DNA from: an uncultured Oscillospiraceae bacterium
GTDB lineage: Bacteria; Bacillota; Clostridia; Oscillospirales; Acutalibacteraceae
Reading direction: 5' to 3'
Length of the DNA stretch: 39,494 nucleotides
Assembly (NCBI GenBank): GCA_949295415.1
Contig: CASFLA010000019.1
Coordinates: 1 to 39,494, forward strand
In this document: piece after piece, positions 1 to 39,494 of the stretch
Numbering within the stretch: the first letter of the stretch is position 1
Layout: every line of letters begins with the position of its first letter
Notes under the pieces: model-generated
Seen by the model: the letters and a program-made list of their open reading frames with translations, nothing else
The model's database searches: none
Told to the model about the DNA's origin: nothing
Translations under genes and position numbers: made by a program

Positions 1-455
1 TTAAATTATTGCTTCAGCAACAGCCCGTAGCCAAAGACCTTCGTGTGATTTCCGCCGCCCTTAAAATGATTACCGATATGGAAAGAATCGGCGATCAGGC
101 AGAGGATATTGCCGAGATCATTACCTTCCTTGACGGCAGAATCGGCGAGGAATGCCAAGATATTCGTCTTATGGCAGAAGCCACCATTAAAATGGTGACA
201 GACAGCATTGATGCCTATGTAAACGGGGACCTTGAGCTTGCTAAATCGGTATCCGATCACGATGATGTAGTGGATGATGCCTTTGACCGTGTAAAACAGA
301 CACTTATTAAGATGATTTCCGAAAATACCGCCGATGGCGAGTATGCTCTCGATCTTCTTATGATAGCGAAATATTTTGAACGCATCGGAGATCACGCCGT
401 AAATATTGCGGAGTGGGTTGAATTCTCTGTGACCGGCGTTCATAAAGGAGAATAA
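1..455 (+). CDS. phoU: PhoU phosphate signalling protein, C-terminal part (start outside window)
   Basis: The reading frame is open to the left edge and runs to TAA at 453-455, so this is the C-terminal two thirds of a protein normally about 215-220 residues long. The visible part is all helical and carries two PhoU signatures: the QQPVAKDLR segment at the edge followed by ITDMERIGDQAEDIAE, and the second-repeat version ERIGDHAVNIAEW near the end. These acidic E/DxxxD motifs bind metal clusters in known PhoU structures. PhoU links the Pst phosphate transporter to the PhoR/PhoB kinase pair and restrains signalling when phosphate is plentiful. The response regulator and kinase that follow on the same strand fit that role. 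The pst genes would be expected upstream, outside the window. Confidence 0.93.
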   Translation, partial: KLLLQQQPVAKDLRVISAALKMITDMERIGDQAEDIAEIITFLDGRIGEECQDIRLMAEATIKMVTDSIDAYVNGDLELAKSVSDHDDVVDDAFDRVKQTLIKMISENTADGEYALDLLMIAKYFERIGDHAVNIAEWVEFSVTGVHKGE

Positions 456-477
456 TGTTGAAACAAGTTTCAACATT
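454..477. repeat. Perfect inverted repeat over the phoU stop codon
   Basis: Arms 454-464 and 467-477 are exact reverse complements (11 bp, core GTTGAAAC/GTTTCAAC) around a central AA. The palindrome begins on the last two bases of the phoU stop codon. No T-run follows, so it is a poor intrinsic terminator. It could be a protein binding site or an mRNA-end or processing hairpin. Its function is not known from sequence. Confidence 0.6.
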
Positions 478-491
478 ACAGATTATATAGC

Positions 492-533
492 GCCGTTTTT
501 CTCGCCGCTGAAGCGGCAACCGAAAAACATGGC
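492..533 (+). other. Intergenic stem-loop between phoU and the response regulator
   Basis: A nested hairpin: GCCGC/GCGGC (504-508/513-517) at the tip inside a GTTTTTC/GAAAAAC stem (495-501/522-528), with GCC/GGC at the base. It lacks a 3' U-tract. It lies between the palindrome at 454-477 and the hairpin at 536-602, so the whole 135-nt gap looks structured. Confidence 0.4.
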
Positions 534-535
534 AA

Positions 536-602
536 TTTATGACCATCCTTTCATCAGGTGGTGATAAATACCAAATTAGTGCAAGAAAGGAATGGTCATA
601 AA
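536..602 (+). promoter_or_regulatory. Long hairpin covering the response regulator ribosome binding site
   Basis: Positions 536-552 pair with 585-602 over 17 bp with one bulged A, around a 32-nt loop. The downstream arm contains the only good Shine-Dalgarno (AAAGG, 586-590) for the response regulator and ends just before the likely GTG start at 604. In mRNA the folded form would hide the ribosome binding site. Translational control is an inference; the pairing itself is directly visible. Confidence 0.5.
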
Positions 603-603
603 A

Positions 604-1278
604 GTGATTTGGTATGTTGATGACGACAATACCATACGTGACATTGAGGTTTATACGCTGACACAAACCGGCTTTGAAGCCAAAGGGTTTGCTGATGGTA
701 TATCTATGCTCGAAGCACTCAAAACCGAAAATCCGGAGCTTATTGTACTTGACATTATGCTGCCCGGCAAGGACGGCGTTGAGGTCTTGAAAGAAATCAG
801 AAGTAATCCCGAAACACGAAAAATCCCTGTGATTATGGCCACCGCCAAAGGCACCGAAATGGATAAAATTCAGGGACTTGATACGGGTGCTGACGATTAC
901 CTTGTAAAGCCTTTCGGTGTGATGGAAATGGTATCCCGTATTAAAGCGGTACTGCGCCGCTGTGAGCCTGACGAGAAAGAAGAGGTACTTTCCATCGGGG
1001 AAATCACTCTCAGCGACAAGGAACATCTTGTAACCGTTAATGATGAAAAGGTAGTACTTACCTTTAAGGAATTTGAGATTCTGAAGCTCTTTATGAGCAA
1101 TCCCGGCATCGTGTTCTCCCGTGATAAACTCCTGTCGGAAGTGTGGGGAATCGATTATCTCGGCGAGTCGAGAACGGTGGATATGCATATTAAAACCCTT
1201 CGTCAGAAGTTAGGCGATGCAGGTACCATTATAGAAACGGTGATCGGTGTCGGCTATAAAATGGAGGGTAAAAGATGA
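604..1278 (+). CDS. phoB: PhoB/PhoP-type response regulator (OmpR family)
   Basis: Receiver domain (about residues 1-115) followed by a C-terminal OmpR-type winged helix. The acidic pocket DDD is at the N-terminus, the phospho-acceptor is Asp50 in LDIMLP, and the conserved Lys lies in YLVKPF. The DNA-binding half ends with the recognition-helix region RTVDMHIKTLRQKLG. I place the start at GTG 604: AAAGG at 586-590 lies 13 nt upstream and translation begins MIWYVDDD. The in-frame ATG at 592 is only 1 nt from that Shine-Dalgarno and would add four residues. The gene overlaps the kinase by ATGA (1275-1278). Placement directly after phoU supports a phosphate-response role, but the target genes cannot be read from the sequence, so another PhoB-like sensor role remains possible. 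Confidence 0.88.
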   Translation: MIWYVDDDNTIRDIEVYTLTQTGFEAKGFADGISMLEALKTENPELIVLDIMLPGKDGVEVLKEIRSNPETRKIPVIMATAKGTEMDKIQGLDTGADDYLVKPFGVMEMVSRIKAVLRRCEPDEKEEVLSIGEITLSDKEHLVTVNDEKVVLTFKEFEILKLFMSNPGIVFSRDKLLSEVWGIDYLGESRTVDMHIKTLRQKLGDAGTIIETVIGVGYKMEGKR

Positions 1279-2921
1279 GTAAAAAAATCTTTCGCTCCAT
1301 TATAGCTGTTGCAATGGTTGTGCTGGTGTCTTGTCTTTTTATCGCAAGCAGCTTTCTGTATGATTATTTTAATAAATCACAGGTAACACAGCTCAAAGAG
1401 GAACTTTCCCTTGTTGCTACCAACGTAGATAAAGTAGGCACAGAGTATTTTGATAACTTTGATTCTTCTGTGTTCCGCTTTACCTTAGTATCCGCTGACG
1501 GCTCGGTACTCTATGATTCACAGGCAAAAGCCAAGGATATGGAAAATCACCTTGAGCGTGAAGAAATTGCCGAAGCTCTTGAAAACGGAAATGGCAGCAG
1601 TGCAAGGTATTCTTCCACCCTGACCGAGCGTACTTTTTATGAAGCAACCCGCCTTCAGAATGGCAGTGTGCTTCGTATTTCTGTAAGTCAGGTAACTGTG
1701 GGAGCCTTGATTCTTGGTATGCTTCCTGCCATTGTTGCTATCATTTTGATTTCTGCTGTTGTGGCCCTCGTGCTGTCATACAAGATGGCAAAGGATATTG
1801 TAAAGCCGCTGAATGAACTTGACCTTGAAAATCCTGCAGAAAATGAAACCTATGAGGAGCTTACGCCTATACTCACTAAGCTGAACAAACAGCATAAGCA
1901 GATCACAAGGCAGGTGCAAGAACTATGGCAGAAGTCCGATGAGTTCGAGCAGATAACCGCTTCAATGAACGAGGGACTTGTTCTGCTTGATAAAAAAGGC
2001 ATGGTGCTCAGTATCAATGCCGCCGCTAAAAAGCTGTTTTCTGTAGATGAAACAGCGGTCGGTCGTGATTTTCTCACCCTTGACCGTAGTATCGATATGA
2101 GCCGTGCCATCGAAAAGGCACTTAACGGCAAGAGAGCCGAGTTTCGTGAGGAAAGAAACGGAAGCGAGTATCAGTTCGTCATTAATCGCACCGAGTCAGA
2201 CGGCAAGACGGTAGGCATTGTCATTCTTTGTTTTGACGTGACTGAAACAGCGTTCGCCGAGCGTAACCGCAAGGAGTTCACCGCCAATGTTTCTCACGAA
2301 CTGAAAACACCGCTTCAATCTATTATCGGTAGCGCCGAGCTTCTTGAAAACGGTCTTGTCAAGCCGGAGGATACAAAAAGATTTCTCGGTAATATCAAAA
2401 ACGAAGCCACAAGACTTGTTTCTCTTATTAACGATATTATCCGTCTTTCTCAGCTTGATGAGGATAGTGAGCCTGCCACCGAGTCAGTTGACCTTTATGA
2501 CGTGGCAAACGAGGTTATCGAGGTGCTGACCGTTTCGGCGGCGAAGAAACAGGTAGAGCTTCACCTGAATGGTGAGTCTTGTGTGATGAAAGGTATCCGC
2601 AGATACCTCTATGAAATCATCTATAATCTTTGTGACAACGCTATCCGCTATAATAAGGACGGCGGCAAGGTTGCGATTGATCTCAAAAAAGCAGGAGACA
2701 ATATCATCCTTTCGGTCAGCGATACCGGTATTGGTATTCCTGACGAGCATCAGAGCCGTATCTTTGAACGCTTCTACCGTGTGGATAAGAGCCATTCCAA
2801 AGAAACCGGCGGAACGGGTCTTGGACTTTCCATCGTAAAGCACGCCGTAGCCTATCACGGCGGCAAGGTTACACTTAGTAGCAAGGTGGGCAAAGGAACA
2901 ACAATTACAATTGAATTCTAA
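1275..2921 (+). CDS. phoR: PhoR-type membrane sensor histidine kinase
   Basis: A 548-residue kinase. A first membrane segment (about 7-30) is followed by an extracytoplasmic sensor region of roughly 110 residues, a second membrane segment (about 142-167), and a PAS-like cytoplasmic domain (about 215-320). The HisKA domain has its phospho-acceptor at His341 (NVSHELKTPL). The HATPase domain has an N box (LCDNAIRYN), a G1 box (DTGIGIP), an F box (FERFYRVD) and a G2 box (GTGLGLSIV), so catalytic motifs are complete. It overlaps the regulator by 4 nt, indicating translational coupling, and is followed by a terminator. It probably autophosphorylates and transfers phosphate to the regulator, with PhoU as upstream brake. 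The sensor ligand is not evident; phosphate control comes from context. Confidence 0.9.
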   Translation: MSKKIFRSIIAVAMVVLVSCLFIASSFLYDYFNKSQVTQLKEELSLVATNVDKVGTEYFDNFDSSVFRFTLVSADGSVLYDSQAKAKDMENHLEREEIAEALENGNGSSARYSSTLTERTFYEATRLQNGSVLRISVSQVTVGALILGMLPAIVAIILISAVVALVLSYKMAKDIVKPLNELDLENPAENETYEELTPILTKLNKQHKQITRQVQELWQKSDEFEQITASMNEGLVLLDKKGMVLSINAAAKKLFSVDETAVGRDFLTLDRSIDMSRAIEKALNGKRAEFREERNGSEYQFVINRTESDGKTVGIVILCFDVTETAFAERNRKEFTANVSHELKTPLQSIIGSAELLENGLVKPEDTKRFLGNIKNEATRLVSLINDIIRLSQLDEDSEPATESVDLYDVANEVIEVLTVSAAKKQVELHLNGESCVMKGIRRYLYEIIYNLCDNAIRYNKDGGKVAIDLKKAGDNIILSVSDTGIGIPDEHQSRIFERFYRVDKSHSKETGGTGLGLSIVKHAVAYHGGKVTLSSKVGKGTTITIEF

Positions 2922-2923
2922 AC

Positions 2924-2955
2924 AAAAGGCGTCGCAGGAATGCGGCGCCTTTTGG
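2924..2955 (+). terminator. Terminator of the phoU-phoB-phoR unit
   Basis: A 12-bp stem (2924-2935/2942-2953, AAAAGGCG...CGCCTTTT, one G-U pair) with a 6-nt loop begins 2 nt after the kinase stop codon. The U-tract is short (UUUU, within the stem). Confidence 0.75.
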
Positions 2956-3044
2956 CATTGCTATTGAAAAAATTAAACAAAATAGTTTATGATTAATATA
3001 CTACGTATTGGTTTAATATGCGGATTTGAAAGCGAGGGCTTATT

Positions 3045-3656
3045 TTGCTTTTTAATGTATACTATATGAACTTCTCAAAAGTTTATGAAATTAAAATGAT
3101 GCTAAGTAACATCATCAAAACAGAAGGCTCAATTGAAACGGAGCAAGGGGATACCATTGATGCTGAAATGCAAGCTAAAATGGGCACAAAATTTTTGAAA
3201 CTATTTAATGCTGAAGTTGGTGCCGATGTCAAATCAGGATCTTCCGATTCGCAGAAGGTGCTTGAAAATTTCAAGGTAACGATGACAAAGTCATTGATAC
3301 TTAGTGAAGTTATGGACAAATGCGAGATTATTGCTTCATTCCCTGAAGGTATGTCAGAGGGGCAACTTGTAAGAATTGATAATGTCTCTCTTTCGTTAGA
3401 AAATGAAACAGAATTAAGAACTGTAAAGATGTTTTCTAACGGTTCATTTAAGGACATGAAATTGCCGGAAGCGGGCGGTTTGGATGTGAATAATCTTTTT
3501 AATTCGATGTTTAAAGATTATTCCTATAAACTTAAAGGAGAAATAGCAGGAAGTACAGATAAATTGCTCGTTAAAATACCGCTTACCTTTGAAAGTGAGT
3601 TTGAAAGCCTTTACAATGTAGATAATTTGTTTATAGGAAAAGTTCGTTCATTTTAG
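3045..3656 (+). CDS. Hypothetical protein, possibly truncated at the C-terminus
   Basis: A 203-residue ORF I do not recognise with certainty. It starts with TTG at 3045, with GAGGG about 6 nt upstream; an ATG at 3066 is an alternative. It has no membrane segment or signal peptide, is mixed alpha/beta and acidic, and contains FSKVYEIKMMLSN near the N-terminus and NLFIGKV near the end. The layout loosely recalls small cytoplasmic DUF6414-like proteins, but I cannot confirm this. The ORF stops abruptly after NLFIGKVRSF, and a coding-like stretch continues in another frame, so it may be broken by a frameshift. Base composition is more AT-rich than the two-component genes, and the nearby IS200-like debris suggests an accessory locus. 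Confidence 0.5.
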   Translation: MLFNVYYMNFSKVYEIKMMLSNIIKTEGSIETEQGDTIDAEMQAKMGTKFLKLFNAEVGADVKSGSSDSQKVLENFKVTMTKSLILSEVMDKCEIIASFPEGMSEGQLVRIDNVSLSLENETELRTVKMFSNGSFKDMKLPEAGGLDVNNLFNSMFKDYSYKLKGEIAGSTDKLLVKIPLTFESEFESLYNVDNLFIGKVRSF

Positions 3657-3825
3657 AGTTAACCAAATTGTTGATAAGTATAAAGAGTTTGTTTCCAAAG
3701 ATTTGCCCGAAAGAATTCATGATGAAGTTGTCGGCGCTATTGATGTTACGCAGTTCAAAAATATGCGTGACCTTAACAAAAAAATAAAAGACACCTTTGT
3801 TGAAAGAATCAAGGCTATTACTTGA
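3637..3825 (+). pseudogene. Frame-shifted coding remnant after the 3045-3656 ORF
   Basis: Directly after the TAG at 3654, the +1 frame reads without stop from about 3637 to TGA at 3823-3825, giving roughly 60 residues of plausible helical protein (for example VDKYKEFVSKDLPERIHDEV). It has no start codon near its beginning and no ribosome binding site. It is either the displaced C-terminus of the preceding ORF or a fragment of another lost gene. I recognise no family. Confidence 0.35.
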
Positions 3826-4110
3826 AAAATCAACTACAATGATATATAATGTCATTGTCGGCGTGACAACACGGTGACAACAAAAATCTTGATAGTCCAT
3901 ATTTTATGGATAATCTGAGCACTCCCGATAATATGAGTAAAAATACCCATACAAAATTGTTTAAGTTACAGTTTTCGGGAGCGAGTGGGAATAAGAAACG
4001 ATGTCCGAAAAAGCCTTATTTTAACGTTTTTCGAGATTTAAAGTGCAAAATGATAACATTTTGATACTGTAATCGTTCATCCCACGATAAATTTCTATAC
4101 AAGAGGAAAT
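3826..4110. other. Gene-free AT-rich stretch
   Basis: I find no supported gene here. The only structure is a small palindrome, CAAAATG-ATAA-CATTTTG, at 4046-4063, and short inverted words ACTCCCGA/TCGGGAG about 50 nt apart (around 3921 and 3976). The stretch lies between the broken ORF and the IS200-like remnant and looks like decayed accessory DNA. Confidence 0.4.
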
Positions 4111-4156
4111 CCCTCCTATGTTGAATTTGCTTAAATTCACATAGGAGGGGTTTTTT
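4111..4156 (+). terminator. Strong intrinsic terminator or element-end hairpin
   Basis: Arms 4111-4128 and 4133-4149 pair over 17 bp with one bulged T (CCCTCCTATG...CATAGGAGGG) around loop GCTT, followed by GTTTTTT. On the plus strand this is a textbook rho-independent terminator, yet no intact plus-strand gene ends here. It may be the right-end hairpin of the IS200-like remnant next to it. Confidence 0.6.
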
Positions 4157-4159
4157 GCA

Positions 4160-4430
4160 TTATTTAGGATTTTGGCTTACGATTGGGGAATGAATTTTCC
4201 ATCCATTCGGTAAATTCTTCCGGAGTAATGATACCGTCCGTGCAATCGTCTCTTTTAGACATCTCCACTTAGTATGTTCTAAACTATTTATGTCCTTCTC
4301 TTTCATGGTTAGGATCTCCTTGATATATTTTTGTTGGGTTGGCGAACCTCAACTTCAAACATATCAAAGAGTTTTATTCTGTTCATTGCTAAAGCTCTTT
4401 TCCCCACCGGCAGAGCCGGTGGTTGTCCTA
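4160..4430 (-). mobile_element. Decayed IS200/IS605-like element
   Basis: Reading the minus strand, a perfect hairpin CCACCGGC-TCT-GCCGGTGG (4422-4404) is followed about 100 nt later by AGGAG (4320-4316) and an ATG at 4306. The encoded start, MKEKDINSLEHTKWRC, matches the conserved N-terminus of IS200-type TnpA transposases, where SLxHTKWxCKYH is typical. After TKWRC the similarity ends: the catalytic HUH and Tyr regions are missing and the frame closes at 4160-4162 after 48 codons. A second frame reads through the rest (ITPEEFTEWMENSFP) and stops nearby. I read this as an internally deleted, immobile IS200-like copy. Exact ends are uncertain. Confidence 0.55.
4162..4306 (-). pseudogene. Truncated TnpA (IS200-like transposase) fragment
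   Basis: ATG at 4306, with AGGAG 9 nt upstream, opens a 48-codon frame whose first 16 residues resemble IS200-type TnpA (SLEHTKW). The family is normally about 130-155 residues with an HUH motif and a catalytic Tyr; both are absent. The remainder is out of register, consistent with a large internal deletion. It is unlikely to make an active protein. Confidence 0.5.
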
Positions 4431-4442
4431 CGAAACGAAAAG

Positions 4443-4472
4443 GAATGAGCCCGGTGCAATACCGAGCTCATT
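4443..4472 (-). terminator. Terminator of the M23 peptidase gene
   Basis: On the minus strand, AATGAGCTCGGT (4472-4461) pairs with the complementary arm 4455-4444, with one G-U pair, and is followed by CCTTTTCGTTTC. It lies about 70 nt after the peptidase stop codon. The wobble pair only works in the minus-strand RNA, which supports this orientation. Confidence 0.6.
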
Positions 4473-4540
4473 CACTTACAATTTAATGTTTAATTTTGTC
4501 TAAATCTTGGGGTTCGCTTAAAAGCTCAAGGTCTTTTTTA

Positions 4541-5770
4541 TTACTGCAAGCCTATATACTTTATCGGATTTACGGGGGTGTCACTGATTCTGACTTCAAA
4601 ATGCAAGTGGTTGCCTGTTGAGCGGCCTGTTGAGCCAACGAGCGCGACCACATCGCCTGCCTTAATCTTATCGCCCTGGTTTACCTTTAAAGCACTCGCG
4701 TGGGCATAGAGCGTTTTTGTTTTGCCATCATAATGCTCGATAATAACGCATTTGCCGTAGCCTGATTTTGTTCCCGAGAAGATAACCTTGCCGTCTGCCG
4801 CGGCGTAGATTTTAGTTCCCTTTGGCGAAGCCAAATCCATACCTTTATGGTTTCTGCCATCGCCCCAATAGGAAGTTATGCGAATATTATTTGTTATCTC
4901 AAGAGGGAAAATCATAAGCAAGCGGTCAGGACTCGGCACAATGTTGATTTTATCCTTAAAGCTTTGCGCCGCAGAGGATTTGCTACCTTTAGTAACCTTT
5001 TTATTGACAGGTTGTTTTAAAACCTCGGTTTTAACAATTTCTGTTTCCTGCTTTTCGCCGTTCAGATAGGTTATGTTAGCAAAAACCTTCTTAACACCCT
5101 TAACACCGTTCTGGGTTGTAACAGAATAAGAGTCATACTTAGAGGAATCATAGCTCGTTTCGGTTTTAAAGGCAATGCTCTCCTCATACTCAGTATAAGT
5201 TGTAACCAAAATGCCAACGCCTGCTTTACCCTCTATAAACTCTTCAGAGGTTTTGGCAAGAGAATCTATTGAGTTTAAATTAGCATAGATAGTCTTTTTC
5301 TCAACATTATTAGCATAGGCCTTGAACTTTCTACCCTCTACCTCATAATGCTTTACGAGGTCTGAGAGCATGCTGTCCATTTCGGCTTCGGTTTTTGCAA
5401 AAGCGGTTAATTTATCATCAACAAAAAGCGCGGTTACCTGCTCGTAATCGCCTGTTACGGCAACGATTTCAGCAGTATCGGTTTTATCCGCTTTTAAAAC
5501 GCTTTTCTTAACATAAACACCCTTACAGGTTAATGCCGATTCATCAAAATCGTTATTATAAATCATATCCTTGGCGGCTGACTTTAGTTCGTTGAACTCA
5601 ACTTCACTTTTAACATAGCCCGTTGATTCGCCGTTTATAAAGACCTCAACGGCGCCCGAATATGATGAAATATAAAGCCCGCAGGCTATTGAAACGATAG
5701 CGGCAACTGCTACCGCAAAAATTCTGCTTTTTAAAAGCTTTAAAAGCTTTCTTTTATTTATCCTGATCAA
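4541..5770 (-). CDS. Membrane-anchored M23 peptidase with G5 domain
   Basis: A 409-residue cell-wall hydrolase acting outside the membrane. A basic N-terminus (INKRKLLKLLKSR) precedes one membrane segment (about 17-35). A long Ala/Lys-rich region leads to a G5-like domain (about 215-265), then a C-terminal peptidase M23 (LytM) domain from about 300. Zinc-site motifs are visible: NHKGMD, and NHLHFEV near the end, with YAHAS between them. The family cleaves peptide cross-links in peptidoglycan. The start is TTG at 5770 with AGGTGA 4-5 nt upstream. A promoter at 5803-5831 and a downstream hairpin make it a single-gene unit. M23 proteins with G5 are common in clostridial wall remodelling and sporulation; which applies cannot be told. 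Confidence 0.85.
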   Translation of the reverse strand: MIRINKRKLLKLLKSRIFAVAVAAIVSIACGLYISSYSGAVEVFINGESTGYVKSEVEFNELKSAAKDMIYNNDFDESALTCKGVYVKKSVLKADKTDTAEIVAVTGDYEQVTALFVDDKLTAFAKTEAEMDSMLSDLVKHYEVEGRKFKAYANNVEKKTIYANLNSIDSLAKTSEEFIEGKAGVGILVTTYTEYEESIAFKTETSYDSSKYDSYSVTTQNGVKGVKKVFANITYLNGEKQETEIVKTEVLKQPVNKKVTKGSKSSAAQSFKDKINIVPSPDRLLMIFPLEITNNIRITSYWGDGRNHKGMDLASPKGTKIYAAADGKVIFSGTKSGYGKCVIIEHYDGKTKTLYAHASALKVNQGDKIKAGDVVALVGSTGRSTGNHLHFEVRISDTPVNPIKYIGLQ

Positions 5771-5802
5771 AATATCACCTGAAACTAAAATTTACAGGTT
5801 GT

Positions 5803-5831
5803 ATTATACCTCAAAACCGCGTAGAAAACAA
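5803..5831 (-). promoter_or_regulatory. Sigma-A promoter for the M23 peptidase
   Basis: Minus strand TTGTTT (5831-5826), 17-nt spacer, TATAAT (5808-5803). Transcription would start near 5796, about 25 nt before the TTG start. Confidence 0.65.
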
Positions 5832-5861
5832 CCTGTGTTGTCGCATTTTGTAGATTACAAC

Positions 5862-5910
5862 AAAAAATATTCCTTAAATCGACTCGTTACAAGTCCGCTT
5901 AAGGAATATT
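5862..5910 (-). terminator. Terminator after luxS
   Basis: Arms 5866-5877 and 5899-5910 (AATATTCCTTAA/TTAAGGAATATT) pair perfectly, with a further GACT/AGTC pairing inside. On the minus strand the stem is followed by TTTTTTG. It separates luxS from the peptidase promoter. Confidence 0.75.
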
Positions 5911-5924
5911 AAATAAACATTTTT

Positions 5925-6389
5925 CTATTTTTTGTAAGCCAACTGCTCGACGGTATAATTTTCTATTACAGGCAGATAGTTTTTAGCCTCCGCTTTAGCA
6001 ACGGCCAAATCGTGCTCTAAATAATTACCGCATTCAATAGCAGTTGTTCCCGGAATTTCACCCTCAAAGTCCGCCAAAAATGAAAACGCATCATAAATAA
6101 GCGAGATTGCCTCAATATCGGGAATGCTTCTTGTTAAAAGATAGAAGCCTGTTCTGCAACCCATAGGGCCAAAATAAATTATATTTTCAGAATATTTACT
6201 GTTTCTTGTAAAGGTTGCTATTATATGCTCGATTGTATGCATTGCGGCAGTATCCAAATAATCGTTTTTATTAGGCAGCTTCATTCTTATATCGTAGGTG
6301 GTTATATCCCCATCAATCCTCGATATATAAATTCCGCGCTCTAAAATATTATGATTAACCTGAAAGCTTGCAATTCTTTTTAATTCCAT
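5925..6389 (-). CDS. luxS: S-ribosylhomocysteine lyase LuxS
   Basis: A 154-residue protein, the usual LuxS length. It cleaves S-ribosylhomocysteine to homocysteine and DPD, the precursor of autoinducer-2, as part of the activated methyl cycle. Metal ligands are His51 and His55 in HTIEH and Cys120 in ECGNY; Glu54 sits at the general-base position and Cys78 in PMGCRTGFYL is the second catalytic residue. All active-site positions are present. The ATG at 6389 has GAGG about 9 nt upstream. The gene overlaps the preceding acetyltransferase by 35 nt and ends at its own terminator. The partner nucleosidase Pfs/MtnN is not in the window, so whether LuxS here serves only methyl recycling or also signalling cannot be judged. 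Confidence 0.95.
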   Translation of the reverse strand: MELKRIASFQVNHNILERGIYISRIDGDITTYDIRMKLPNKNDYLDTAAMHTIEHIIATFTRNSKYSENIIYFGPMGCRTGFYLLTRSIPDIEAISLIYDAFSFLADFEGEIPGTTAIECGNYLEHDLAVAKAEAKNYLPVIENYTVEQLAYKK

Positions 6390-6957
6390 TAAGCTCTACC
6401 TCTTTAAACATTGTGTCGGTTATGCCAAAAATATCTACATCCGAAACCTTTTCATTATAATAATAGCCCTTTTTGAGCCTTCCCTCATTCAGAAAGCCTA
6501 TTTTTTCCAAAACCTTAGCCGAGGCAATATTTTGCGGCAAAACTCTGGCAAAAACCCTTTGAACCCCTATTCTCTTAAAGGCAAACTCTGTTAAGGCCAA
6601 AGCCGTTTCGGTTCCAAAGCCGCAATTCCAAAGCGGTTTTATAATGCTATACCCTATTTCGCAGACCTTGTCATCCATCTCCATTGAAACGTAACTGCAG
6701 GTTCCGATGACCTCTTTAGAAAGCTTATCCTCAACAACAAAAAAATAGCACTGCTTTTTCTTATATAAGGAATGCTGATAAGCGATAAAATCTTTAGTAT
6801 CTCTTAAGGTTTTATGCGGACTCCATAAAGAAAACTGCGAGGTTTCTTTTAAACTGCAAAGGTCAAAAAGCTGCTCTGCATCGCTTCTTTTCACCATTCT
6901 TAAAACAAGCCGTTCGGTTTCAATTACAGGAAACGGAACAAAATAATCTTCATACAT
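6355..6957 (-). CDS. GNAT N-acetyltransferase (RimJ/RimL-like)
   Basis: About 200 residues with a GNAT fold of the RimJ/RimL type. It starts ETERLVLRMVKRSD, followed by the acetyl-CoA binding loop region WNCGFGTETALALTEFAF and the C-terminal motif NIASAKVLEKIGF, where the conserved Asn, Ser and Lys are present. The acceptor is unknown: the family acetylates protein N-termini, amines or antibiotics. I choose ATG 6957, because AAAGG (6970-6966) lies 8 nt upstream; an upstream GTG at 6966 overlaps that Shine-Dalgarno. Its 3' end overlaps luxS by 35 nt, so the two are co-translated. It follows polC after a hairpin. Confidence 0.85.
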   Translation of the reverse strand: MYEDYFVPFPVIETERLVLRMVKRSDAEQLFDLCSLKETSQFSLWSPHKTLRDTKDFIAYQHSLYKKKQCYFFVVEDKLSKEVIGTCSYVSMEMDDKVCEIGYSIIKPLWNCGFGTETALALTEFAFKRIGVQRVFARVLPQNIASAKVLEKIGFLNEGRLKKGYYYNEKVSDVDIFGITDTMFKEVELNGIKKNCKLSG

Positions 6958-6973
6958 AAATTGCACCTTTAAC

Positions 6974-7000
6974 TTTAGCGCGGCAAAAAGCCGCGCTAAA
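6974..7000 (-). terminator. Hairpin between polC and the acetyltransferase
   Basis: A perfect 11-bp GC-rich stem (TTTAGCGCGGC/GCCGCGCTAAA) with a 5-nt loop begins a few bases after the polC stop. The following minus-strand sequence (GTTAAAGG) is not a good U-tract, so termination may be partial and allow read-through to the acetyltransferase and luxS. Confidence 0.5.
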
Positions 7001-7005
7001 TGATT

Positions 7006-10000
7006 TTAAAAGAATGACATCTGATTGGTATCGGGCAAAAAGCTTAAAGCGCCAACGCTTTTCAGCATCTCGATAACGGTTTTTGAAACTCCCGATTCGA
7101 TCTGCAAATCGTCAACCGAGATGAAATTGCCTGCCTCAATGGCTTTTTGAATATCTGCCGCCGCCTTTTCGCCAACACCGGGCAAAATTCCAATCGGCAG
7201 ACGGAGCTTTCCATCCTCAACCAAGAATTTTCTTGAATGAGATTTTCTCAAATCGATGGGCAGAATCTCAATACCGCGGCACATTATCTCATTGAAAATA
7301 TTAAGGTTTTCCAAAACAGATTTTTCCTTAACGCCTGCGGCATTGCCGAGCAGTTTTATATCATTAATGCGCTTTTTAACTGCCTCATGGCCTTTCAAAA
7401 TTGTTTCAACCTCAATATCCTCGGAGTGAACGGTAAAATATGCGGCATAAAATTCAACGGGCTTATGAACCTTATACCAGCCAAGGCGCAAAGCGGCAAT
7501 CATATAAGCCGCGGCATGAGCCTTAGGGAACATATATTTAATCTTATAGCAAGAGTCAATATACCACTCAGGGACATTATTCTCCCTCATGGTCTTGAGA
7601 TGCTCCTCAGTAAGCAGCTTCTTTGCCTTACCCTTACGGACAATTTCCATTATCTTAAAAGCCATTTTCTTGGGAACGCCCTTATAGATAAGGTAGGTCA
7701 TAATGTTATCACGGGTTCCGATAACCTCAGAAATAGTGCAAACCTTTTGTTTGATAAGTTCCTGTGCGTTGCCAATCCAAACGTCAGTTCCATGGGAAAG
7801 ACCCGAAATCTGCAGAAGATCAGAGAAGGTTTTAGGCTTTGCTTCAATCAACATATCGCGAACAAATTTTGTTCCGAGTTCCGGCAAAGCAAAGGTTCCT
7901 GTTTTAGAGCCAATATCGTTCTCCGTAACACCCAAGCGCTCAGGCGAGGCGAACAGGCTCATAACATCGGGGTCACTCATCGAAACCGAGAGAACCGAAA
8001 TACCGGTATATTCCTCCAAATACTTATAAATCGTGGGCACATCATGGCCAAGCTCGTCAAGCTTTAAGATGTTATCATGAATCTTATGGAAATCGAAATG
8101 GGTTGTAACCATATCGGAATCGACCTTATCAGCAGGATGCTGAACGGGACAAAAATCATAAATTTCCATATCTGCCGGAACGACAACCATTCCGCCCGGG
8201 TGCTGACCCGTTGTTCTTTTAACAGCCGCATCGCTTATTGCGGCGGCAAGACGCGCCTCCTCAGCCTTATTAAGCGATTTGCCAAAATCCTCGGCATAAT
8301 GCTTGACATAGCCGAAAGCGGTCTTCTCAGCAACGGTTGCAATAGTTCCCGCTTTGAAAACGTTTTCAGAGCCGAAAAGCTCTTCAGTATAGCGGTGAAC
8401 ATAGGGCTGAACCTCTCCCGAGAAGTTCTGGTCAATATCGGGGACCTTATCTCCGTCAAAGCCTAAGAATGTTTCAAACGGAATATCATGACCGTCGCGA
8501 TTATAATCGGCACCGCATTTTTCGCACTTCTTGGGCGGCAAATCAAAGCCCGAACCAACGCTACCATCAGTTATAAAAATAGAATGCTTACATTTAGGGC
8601 AAACATAATGCGGCACTAACGGGTTAACCTCTGAAATACCGTTCATGGTTGCGGCAAAGGATGAACCAACCGAACCACGCGAGCCAACCAGATAGCCCTT
8701 GCTTTCGGAATATTCAACCAATTTTTGCGCGGTAACATACATAACCGAGAAGCCATGGCGGATAATCGAATCAAGCTCGCGTTCAAGACGCTCTTTTACA
8801 ACCGGGGGCAACGGATCACCATAAATTTCATGAGCGCGGCGATAACATTTTTCAGTTAAAATATCATCCGAGCCCTCAATCTTAGGCGGATAGTTTCCGC
8901 TTGGAACGGCACGAACATTTTTATCAATCATATCCGCTATTTTAGCGGGATTATCAATAACAACCTCTTTTGCGCGGTCACCTAAATATTCAAATTCCTC
9001 GAGCATTTCCTCGGTCGTTTTAAAATACAACGGCGCCTGATTTTCAGCATCGGAGAAGCCCTGACCTGCCATAAGGATAGTTCTGAGTTTTGCATCTTCA
9101 GGATTCAAGAAATGCACATCTCCCGTTGCAACAACCGGTTTTCCCAGCTTGTCCGCAAGGTCGATAATCTTTTTGTTTAAGCCGAGCAGCTCCTCCATTG
9201 AATTAACAATTCCGTTGCGGAGCATAAACTCGTTATTGCCTCTCGGCTGAATTTCAAGATAATCATAGAACGAGGCAAGCTTTTCCAATTCATTCTGAGG
9301 CTTATTTTCTAAGATTGCGCGGAAAATTTCTCCCTGTTCGCAAGCACTGCCGATAACAAGACCTTCCCTATATTTTTCTAAAACACTTTTAGGAATAAGC
9401 GGCCTTGCGGGACGCGGCTTTGCAGGGTTTTCCTTGTTATATGTTTTAAGGTAATAGTTTAGGTTGGAATAAGATACCATCTTATATAAATTCTTAAGTC
9501 CTACCGGATTTTTAACAAGAATTATCTGGTGATAACGGGAAAGCGTTGTCGAGTCAACACCGCCATCGATACCGCCCTCTATTTCTTGAAAATCAACATC
9601 ATTAACGAAATAACATTCAATACCATAAATGATTTTAAAATCGCTATCCTCGTTATCGCGCATAATATCATCGTAGGCACTCATAGCATCAGGGAACGCC
9701 TGAACAACACCGTGGTCGGTTATGGCAACTGCCTTATGACCCCATTGGAACGCTCTTTTAACTACATCGGAAACAGGAATTATCGCGTCCATCTGCGACA
9801 TACTTGTATGTAAATGCAATTCAACGCGTTTCTCTGCAGCATTATCTACTCTTGACGGGAGCTTTTTAACTACTGCAATTGCATCGGGCTCTAAGCAATA
9901 ATCCTTTTCCCAATCATCCATAGCATAAATGCCGCGAACGATAACCGAGTTGCCCTTTTTTATAGCAGCGCCGATATTATCCGCCTGATTATTGCTGATA

Positions 10001-10803
10001 AGCATTTTAACGGTTATGGAGTTTGTTCCGTCATAAATTTGGAACTTAACTCTATGACCCTTGCCTGTTTTAGTTGCAACAATTTCAGAGAAGAAAACCT
10101 CTCCGCAAACGAGGTTTAACTCGCTTTCAGGGTTGATTTCTGATAACGGGGTTATATGGCCCGATATTTTTTTGCCAAAGACCTGCTCGGCAGTTTCTAT
10201 ATCAATATTAGCGCCCTCAAAAGCAGTAAGTCCCGAAAGCTTAACGCCGCTTTGTCTTTTCTCGCTTACTGCTCCGGCGTTTTGCTTTTGAAAGGGCTTA
10301 TGCTCGATTTTAGGTGCTTCCATTTGAACATCCTCGAGCTGACCGATAAAATGAACCTCAATATCGATGCCGAAAATATCCTTAACCTTGGCAATAAACT
10401 GCCTCTCAAAGTTTGATGCCTTTATAGCCTCTAATCCGCCAAATTTAAGGTTGATAGAAACAACGCCCTCATCGGTTCCATATTCTGCACCGTTAAGGTA
10501 GCCGTTGAGCATAACATTTTCAACCTTCAGACCCTCGGCTATATCCTCTGCCGCCTCATTAGAAAAAGCAGAAGCCGAGAATAATGCAATTATTTTTGCA
10601 TCATTAAGATTAATCCCTGCTTTAAGCTTTTCTGCGACAGTGCTTAAGGTTTTTCTTTTTATATAAGAGCCGAACCTGATATTTGCAGTTAAGGCTCTAC
10701 TATCGGTATCTATAACACAGCGTTCTATAACGCCTGCTAATATTTTCGGCTCAAAACCCTCTAATACAGCGCCGAAAATATCAGAAACCAACGCACGACT
10801 CAT
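7006..10803 (-). CDS. polC: DNA polymerase III alpha subunit, PolC type, without the inserted exonuclease domain
   Basis: The 1265-residue replicase of low-GC Gram-positives. Order: N-terminal region (about 1-225), OB domain (about 228-312), PHP domain beginning ELHLHTSMS (about 328), a zinc-binding module (CPKCKH...CEKCG), the polymerase palm with GSRGSVGSS and PDIDQNFSGE, then fingers and a C-terminal helix-hairpin-helix region. Typical PolC proteins are about 1430 residues and carry a DnaQ-like proofreading exonuclease inside PHP. Here the PHP segment IIYGIECYFVND (about 391-402) continues within 22 residues to YHQIILVKNPVGLKNLY, and no DxE exonuclease motif is present. The 165-180 residue shortfall matches the missing domain. 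It is the last gene of the pyrH operon, with a start at ATG 10803. Confidence 0.95.
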   Translation of the reverse strand: MSRALVSDIFGAVLEGFEPKILAGVIERCVIDTDSRALTANIRFGSYIKRKTLSTVAEKLKAGINLNDAKIIALFSASAFSNEAAEDIAEGLKVENVMLNGYLNGAEYGTDEGVVSINLKFGGLEAIKASNFERQFIAKVKDIFGIDIEVHFIGQLEDVQMEAPKIEHKPFQKQNAGAVSEKRQSGVKLSGLTAFEGANIDIETAEQVFGKKISGHITPLSEINPESELNLVCGEVFFSEIVATKTGKGHRVKFQIYDGTNSITVKMLISNNQADNIGAAIKKGNSVIVRGIYAMDDWEKDYCLEPDAIAVVKKLPSRVDNAAEKRVELHLHTSMSQMDAIIPVSDVVKRAFQWGHKAVAITDHGVVQAFPDAMSAYDDIMRDNEDSDFKIIYGIECYFVNDVDFQEIEGGIDGGVDSTTLSRYHQIILVKNPVGLKNLYKMVSYSNLNYYLKTYNKENPAKPRPARPLIPKSVLEKYREGLVIGSACEQGEIFRAILENKPQNELEKLASFYDYLEIQPRGNNEFMLRNGIVNSMEELLGLNKKIIDLADKLGKPVVATGDVHFLNPEDAKLRTILMAGQGFSDAENQAPLYFKTTEEMLEEFEYLGDRAKEVVIDNPAKIADMIDKNVRAVPSGNYPPKIEGSDDILTEKCYRRAHEIYGDPLPPVVKERLERELDSIIRHGFSVMYVTAQKLVEYSESKGYLVGSRGSVGSSFAATMNGISEVNPLVPHYVCPKCKHSIFITDGSVGSGFDLPPKKCEKCGADYNRDGHDIPFETFLGFDGDKVPDIDQNFSGEVQPYVHRYTEELFGSENVFKAGTIATVAEKTAFGYVKHYAEDFGKSLNKAEEARLAAAISDAAVKRTTGQHPGGMVVVPADMEIYDFCPVQHPADKVDSDMVTTHFDFHKIHDNILKLDELGHDVPTIYKYLEEYTGISVLSVSMSDPDVMSLFASPERLGVTENDIGSKTGTFALPELGTKFVRDMLIEAKPKTFSDLLQISGLSHGTDVWIGNAQELIKQKVCTISEVIGTRDNIMTYLIYKGVPKKMAFKIMEIVRKGKAKKLLTEEHLKTMRENNVPEWYIDSCYKIKYMFPKAHAAAYMIAALRLGWYKVHKPVEFYAAYFTVHSEDIEVETILKGHEAVKKRINDIKLLGNAAGVKEKSVLENLNIFNEIMCRGIEILPIDLRKSHSRKFLVEDGKLRLPIGILPGVGEKAAADIQKAIEAGNFISVDDLQIESGVSKTVIEMLKSVGALSFLPDTNQMSFF

Positions 10804-10824
10804 CCCATAAACATCCTTTAAAAA

Positions 10825-11877
10825 TTATAATTTCTCAATTTCTGCCATAAGTTCATTTAGAAGCTTATCTTCAGGAACCTTTCGCAGAATCTCACCTTTT
10901 TTGAATATAATTCCGCATCCATCGCCGCCTGCTATTCCAATATCGGCCGCCGATGCTTCACCCGGACCGTTAACAACACAGCCCATAACTGCAACCGTTA
11001 TATCCTTATTGCAATCTCTTAGCATTTCCTCTGCTTTTTTTGCAATGGAAATCAAATCAATTCTTGTTCTTCCGCATGTTGGGCAGGAAACAAGCTTAAC
11101 TCCGCCATTGCCTAAGCCAACTGCATTTAAAATATCCTTTGCGGCATAAACCTCTTTTACGGGTTCATCGGTAAGCGAAACTCTTATTGTATCGCCTATT
11201 CCCCTGAGCAAAAGGCCTCCTATGCCTGCCGCCGAATTTATAATTCCTCGCCTTTCTGTTCCTGCCTCGGTAACGCCTAAATGAAGCGGATAATCAGTTA
11301 CCTCTGCGGCTTTTATGTAAGCCTTATACATAGTAGGAACATCGGAAGATTTAATAGAAATAACAATATCATTAAAATCAAATTTTTCTAAAAGTGAGGC
11401 ATGAAACATAGCGCTTTCTACCAAGGCCTCAGCAGTAGCCGAACCATATTTGCTGAGAATACTCTTTTCAACCGAGCCTGAATTAACGCCGATTCTTATA
11501 GAAATATTTCTGCATTTGCAGGCATTGACAACCTGATGCACTCTATCCTCATCGCCTATATTGCCGGGGTTTATTCTTATTTTATCAACCCCTGCTGCCG
11601 CAGCCTCTAAAGCCAAGCGGTAATCAAAATGAATATCGGCAACTATGGGGGTTTTAACTGCCTCTTTCAAAGCAGGAATTAAAGCGACCGCATTTTTATC
11701 GGGAATAGCGGCTCTTATAATATCGCAGCCTGCCTTTTCGAGCGATATTGCCTGTGCAACCGATTTTTCAATATCATAAGACGGAGTGCTGAGCATTGAC
11801 TGAACGGTAATTTTATTGCCGCCGCCAATTTTTATACCGCCAACATTGACTGTTTTAGTAGTTTGATGATAAAACAC
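10825..11877 (-). CDS. ispG: 4-hydroxy-3-methylbut-2-en-1-yl diphosphate synthase IspG
   Basis: A 350-residue enzyme of the MEP pathway that reductively converts MEcPP to HMBPP using a [4Fe-4S] cluster. It has an N-terminal TIM barrel with the motif VADIHFDYRLA and KIRINPGNIG, and a C-terminal cluster domain with Cys ligands in SCPTCGR and VMGCVVNGPGEA. The length matches the short bacterial form. It lies between rseP and polC in the operon, 15 and 21 nt from its neighbours, and shares its pathway with dxr three genes upstream and with uppS, which uses the isoprenoid product. Confidence 0.96.
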   Translation of the reverse strand: MFYHQTTKTVNVGGIKIGGGNKITVQSMLSTPSYDIEKSVAQAISLEKAGCDIIRAAIPDKNAVALIPALKEAVKTPIVADIHFDYRLALEAAAAGVDKIRINPGNIGDEDRVHQVVNACKCRNISIRIGVNSGSVEKSILSKYGSATAEALVESAMFHASLLEKFDFNDIVISIKSSDVPTMYKAYIKAAEVTDYPLHLGVTEAGTERRGIINSAAGIGGLLLRGIGDTIRVSLTDEPVKEVYAAKDILNAVGLGNGGVKLVSCPTCGRTRIDLISIAKKAEEMLRDCNKDITVAVMGCVVNGPGEASAADIGIAGGDGCGIIFKKGEILRKVPEDKLLNELMAEIEKL

Positions 11878-11892
11878 TTTTTTATCTCCTAT

Positions 11893-12948
11893 TTAGAAAA
11901 ATCCGATAATATCTTTCAAAGTAATTACTGCTATAAATCCCAGCAAAATAACAAGACCTGCAGTATGAACTATTGCCTCAAACTTCTTAGGAATAGGCTT
12001 TCTTATTATCATCTCAATGATAAGGAAAAACGCTCTTCCACCGTCTAGTGCGGGAACAGGTAAAAGGTTAAATACGCCCAGATTTACAGTTATAAGCGCG
12101 ATTATTGGCAACAGTTCTGTTAATCCCAATTTTGCCGCAGTTCCTATAACTGCGGTAACACCAACGGGGCCCGAAACGGCACTGATGCCATATTTACCTG
12201 TTATCAAATCAATCAGCGAGAACCAAACTATTCTCGCATAAGAAAAGGTTCGCGTAAAGCTTTGGGAAATAAATGTGCCGAAGGTTTTTTCCTCGGCTTC
12301 AACATAAAAATCTATGGCAACATAGTTGATTCCTTCAATGGTTTCGGTTTTAAATCGAGGCTTAACCTCTATTTTTTGACCACCACGCTTAACCACAAAC
12401 TCAAGAGTATCACCCTCAACATTGCTTAAGCAATAACTTAAATCATAAGCCGAATAAACCCTTCTGCCGTTTATGCTGATAATCTCATCGCCCGGTTCTA
12501 AAACCTCTTGGCTTAGCGAATTTTCATGGAAGCTCGAAACGGTTGTGGTGATAAAGCGGTCGGCAGGAGCCAACATCAGCATAACAATAATGAACCCAAA
12601 AACGAGGTTGAAAAACGCACCTGCAATAATAATTATAAATCTTCTCCATGCAGGCTTGTTGCAAAAGGCTCTCGAATCGCCGCTTTCCTCATCCTCGCCC
12701 TCCATAGCGCAATATCCGCCAAAAGGAATAAGGCGCAGAGCATAAAGCGTTTCTTTTCCCTGCTTTTTAAAGATGGTAGGTCCAAAGCCAACCGAAAACT
12801 CATTAACTCTAACACCCATAGCTTTAGCGGCTATAAAATGGCCGAACTCATGAATTACTATCATAAAAAGGAACAAGAAAACTGCGACTAAATAGGGCCA
12901 AACATTAGAGAAAAAACCGCCGATGGCAGTAAAGATTGATGCTGTCAA
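11893..12948 (-). CDS. rseP: Site-2 protease RseP (M50 family)
   Basis: A 351-residue intramembrane zinc metalloprotease. The first membrane helix holds HEFGH (His33, Glu34, His37). A single PDZ domain occupies about residues 130-205 (GDEIISINGRRV). The last membrane helices carry NLLPVPALDGG, whose Asp is the third zinc ligand. The family performs the second cleavage in regulated intramembrane proteolysis, such as of anti-sigma factors, and can clear signal-peptide remnants. It lies between dxr and ispG with short gaps (12 and 15 nt), the usual Firmicute position. Its substrate in this organism is unknown. Confidence 0.95.
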   Translation of the reverse strand: MTASIFTAIGGFFSNVWPYLVAVFLFLFMIVIHEFGHFIAAKAMGVRVNEFSVGFGPTIFKKQGKETLYALRLIPFGGYCAMEGEDEESGDSRAFCNKPAWRRFIIIIAGAFFNLVFGFIIVMLMLAPADRFITTTVSSFHENSLSQEVLEPGDEIISINGRRVYSAYDLSYCLSNVEGDTLEFVVKRGGQKIEVKPRFKTETIEGINYVAIDFYVEAEEKTFGTFISQSFTRTFSYARIVWFSLIDLITGKYGISAVSGPVGVTAVIGTAAKLGLTELLPIIALITVNLGVFNLLPVPALDGGRAFFLIIEMIIRKPIPKKFEAIVHTAGLVILLGFIAVITLKDIIGFF

Positions 12949-12960
12949 AAAAACAACTCC

Positions 12961-14103
12961 TTAAATAAAGCTTAAAGCTAATTCCCTTGCGGCTTTATCA
13001 GCCTCGAAAACATCAGAAAGACTATAGTCCGAAACATCCTTTTGAGCCTTAAGAGCCGCGCAAACGATTTTGCCTATATCAAGGAAGCCGATTTTGCCCT
13101 CTAAGAATAAAGCTACTGCCGCTTCATTTGCACCATTAACTGCACAGGGCTTGAGTCCCCCGCTTTTAATGGCGGAAATTGCCGCGCCCAAGGGTTTAAA
13201 GGTCTCATAATCAGGTCTTTCAAAGGTTAGATTTCCAATTTCAAACAAATTAAGACTGCCTGACGGACAATCATAGCGCTCAGGGTAAGTCAAAGCATAC
13301 TGAATAGGCAATCGCATATCGGGAGTTCCCAACTGAGCAATAACTGCACCGTCAGTAAGCTCTACTGCCGAATGAACGATGCTCTGCCTATGAACCACTA
13401 CTTCTATATTATCGGGAGAAATATCAAAAAGATGCACCGCTTCGATAACCTCAAGTCCTTTATTCATAAGACTTGCAGAATCTATAGTGATTTTAGCACC
13501 CATCGACCAGTTTGGGTGCTTTAAAGCATCGGCAGGGGTAACATTTTTTAACTCTTCCTCTGTTTTATTAAAGAAAGGACCACCGCTTGCGGTTAATATA
13601 ATTTTTTTCAACGAGCCTTTTGGTGCTCCCTGCAGGCATTGGAATATTGCCGAATGCTCACTGTCAACAGGTAACAGCTTAACACCTTTTTTCGTAACCG
13701 CCTTTTTAACAAGGTAGCCGCCGGTTACTAATGTTTCCTTGTTTGCAAGCGCAATATCTTTTCCTGCCTCAATAGCCGCCAAGGTAGGCTTTAAGCCTGC
13801 GATTCCGACAATTGAGTTGAGCACTATGCCGGCATTATTATTAGCGGCAACAAATTCAACCGCTTCTTGACCTGAAAGCACCTCTGTTGCAGTATCGGTA
13901 ACCTTGATTTTAAGCTCCTTTGCCGCCGCTTCATTGATAACCGCTACCGCCGAAGGCTTAAACTCTCTTATCTGTTGCTCGAGCAGTTCTATATTGCTAT
14001 TTGCCGCAAGGACATCAACCTTAAAGCCATGCTTTCTTGCAACATCAAGGCTTTGCGTTCCTATAGAACCGGTTGAACCGAGAATGGCTATGGTTTTATT
14101 CAT
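12961..14103 (-). CDS. dxr: 1-deoxy-D-xylulose 5-phosphate reductoisomerase
   Basis: A 380-residue NADPH-dependent enzyme and the committed step of the MEP pathway (DXP to MEP). An N-terminal Rossmann motif GSTGSIGTQSLDV is followed by NKETLVTGG, VDSEHSAIFQ (metal and substrate site) and the SMGAKITIDSASLMNKGLEVIEA block in pieces typical of Dxr. Length is normal. It sits 14 nt after cdsA and 12 nt before rseP within the operon. With ispG in the same transcript, two MEP steps are co-expressed with uppS, linking isoprenoid supply to cell-wall lipid carrier synthesis. Confidence 0.97.
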   Translation of the reverse strand: MNKTIAILGSTGSIGTQSLDVARKHGFKVDVLAANSNIELLEQQIREFKPSAVAVINEAAAKELKIKVTDTATEVLSGQEAVEFVAANNNAGIVLNSIVGIAGLKPTLAAIEAGKDIALANKETLVTGGYLVKKAVTKKGVKLLPVDSEHSAIFQCLQGAPKGSLKKIILTASGGPFFNKTEEELKNVTPADALKHPNWSMGAKITIDSASLMNKGLEVIEAVHLFDISPDNIEVVVHRQSIVHSAVELTDGAVIAQLGTPDMRLPIQYALTYPERYDCPSGSLNLFEIGNLTFERPDYETFKPLGAAISAIKSGGLKPCAVNGANEAAVALFLEGKIGFLDIGKIVCAALKAQKDVSDYSLSDVFEADKAARELALSFI

Positions 14104-14117
14104 AAAAACTTCTCCGT

Positions 14118-14942
14118 TTAGATAACGATATTAAAATGGGAAATTATAAGATACAAAATTGGAACAACGGTCATAACGCTATCAAATCTATCTAAAATGC
14201 CGCCGTGACCGGGCATTATCTTGCCATAATCCTTAATACCGCAATCTCTCTTTATATAAGATGCAATCAAATCGCCAATCATTCCTGCAACCGACAAAAG
14301 CGGCGAAACTGCAACGAGCAGTAAAGCATTGGCGGTCTGTCCCGTTATTGCTTTAAAGATTATGCAGGAAACCCACATACAAATTACGGCAAATATAACG
14401 CCGCCGATAGCGCCCTCCACCGTCTTTTTCGGGCTGATTTCGGGTGCCATTTTATGCTTGCCGAAGAAATATCCCGAAAAATATGCGCCGGTATCACATG
14501 TCCAAGCGGCAACAAAGACGAGGAAGAGATAGAAAAGCCCGTGACCGTCTTTATAATTAAACACAGCCGCCATTGACCAGAAGCAGTAGGTTACAACCAC
14601 GGTCATTGCAAAGGCGTATGCCGCCTCGGTGGGCTTGACGGCTTTATGCATAAACATTGCAGATGCAAAAACCACCATTCCGAGCAGGACCGTAAAGGCT
14701 GAAGAATGAACGGGGATATATCCGCTATAGGCAAACGGGGTAACAACCGCATAAATCATGGCACAATTGGTTATGAATTTTGATTTTAAGTAACGAGTAG
14801 GCACCAAGGCTTCATAAACACCGATAGCACCAACAATCATCAGCAAAATATCAAGTATAATTCCGTCTATTTTAACGGCCGCAAAAACTGCGGCTAAGAA
14901 GATTGCAATTCCAACCGCCGCCGATATTATTCTTGTCTTCAC
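14118..14942 (-). CDS. cdsA: Phosphatidate cytidylyltransferase CdsA
   Basis: A 274-residue integral membrane enzyme with about eight predicted helices. It makes CDP-diacylglycerol from phosphatidate and CTP, the entry to phospholipid head-group synthesis. The signature region is complete: CDTGAYFSGYFFGKHK, ISPKKTVEGAIGG, and near the C-terminus KRDCGIKDYGKIMPGHGGILDRFDS, where the Asp pair binds metal. The gene follows uppS after 9 nt, the standard pairing in bacteria. Confidence 0.96.
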   Translation of the reverse strand: MKTRIISAAVGIAIFLAAVFAAVKIDGIILDILLMIVGAIGVYEALVPTRYLKSKFITNCAMIYAVVTPFAYSGYIPVHSSAFTVLLGMVVFASAMFMHKAVKPTEAAYAFAMTVVVTYCFWSMAAVFNYKDGHGLFYLFLVFVAAWTCDTGAYFSGYFFGKHKMAPEISPKKTVEGAIGGVIFAVICMWVSCIIFKAITGQTANALLLVAVSPLLSVAGMIGDLIASYIKRDCGIKDYGKIMPGHGGILDRFDSVMTVVPILYLIISHFNIVI

Positions 14943-14951
14943 ATTTTTCCC

Positions 14952-15683
14952 CTATACTCCGCCAAATCTGCGGTTTCTTTTATTAAAATCCTCTAGCGCT
15001 TTATCTAAATCCTTAGTTGAAAAATCGGGCCATAAAACATCGCTATACCAAAACTCCGCATACGCCGATTGCCAGACTAAGAAGTTTGAAAGCCTATATT
15101 CTCCGCTGGGTCTGATTATAAAATCGGGTTCGGATTGCTCACTTGTATAAATCTTGGCTGAAATATCATCCTCTGTTAAATCCTCGGGATTTTTTTCGCC
15201 GTTTTTAACCTCGTTGGCAATTTCTTTAACCGCATGCAGTATCTCGGCTCTGCCGCCATAGTTTACTGCCATATTAACAACAAGACCCGTTGCATCCTTA
15301 GAGTCAAACTCAGCCTGCTTCATAAGCTCTTTTATATCCTCGGGCAGAGCATCCAACTCACCGATAAAGCGCAGCTTAATATTTTCACTTTTGAAATTGG
15401 TAGAATCCTTCAGATATTTTCGAAGCAGGTCCATAATAGCATCAACCTCTTCTTTAGGTCTTCTCCAATTCTCAGTTGAAAACGCATAAACGGTAAGATA
15501 TTTTATTCCTAACTTATTGCAATGCCTTGCAATAGTTTTAAAGTTTTCGGAGCCTGCGGCATGGCCTGCAGTTCTGGGCAACATTCTTTTCTTTGCCCAA
15601 CGGCCGTTGCCGTCCATTATAATTCCGATATGCTCGGGTAAAATGCGCTCATCATTTGCAGTTTTCTTGCCAAAAATCGCCAT
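14952..15683 (-). CDS. uppS: Isoprenyl transferase (undecaprenyl diphosphate synthase)
   Basis: A 243-residue cis-prenyltransferase that builds the C55 carrier for peptidoglycan and wall polymers. It has HIGIIMDGNGRWAKKR with catalytic Asp24, the YAFSTENWRRPKEEV block, NYGGRAEI, and the C-terminal RPSGEYRLSNFL plus WPDF. The usual family form of that motif reads RTSGEQRLSNFL, so Pro and Tyr are small substitutions. Context between frr and cdsA is canonical. An intercistronic hairpin separates it from frr. Confidence 0.96.
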   Translation of the reverse strand: MAIFGKKTANDERILPEHIGIIMDGNGRWAKKRMLPRTAGHAAGSENFKTIARHCNKLGIKYLTVYAFSTENWRRPKEEVDAIMDLLRKYLKDSTNFKSENIKLRFIGELDALPEDIKELMKQAEFDSKDATGLVVNMAVNYGGRAEILHAVKEIANEVKNGEKNPEDLTEDDISAKIYTSEQSEPDFIIRPSGEYRLSNFLVWQSAYAEFWYSDVLWPDFSTKDLDKALEDFNKRNRRFGGV

Positions 15684-15700
15684 AATATCCCACCAGTTTC

Positions 15701-15729
15701 AAAATCCCATCGGAGAAAACTCCGATGGG
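15701..15729 (-). terminator. Hairpin between frr and uppS, possible attenuator
   Basis: A perfect 10-bp stem CCCATCGGAG/CTCCGATGGG (15729-15720/15715-15706) with loop TTTT is followed by ATTTTG on the minus strand. The U-tract is short, so it is likely a partial terminator or an mRNA-stabilising hairpin within the operon. Confidence 0.5.
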
Positions 15730-15736
15730 TTAAATT

Positions 15737-16291
15737 TTAAATCTCTAAAATTTCTTTTTCCTTTACTGCTGTCAAGTCATCAATCTCTTTGCAGTACTTG
15801 TCAGTAACGGTCTGAATTTTCTTTTCGCCGTTCGCCTGGTCATCCTCAGTGATGCTGTTGGCCTTTTTAAGACCCTTTAATTTTTCAATAGCATCGCGGC
15901 GGATTGAGCGGATTGCAACCTTGCTTTCCTCCGCAATTTTCTTAACATCCTTAACGATTTCCTTGCGGCGCTCCTCAGTAAGCGGCGGGAAAATAAGACG
16001 GATAACTCTACCGTCATTCTGCGGGTTGATTCCGATATCCGAAATCAAGATTGCCTTTTCAATAAGTTTTAAGGTTGAAGCATCATAGGGCTGAATCTGT
16101 AAAACTCTTGCTTCTGCAACCGAGATTGCGGCAAGCTGGTTCACAGGAGTAGGGCATCCATAGTAATCAACCGAAATTTTATCAAGCACCGAGGGGTTGG
16201 CTCGGCCTGCTCTTATTGAGCCGAATTCGCGGATAAGCACATCCAGCGTTTTTTCCATTTTTTCTTCTGCGGTTTTAATAGTTGTCTGCAT
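15737..16291 (-). CDS. frr: Ribosome recycling factor
   Basis: 184 residues, the normal size, with the conserved core EFGSIRAGRANPSVLDKI and the loop RVIRLIFPPLTEERRKE that joins the two domains. It splits post-termination ribosomes together with EF-G. AAGGAGG lies just upstream of the ATG at 16291. It follows pyrH after 59 nt that contain a short hairpin. Confidence 0.97.
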   Translation of the reverse strand: MQTTIKTAEEKMEKTLDVLIREFGSIRAGRANPSVLDKISVDYYGCPTPVNQLAAISVAEARVLQIQPYDASTLKLIEKAILISDIGINPQNDGRVIRLIFPPLTEERRKEIVKDVKKIAEESKVAIRSIRRDAIEKLKGLKKANSITEDDQANGEKKIQTVTDKYCKEIDDLTAVKEKEILEI

Positions 16292-16309
16292 ATATGTTTC
16301 CTCCTTAAT

Positions 16310-16339
16310 GCGAGGTGATTCGGGCTCGACTCTCCTCGC
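16310..16339 (-). other. Hairpin in the pyrH-frr gap
   Basis: GCGAGG (16315-16310 region) pairs with CCTCGC (16334-16339) around an 18-nt loop. It ends just before the frr Shine-Dalgarno and has no U-tract. A possible mRNA-processing or translational element of modest strength. Confidence 0.3.
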
Positions 16340-16350
16340 GTCAGTATTTT

Positions 16351-17055
16351 TTATTGAACCAATGTTCCGATTTTTTCACCCATAACTGCGCGAACGATAT
16401 TATCGGGGTCATTGAGATTGAATACTAAAATATTTATATTATTGTCCCTGCAAAGAGATGCCGCGGCGGCATCCATAACATGAAGGTCTTTTGCCAAAAC
16501 CTCTGAATGAGAAAGAGTATCATACTTAACTGCGTTGGGGTTCTTCCTGGGGTCGCTATCGTAAACGCCGTCAACATTGGTTGCTTTAAAAATAACATCG
16601 GCATTTATTTCTGCGGCTCTTAAAGCGGCACCTGTATCGGTTGAGAAGAAGGGGCTTCCTGTTCCCGCACCAAAAATCACAACCTCACCCTTACTTAAAT
16701 GCTCCTTAGCACCTCTTGCGGTAAAAGGCTCGGCAATCTTATTCATTTCAACTGCAGTTAAAACAGCCGATTTTACACCCATCTGCTCTAAAGTATCACA
16801 CAAAGCAAGGCAATTTATAACAGTTGCAAGCATTCCCATACTATCGGCTCTTGTGCGGTCCATACTGCCCGAAGAGCGGCCTCTCCAGAAGTTGCCGCCA
16901 CCGATAACTATACCAACCTCAACGCCAAGCTCGACACATTTCTTTATGCGCTGGCAAACAGTTTCAACCATTGAAAAATCAATGCCTGTTCCCTTTTCGC
17001 CGGCCAAAACCTCACCCGAAAGTTTTAAAAGAATTCGTTTGAATGCAGGTTCCAT
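16351..17055 (-). CDS. pyrH: UMP kinase
   Basis: A bacterial hexameric UMP kinase of the amino-acid kinase fold, about 234 residues from the chosen start. It phosphorylates UMP to UDP. Motifs: [10 protein letters not shown] at the N-terminus, [26 protein letters not shown], and the [16 protein letters not shown] region. ATG 17055 is preferred because GGGAG lies 8 nt upstream; a longer form from GTG 17088 would add 11 residues but has no Shine-Dalgarno. It is the first gene after a strong promoter and so heads the eight-gene operon ending in polC. Confidence 0.95.
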
Positions 17056-17105
17056 TTTTACTACTCCCATCAAAGCCTTTTTCGACACTACATATTTATA
17101 ATTAT

Positions 17106-17134
17106 ATATTACAATGTTATTTATATAAAGTCAA
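17106..17134 (-). promoter_or_regulatory. Sigma-A promoter for the pyrH-polC operon
   Basis: Minus strand TTGACT (17134-17129), 17-nt spacer, TAATAT (17111-17106), about 45 nt upstream of the pyrH ATG. It provides an internal start downstream of the inserted lipoprotein gene. Confidence 0.7.
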
Positions 17135-17167
17135 TTATAACTCTTCTTGTAAAGCAACATTTTGTGC

Positions 17168-17196
17168 AAAAAAAATGCCCTGCAGAACAGGGCATT
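17168..17196 (-). terminator. Terminator of the transglutaminase-like gene
   Basis: Perfect 9-bp stem AATGCCCTG/CAGGGCATT (17196-17188/17182-17174) followed by a run of about eight T on the minus strand. It lies just after the stop codon and just before the pyrH promoter. Confidence 0.85.
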
Positions 17197-17207
17197 GTCA
17201 TTCTAAT

Positions 17208-18356
17208 TTACTTTTGGTATTTATACTTGGTTGCTGTGCAACTGGGAACTTTAATATAACTGCCGGAATCAATCGTGTGGTCCTTACTCATTTCAGCAGT
17301 AGTAAGATTGAAATAATCATGAGTTACCATATCAATTGTTCCGCCGTTAACTACCGGGTCATCCCAGGTTAAATCAACCTGATACCAATCTCCGCCGATT
17401 TTAACAACATTCCACATATGGCTCTTGCCGATAACCTGATTTGCATTGATGCCAACCAGGTAGCAGAGATACTGGAAAGATTTTGCATAACCTTCGCAAA
17501 TAGCCTTATGGTCTATAAGCGCGCCGTAAATATCAAAGGCGGATTTCAAAGTGCCGTCTTTAGTCGGGTTTTTCTCGGCATCTTTATCATATTTCAAGTT
17601 ATCTGCAAGATAATCATGAATCTGCAGTTCTTTCTCATAATCAGAAGCATTTGAATCAATATGCGAAACTATTTCCCTGGCAACCGCTTCAACCTTTGCC
17701 TTTTTAGACCTTATAACATTGCGGTCAGCTTTCTTGTCATCAAGGTTATCGGTAACAGTTCCGTCAGAATATTTCATTATACATGCTTCAGCCATATTGG
17801 AACCAACATAATAAGTAACCGAAATCTGATTGCTTATCCAAAAATACTGCGGATGGTCTGCCATAAAGCGCTTCATTACCGAGGTTGCCTCATCAACAGT
17901 CAACCTAAGGTCTGATATATCGGTAGAATTCGCGAACTTCTGAGCCGAATCATTAAGCCTTGAGTAAACCTTTTTCTCGGTCGCATTCATGCATGATAAC
18001 TGATAATAACTGGTTTCTGGAAGTGCTTTATGAACGGCATTGTTAACCTGGGGCTTGGCTGCAGTCTGCTGCGATGAAGTAATCTGCGTCTTTGAAGAAA
18101 TAGGCTTAGAGGAAGCAACCTTCGATTCATCCTTATCAGTAACTTCAGGGACAATGGTTGAAACGGTATCCTCTTGGCTACTGACTTCTGTAGTAATGCT
18201 TTCGGATGTTTGCTCAGAGCTTGTTTCGGAAGCCATAGAAGAAACCTCGCTTCCTTTATTGACCGAGCCGTTGCTGCCACCCTCTGCAGTAGCGCTACAA
18301 GCGCAAAGGCCAAAAACCACCGATAGAGCAAGCAATAATGCAAATATCTTTTTCAT
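17208..18356 (-). CDS. Transglutaminase-like lipoprotein
   Basis: A secreted lipoprotein of about 382 residues. A hydrophobic signal (MKKIFALLLALSVVFG) ends in the lipobox LCAC. A Ser/Thr/Glu-rich linker of about 100 residues follows, then a C-terminal transglutaminase-like domain with Cys287 in AICEGYAKSF, His in SHMWNVVKI and Asp in YQVDLTWDDP, a complete papain-like triad. Such proteins act on the cell surface as peptidases or cross-linkers; the substrate is unknown. ATG 18356 is chosen: AAGGGGG lies about 8 nt upstream, whereas the first ATG of the frame (18374) has poor spacing. The gene has its own promoter and terminator and separates tsf from pyrH, which normally adjoin. Confidence 0.88.
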   Translation of the reverse strand: MKKIFALLLALSVVFGLCACSATAEGGSNGSVNKGSEVSSMASETSSEQTSESITTEVSSQEDTVSTIVPEVTDKDESKVASSKPISSKTQITSSQQTAAKPQVNNAVHKALPETSYYQLSCMNATEKKVYSRLNDSAQKFANSTDISDLRLTVDEATSVMKRFMADHPQYFWISNQISVTYYVGSNMAEACIMKYSDGTVTDNLDDKKADRNVIRSKKAKVEAVAREIVSHIDSNASDYEKELQIHDYLADNLKYDKDAEKNPTKDGTLKSAFDIYGALIDHKAICEGYAKSFQYLCYLVGINANQVIGKSHMWNVVKIGGDWYQVDLTWDDPVVNGGTIDMVTHDYFNLTTAEMSKDHTIDSGSYIKVPSCTATKYKYQK

Positions 18357-18409
18357 ATCCATTCCCCCTTGCATAATCCTTACGCCTTTCGAATTTCATG
18401 TTCAGTTTT

Positions 18410-18438
18410 ATTGTATCATACGCTTTTAAAATTAGCAA
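18410..18438 (-). promoter_or_regulatory. Promoter for the transglutaminase-like lipoprotein
   Basis: Minus strand TTGCTA (18438-18433), 17-nt spacer, TACAAT (18415-18410). It lies between the tsf terminator and the gene, making a stand-alone unit. Confidence 0.6.
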
Positions 18439-18451
18439 GTTATTATCAAGT

Positions 18452-18484
18452 AAAAAAGCCTTGCAGGTTTTGAGCCTGCAAGGC
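18452..18484 (-). terminator. Terminator of rpsB-tsf
   Basis: Perfect 10-bp stem GCCTTGCAGG/CCTGCAAGGC with a 7-nt loop, followed by TTTTTTAC on the minus strand. It is the strongest terminator in this part of the window and ends the rpsB-tsf transcript. Confidence 0.9.
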
Positions 18485-18501
18485 TTAAGGCTTTATAGAA
18501 A

Positions 18502-19413
18502 TTATTTTACCATGTTTGCAATTTCTTCTGCAAAGTTTTCTTCTTTCTTCTGGATGCCCTCGCCCTTTTCATAGCGAACGAACTCAGCAATCTTAATCTC
18601 GCCGCCAAGCTCCTTAGCAACCGAAGCAACATACTTACCAACGGTCAAATCGCCATCGATAACATACTGCTGCTCAACAAGGCAGTTCTCCTTGTAATAC
18701 TTGCCCATTTTACCCTCAACGATTTTAGCCAATACCTGCTCAGGCTTGCCTGCCATCTTGGGATCTTCCTTCATCTGAGCAACCATAATTGCCTTTTCTT
18801 TCTCGATAACCTCTGCAGGAACAGAAGCCTGGTCAAGATAAGAGGGGTTCATAGCTGCTATCTGCATAGCAACATTTTTACCCATTGCAACGAAACCGTC
18901 CTTATCAGCAACATCGGTATCAAATTTAACCATAACACCGATTTTGCCGCCTGCGTGAACATAGCTTACAACGCTGCCTTCGAAACGGATGAAGCGGCGA
19001 ATCTGCATATTCTCACGGAACTTAAGGAAGATATCCTGCTTTAATTCGTCAACGGTTTTGCCGTTTTCGTCTTTAGCTGCCATAAGAGCATCAATATCTG
19101 CAGGATTAGCAACTGCGATAACCTCAGCAACCTTATTTGCGAAAGTCTTGAACTCATCGTTAGAAGCAACGAAGTCAGTCTCGGAGTTAACCTCAACAAC
19201 AACGCCAACGCCATCCTTAGTAAGAGCAACAACAGTTCCCTCAGCGGCAACTCTAGAAGCCTTCTTTGCCTGAGAAGCAAGACCCTTTTCTCTTAAATAG
19301 TCAACGGCAGCATCCATATTGCCATCGCACTCGGTAAGAGCCTTTTTGCAATCCATCATTCCGCAACCGGTCTTCTCGCGAAGAGCCTGCACGTCTTTAG
19401 CTGTAAATGCCAT
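18502..19413 (-). CDS. tsf: Elongation factor Ts
   Basis: About 303 residues. EF-Ts exchanges GDP for GTP on EF-Tu. The UBA-like N-terminus KDVQALREKTGCGMMDCKKALTE and the core TDFVASN motif that contacts EF-Tu are intact. ATG 19413 is preferred, with GGAGG 8 nt upstream; the longer frame starting at 19428 overlaps that Shine-Dalgarno. It is co-transcribed with rpsB. Confidence 0.97.
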   Translation of the reverse strand: MAFTAKDVQALREKTGCGMMDCKKALTECDGNMDAAVDYLREKGLASQAKKASRVAAEGTVVALTKDGVGVVVEVNSETDFVASNDEFKTFANKVAEVIAVANPADIDALMAAKDENGKTVDELKQDIFLKFRENMQIRRFIRFEGSVVSYVHAGGKIGVMVKFDTDVADKDGFVAMGKNVAMQIAAMNPSYLDQASVPAEVIEKEKAIMVAQMKEDPKMAGKPEQVLAKIVEGKMGKYYKENCLVEQQYVIDGDLTVGKYVASVAKELGGEIKIAEFVRYEKGEGIQKKEENFAEEIANMVK

Positions 19414-19433
19414 ATCTATTTCCTCCAATATTT

Positions 19434-19472
19434 TTAAAAAGCCGGCAAAAGCAACTCTCTTACCGGCATTAG
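19434..19472 (-). terminator. Weak hairpin between rpsB and tsf, possible attenuator
   Basis: GCCGG...CCGGC with a long loop, then TTTTTA on the minus strand, just before the tsf Shine-Dalgarno. The stem is short. It may tune tsf relative to rpsB. Confidence 0.35.
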
Positions 19473-19478
19473 TTTTAA

Positions 19479-20219
19479 TTATTCTACAGCTTCTTCTACT
19501 GCTGCTTCTTCAGCAGTTTCTTCTGCTGCAACCTGCTCGCCCTGTCTAGCCTCGATAACTGCTGCTGCAATGGTCGAAGCGATGAGCTTAACAGCGCGAA
19601 TAGCATCATCGTTACCGGGGATAACTGCATCAATCTCATCAGGGTCGCAATTGGTATCAACGATAGCGATTATCGGAATACCGAGCTTCTTAGCTTCCTG
19701 AACAGCAATTCTTTCTTTTCTCGGGTCAACGATAAAGAGAGCGCCGGGAATTTTATCCATATTCTGAATACCGCCGAGGAACTTCTCAAGCTTTTCAATC
19801 TCGAGTTCAAGGCCGATTACCTCTTTCTTGGGTAAAAGGTCAAAAGTTCCGTCTTCTCTCATCTTACGGAGCTGCTCTAAACGAGCAATTCTGGTGCGGA
19901 TTGTGCGGAAGTTGGTAAGCATACCTCCAAGCCAACGTGCGTTAACGTAAGGCATGTTGCAGTTGATAGCCTCTTCCTTAACAGAATCCTGAGCCTGCTT
20001 CTTGGTTCCAACAAAAAGGATATCCTTGCCTTCTGCTGCGATATCGCGAGCGAAGAGATATGCCTCGTTGAGCTTCTTAACGGTCTTCTGCAGGTCGATA
20101 ATATAAATACCGTTACGCTCTGTGAAAATGTACTCAGCCATTTTCGGGTTCCAGCGGCGAGTCTGATGTCCGAAATGGACACCTGCCTCAAGCAGCTGTT
20201 TCATAGATACTACTGCCAT
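19479..20219 (-). CDS. rpsB: 30S ribosomal protein S2
   Basis: 246 residues with the S2 signatures [46 protein letters not shown] and [16 protein letters not shown]. It ends in a Glu/Ala-rich tail typical of clostridial S2. GGAGG lies directly upstream of ATG 20219. A strong promoter and a structured leader of about 130 nt precede it, pointing to autoregulation. Confidence 0.97.
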
Positions 20220-20239
20220 TTGTTTTTCCTCCTTCGGTT

Positions 20240-20351
20240 AATACCGCCGCATCCGCTTATATGACGGCTTTCCGACACTAATCGGCACCGTTTCGTCAAG
20301 CACGGATACGTGTGAATTTTTTGAGCTTTGGGTATGGCAATACCCCAAGCT
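20240..20351 (-). ncRNA. Candidate structured leader of rpsB
   Basis: Between the promoter and rpsB the minus-strand RNA can fold into two parts. First, a hairpin right at the 5' end (20351-20324: AGCTT/AAGCT and GGGTAT/ATACCC around TGCC). Second, a nested long-range structure: CGTATCCG (20310-20303) pairs with CGGATGCG (20255-20248), enclosing TGACG/CGTCA (20298-20294/20266-20262), CGG/CCG and CCGA/TCGG. There is no terminator U-tract, so any control would be at translation initiation. I do not recognise a named Rfam family; S2 autoregulation is inferred from position. Confidence 0.5.
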
Positions 20352-20356
20352 GATGT

Positions 20357-20385
20357 ATTATATCATACAATTTTTTGGAATGCAA
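20357..20385 (-). promoter_or_regulatory. Sigma-A promoter for rpsB-tsf
   Basis: Minus strand TTGCAT (20385-20380), 17-nt spacer, TATAAT (20362-20357), with T-rich DNA upstream. Predicted start is near 20350, at the foot of the first leader hairpin. Confidence 0.8.
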
Positions 20386-20415
20386 GATATTTTTTAACTT
20401 TTTTTGCATTAAAAA

Positions 20416-21417
20416 CTAATGATTTTTATATGCGTCAGCCAACCGCTCTGCCCTGATTGAAACATCATTTTTAAGGCTTTCGGGCGAAATAACCTTTACG
20501 CTGCCGCCGAATTGCATTATCCAGCCAATCAATCCCTCGCTGATTAAAGCATCGGCAGAAAAACGGAATTTTCCATCATCGGTTTTTCTGATGAAGATAT
20601 TATTTCCGAACTGGTCAAGCATCTGGTCAAGCAGTTTTTCATCACATTCCAAATCAATTCTGCAAAGCTCACCGCCGAACATATTAAAGGTTTTTCTCGC
20701 ATAATCGGCGGTATCAAATCTCTGAGAATACTCCGAAACCTCGCTGAAATGCCTTGCTGTAACATCAAGAATTTTGACCTTCCCTATTCTATCAATTCTC
20801 AGATGAGTTAAATTATCATACTTAGCATTGTTGCCGATAAGATAGTAGTGGTCGTTATCCCAAAGCAACGCATAAGGGTTAATAACCATGGTTTTTTCTT
20901 TAAACTCCAACCCGGTTTTACCCACAACGTTTTTCTTATAAATAACCTCTATTGCGCGGCTTTCATTTATAGCTCGGTTTAAATCCTCAATAATATAATA
21001 AACCGATTCATTTTTGCTCTTGCTTCGGTTTTCAATGCAAACTCTGCCACCCAGTTTTTTCGCTTCGTGGCAGCTTGCGAGCTCCTCCAGTTTTCCAACC
21101 AGACTTTCGGTCTTTTTCCGGGGAATAAAGCCTGCCGCCTGAACGGCATCAATAAGCAGGCTTAATTCGGGCAGCTCAAAGCGCTTTGACGTCATAAAAA
21201 ATCCGCGGTTTTTGCCCGAAGAGGTTACGATATCATAGCCCATTTCATTAAGCGCCTCAATATCCTTATAAATCGCCTTGCGCTCAACCTTTATATTCTC
21301 TTTTTCAAGCATTTTTATAAGCTCCGGCGAGGAAACGGGATGCTCCTCATCGGTGTTTCTTTCAAGAAAGTTGAGTATAAACAAGAGTCTTGCTCGATGC
21401 GATAAAGCGTCAATCAT
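20416..21417 (-). CDS. WYL-domain transcriptional regulator (YafY-like)
   Basis: 333 residues: an N-terminal winged helix-turn-helix (VSSPELIKMLEKENIKVERKAIYKDIEALNEMGYDI, shown here as consecutive short elements, residues about 22-60), then a WYL domain (about 145-225; ALLWDNDHYYLIGNN, LTHLRIDRI) and a C-terminal WCX extension. WYL regulators bind nucleic-acid or nucleotide ligands and often control defence or DNA-repair genes, but many serve other roles. It overlaps rnmV by ATGA at 21414-21417, so it belongs to the comEC-holA-rnmV transcript. No target site can be named. Confidence 0.88.
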   Translation of the reverse strand: MIDALSHRARLLFILNFLERNTDEEHPVSSPELIKMLEKENIKVERKAIYKDIEALNEMGYDIVTSSGKNRGFFMTSKRFELPELSLLIDAVQAAGFIPRKKTESLVGKLEELASCHEAKKLGGRVCIENRSKSKNESVYYIIEDLNRAINESRAIEVIYKKNVVGKTGLEFKEKTMVINPYALLWDNDHYYLIGNNAKYDNLTHLRIDRIGKVKILDVTARHFSEVSEYSQRFDTADYARKTFNMFGGELCRIDLECDEKLLDQMLDQFGNNIFIRKTDDGKFRFSADALISEGLIGWIMQFGGSVKVISPESLKNDVSIRAERLADAYKNH

Positions 21418-22007
21418 TTTTGCTCTTCCTTTCTTAAAATTTCTAAAAATTCCTCTTTTGAATACAAAGCGTTTATAGCCGTTAAAAGACCGTTGGTTGA
21501 AAGGTGCTTTGGTAACTGTAATTTTGCCTTTAATTCGTTTCTTTTCTGCTCGCTGCCGTCAGAACCGATTAACCCCAAATCATAAAAATCAGTTTTGGTT
21601 GTCTTTTCTCTTTGGGCGGCTTCTTCTTCGCTAACATTAACCCCCGCGCGAAGCAGAGCATCTAGAATAACCTGCTCGGAAACGCCCTCAACGCCGAGTA
21701 AACCCTCTTTTGAGGCTTCAGCCTTTCGCTTTTCCTTGCCTAAAATTTCAGGAATATAAACATTTATAATTTTGTCATTCGGGATAACGCTTTTTAAATG
21801 GCATCTGATTAAAAATCCTGCGCTATCAGAATCGGTCATAATTATAATTCCGTTGTTTTCTGCGGCGCGGCGGATAAGTTCGGTCTTTTGCTTATCCTTA
21901 AAAATTGCAAAGCCGTCGGTTGTTATTATCTCGGTATCAAGAATATTTGATAACTTGATTTTATCATATTTTCCCTCAACTATAACCGTTTTATCAATAT
22001 GCAGCAT
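21414..22007 (-). CDS. rnmV: Ribonuclease M5
   Basis: 197 residues with an N-terminal TOPRIM domain: VIVEGKYDKIKL holds the catalytic Glu, MTDSDSAGF holds the DxD pair. RNase M5 matures the 5S rRNA ends in Firmicutes. The C-terminal half (QLPKHLSTNGLLTAINAL) matches the family. It begins 1 nt after holA ends and overlaps the WYL regulator by 4 nt. Confidence 0.93.
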   Translation of the reverse strand: MLHIDKTVIVEGKYDKIKLSNILDTEIITTDGFAIFKDKQKTELIRRAAENNGIIIMTDSDSAGFLIRCHLKSVIPNDKIINVYIPEILGKEKRKAEASKEGLLGVEGVSEQVILDALLRAGVNVSEEEAAQREKTTKTDFYDLGLIGSDGSEQKRNELKAKLQLPKHLSTNGLLTAINALYSKEEFLEILRKEEQK

Positions 22008-22008
22008 A

Positions 22009-23067
22009 TCAGTTTCCCTTTGCTATCATATAAAGCTCAACCATAGCCTTTTCAAGCAATGCTCTTGAATCTGCTCTCGATGATTTTACCTTTTTATCGC
22101 AGTCTGCCAGGCATTCAAGCGATTTTAAAATTTTGTTTTCATCAAGCTTTCTTATGTTTCTTTCGGCATCGGTAAGACGAAAAGCGTTATTATAATATCC
22201 CAGCTGACGGGCGTAATCATCAATTCTCTTCCCTTGATTTTTAATAGCAAAAGCCCTTGCCATATCAATATAGCTGGAGGAGAGAATGTTCAAAATAAGT
22301 GCTATATCAACATTCATAAAGCATAAGCCATCAATCAGCTTATTTGCGGCTTTTAAATTGCCTGAAAGCAGTGACTTTGAAACATTATAAACCGAAGCCT
22401 CAGTTGAGCGCGAGCAAACCTTATCAACTGTTGCATTGGTTATTTTTCCACCCTCTTTAACATAAAAACAAAGCTTTTCAAGCTCGTTTACGAGGGTTCC
22501 CAAGTCATCGGAACAGGTTTCGATAATATATCTTGCAACCGATGCATCAAGGCGGCATTTTCTCTTTGCGGCGCCCGATTGCAAAAGCTTTATAATTTCG
22601 CTGCTGCTCTTGCGGCAGATATTGAAAATGTTGCCATTAGCCTTTGCCACCGCATTGAATAAGGCAGTGGCCTTATCTCCCGGCTTTTTAGCGCTTATCT
22701 CAACAGTTTCAAACCAGAGAACAAAAACGGTTGTATCAGGCATATCGTTTATTGCTGATATCAGCTTTTCAGTTTCAGCCTGAGGCGCTTTATCAACCGC
22801 AAAATCCCTTAATATAACAACTCTTTTATCACTCATCATCGGGAAGGCGGTAACCGCATCATATACGCTTTGCATTTTGGCTTCGCCCTCAAACCTCGAA
22901 ATGTTAAATTCGGGGCATATTTCAACCATAGAAACGATATTAGAAATAAACCTTTTTATCATAAAATGCTCATCGCCGAATATAACTGCGCATTTTAAAA
23001 GGCCGGACTTTATTAAATTTTTTAAGTCGCTTTCCGAAGAATATTCAAAATTCTTTTTAACCGGCAT
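22009..23067 (-). CDS. holA: DNA polymerase III delta subunit
   Basis: 352 residues, typical HolA length and architecture: an AAA+-like N-terminal domain (VIFGDEHFMIKRFI) lacking a Walker A motif, a middle domain, and a helical collar domain. Delta opens the sliding clamp during loading. It overlaps the comEC 3' end by 11 nt, the common Firmicute comEC-holA pairing. The usual neighbour rpsT is not found downstream; rnmV takes that place. Confidence 0.93.
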   Translation of the reverse strand: MPVKKNFEYSSESDLKNLIKSGLLKCAVIFGDEHFMIKRFISNIVSMVEICPEFNISRFEGEAKMQSVYDAVTAFPMMSDKRVVILRDFAVDKAPQAETEKLISAINDMPDTTVFVLWFETVEISAKKPGDKATALFNAVAKANGNIFNICRKSSSEIIKLLQSGAAKRKCRLDASVARYIIETCSDDLGTLVNELEKLCFYVKEGGKITNATVDKVCSRSTEASVYNVSKSLLSGNLKAANKLIDGLCFMNVDIALILNILSSSYIDMARAFAIKNQGKRIDDYARQLGYYNNAFRLTDAERNIRKLDENKILKSLECLADCDKKVKSSRADSRALLEKAMVELYMIAKGN

Positions 23068-25171
23068 ATATCTTATATCCTTTCTTATTTGTTATCTTTA
23101 TTGTAACAGATTTATCCTCAATGTCCACAATTCTTTTGATTTTTTCTCGATTATCCCCGCTTAAATTTCCTGTTATTACCGCCGCATTGGCCTTTAAGCC
23201 GTCTATTGACGCTGCAGTGCCGATTAAATAATCATATTTTACCTTTTCTTCCGGCTCGCCGCAACAGTTTACAAGGGCTATTGTTTCATTTATATTAACT
23301 TCAAACGCAAAACCATACTTAGCCTTTACAGCAGTGATTTTAATTCCGTTTTCATTGAAAACCACCTGCTTATCCGCTATATTGTCAGGCAGAATAACCT
23401 TTATGGGAGATAAATGCTTAACAACGCCCTTATATCCGCCGTAGCAATAATCACTATAAGACGGAACAATTAAAGCATCAACCTTGGTTTTACCGCTTAA
23501 CTTCATATAGGCCTTTACAGAATTATAATCGGAATTATCATCTCCGCAGCCGATAATAACAACTGATTCATCATTAGCAACAGCGGCCATAAAGCCCGTT
23601 TCTGCATTCAGCATAGTCAATTCAAACGCGTTGCGTTCAAAAATATTTTGCGACCATACCGCAACCAAAAAGAGCGCGGAAACGCCTAAGGCAATAGCCC
23701 TTATTCCGCCGATATTGTTAAGCAATATCCAAATGCCGATAAGTGCAAGCGAAAGCGCCGCCCATAACAGCACATATCTATCACTGAATGCGATATAAGA
23801 AAACGGTATCCTTGCCAATATATCAACCATTCTCACAACATATTCGCAAAGCAACCTTGAAACAAGGACAAACACCTGCATAATAAATGAAATATCCACA
23901 AAATAGAAGACCAACGCGAATACTGAAAAGACTAACAGATACGAAATCGCGCCGCATATAAGCACTGAGGCTATCGGAGCTATTAGGGAAACAAAGCCGA
24001 AATATATAATTTGCAACGGCAACGTGAACAAAATGGCGCCGATTGATTGGACAAATACTAAAATTGCCGAGCAGACAATTATCTCAACAAGCCTTGTTTT
24101 TATATGAATATGCTTTTCAATAAAGGCATTAGCGTAGCGCGAGAAAACTATAACTCCTGCAGTTGCAAGGCAGGAAAGGTTAAAGCCGATGCTACAGATA
24201 TAATAAGGGTTGAAAAGCAGCATTAAGGTTACTGAAACGCCAAGCGAATTAAGGCTCTCGGTGTTCTTAAGGAACGCGTTTCCTATAAGAACCAGACTGC
24301 ACATAATACCTGCTCTTACTGCAGAGGGTGTAAAGCCTACCGTTGCAATAACCGCAAAAAGCGGAATAAGCGTTATAAGCGAGGCTGTTCTCTTTCTCAT
24401 AAAAAGAGAGAAGAAGCCCAAAAATGCGCCGCACAAAATACTGATATGCATTCCCGAAACGGCGGTAATATGAATAACGCCGCAGATTTTAAAATCGCTA
24501 TATATTTTATCCGACATAAGCGAGGTGTTGCCAAGCAGAACGCCCAAGAGCACCGACCTGTGTTCAAAATTAAAATTCTTAGTTATGTATCTTTCAATGC
24601 TCAACCTGAAATCGACAAAATATTTATATAAAATATCCTTATGCCCTACTATTTCAATATTTTCTACATGGTTGGAAAGATAAATACCCTCAGCAAAGTC
24701 CGAAGCTTTATACGCTTCATCAATTTCTTTGAAAACAACCCTTGCATTTAAAATATCACCGCAAACCGCCGATGCGGCTTCAAGCTCATTGCTTACCCAA
24801 AGCTCCATCTTAAGATTCTTATGCAACTCATTATTTTCATCTGTTGTTTTAACAAGAAGAACCGTTTTATCTCCAACATCAGACGGCTTTTCAATTACAA
24901 TACAATTTATATCAGCAGCGGTATAAATAAGATTTTCAGTTTTATGAATCTTGAACCTTTGAAACCCTGCAATATAAAGGCAAAATATCGCCACCGCAAG
25001 CAGCATTACAGATATCGGTTTCTTATATTCGTTCTTTAAAAACAGCGCATTCACAAGTGCCAGTAAGCAGCAAACTACAGCAATAATTATAGCTGCAATT
25101 AACCCGAACATATATAAAAGCACACAGGCTGTTATTGCCATTGCTGCAAACGTAAAAGCATATCTTTTCAT
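23057..25171 (-). CDS. comEC: ComEC/Rec2 DNA-uptake channel with degenerate nuclease domain
   Basis: 704 residues with about ten membrane helices. An N-terminal OB-like exoplasmic domain (about 60-165) is followed by the Competence domain, including HITAVSGMHISIL and AGIMCSLV, which forms the channel carrying single-stranded DNA. The C-terminal 200 residues keep a metallo-beta-lactamase-like outline, but the HxHxDH metal motif is replaced by SYSDYC in VPSYSDYCYGGYKGV. This should remove any nuclease activity while leaving the channel. It is the first gene of the comEC-holA-rnmV-WYL unit. Other competence genes are not in the window, so whether it takes up DNA is unknown. Confidence 0.93.
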   Translation of the reverse strand: MKRYAFTFAAMAITACVLLYMFGLIAAIIIAVVCCLLALVNALFLKNEYKKPISVMLLAVAIFCLYIAGFQRFKIHKTENLIYTAADINCIVIEKPSDVGDKTVLLVKTTDENNELHKNLKMELWVSNELEAASAVCGDILNARVVFKEIDEAYKASDFAEGIYLSNHVENIEIVGHKDILYKYFVDFRLSIERYITKNFNFEHRSVLLGVLLGNTSLMSDKIYSDFKICGVIHITAVSGMHISILCGAFLGFFSLFMRKRTASLITLIPLFAVIATVGFTPSAVRAGIMCSLVLIGNAFLKNTESLNSLGVSVTLMLLFNPYYICSIGFNLSCLATAGVIVFSRYANAFIEKHIHIKTRLVEIIVCSAILVFVQSIGAILFTLPLQIIYFGFVSLIAPIASVLICGAISYLLVFSVFALVFYFVDISFIMQVFVLVSRLLCEYVVRMVDILARIPFSYIAFSDRYVLLWAALSLALIGIWILLNNIGGIRAIALGVSALFLVAVWSQNIFERNAFELTMLNAETGFMAAVANDESVVIIGCGDDNSDYNSVKAYMKLSGKTKVDALIVPSYSDYCYGGYKGVVKHLSPIKVILPDNIADKQVVFNENGIKITAVKAKYGFAFEVNINETIALVNCCGEPEEKVKYDYLIGTAASIDGLKANAAVITGNLSGDNREKIKRIVDIEDKSVTIKITNKKGYKIYAG

Positions 25172-25189
25172 TTAGTCCCCAAAGCAATA

Positions 25190-25224
25190 TATAAAATTTT
25201 GACGGGCTATTTTTAGCCCGTCAA
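25190..25224 (-). terminator. Terminator after queH
   Basis: Perfect 10-bp stem TTGACGGGCT/AGCCCGTCAA (25224-25215/25208-25199) followed by AATTTTATAT on the minus strand, 1 nt after the queH stop. A T-rich run also lies on the other side, so it could act in both directions. Confidence 0.75.
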
Positions 25225-25225
25225 G

Positions 25226-25759
25226 CTATTTTTTCTTTTTATATTTATCCTCTTCGCTAAAAATACAACCGCAATGCTTTTGCATATAAAGACCCTCTTC
25301 TCTGGCCTTTTCCTGCCCCTCAATAAAATAGGGCCTGAAATCGCGGTATAAGAACTCTACTCCAAACTTTTCTGCCGCCGCCTTGGCTTCTAAAATCAGC
25401 AGCTCGTGATTCTGATACGGGCTTATAAAAAGGGTTGAAGTAAAGGCATCATAGCCGTTTTCCTTGGCAAACTGCGCCGTTTTTTCAAAACGCATTTTAT
25501 AGCATTTTTGGCATCGATTATCAAAATCGGGGAAAACTGCTTCTATAAACCTTCTTAATCCGTATTCGTGGTCGGTTATAAGCCTGGCTTTTATTTTAGC
25601 CGCATATTCTATAAGAGTAGTCTTCCTTAAGCGGAATTCCTTGCAAGGATGAATGTTGGGATTATAAAAATAAAGCACCGGCTCTAACCCCTCTTTTCTG
25701 AGGGTTTCTATGCACATTACAGAGCAAGGCGCACAGCAGGTATGCATCAGAAGCTTCAT
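25226..25759 (-). CDS. queH: Epoxyqueuosine reductase QueH
   Basis: 177 residues of the former DUF208 family. It performs the last step of queuosine synthesis, reducing epoxyqueuosine in tRNA, and replaces the B12-dependent QueG. Iron-sulfur and metal cysteines are visible: HTCCAPCS at the N-terminus, RCQKCYKMR in the middle, and KHCGCIF near the C-terminus. The RYRD-like YRDFRPYFIEGQ segment is also typical. Length is normal. It is a single-gene unit with its own promoter, diverging from ddh. Other queuosine genes are not in the window. Confidence 0.95.
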   Translation of the reverse strand: MKLLMHTCCAPCSVMCIETLRKEGLEPVLYFYNPNIHPCKEFRLRKTTLIEYAAKIKARLITDHEYGLRRFIEAVFPDFDNRCQKCYKMRFEKTAQFAKENGYDAFTSTLFISPYQNHELLILEAKAAAEKFGVEFLYRDFRPYFIEGQEKAREEGLYMQKHCGCIFSEEDKYKKKK

Positions 25760-25789
25760 ATTTTTCGCCCCTTTTAAAAAACTAAAATC

Positions 25790-25818
25790 ATTATAACCTT
25801 AAAACCGGTTTTCGTCAA
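25790..25818 (-). promoter_or_regulatory. queH promoter with a palindrome in the spacer
   Basis: Minus strand TTGACG (25818-25813), 17-nt spacer, TATAAT (25795-25790). Twelve of the 17 spacer bases (25801-25812) form the perfect palindrome AAAACCGGTTTT, a position where a bound repressor would block polymerase. Operator function is inferred only. Confidence 0.7.
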
Positions 25819-25851
25819 CACGCTATTACTTTTAAAAGCTTATTTCAAGGC

Positions 25852-25880
25852 TTGACCAATAATTTCAAATGTGATATAAT
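25852..25880 (+). promoter_or_regulatory. Sigma-A promoter for ddh
   Basis: TTGACC (25852-25857), 17-nt spacer, TATAAT (25875-25880). Transcription should begin near 25887, about 18 nt before the AAGGAG at 25905, leaving no room for an alternative upstream start codon. Confidence 0.8.
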
Positions 25881-25919
25881 ACCCCCCGTAATAAAATAAA
25901 TTCCAAGGAGACGATTTTT

Positions 25920-26903
25920 ACGACTACAAGAATAGGAATTTTAGGCTACGGCAATTTAGGCCGCGGCATTGAATGCGCAATAAATCAAAAAAACGATATG
26001 GAGCTTGTTGCGGTTTTTACCCGCAGAGACCCCAAAACCGTTAAAATTTTAAATAACAATGTCCCTGTTTACAGCATTGATGAGGTTTTAATCTTTAAAG
26101 AAAAAATAGATGTTCTTATCCTTTGCGGCGGCAGTGCAACCGATTTGCCCAAGCAAACTCCCGATTTTGCCGAGCATTTTACTGTTATTGACAGCTTTGA
26201 TACTCATGCAAAAATCCCCGAGCATTTCGCAAAGGTTGACTCTGCGGCTAAAAAAAGCGGAAACATCGCCGTTATTTCTTGCGGTTGGGACCCCGGTATG
26301 TTCTCATTAAACCGCCTGTATGCGAGCGCTATTTTGCCCGATGGCAAGGACTATACCTTCTGGGGCAAGGGCGTCAGCCAAGGCCATTCTGACGCTATCA
26401 GAAGAATAGAAGGCGTTATTGATGCTAAACAATATACCATTCCCGTTCAAAAAACATTGGAATCGGTTCGTCGCGGCGAAACCAAGGATTTCTCAACCAG
26501 AGAAAAGCATTTAAGAGAATGCTTTGTTGTTGCAGCAGATGATGCCGATAAAGCAAAAATTGAGCAGGAAATTAAAACCATGCCCAACTATTTTGCTGAT
26601 TACGATACAATAGTTCATTTTATTTCTTTAGAAGAATTAAAGCGCGACCATAGCGGTATTCCCCATGGTGGATTTGTTATCCGCTCGGGTCAAACCGGTT
26701 GGGAAAAGGAAAACAAACATATTATTGAATATAGCCTTAAGCTTGACTCCAACCCCGAGTTTACTGCAGGCGTTATTGTTGCGGCGGCAAGGGCAGCTTT
26801 TAGAATGAAGCAAAACGGTGAAACGGGCTGCAAAACAATGTTTGATATCCCGCCGAAATATTTAAGCCCATTATCCGACGAAGAGCTTTTGAAAATCCTA
26901 TAA
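25920..26903 (+). CDS. ddh: meso-Diaminopimelate D-dehydrogenase with an apparent ACG start
   Basis: The enzyme reductively aminates tetrahydrodipicolinate to meso-DAP with NADPH and ammonia in one step, feeding lysine and peptidoglycan synthesis. The first ATG of the frame (25998) would cut off the Rossmann nucleotide-binding motif. The frame upstream encodes TTRIGILGYGNLGRGIE, which is the family N-terminus. AAGGAG (25905-25910) sits 9 nt before ACG at 25920, where ATG is expected; from there the product is 327 residues, the family length. The rest is intact (CGWDPGMFSLNR, WGKGVSQGHSDAIRRI, HGGFVIRSG). Either a rare ACG start is used, the start is mutated, or the base is a sequence error. 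Confidence 0.93.
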   Translation, partial: TTTRIGILGYGNLGRGIECAINQKNDMELVAVFTRRDPKTVKILNNNVPVYSIDEVLIFKEKIDVLILCGGSATDLPKQTPDFAEHFTVIDSFDTHAKIPEHFAKVDSAAKKSGNIAVISCGWDPGMFSLNRLYASAILPDGKDYTFWGKGVSQGHSDAIRRIEGVIDAKQYTIPVQKTLESVRRGETKDFSTREKHLRECFVVAADDADKAKIEQEIKTMPNYFADYDTIVHFISLEELKRDHSGIPHGGFVIRSGQTGWEKENKHIIEYSLKLDSNPEFTAGVIVAAARAAFRMKQNGETGCKTMFDIPPKYLSPLSDEELLKIL

Positions 26904-27058
26904 TTAAAAACAACCAAGCAGCAAGGCACCCTCTGTAATAAAGGTGCCACACATCTTAAAACTAAACAACTTGTTTCAATAAACGGTGTAGCCTTCGCCC
27001 ACGCCCCATAGGGCAGTATTTCCTTAATAATGTGAAATTTCGGCACAATAATGCGTCA

Positions 27059-27097
27059 AAACCCATCAATACGCGCCAGCGTTATTGATGGGTTTTT
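27059..27097 (+). terminator. Strong terminator inside the inverted-repeat block
   Basis: Perfect 12-bp stem AACCCATCAATA/TATTGATGGGTT (27060-27071/27083-27094) followed by TTTTT on the plus strand. It could end the ddh transcript about 150 nt after the stop codon, or end a small RNA starting within the block. Confidence 0.75.
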
Positions 27098-27154
27098 CCT
27101 TTTCTTGCACTCGAAATTTTCATTTTAAGGTGCTTCGCAGTTTCGTAAGAACTA

Positions 27155-27233
27155 AAAATTCCCTGTATTTAAGCCATAAAACGCAGAAAGGCTGACGCCT
27201 TTTAAGGCTTTTGGCAACAATACAGGGGATTTT
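27155..27233 (+). repeat. Inverted pair enclosing smaller hairpins
   Basis: AAAATTCCCTGTATT (27155-27169) pairs with AATACAGGGGATTTT (27219-27233), with one G-U pair. Inside lie AAGCC/GGCTT (27170-27175 with about 27205) and AAAGGC-TGAC-GCCTTTT (27187-27203). This gives a branched fold within the larger inverted repeat. Confidence 0.45.
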
Positions 27234-27294
27234 GTTAGAGAAACAAATACTTCCCTATGGGACGTGGGCGTTTGGCTATGCCGTTTTTTTGCTT

Positions 27295-27336
27295 ACAAAA
27301 GTTCAAGGGAGACACTTCATTGCGAAGCGTCTCCCT
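27295..27336 (-). terminator. Terminator of trpB
   Basis: 13-bp stem AGGGAGACGCTTC/GAAGTGTCTCCCT (27336-27324/27318-27306), with one G-U pair on the minus strand, followed by TTGAACTTTTG. It lies 14 nt after the trpB stop. Confidence 0.7.
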
Positions 27337-27349
27337 TACCGGTTTCTTT

Positions 27350-28570
27350 TTATCTTATTCCGTAATTCTCAATAACGTAGTCCATATCCTTGTCGCCGCG
27401 GCCTGAAAGGTTGATAAGAATTGAACCGTGGTCCATTGTTTTGGCAAGCTTCATACCGAAAGCAACTGCGTGAGAGCTTTCAATAGCAGGGATAATTCCC
27501 TCAAGCCTTGCAAGCTTATAGAAAGCATCAATGGTTTCTTCGTCGTCGATAACATCATATTTAACTCTGCCTATATCACGCAGGAACGCATGCTCAGGAC
27601 CCGATGACGGGTAGTCAAGACCTGATGCCACCGAGTAAACGGGAGCGGGCTCGCCGTTTTCATCCTTGAGCATAATGCTGTTAAAGCCGTGCATAATGCC
27701 CTCGGTGCCGTATTTAAGGCTTGCTGCATGGTCTCCAAGCTTCGGTCCCTTACCCAAAGGCTCAATACCGTAAATATCAACGGGGTCATTTAAAAAGCCC
27801 GCAAAAAGACCTGCTGCATTACTTCCGCCGCCAACACAAGCAACAATTGAAGTAGGCAAATGACCGGTCATCTCAATAAACTGCTCCCTTGCTTCAATGC
27901 CGACAACGCTCTGGAAATCGCGCACCATCATAGGAAACGGATGAGGGCCAAGCACTGAGCCAATGCAATAAATAGAATCATTATATTCCTTGCTATATGC
28001 ATCAAATGCGGCATCAACCGCCTCTTTAAGGGTTTTAAGGCCGTGGGTTACCTCAATAACGTTAGCACCTAAAATCTTCATTCGGGCAACATTAGGAGCC
28101 TGCTTTTTAATATCAACAGAGCCCATATAAATATCGCACTCAAGGCCAAAATATGCAGCGGCGGTAGCCAAAGCAACACCATGCTGACCTGCACCTGTTT
28201 CAGCAATAACCTTTTTCTTGCCCATATATTTTGCAAGCAAGGCCTCACCCATACAGTGATTAAGCTTATGAGCACCCGAATGGTTCAAATCCTCTCTTTT
28301 TGCATAAAGCTGAACCTTGCCACCCAAAGCATCAGACAATCTCTCTAAATGGGTTACGGGAGTAGGTCTGCCCTGAAATTCTTTTCTTATTCTGCGAAGC
28401 TCGGCGATAAACTTACGCGATTGGCAGATTGAAAAATATGCCTCAGTAATCTCTGCCATAGCATTTTTAAGCTTATCGTCAATATAAACTCCGCCGTATT
28501 TGCCAAAATAACCATCCTTATCGGGATAGTTGTTAAAGTATGTTTCAAAATCAACATTGTTAAGTTTCAT
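27350..28570 (-). CDS. trpB: Tryptophan synthase beta chain
   Basis: 406 residues, TrpB1 type. It joins indole and serine to tryptophan with PLP. The PLP lysine is Lys102 in HSGAHKLNH; the phosphate-binding loop is [21 protein letters not shown] and GRGDKD are also intact. It stands alone: no trpA or other trp genes lie beside it. A tryptophan T-box leader and a terminator make it a monocistronic, Trp-controlled unit. A stand-alone TrpB suggests indole salvage, or pairing with TrpA encoded elsewhere. GAGGA lies about 7 nt before the ATG at 28570. Confidence 0.96.
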
Positions 28571-28609
28571 AATTCATTCCTCATTTTATAAAATAATAAG
28601 TTAAACAAG

Positions 28610-28645
28610 CTACTTATTACGCCATCGCTTAGTTAAAAGAACCAT
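28610..28645 (-). CDS. Possible 11-residue upstream ORF in the trpB leader
   Basis: ATG 28645, preceded by GAGGTG at a fair distance, opens MVLLTKRWRNK and stops at TAG 28612-28610, 40 nt before the trpB ATG. It contains one Trp codon and lies between the T-box terminator and trpB, so it is translated only in read-through transcripts. It may be a chance ORF; a Trp codon here raises the option of a second level of control. Confidence 0.35.
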   Translation of the reverse strand: MVLLTKRWRNK

Positions 28646-28659
28646 ATTCAGCACCTCAA

Positions 28660-28915
28660 AAAATAAAAATCTTGCCCCAAAAATATGGGACAAGATTAAA
28701 AATCCTGCGGTACCACCCAAATTGATGAAAATTCATCCACTCACCTCATACTAACATATGAGCCACACTATAACGGGTGCGCCCCGTCGGTTACTACTTA
28801 CACAACGCTTTCGACCGCCCTCATAAGTCCATTCACCTGACATAACGCTGCCGCCATTCCACCACCGACGGCTCTCTTTAAGCTCACAACAGGCTACTAT
28901 TCTTAATCACAGGTT
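28660..28915 (-). promoter_or_regulatory. T-box riboswitch, tryptophan type, controlling trpB
   Basis: The minus strand carries the T-box sequence GGGTGGTACCGC (about 28719-28708) that binds the free ACCA end of uncharged tRNA. It is followed by a terminator stem (AATCTTGTCCC / GGGGCAAGATT, 28697-28687 / 28679-28669) and a T-rich tail. Upstream lies a stem I of about 100 nt with the AGAGAGCC region. In its specifier loop the context GAA-TGG-A places TGG (Trp) at 28831-28829. Low charged tRNA-Trp would stabilise the antiterminator and switch trpB on. The specifier is read by eye from context; it agrees with the gene controlled. Confidence 0.9.
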
Positions 28916-28928
28916 TTACTTTTAAAAA

Positions 28929-28957
28929 AGAATACCACTATTATTTTATTTTGTCAA
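28929..28957 (-). promoter_or_regulatory. Sigma-A promoter for the T-box leader and trpB
   Basis: Minus strand TTGACA (28957-28952), 17-nt spacer, TATTCT (28934-28929). It starts about 10 nt after the stop codon of the SGNH hydrolase gene; transcripts begin near 28922. Confidence 0.75.
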
Positions 28958-28967
28958 GACAAAAGGA

Positions 28968-29624
28968 TTACAATGTTTTAAGGAAGCCAATCAGCTTATC
29001 GGCAATCAACTTGTGACCGAGGTCGTTAGGATGAAGTCCGTCCTTCATATAGGTTTGTTTAATAACATCAACCTTAGGCTGAAGCCCGCTTACTGACCAT
29101 AAATCAAGAACAGGAATCGAATAATACCTTGCAACCTCAATGATAATGTTTCTGAAGCCCTCAAGATTTGTTTCAAGCGGCTGACCGTTTTCGTTTATCA
29201 TTTTATCCTCGGAAAGCCTATGTAACGGTGTCATAAAAACAATCTGCGCGGCAGGATACTTCTCAATAAGCTTGTTGCAAAGAATATGCATTGCGCCATA
29301 GAAAGTATATTCTGTTCTATCAGTAAACTTGCCGATAGGAGCATCGCCATGGCCAAAATCATTGGTTCCGCCGAAAACAACAATTATATCAGCATCGGGG
29401 TCCATATCATCGGTTCTTTTTATAAAATCAAGGTCATTACGGGCGGAAGAAGACGGAACTCTTTTTCTTGCAATTCTGGTTCCGCCGACACCGTAGCCTC
29501 TTGTTATTGCACCCTCCATATTAGCAACTCTCTGCCAATAAATATTGTTTTCCTTATCAGCAACAGCGGAGCCCTCGGTTATACTATCGCCCAAGAAATT
29601 TATTTTTTTACCCTTTAATTCCAT
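28968..29624 (-). CDS. SGNH/GDSL-family hydrolase
   Basis: 218 residues with all four SGNH blocks: GDSITEG (nucleophile Ser), GVGGTR (Gly), VFGGTNDFG (Asn), and DGLHPNDLGH (Asp and His). No signal peptide is present, so it is probably cytoplasmic. The family includes esterases, lipases and carbohydrate or peptidoglycan deacetylases; the substrate is not evident. AAGGAG lies just before the ATG. It follows a truncated transporter fragment and may have shared its transcript with tex. Confidence 0.9.
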   Translation of the reverse strand: MELKGKKINFLGDSITEGSAVADKENNIYWQRVANMEGAITRGYGVGGTRIARKRVPSSSARNDLDFIKRTDDMDPDADIIVVFGGTNDFGHGDAPIGKFTDRTEYTFYGAMHILCNKLIEKYPAAQIVFMTPLHRLSEDKMINENGQPLETNLEGFRNIIIEVARYYSIPVLDLWSVSGLQPKVDVIKQTYMKDGLHPNDLGHKLIADKLIGFLKTL

Positions 29625-29673
29625 TTGTCATTTCTCCTTAAAAGCGGAATTTATCCGTTTTGAAATTCCTAGT

Positions 29674-29805
29674 TTATTTAAGCACAAAGGCATCTCCTAT
29701 ATTTATGTAGCCATAAGCAGGCAGAGGAACGCTTACAAGCGTTTCTAAGAACACAAATGCGGCAAAAAGTCCGCTCATAATTATTTTAAAAGTCTTCCTT
29801 TTCAT
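29674..29805 (-). pseudogene. Truncated ECF transporter S-component
   Basis: A 43-codon frame from ATG 29805 to TAA 29676-29674 reads as the N-terminus of an ECF-type substrate-binding membrane subunit: a Lys-rich start, GLFAAFVFLET in the first membrane helix, then PLPAYGYINIGDAFVL. ECF S-components (about 170-200 residues, vitamin uptake) share the [YG]xINLGD element at this spot. The frame stops just after it, and the SGNH gene begins 50 nt on, so about 75 percent of the protein is gone. It starts 4 nt after the tex stop and lacks a good Shine-Dalgarno. Confidence 0.6.
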
Positions 29806-29809
29806 AAAA

Positions 29810-31951
29810 TCATCTTTTTTTCATAGTGAGGCTGATGCGCTTTTTATTTTCGTCAACCGAAAGCACATAAACCTTTACAATATCGCCCGTTTTAAGCACT
29901 TCTGAGGGGTGCTTGATAAATCTATCGCATATCTCGGAAATATGAACCAAGCCATCCTGATGAACACCTATATCAACAAATGCTCCAAAATCAATAACAT
30001 TTCTGACCGTTCCCATTATTTCCATACCCGGCTTTAAATCCTTCATTTCTAAAACATCGCTGCGAAGCATGGGAGGCGGCAACTCATCTCTCGGGTCACG
30101 ACCGGGTTTTTGAAGCTCGGATAAAATATCCTTCAAAGTAGGAACACCTATGCCGAGTCTATCCGCAATACTGCTAAAGCCTATATTCTCACATTTTTCA
30201 TAGATGCCATCAAGCTTGTTGCCTGCTATATCCTTAGAGGTAAAGCCAAGCTCCTTTAAAAGCGCGTTCGCAGCCTTATAGCTTTCGGGGTGAACTGCGG
30301 TTGCGTCAAGCGGTTCTTTAGAATCTGTAACTCTTAAAAAGCCCGCCGACTGTTCAAAGGCTTTAGGTCCTAATTTTGAAACCTTTTTAAGTTCACTTCG
30401 GCTTTTGAAAGCTCCATTTTCGGTTCTATGGTTAACAATGTTTTTAGCAACTGCGCTATTTAACCCCGAAACTCTTGAAAGCAGAGCCGCCGAAGCGGTA
30501 TTAAGGTCAACACCAACGCTGTTAACGCAATCCTCAACGACGAAATCAAGGCTCTTTGAAAGCTCAGCAGGAGGCATATCGTGCTGATACTGACCGACTC
30601 CTATAGCCTTTGGTTCAATTTTTACAAGCTCTGCTAACGGGTCCTGCAATCTTCTTGCAATGCTTATAGCGCTTCTTAAAGTCAAGTCATACTCGGGGAA
30701 TTCCTCTGCGGCAAGCTTACTTGCCGAATAAACCGAAGCGCCTGCCTCGCTCACTACCATATAAAGCGCCTTGCTTGCAGTTTCTTTAAGTAGCTCGCTT
30801 ATAAACATCTCGGTTTCTTTGCTTGCGGTTCCGTTGCCGATTGCTATACATTCAACATTATGCTTTGCAATCATCGCAGAAACTCTTTTCTTAGCGTCCT
30901 GCTTTTGAGCATCACTATGGGTTATATAAATAACGCCTGTATCAACAACTCTGCCGATTCCGTCAACCACGGCAACCTTACAGCCTGTTCTGTAGCCGGG
31001 GTCAAGACCCATTGTTACCTTGTTTTTAACAGGCGGCTGCATCAATAATTGATGCAGGTTGTTTGAAAAGTTTTTAATCGCACCCTTGCAGGCTTCATCG
31101 GTCAGCATTGCTCTTGTTTCGCGTTCAACCGAGGGTTCTATAAGCCTATCATATGAATCAATAAGCGCATCACGCAAAATATCAGTTGCTGAGCAGAAAT
31201 TTTCCTTTATAAAAACATCAAAAAGCACATTATGGGCCTTTTGTTCTTCGATGCTTACTCGGACCTTTAAGAATTCTTCCTTTTCTCCTCTATCTATAGC
31301 CAGAACTCTATGCCCTGCTATTTTTTTGACGGGCTCGGAAAAATCATAATACATTGTATAAACGCTGTCTTTTTCCTTATCGGCGGCTTTAACCGCAACA
31401 ACGCCGACCACTGAGAATAGATTTCTGAGTCTGCGACGAACATCCGGGTTATCGCTGGCGATTTCGGCAATTATATCCTTAGCGCCCGCGATAGCCTCTT
31501 CGACTGATGCAACTTCATCGGTTAAATATTCCTTTGCGGCTTCAAAAATATCGGCGCCGTCCTGAGCTAATATAAGCTCTGCCAAAGGCTCAAGGCCCTT
31601 TTCCTTTGCAACGGTTGCCCTTGTTCTGCGTTTGGGCCTGAAGGGGCGGTAAATATCCTCCAATACCGATAGCTGCTCGGCTTTTTCGAGCGCTTCTTTT
31701 ATTTCTTCAGTCATTTTGCCCTGCTCTTCAATAGCGGCGGCAATTTCATCTCTGCGCTTTTCAAGACCTCTTAAATATTCAACCCTTGTTATTAAATTAT
31801 GGATTGTCTGGTCATCCAAAGAGCCGTGCGCTTCCTTGCGATAACGGGCAATAAACGGAATAGTGCAGCCCTCATCGGAAAGCGAAATAACGGCATTAAC
31901 CTGCCAATCCTTTAAATTCAATTCTTTTGAAACAATTTCAACTATATTCAT
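29810..31951 (-). CDS. tex: Tex-family transcription accessory protein
   Basis: About 713 residues. An N-terminal helix-turn-helix region (IPFIARYRKEAHGSLDD), a YqgF/RuvC-like domain (TMGLDPGYRTGCKVAVVD), a helix-hairpin-helix module (LLSRVSGLNSAVAKNIVNHR) and a C-terminal S1 RNA-binding domain (GTVRNVIDFGAFVDIGV, HISEI) follow the known order. Tex binds nucleic acid and RNA polymerase; its exact role is unsettled. I choose ATG 31951, with GGGAG 6 nt upstream. The longer frame to 32008 runs through the promoter at 31980-32008 and is rejected. Confidence 0.95.
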   Translation of the reverse strand: MNIVEIVSKELNLKDWQVNAVISLSDEGCTIPFIARYRKEAHGSLDDQTIHNLITRVEYLRGLEKRRDEIAAAIEEQGKMTEEIKEALEKAEQLSVLEDIYRPFRPKRRTRATVAKEKGLEPLAELILAQDGADIFEAAKEYLTDEVASVEEAIAGAKDIIAEIASDNPDVRRRLRNLFSVVGVVAVKAADKEKDSVYTMYYDFSEPVKKIAGHRVLAIDRGEKEEFLKVRVSIEEQKAHNVLFDVFIKENFCSATDILRDALIDSYDRLIEPSVERETRAMLTDEACKGAIKNFSNNLHQLLMQPPVKNKVTMGLDPGYRTGCKVAVVDGIGRVVDTGVIYITHSDAQKQDAKKRVSAMIAKHNVECIAIGNGTASKETEMFISELLKETASKALYMVVSEAGASVYSASKLAAEEFPEYDLTLRSAISIARRLQDPLAELVKIEPKAIGVGQYQHDMPPAELSKSLDFVVEDCVNSVGVDLNTASAALLSRVSGLNSAVAKNIVNHRTENGAFKSRSELKKVSKLGPKAFEQSAGFLRVTDSKEPLDATAVHPESYKAANALLKELGFTSKDIAGNKLDGIYEKCENIGFSSIADRLGIGVPTLKDILSELQKPGRDPRDELPPPMLRSDVLEMKDLKPGMEIMGTVRNVIDFGAFVDIGVHQDGLVHISEICDRFIKHPSEVLKTGDIVKVYVLSVDENKKRISLTMKKR

Positions 31952-31979
31952 ATAATTCTCCCTTTGAAAATCTTTAAAT

Positions 31980-32008
31980 ATTGTATCACATTTTACTCTG
32001 AAATACAA
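31980..32008 (-). promoter_or_regulatory. Promoter for tex
   Basis: Minus strand TTGTAT (32008-32003), 17-nt spacer, TACAAT (31985-31980), giving a leader of about 22 nt before ATG 31951. Confidence 0.65.
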
Positions 32009-32017
32009 TGTTTACGG

Positions 32018-32046
32018 TTGATATTTTGGCAGTTTTATGGTAAATT
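32018..32046 (+). promoter_or_regulatory. Candidate promoter for the GT39-GH35 pair
   Basis: TTGATA (32018-32023), 17-nt spacer, TAAATT (32041-32046). It diverges from the tex promoter only 10 bp away. The -10 box is imperfect. Confidence 0.5.
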
Positions 32047-32083
32047 TGAGTTAATATGAAAATAAATGAGGAGTGTGGAAAAA

Positions 32084-33649
32084 ATGGAGATTAAAAAACC
32101 TCGCTTAAAGGGTTTAAAAGAACTCTGTTTTTATGCCGCACTTTTTTTATTTTCGGTTGTTTCCTATGTTATTTTTACTCCCCTGTTCGATGATTTCAGC
32201 GGTTTGCCCAGAGGAGAGTCGGCAAAGTTTTTTGCACTTATTCTGCTTTCAGGCTTAGCTGCTATCGGCTTTGTTTTGCATCGCGCGGGCGAGCTTTCAA
32301 GAAAGCGGCTTATTCTTCTTATTATTCTTGCAAGCTTTGCTATACGCCTCGGATATATTCTTTATACCGAGGGTGATTGCAGGCAGCACGATACCTGGGG
32401 AGATGTTGGCCATTTTGCCTATGCCGATATTTTATTCAGAAGAGGCATTTTACCCGAAACCAACGATTATCAGTTTTATCATCCGCCGCTTAACGCCCTT
32501 ATTCAATCAGTATTTATGCATATTTTTGAATGGCTTTTTACGCTCATTTCAAAAGCTATGCCGTCATTACCGTTTTCAAGGTATTGGTTGCTTAACAGCG
32601 AAACCTATTTTATAGCCTGTCAGACCCTTTCGCTTATATATATAACTGTAACAACAGTTTTTGCCTGCAAGCTTTTTAAAGCGTTGTCTATCAGAGGAAG
32701 CTATGGCTTGCTTGCTATGATTTTTGTTTGCTTTTATCCGCGCCTTGTTCAGTTTTCCGGGCAATTAAATAACGACCCACTTTGCCTGATGCTATCTATT
32801 ATAGCACTATACCGCGCAGTTTTATATTATAAGGTTTCTTCGTTTAAAAATATTGCAATAACGGGACTTTTTGTTGGCCTTGCAATGATGACAAAGCTAA
32901 ACGGTGCAACCATATGCTTTACTATCGCGGTGTTATTTGTTCTCGTCTTTATAAAGAGCGTTAAAACTAAAGAGTGGCGCCCCGTTTTAAAAACAATTTC
33001 GCAATTTGCGGTGTTCCTTTTGATTGCCGCGCCAATCGGTCTCTGGTTCCAGATTTATGCTTCTATCCGCTTTAACCAAGGGTTCGGCTTCGTTTTCTCA
33101 AACCTTAATCCCAACCTCTCAACTGCACATATTTCTTTTTTTAACCGCTTCTTTTTACCGAGTGCAGAAGCAATATTCTATTCCCCGTTTGCAGACGCTT
33201 GGGAGAACTATAACCTTATCGACTATATGTTGAAATCCTCTCTGTTCGGCGAATTCTCATTCTGGAACGGAACAGCGTTTGCAGTTATGGCAGTTTTCTT
33301 AAACTATGTTTTCAGTATTCTTTTTGTTATAACCTTTGTTCTGTTTATAATTAACCGCAAAAAGCAAAATAAAAAGCTTTTTGATTTACCCGTTATCGTG
33401 CTTTTATCCTTGCTTTTATCCCTACTTGCTTCGCAGGTTATTTTCTATATCAAGATGCCCTATGGCTGCACAATGGACTTCAGATATGTTGTCCCTATTA
33501 TTCTCTCAGGCGGAGGTCTTACCGCACTTATGTATAAAGAGGCAAAAGCCTCCGCAATTAAAGCGTTTGAAGCATTTGCTGCGCTCAATTGCTTCGCCGC
33601 AATTTCTTTGGTTTCTGTAACCAGCATATTTTACCTTGTTTGCGTATAA
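32084..33649 (+). CDS. Polytopic membrane glycosyltransferase, GT39/PMT-like
   Basis: About 521 residues with some eleven predicted membrane helices and a large outer loop after the first ones. That loop carries acidic and His residues in the positions used by PMT-type (GT-C) enzymes: EGDCRQHDTWGDVGHF and YQFYHPPLNALIQ. The family moves sugars from polyprenyl phosphates onto lipids or proteins outside the membrane. Substrates cannot be named. ATG 32084 is chosen over the first ATG at 32066 because GAGGAG lies about 10 nt upstream. It precedes the GH35 gene by 25 nt on the same strand, suggesting co-transcription. Confidence 0.75.
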   Translation: MEIKKPRLKGLKELCFYAALFLFSVVSYVIFTPLFDDFSGLPRGESAKFFALILLSGLAAIGFVLHRAGELSRKRLILLIILASFAIRLGYILYTEGDCRQHDTWGDVGHFAYADILFRRGILPETNDYQFYHPPLNALIQSVFMHIFEWLFTLISKAMPSLPFSRYWLLNSETYFIACQTLSLIYITVTTVFACKLFKALSIRGSYGLLAMIFVCFYPRLVQFSGQLNNDPLCLMLSIIALYRAVLYYKVSSFKNIAITGLFVGLAMMTKLNGATICFTIAVLFVLVFIKSVKTKEWRPVLKTISQFAVFLLIAAPIGLWFQIYASIRFNQGFGFVFSNLNPNLSTAHISFFNRFFLPSAEAIFYSPFADAWENYNLIDYMLKSSLFGEFSFWNGTAFAVMAVFLNYVFSILFVITFVLFIINRKKQNKKLFDLPVIVLLSLLLSLLASQVIFYIKMPYGCTMDFRYVVPIILSGGGLTALMYKEAKASAIKAFEAFAALNCFAAISLVSVTSIFYLVCV

Positions 33650-33674
33650 AAATTCATTCAAACGGGTGATGACT

Positions 33675-35459
33675 ATGTCAGTTTTTCATTTTAATAAGGA
33701 CGGATATTTTATCGATGATAAAAAGGTTAAAATAGTCTCGGGCGCAATGCATTATTTCCGCATTTTCCCTGAATATTGGGAGGATAGACTCTTAAAGCTT
33801 AAAGAGCTCGGTTGTAACTGCTTTGAAACCTATTGTGCCTGGAATTTACACGAAAAAAGAGAGGGCGAATGGGATTTTTCCGGAATTCTCGATTTAAAGA
33901 GATATCTTGAATTAGCTCAGAAATTAGGCCTTTATATCGTTATGCGCCCCGGCCCCTATATCTGTTCAGAATGCGACTTGGGCGGTCTTCCCTGGTGGCT
34001 TTTAAAAGACGAAAATATGCAACTCAGATGCTACTATAAGCCCTATCTTGAAAAGGTTAAAATCTACTTAGAAAAGATATGCGATATTATCCGCCCCTTC
34101 CTTATTACCAATGGTGGTAATATTATAATGGTTCAGATTGAAAACGAATATGGCGGTGTTGCTGAGGATAGAGCATATTTAGAGGAACTCGCAAAATATT
34201 ACCGAGAATTCGGCATTGATGTTCCTTTCGCAACCTCTGACGGCGAAGAAGAATATATGCTCCGCGACGGAACCTTCCCTGAGGCACTTAAAACGGTCAA
34301 CTACCGTTGGAACTCTCCAAGAGCTATAGAAACTCTTAAAAGAGTTTTCCCCGATAATCCTGCCGGCGTTATGGAATTATGGAACGGCCAACAGTCGCAT
34401 TGGGAAATGAAAAGACTGCCCAAACGCGATTTGGAGGAGGTTAGATACTCGGTTGAAACAGCATTAGAAAATGCCGATTTTGTTAACCTTTATATGTTCC
34501 ACGGAGGAACCAACTTTGGTTTTTTTAACGGTTCTCTATACTACGGCGACCACTTTGCCGTTCAGCTGACCTCTTATGATGTTCAAGCCCCTTTGAACGA
34601 ATACGGCAAGAAAACCAAAAAATATTATTTAGAGCAAAAGGAAATCTGCAAGGTATTAGGCAAGCCAATTGTAAACGAAACTCCCGAGCCTAATATGACC
34701 GATTACGGCGAAGCCGAATTAAAGGGAACAATGGGATTATCCGAGCTTCCGAGCGATTGCTATTATGATACAAAATCAGATAAGCTTCTTTCAATGGAGC
34801 AGGTTGACCAGGCTCACGGATACATAGTTTATGAAACCAAGGTTAATGTTGGCAACAAGGGTTGCCGCCTTATTTTTCCTGAGCTTCATGACCGCGCATT
34901 CCTTTATATTGATGGCGTTTTATTTAAGAATTATGTCCGCGATAATTTCTTCAGCGCCGACATTGATATTTTCGGCGAACATACATTGACCTTTTTTGTT
35001 GAAAATTTGGGTCGCGCTCATGCAGGCAGAGCGGTAATGCATGACCGCAAGGGCCTTATCGGCGAAATGAAGCTTTTTGATAAAGAAACCGAGGAATATA
35101 AGGTTATTTCAGACTATAATATCCGTTCATACCCCTTCCACAAAATCCCCTTTACCAATACCGGCTATAATGAGCTTAAAAAGCAGGTTTTTTATAAATA
35201 TGAGATAGATTTGAAGCCTGACGGCGATACCTACTTAGAGGTTAAAGGCTTTGTAAGAGGTCTTGTATTTATAAACGGCTTCAATCTTGGCAGGCATTAT
35301 TGGAACGGCCCTCAAAAGAGCCTTTATGTTCCTGAGTCCTTGCTTAAAGACGGCAAAAATGAGATTATTGTATTTGATGTTCATGCAAGCGGCAGTCCTA
35401 AAAAGGTTCTGCTCCATGGCAAACAGATACTACTCGGCATAACTGACGTAGAAGAATAA
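33675..35459 (+). CDS. Glycoside hydrolase family 35 beta-galactosidase
   Basis: About 594 residues. An N-terminal TIM barrel begins with VSGAMHYFRIFPEYWEDRL, the GH35 signature. The acid/base is Glu158 in QIENEYGG and the nucleophile is probably Glu234 in GVMELWNG. The C-terminal part holds beta-sandwich domains (FINGFNLGRHYWN). No signal peptide is present, so it likely acts inside the cell on imported galactosides. The usual GH35 nucleophile context is ExWxGWFxxWG; here it reads ELWNGQQSHWE, a divergent subgroup. ATG 33675 is chosen, with GGGTG about 6 nt upstream; earlier in-frame starts lie inside the previous gene. Confidence 0.92.
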   Translation: MSVFHFNKDGYFIDDKKVKIVSGAMHYFRIFPEYWEDRLLKLKELGCNCFETYCAWNLHEKREGEWDFSGILDLKRYLELAQKLGLYIVMRPGPYICSECDLGGLPWWLLKDENMQLRCYYKPYLEKVKIYLEKICDIIRPFLITNGGNIIMVQIENEYGGVAEDRAYLEELAKYYREFGIDVPFATSDGEEEYMLRDGTFPEALKTVNYRWNSPRAIETLKRVFPDNPAGVMELWNGQQSHWEMKRLPKRDLEEVRYSVETALENADFVNLYMFHGGTNFGFFNGSLYYGDHFAVQLTSYDVQAPLNEYGKKTKKYYLEQKEICKVLGKPIVNETPEPNMTDYGEAELKGTMGLSELPSDCYYDTKSDKLLSMEQVDQAHGYIVYETKVNVGNKGCRLIFPELHDRAFLYIDGVLFKNYVRDNFFSADIDIFGEHTLTFFVENLGRAHAGRAVMHDRKGLIGEMKLFDKETEEYKVISDYNIRSYPFHKIPFTNTGYNELKKQVFYKYEIDLKPDGDTYLEVKGFVRGLVFINGFNLGRHYWNGPQKSLYVPESLLKDGKNEIIVFDVHASGSPKKVLLHGKQILLGITDVEE

Positions 35460-35477
35460 ACAAAACCCCTCAGGCAT

Positions 35478-35519
35478 TGCCCAAGTGTTCTTAAGGACAC
35501 TTGGGCAGTTTTATTTTTA
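35478..35519 (+). terminator. Terminator after the GH35 gene
   Basis: Perfect 11-bp stem TGCCCAAGTGT/ACACTTGGGCA (35478-35488/35497-35507) followed by GTTTTATTTTT. Confidence 0.88.
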
Positions 35520-35573
35520 AACTCACTTGTCCCTTACTTTTTGCATATAGTGTAAAAGGAGGTGAAAAAATAA

Positions 35574-35984
35574 ATGTCATTATTAAATTGCAATTGCAGA
35601 AGTGATTGCGTGGCAGTTTCAATTATTTTTAGTGTGCTCGTTGGCATTGTAACCGCATTTTTAACCTTTGCAGGTTTAGTTGCCGTTCAGACAACCTTTG
35701 CTGCAGCCGCAGTAATTGTTGCGGTTGCATATCTGGCGGTGCTTTTAGTTACGGCATCGATTATGAGAGATTCTTATTCAACAGAATGCACTTGCACAGC
35801 GCTTAATGTTTTACTCTTTAACATTATTGCTACCTTTATAGTTGCTCTTGTGCTTCTCAACTTTGCTTTTGCGGCAACAAGCATTATAGGCGCTATTGTT
35901 ACAGGCTTGTTATTACTTTTCTTAACCGGAACAATCACGACCTCTGCCTGCCTTATAAGATGCATTACAAGATGCAACAGCTAA
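35574..35984 (+). CDS. Small Cys-rich four-helix membrane protein, unknown function
   Basis: 136 residues with four predicted membrane helices (about 14-38, 43-64, 79-100, 104-125). The N-terminus (NCNCRSDC), the middle loop (ECTCT) and the C-terminus (CLIRCITRC) carry cysteine clusters that would all lie near the membrane surface and could bind metal or form disulfides. The Shine-Dalgarno AAAGGAGGTG (35556-35565) is near perfect, so the gene is real and probably well translated. It stands alone between two terminators. I do not recognise a characterised family. The upstream GCATATAGTGT loosely resembles a sporulation sigma -10, too weak to assign. Confidence 0.75.
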   Translation: MSLLNCNCRSDCVAVSIIFSVLVGIVTAFLTFAGLVAVQTTFAAAAVIVAVAYLAVLLVTASIMRDSYSTECTCTALNVLLFNIIATFIVALVLLNFAFAATSIIGAIVTGLLLLFLTGTITTSACLIRCITRCNS

Positions 35985-35985
35985 A

Positions 35986-36019
35986 ATAAAAGCCCTGAGG
36001 GTAATCCCTCAGGGCTTTA
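35986..36019. terminator. Bidirectional terminator between convergent genes
   Basis: A 13-bp stem AAAGCCCTGAGGG/CCCTCAGGGCTTT with loop TAAT, flanked by A and T runs on both sides, serves the small membrane protein (plus) and mtaB (minus). The mtaB stop codon (36011-36009) lies inside the stem. Confidence 0.85.
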
Positions 36020-37298
36020 TCATTTCGCCAATGCAATAATCATTTTCTGCTTTTAATAATTTAACGGACAAAATTTTGCCCTCAAGGTTTTCGGTCGTTT
36101 TAACCTTAACTCTTGTATAGTTTTCGGTATATCCCTCAAAGAAACCGTTATAACCTGTTTCAAAAAGAACCTTGCAACTAAGACCTACTTGGGCTTTCAA
36201 AAACTCTTGCTCTGAATCGGCACAAATTTTGCCCATCGCCTTTGCGCGCTTCTGCTTTATATAGGGGTCAACCTGGTCGGTTCTTTTGGCGGCAACCGTG
36301 CCCTCTCTTACCGAATAAACAAAGACATGGCTTCTTGCAAAGCCGATTTCCTTAACGAAATTAGCACTGCTTTCAAAATCCTTATCCGTTTCGCCCGCAA
36401 AGCCAACCATAATATCGGTGGTTATTGAGGGGTTATCGAAGAATTTTCTAATCCGTTCCACAAAACCCCTGTAAAACGCGGTATCATACTTGCGGTTCAT
36501 AGCCTTCAAGGTGTTATCTGAGCCCGATTGAAGCGATAAATGAAACTGAGGGCAGAATTTTTCTAAGGATGCTAATTTCTTTAGCGCCTCATCGGTTATC
36601 TGGTCGCATTCTAAGGAGCCTAAACGAACACGCTCTATGCCGTTACATTCGCAAACAATCTCTACCGCATCACATAGCTCATCGCCTGTATCCTTGCCGA
36701 AAGCCGAAAGGTTAATACCTGTAAGCACAACCTCCTTGTAGCCCGCCTTGGCTAAAGCCGTTGCCTCATTTTTAATAACCTCTAACGATTTTGAACGAAC
36801 TCTGCCCTTAGCATAGGGAATTATGCAATAGGAGCAAAAGCGGTCGCATCCGTCCTCAATTTTTATATATGCCCTTGTTCTTTCGGGGAACGAGGAAACG
36901 GTAAGCGAAGAGATTTTTTCTCCCAAAGTATGCTCTTTATGAATGCAGATTCTTTGCCTTGATTTTAAAAACTCAAGGCATAAATCGGGCAGATTTTCAT
37001 AATCGGTATTGCCAACAACGATATCGGCTTGCAACACCGACTTTGCCTCATCAAAAAACGCCTGAGCCATACACCCTGTTAACACAATAACGGTATTGGG
37101 ATTGCTGCGGCGCACTTTTCTGACTGTTTGCCTTGTTTTGCGGTTGCTTTCGGCGGTAACGGTGCAGGAATTTATAACCGTTATATCGGCTTTTTCATCA
37201 CTTACAGGCGTAAAGCCTTTTTCAGCAAACAACTCCGATAACGCCACCGACTCATACTGATTAACCTTGCAACCAAGCGTTATAAAAGAAACGGTCAT
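36009..37298 (-). CDS. mtaB: tRNA t6A37 methylthiotransferase MtaB
   Basis: 429 residues. It adds a methylthio group to t6A37 in ANN-decoding tRNAs. Order: UPF0004 domain with three cluster cysteines (ITLGCKVNQ with Cys10, INSCTV, LTGCMAQ), radical SAM domain with CDRFCSYC, and a C-terminal TRAM domain. The LGCKVNQYES start separates MtaB from MiaB and RimO. Length matches. It is followed by the bidirectional terminator, and no neighbour suggests a shared pathway. Confidence 0.95.
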   Translation of the reverse strand: MTVSFITLGCKVNQYESVALSELFAEKGFTPVSDEKADITVINSCTVTAESNRKTRQTVRKVRRSNPNTVIVLTGCMAQAFFDEAKSVLQADIVVGNTDYENLPDLCLEFLKSRQRICIHKEHTLGEKISSLTVSSFPERTRAYIKIEDGCDRFCSYCIIPYAKGRVRSKSLEVIKNEATALAKAGYKEVVLTGINLSAFGKDTGDELCDAVEIVCECNGIERVRLGSLECDQITDEALKKLASLEKFCPQFHLSLQSGSDNTLKAMNRKYDTAFYRGFVERIRKFFDNPSITTDIMVGFAGETDKDFESSANFVKEIGFARSHVFVYSVREGTVAAKRTDQVDPYIKQKRAKAMGKICADSEQEFLKAQVGLSCKVLFETGYNGFFEGYTENYTRVKVKTTENLEGKILSVKLLKAENDYCIGEMIKP

Positions 37299-37366
37299 AA
37301 TATCCTCACCTGCCTTTTAAAATCTTTCATAATTCTAGCATTTAACATTTCTTTTGTCAATAAACC

Positions 37367-37399
37367 AAAAAGCAGGAGTGCTTTAAAAAGCACTCCTGC
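37367..37399 (-). terminator. Terminator of the membrane protein and surface protein unit
   Basis: Stem GCAGGAGTGCTTT/AAAGCACTCCTGC (37399-37387/37384-37372) followed by TTTTTGG on the minus strand, about 25 nt after the stop codon. Confidence 0.8.
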
Positions 37400-37424
37400 C
37401 AAAATCATTTATTATTCTTAACTA

Positions 37425-38135
37425 CTATCCGCCCCATCCACCATCGATTTTCACAGATTGAGCTTTCCTGTTTTCATCAAATGTTATTATATAATATTTT
37501 TTCGTTCCTCCGTGTTCATCGAACATACTGTTTTCTTCGCTTAAATAATATCCTGCTGACCTAATATTATTAGAGTCATACTGATAAAATTCAATATCAA
37601 ATTTTCCGTATTTTACAATTATTTCATCATATGTCTTCCCTATGATTAGTAAATCACAGTATTTCCAAGTTGTGGGGAATAACACAACTTTCACTATTAC
37701 TACAATTATAGACAATATTATGGCAATAATCATAGTTTTTTTAAATATATTTTGACTTTGTGCTACTAGAATTTTTAATCTTTGGAAATTAAAAATTAGA
37801 AATGTTTGAATAAGTGTCTCTGCTAATGAGCAAACAGCCAATAATAGCGAAAATTTAACGACAAAAGATCGATAATACATATTTTTATTTATTAAAATTA
37901 TTGCAATAAACGCCACAATATGTAACCCTAAGGAAATTCCATAAAGCCAAAAATCCGGTCGCTTTGTTACGCGTTGAAGAAACGGAGTAGCACAAATAAC
38001 AAGAATGCCTGCTATGCAAATTGGCAAAACAACTCTTATAAACCATTTGGAAGAAATGCACAAAGCCAAGGTAATCAATGCAATTGTTACCCACACAGTT
38101 GCTGATACAATGTATACTACTTTTGAACTTTTCAT
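37425..38135 (-). CDS. Unknown membrane protein with a C-terminal soluble domain
   Basis: 236 residues with about five membrane helices in the first 155 residues (near 7-27, 32-50, 63-81, 92-115, 133-155). The last 80 residues are soluble: LLIIGKTYDEIIVKYGKFDIE, then SAGYYLSEENSMFDEHG and KYYIITFDENRKAQSVKI. The xIGKTYDEVxxKYG pattern resembles short SmpA/OmlA (BamE-like) repeats seen in gut Clostridia, but this is a family impression. GGTAGGTGAAAC lies just before the ATG. It follows the surface protein by 20 nt. AT content is higher than in the core genes, hinting at a different origin. Confidence 0.65.
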   Translation of the reverse strand: MKSSKVVYIVSATVWVTIALITLALCISSKWFIRVVLPICIAGILVICATPFLQRVTKRPDFWLYGISLGLHIVAFIAIILINKNMYYRSFVVKFSLLLAVCSLAETLIQTFLIFNFQRLKILVAQSQNIFKKTMIIAIILSIIVVIVKVVLFPTTWKYCDLLIIGKTYDEIIVKYGKFDIEFYQYDSNNIRSAGYYLSEENSMFDEHGGTKKYYIITFDENRKAQSVKIDGGWGG

Positions 38136-38155
38136 GTTTCACCTACCGATAAACT

Positions 38156-39494
38156 CTAGTAATTACCGTGATGCGACGCCTGCGCTTGAACGATTGAACT
38201 GTTCAAATCATAGTATTGGTCAGCAAAACCACTTTCCTCTTCTTCACCAATAGCCATATCAGCTCTTATCGCACTTTCGTAGGCATCGCTGTAAATGCTA
38301 TAAATATTCTCTAGTGCTTGAGCATGAAACTGAACTTCTGCCGCGAAAGAATTATAGTTGGAAGATGCTGTATAAGTGAAAAGTATGGCATATTTTTCAT
38401 ATGTAGATAAATTGTTTTTATTGTTTATATTGATAACACTATGATTACAAACCGTAAAACCTGCATTTGAGTTGTTTGAATTTACAGCTACAGAAACCCT
38501 ATTATTTGGATTGATTTGATATAAGGAAATATAGTTATTAGGAACACAAATGCTTCCTGCTGATGCAAATGATGCAATGTGTTTAATATAGTTTTCTGCA
38601 ATAAAATACGGTGCTGTCGCACTAGTGTTGCTAAAATACGCTTTTATCGTTGCATCATGCGTTTGACCCCTCTGCCTAACCACTCTATCAACTTCAAGAT
38701 ATAACGCTAATGAATTCTCGGACGTGTTGTTATTGATAAGCGTCAATAGCGTCTCGGGTATAAAATATATGAAAGATATTGTCACCCCTGGGTTGTCATC
38801 ATCATACCCGTCGTTTTCCTGTTCTCTCATTTTCAAAAGACTATATGCATACTCTTGCCCATTATTATCTGGCAAGGTGTATATAAACCAATCATCATAA
38901 TATTTATCTACAGGAAGTGAGTTTCCCTCCGAGTCAGCCACCTGTGATATCCCTGCTGAAATCAATATATCGGATAATGACTTGTTTATCATTCGGAAAC
39001 CATCGTCAGTATATTTAATATTACCTGCTGATATAACACCCTCTGAAAGTAAATCACTAAATAATTCAGGACCTTCAACATAAACAATGCAATTTGCTGA
39101 GCATCCACTACTAACAGAACGAACGGTTATTATCGCTTCCCCTGACTTTAATGCAGTTATTAATCCTACACTACTGACAGTGGCTACTGCAGGATTGCTG
39201 GATGTCCATATCAACGCCTGATTAGATGCGTTTGATGGATTTATAGTTGCGTTTAATTGAAATTTATCACCAATTATCATATCTCTATAATTATGCGATA
39301 ACGTCACACTATCCACATCTATCTCGTAGTTATATGTGACAACCAAACTTGGTTTATTTGATGCTCGATTATATGAAGCAAAGGTTTTATATAATTCTCC
39401 GCTTCCATATTCAACATCATCACCGGCTCTAAGCATAATTCCTGTTGACTGAGAATAAAATCCTGTCTTCCACGACCTTACAGCTTGGGTTATA
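38156..39494 (-). CDS. Surface protein with DNRLRE-like and bacterial Ig-like (Big_2) domains, partial
   Basis: The minus-strand frame is open to the right edge, so the N-terminus is missing; at least 446 residues are visible. The first 55 (ITQAVRSWKTG...GIMLRAG...KPSLVVTYN) match the end of a DNRLRE domain, a beta-sandwich found in secreted proteins. A Big_2-type Ig-like domain follows (VTLSHNYRDMIIGDKFQLNATINPSN, given in order: VTLS, GDKFQLNATI, WTSSNPAVATVS, GEAIITVRS). The remaining 300 residues are Ser/Asn/Tyr-rich and unrecognised, with no cell-wall anchor or membrane segment. It is likely exported; secretion evidence would lie upstream of the window. Confidence 0.7.
   Translation of the reverse strand, partial: ITQAVRSWKTGFYSQSTGIMLRAGDDVEYGSGELYKTFASYNRASNKPSLVVTYNYEIDVDSVTLSHNYRDMIIGDKFQLNATINPSNASNQALIWTSSNPAVATVSSVGLITALKSGEAIITVRSVSSGCSANCIVYVEGPELFSDLLSEGVISAGNIKYTDDGFRMINKSLSDILISAGISQVADSEGNSLPVDKYYDDWFIYTLPDNNGQEYAYSLLKMREQENDGYDDDNPGVTISFIYFIPETLLTLINNNTSENSLALYLEVDRVVRQRGQTHDATIKAYFSNTSATAPYFIAENYIKHIASFASAGSICVPNNYISLYQINPNNRVSVAVNSNNSNAGFTVCNHSVININNKNNLSTYEKYAILFTYTASSNYNSFAAEVQFHAQALENIYSIYSDAYESAIRADMAIGEEEESGFADQYYDLNSSIVQAQASHHGNY

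Follow-up and report, generated by a model that had tools for sequence, protein, structure and literature searches.

The window (the whole stretch of DNA that was analysed, 39,494 nucleotides) carries a block of nested inverted repeats at 26981-27290, between a diaminopimelate dehydrogenase gene (ddh; 25998-26903, + strand; PF16654, 3.6e-79) and trpB (27350-28570, - strand; gene name taken from the preliminary description, translation inspected). A separate near-perfect hairpin (AAGGGAGACACTTC / GAAGCGTCTCCCTT) lies at 27305-27337, outside the element described below, and is probably the terminator on the trpB side; a T-box leader (28683-28919, - strand; RF00230, 123.9 bits) is located directly upstream of trpB.

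Arms, a terminator-like hairpin and a second inverted pair with an inner hairpin were found where the preliminary description, which had given the block as 26921-27282, located them, the element proper being confined to 26996-27270. The density of pairing, claimed there as far above that of the surrounding intergenic DNA, was borne out as unusual by the folding energies: 26978-27292 folded as RNA reached -140.2 kcal/mol vs. -76.0 ± 5.2 in 100 dinucleotide shuffles (z -12.32), and folded as DNA it gave a z of -12.31 against shuffles. The long arms, 26981-27021 pairing with 27245-27286, had been taken as one repeat; each was found to consist of a host stem, the dinucleotide TT and a terminal inverted repeat of the element (26 nt, 92% complementary, 223 nt separating the arms), the outermost 13 bp per arm being host DNA. 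This outermost pairing is a host terminator divided by the insertion, which constitutes the main finding of this work and had been overlooked. No ORF of 80 aa or more was present inside the 275-bp element. The parts of the window copy are the following:

26981-26993, + strand: host intrinsic terminator, left arm (AAACGGTGTAGCC), pairing with 27274-27286 in the RNA and DNA folds
26994-26995, unstranded: predicted 2-bp target duplication, left copy (TT)
26996-27270, + strand: putative mobile element, 275 bp
26996-27021, + strand: left terminal inverted repeat, which is the 5' arm of helix P1 (15 of 25 P1 pairs changed on both sides)
27022-27055, + strand: helix P2, 5' arm (main-copy alignment mapped to the window)
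27059-27095, + strand: P3, terminator-like hairpin with a conserved apex, a bulged T and a stem of variable sequence (12 of 16 pairs changed on both sides)
27096-27130, + strand: helix P2, 3' arm (main-copy alignment mapped to the window)
27131-27139, + strand: P4, short hairpin TGC-NNN-GCA, the most conserved landmark of the family (from the alignment; basis of the pattern scan)
27140-27144, + strand: P5, 5' arm (GTTTC), with its partner at 27240-27244 (99.5% of cells paired, hardly any variation)
27149-27237, + strand: P6, arms 27149-27169 and 27219-27237, enclosing P6b and P7 (27186-27203) (inverted-repeat search and alignment)
27245-27270, + strand: right terminal inverted repeat, which is the 3' arm of P1 (inverted-repeat search and alignment)
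27271-27272, unstranded: predicted 2-bp target duplication, right copy (TT), from dinucleotide matching across copies
27274-27290, + strand: host terminator, right arm and T run (GGCTATGCCGTTTTTTT), with the stem portion at 27274-27286 (flank duplex and fold)

Copies in the genome and in related bacteria

The genome from which the window derives (G000) gave 34 BLAST matches to the 411-bp region and 26 matches to the end sequence (up to 3 mismatches), which were grouped by reading into about 19 places: six complete copies (274-276 bp), four halves at contig ends, two truncated copies, six internally deleted ones and one diverged member of a second subfamily (subfamily 2, contig C57). The five complete copies other than that of the window were 94.9-98.6% identical to it. 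BLAST matches were obtained in 8 of 40 relatives and in 30 of 250 genomes from the same GTDB family, the own genome being counted in both cases. The preliminary description had proposed a nucleotide search and named a single copy as the outcome that would speak against its candidates; the block was multicopy in its own genome and present in relatives, and a single copy is thus discarded.

At E <= 0.001, a covariance model of P2-P4 (R1, 29 rows) had matches in 23 of the 295 order genomes searched, under stricter filters with which some weak copies were possibly lost. The full architecture was confirmed by eye in six GTDB families (f1, f3, f4, f18, f19, and f24), mostly in terminator loops. The R1 match L297, in the sole f12 genome listed as a match (G035), was not confirmed by eye, and for L294, L301, L306-L308, and L311 the element was not visible in the stretch inspected, the locus lying off-centre at a contig end. 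The pattern scan of named genomes returned at least 111 stretches; among the 80 matches listed, all belonged to MAGs titled Clostridia or Oscillospiraceae, mostly from ruminant gut. No match to two patterns appeared in 2.9 million viral contigs, nor any in the plasmids searched. One partial match was obtained at the end of MT835515.1 (L340:1-420), an unverified phage-labelled scaffold from human faeces, where the copy is diverged and likewise sits in a terminator loop (GGAGCCGCAG / CTGCGGCTCC).

In the near-complete genome G115 (3 contigs, 2.0 Mb) the end search gave 24 matches: 10 pairs with a constant spacing of exactly 278 bp, each marking a complete copy, together with 2 mini forms and 2 further matches with 2 mismatches. 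Seven complete copies of this genome, all of 278 bp, were 97.1-99.6% identical, thus reflecting recent movement. One insertion site was common to related genomes (L184, L191, and L144), with flanks 84-88% identical, which indicated that some copies are old and inherited. The subfamily-2 copies of G002 (L073-L082) presented ends in at least three versions, with both arms changed together and interiors near-identical; an exchange of sequence between the arms may account for these versions.

Hairpins of about 27-62 bp that consist solely of the ends were located in terminator loops of several genomes. Such mini or deleted forms comprise L334 and L335 in G115, identical to each other and placed at unrelated loci, and copies on the G000 contigs C18, C23, C49, C52, C65, and C76; the two lone exact ends of the G115 end search corresponded to mini forms of about 30 bp. 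The junctions, read by eye, fell in short direct repeats (TTCCTTA in G000 C18, GCCCTAA in G115), and the mini forms therefore look like slippage deletions. They may also move by themselves.

Insertion sites at the tips of intrinsic terminators

Complete copies with near-identical interiors had flanks unrelated between copies and yet, as a tendency, complementary to each other within each copy, with an A run before the element and a T run after it. This pattern indicated an intrinsic terminator split at its tip. The own-flank duplex of the window copy reached -21.0 kcal/mol, and an equally good right flank was offered by none of the 52 other copies.

Pairing between flanks was quantified in two sets of copies. 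The first consisted of 53 copies (28 complete ones of the main subfamily, 6 deleted forms, and 19 of subfamily 2; copies cut by contig ends were excluded), where own-flank duplexes averaged -16.1 kcal/mol vs. -7.5 kcal/mol for all mismatched pairings (z -20.4), with a minimum of -9.8 in 20,000 permutations; own flanks were below -12 kcal/mol in 38 of the 53 copies as compared to 9.9% of mismatched pairings. The second set comprised 55 copies absent from the first. Of these, 27 came from the 80 rows of the pattern scan, the remaining rows being either already present in the first set (13) or unusable (40, of which 34 lay at contig or locus edges or were too short and 6 lacked ends where expected), whereas the other 28, taken from G115 and from further families of the order, were positioned with end motifs picked by hand. 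Values were very close to those of the first set (own flanks -16.3 vs. -7.5 kcal/mol when mismatched, z -21.5; 41/55 below -12 kcal/mol vs. 9.9%). A strong flank stem was missing in about a quarter of the copies (15/53 and 14/55, respectively). G098b and L323 lie beside a terminator hairpin and not in its loop, L323 just 3' of it, and flank pairing was weak in L329 and L330, both from G334.

The sites themselves were analysed in 89 copies (34 main or deleted ones from the first set and the 55 of the second, the 19 subfamily-2 copies being omitted). When the flanks were joined after removal of one dinucleotide, the junction fell in a hairpin loop at 79 of the 89 sites; the loop had 3, 4, or 5 nt in 58 of them, 4 nt being the most frequent size (27 sites). 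A strict criterion (a loop no larger than 8 nt, in a hairpin at least as stable as -12 kcal/mol) was passed by 59 of the 89 sites; among the controls it was passed by 2.5% of 4,000 joins of mismatched flanks and by 3.8% of 4,000 points chosen at random. The stronger T run among these 59 sites was on the + side of the element in 28 and on the other side in 20, with 11 ties. Insertion thus showed no clear preference of orientation relative to the terminator, and one shared orientation relative to transcription was ruled out by these counts.

The dinucleotide at the left of the element was the same as that at the right in 62 of the 89 copies (TT in 35, AA in 22, and TA in 5), 29 matches being expected under independence and 45 being the maximum in 20,000 shuffles. 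For GGGC-type copies with A before and T after, the boundary was shifted outwards by one base on each side ahead of the count, under a rule that uses those two bases only. Judged from the flanks of filled sites, the matching dinucleotides are a 2-bp target duplication. The dinucleotide varied within the own genome (TT in C19, AA in C16), and is therefore supplied by the target and not by the element.

Comparison of flanks revealed no empty site among the loci compared. Synteny of ddh and trpB gave none either, since their orthologues were on different contigs or far apart in the relatives where both were listed. The pre-existing terminator is therefore deduced from the joined flanks.

Conserved fold and search for a mobilising enzyme

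The main and the second subfamily displayed one common architecture (P1, P2, P3, P4, P5, and P6/P7), although their ends are unrelated. In 41 distinct main copies 94.7% of 4,548 cells were paired, and 47 of 111 pairs were changed on both sides vs. 31.3 ± 2.5 in shuffled alignments (0/500 shuffles as high). The covariation score was 0.258, as compared to 0.109 when shuffled and 0.048-0.073 when slid; these controls are not probabilities, because the structure was derived from the same alignment and its rows are related. Strong covariation is thus present, the lack of which had been named in the preliminary description as a further outcome against its candidates. The outer end was the least conserved sequence between genomes (pairwise identity 0.66 vs. 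0.93 for the inner AAGGNAGTATTT), and it drifts between genera while its pairing persists. A classical MITE, in contrast, retains its end sequence.

Covarying stems with drifting sequence raise the question of DNA-shape recognition. We tentatively suggest, as a possibility that we hold rather doubtful, that donor and target might both be recognised by shape, as a folded strand and a folded terminator tip, by an enzyme that is host-encoded or unlinked. Such an enzyme would explain why no gene-carrying element with the same ends was met. Equally tentative is the form that the donor might take under such recognition, a multi-hairpin whose stems are free to vary if paired and whose apices and joints are fixed.

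The same fold could be that of a structured or terminator-associated RNA which is maintained by selection, has multiplied as a repeat and acts at transcript 3' ends, for example in protection or processing. Its conservation across two subfamilies and several families and its compensated pairs are in agreement with this explanation, as is the excess of G-U over A-C cells in P6 (91 vs. 20) and P2 (97 vs. 18). However, this excess came mostly from a few fixed G-U columns, and P1 (22 vs. 35) and P3 (5 vs. 15) lacked such an RNA-strand signature. Selection on one RNA strand was therefore not consistently indicated, and, the direction being inconsistent, the G-U to A-C comparison is not used as proof for or against RNA. 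Copies face both ways with respect to the terminator, L188, L214, and L222 have lost internal hairpins, and no Rfam model, those of group II introns included, matched the element. An RNA role is accordingly unlikely; of the large structured RNA that had been put forward as one candidate for the block, the conserved fold stands but not the explanation, which is disfavoured by the two orientations and by P1 and P3.

Searches with the ends in the own genome, 16 relatives, and G115 revealed no autonomous partner with the same ends among the matches that were read. Besides complete copies, halves at contig ends, and mini forms, they gave scattered single matches with 1-2 mismatches. Autonomous partners of MITEs are often lost, and a partner is not essential for MITE status. 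Neither the IS630 (PF13358, DDE_3) nor the IS110 transposase (PF01548, DEDD) was detected in any of the 16 carrier genomes searched. When the 1,344 open frames lying no further than 3 kb from a copy were compared all against all, no mobility gene recurred; the largest cluster adjoins the element (median distance 85 bp) and is read as translation through it.

It is quite unlikely that the element is an ordinary MITE of a known palindrome-preferring IS family, such as IS1182/IS1272, whose autonomous copy is missing from the assemblies. IS1272 and TnSha1, of the IS1182 family, insert in hairpins, many of them intrinsic terminators, in both orientations and with no sequence specificity, in line with this explanation, but part or all of the stem-loop is deleted and no target duplication is formed, according to the extracts of PMC4923244 and PMC5678879 that we consulted; the sites of the element, in contrast, keep both arms and show the 2-bp duplication. 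The IS1182 transposase (PF13751) occurred in 8 of 40 genomes but in none of G000-G003, and the loci inspected (three for flanking repeats, ten for end motifs) had no ends in common with the element. The near-complete G115, with about 10 recent copies, contained no long element with the same ends. This explanation is thus already weakened.

Less likely still is a REP-like palindrome mobilised by a single-strand transposase of the RAYT type, for which donor and target would both be folded DNA. Donor and target are both hairpins, and Y1 proteins were found in 7 of 16 carriers and in 3 of 10 genomes without a known copy; two of these proteins are RAYT-like, at L352:1456-2031 (- strand) in G115 and at L351:1420-1941 (+ strand) in G002, with NF047646 scores below cut-off (4e-18 for the G115 protein, which also matched PDB 4er8 at 4.7e-5). 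On the other hand, no Y1 match was obtained in 9 of the 16 carriers, G000, G001, and G020 among them, and the distance of about 2.3 kb between the G115 gene and an element copy is not striking. Profile R1 gave no element copy in the Y1 loci submitted to it; the eleven loci searched yielded two matches, both in L303 itself. The target-derived dinucleotide argues against Y1-type single-strand insertion, whose chemistry, to our knowledge, would not be expected to give matching dinucleotides dictated by the target, and also against an IS110-like one, where the core dinucleotide is fixed. No convincing mobiliser was obtained among the Y1/RAYT-like, IS1182, IS630, or IS110 families, and no link between the RAYT-like proteins and the element was found.

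That the outer stem is a hypervariable end of the element, the apparent target being an artefact of boundary choice, is highly improbable: the terminal repeat runs on into the stem with hardly a gap and a true empty site was not found, but outer stems were unrelated between copies of one genome with 95-98% identical interiors, they carry A and T tracts and restore loops of 3-5 nt, and solo mini forms show the same pattern.

Proposed insertion and comparison with known systems

We consider it very probable that the block represents a copy of a MITE-like, non-autonomous element which inserts at the tips of intrinsic terminators with both host arms kept. An enzyme supplied in trans would cut twice, the cuts being offset by 2 bp, within an A/T dinucleotide in the centre of the terminator palindrome, that is, in the loop of a terminator hairpin or cruciform. 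The double-stranded element would be joined there in either orientation, and fill-in would produce the TT, AA, or TA duplication. Both host arms would be retained and the inverted ends of the element would pair, thus lengthening the stem, so that the T run would still come after the hairpin. Since the host stem and P1 stack in the predicted fold, terminator activity is probably kept. The terminator site would thereby be a safe haven, and later internal deletions would reduce copies to hairpins of about 30-60 bp in the terminator loop.

The element offers a clear and countable case of a mobile element at one functional signal whose two arms are apparently left in place. The occurrence of relatives in like sites across an order of gut bacteria suggests a landing rule permitting spread without gene breakage; landing at terminator tips would be a way to spread without harming genes, and would explain the tolerance of many copies in repeat-rich gut Clostridia. 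If the enzyme were found, it would constitute a natural tool inserting at terminators. Any large structured RNA called in these genomes should first be compared with this repeat.

The other candidate of the preliminary description, a MITE-like repeat, held up. As in MITEs, the element is short and devoid of coding genes, has terminal inverted repeats, and is multicopy and dispersed, with matching 2-bp flanks; the MITE attribute that was not found is an autonomous partner IS sharing its ends, whether in the own genome or in a relative. The TA duplication of IS630/Tc1-mariner elements was seen in only 5 of the 89 sites. The palindromic repeats recall REP/RAYT systems, with their hairpin-reading transposase, and RAYT-like proteins occur in some carrier genomes, but REPs are of 20-40 bp and a link between protein and element was not found.

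Bacterial MITEs such as RUP, Correia, ERIC, Nezha, and QMITE are likewise short, geneless, multicopy, folded, and intergenic repeats with terminal inverted repeats (PMC10969869, PMC3049150). Their targets are described as AT-rich intergenic or mixed, and targeting of terminator loops is not described in the consulted parts of that MITE review and pneumococcal repeat paper (PMC10969869, PMC3049150); the element differs further in that its inner fold is better conserved than its ends, and in having no partner IS that shares those ends. The SPRITE repeat of Streptococcus pneumoniae is tied to intrinsic terminators and to gene 3' ends (PMC3049150, extract), although it resembles a terminator whereas the element sits inside an existing one. 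Group IIC introns insert with stem-loops of terminators or attC sites as landmarks (PMC7923331, extract), but they are retroelement ribozymes, placed mostly beside the stem-loop, in contrast with the terminal inverted repeats and 2-bp duplications found here. As far as the extracts of PMC4923244 and PMC5678879 go, the nearest published behaviour is that of TnSha1/IS1272, which carry a transposase, whereas the element is geneless, keeps both arms, has a 2-bp duplication and lies at the loop. In view of these likenesses and differences it was filed as MITE-like rather than assigned to an IS family. Our literature searches, the sole basis on which we regard the family as unpublished, returned no description of it. 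On that basis the target rule, the terminator loop, is regarded as new, and the fold is unusually conserved.
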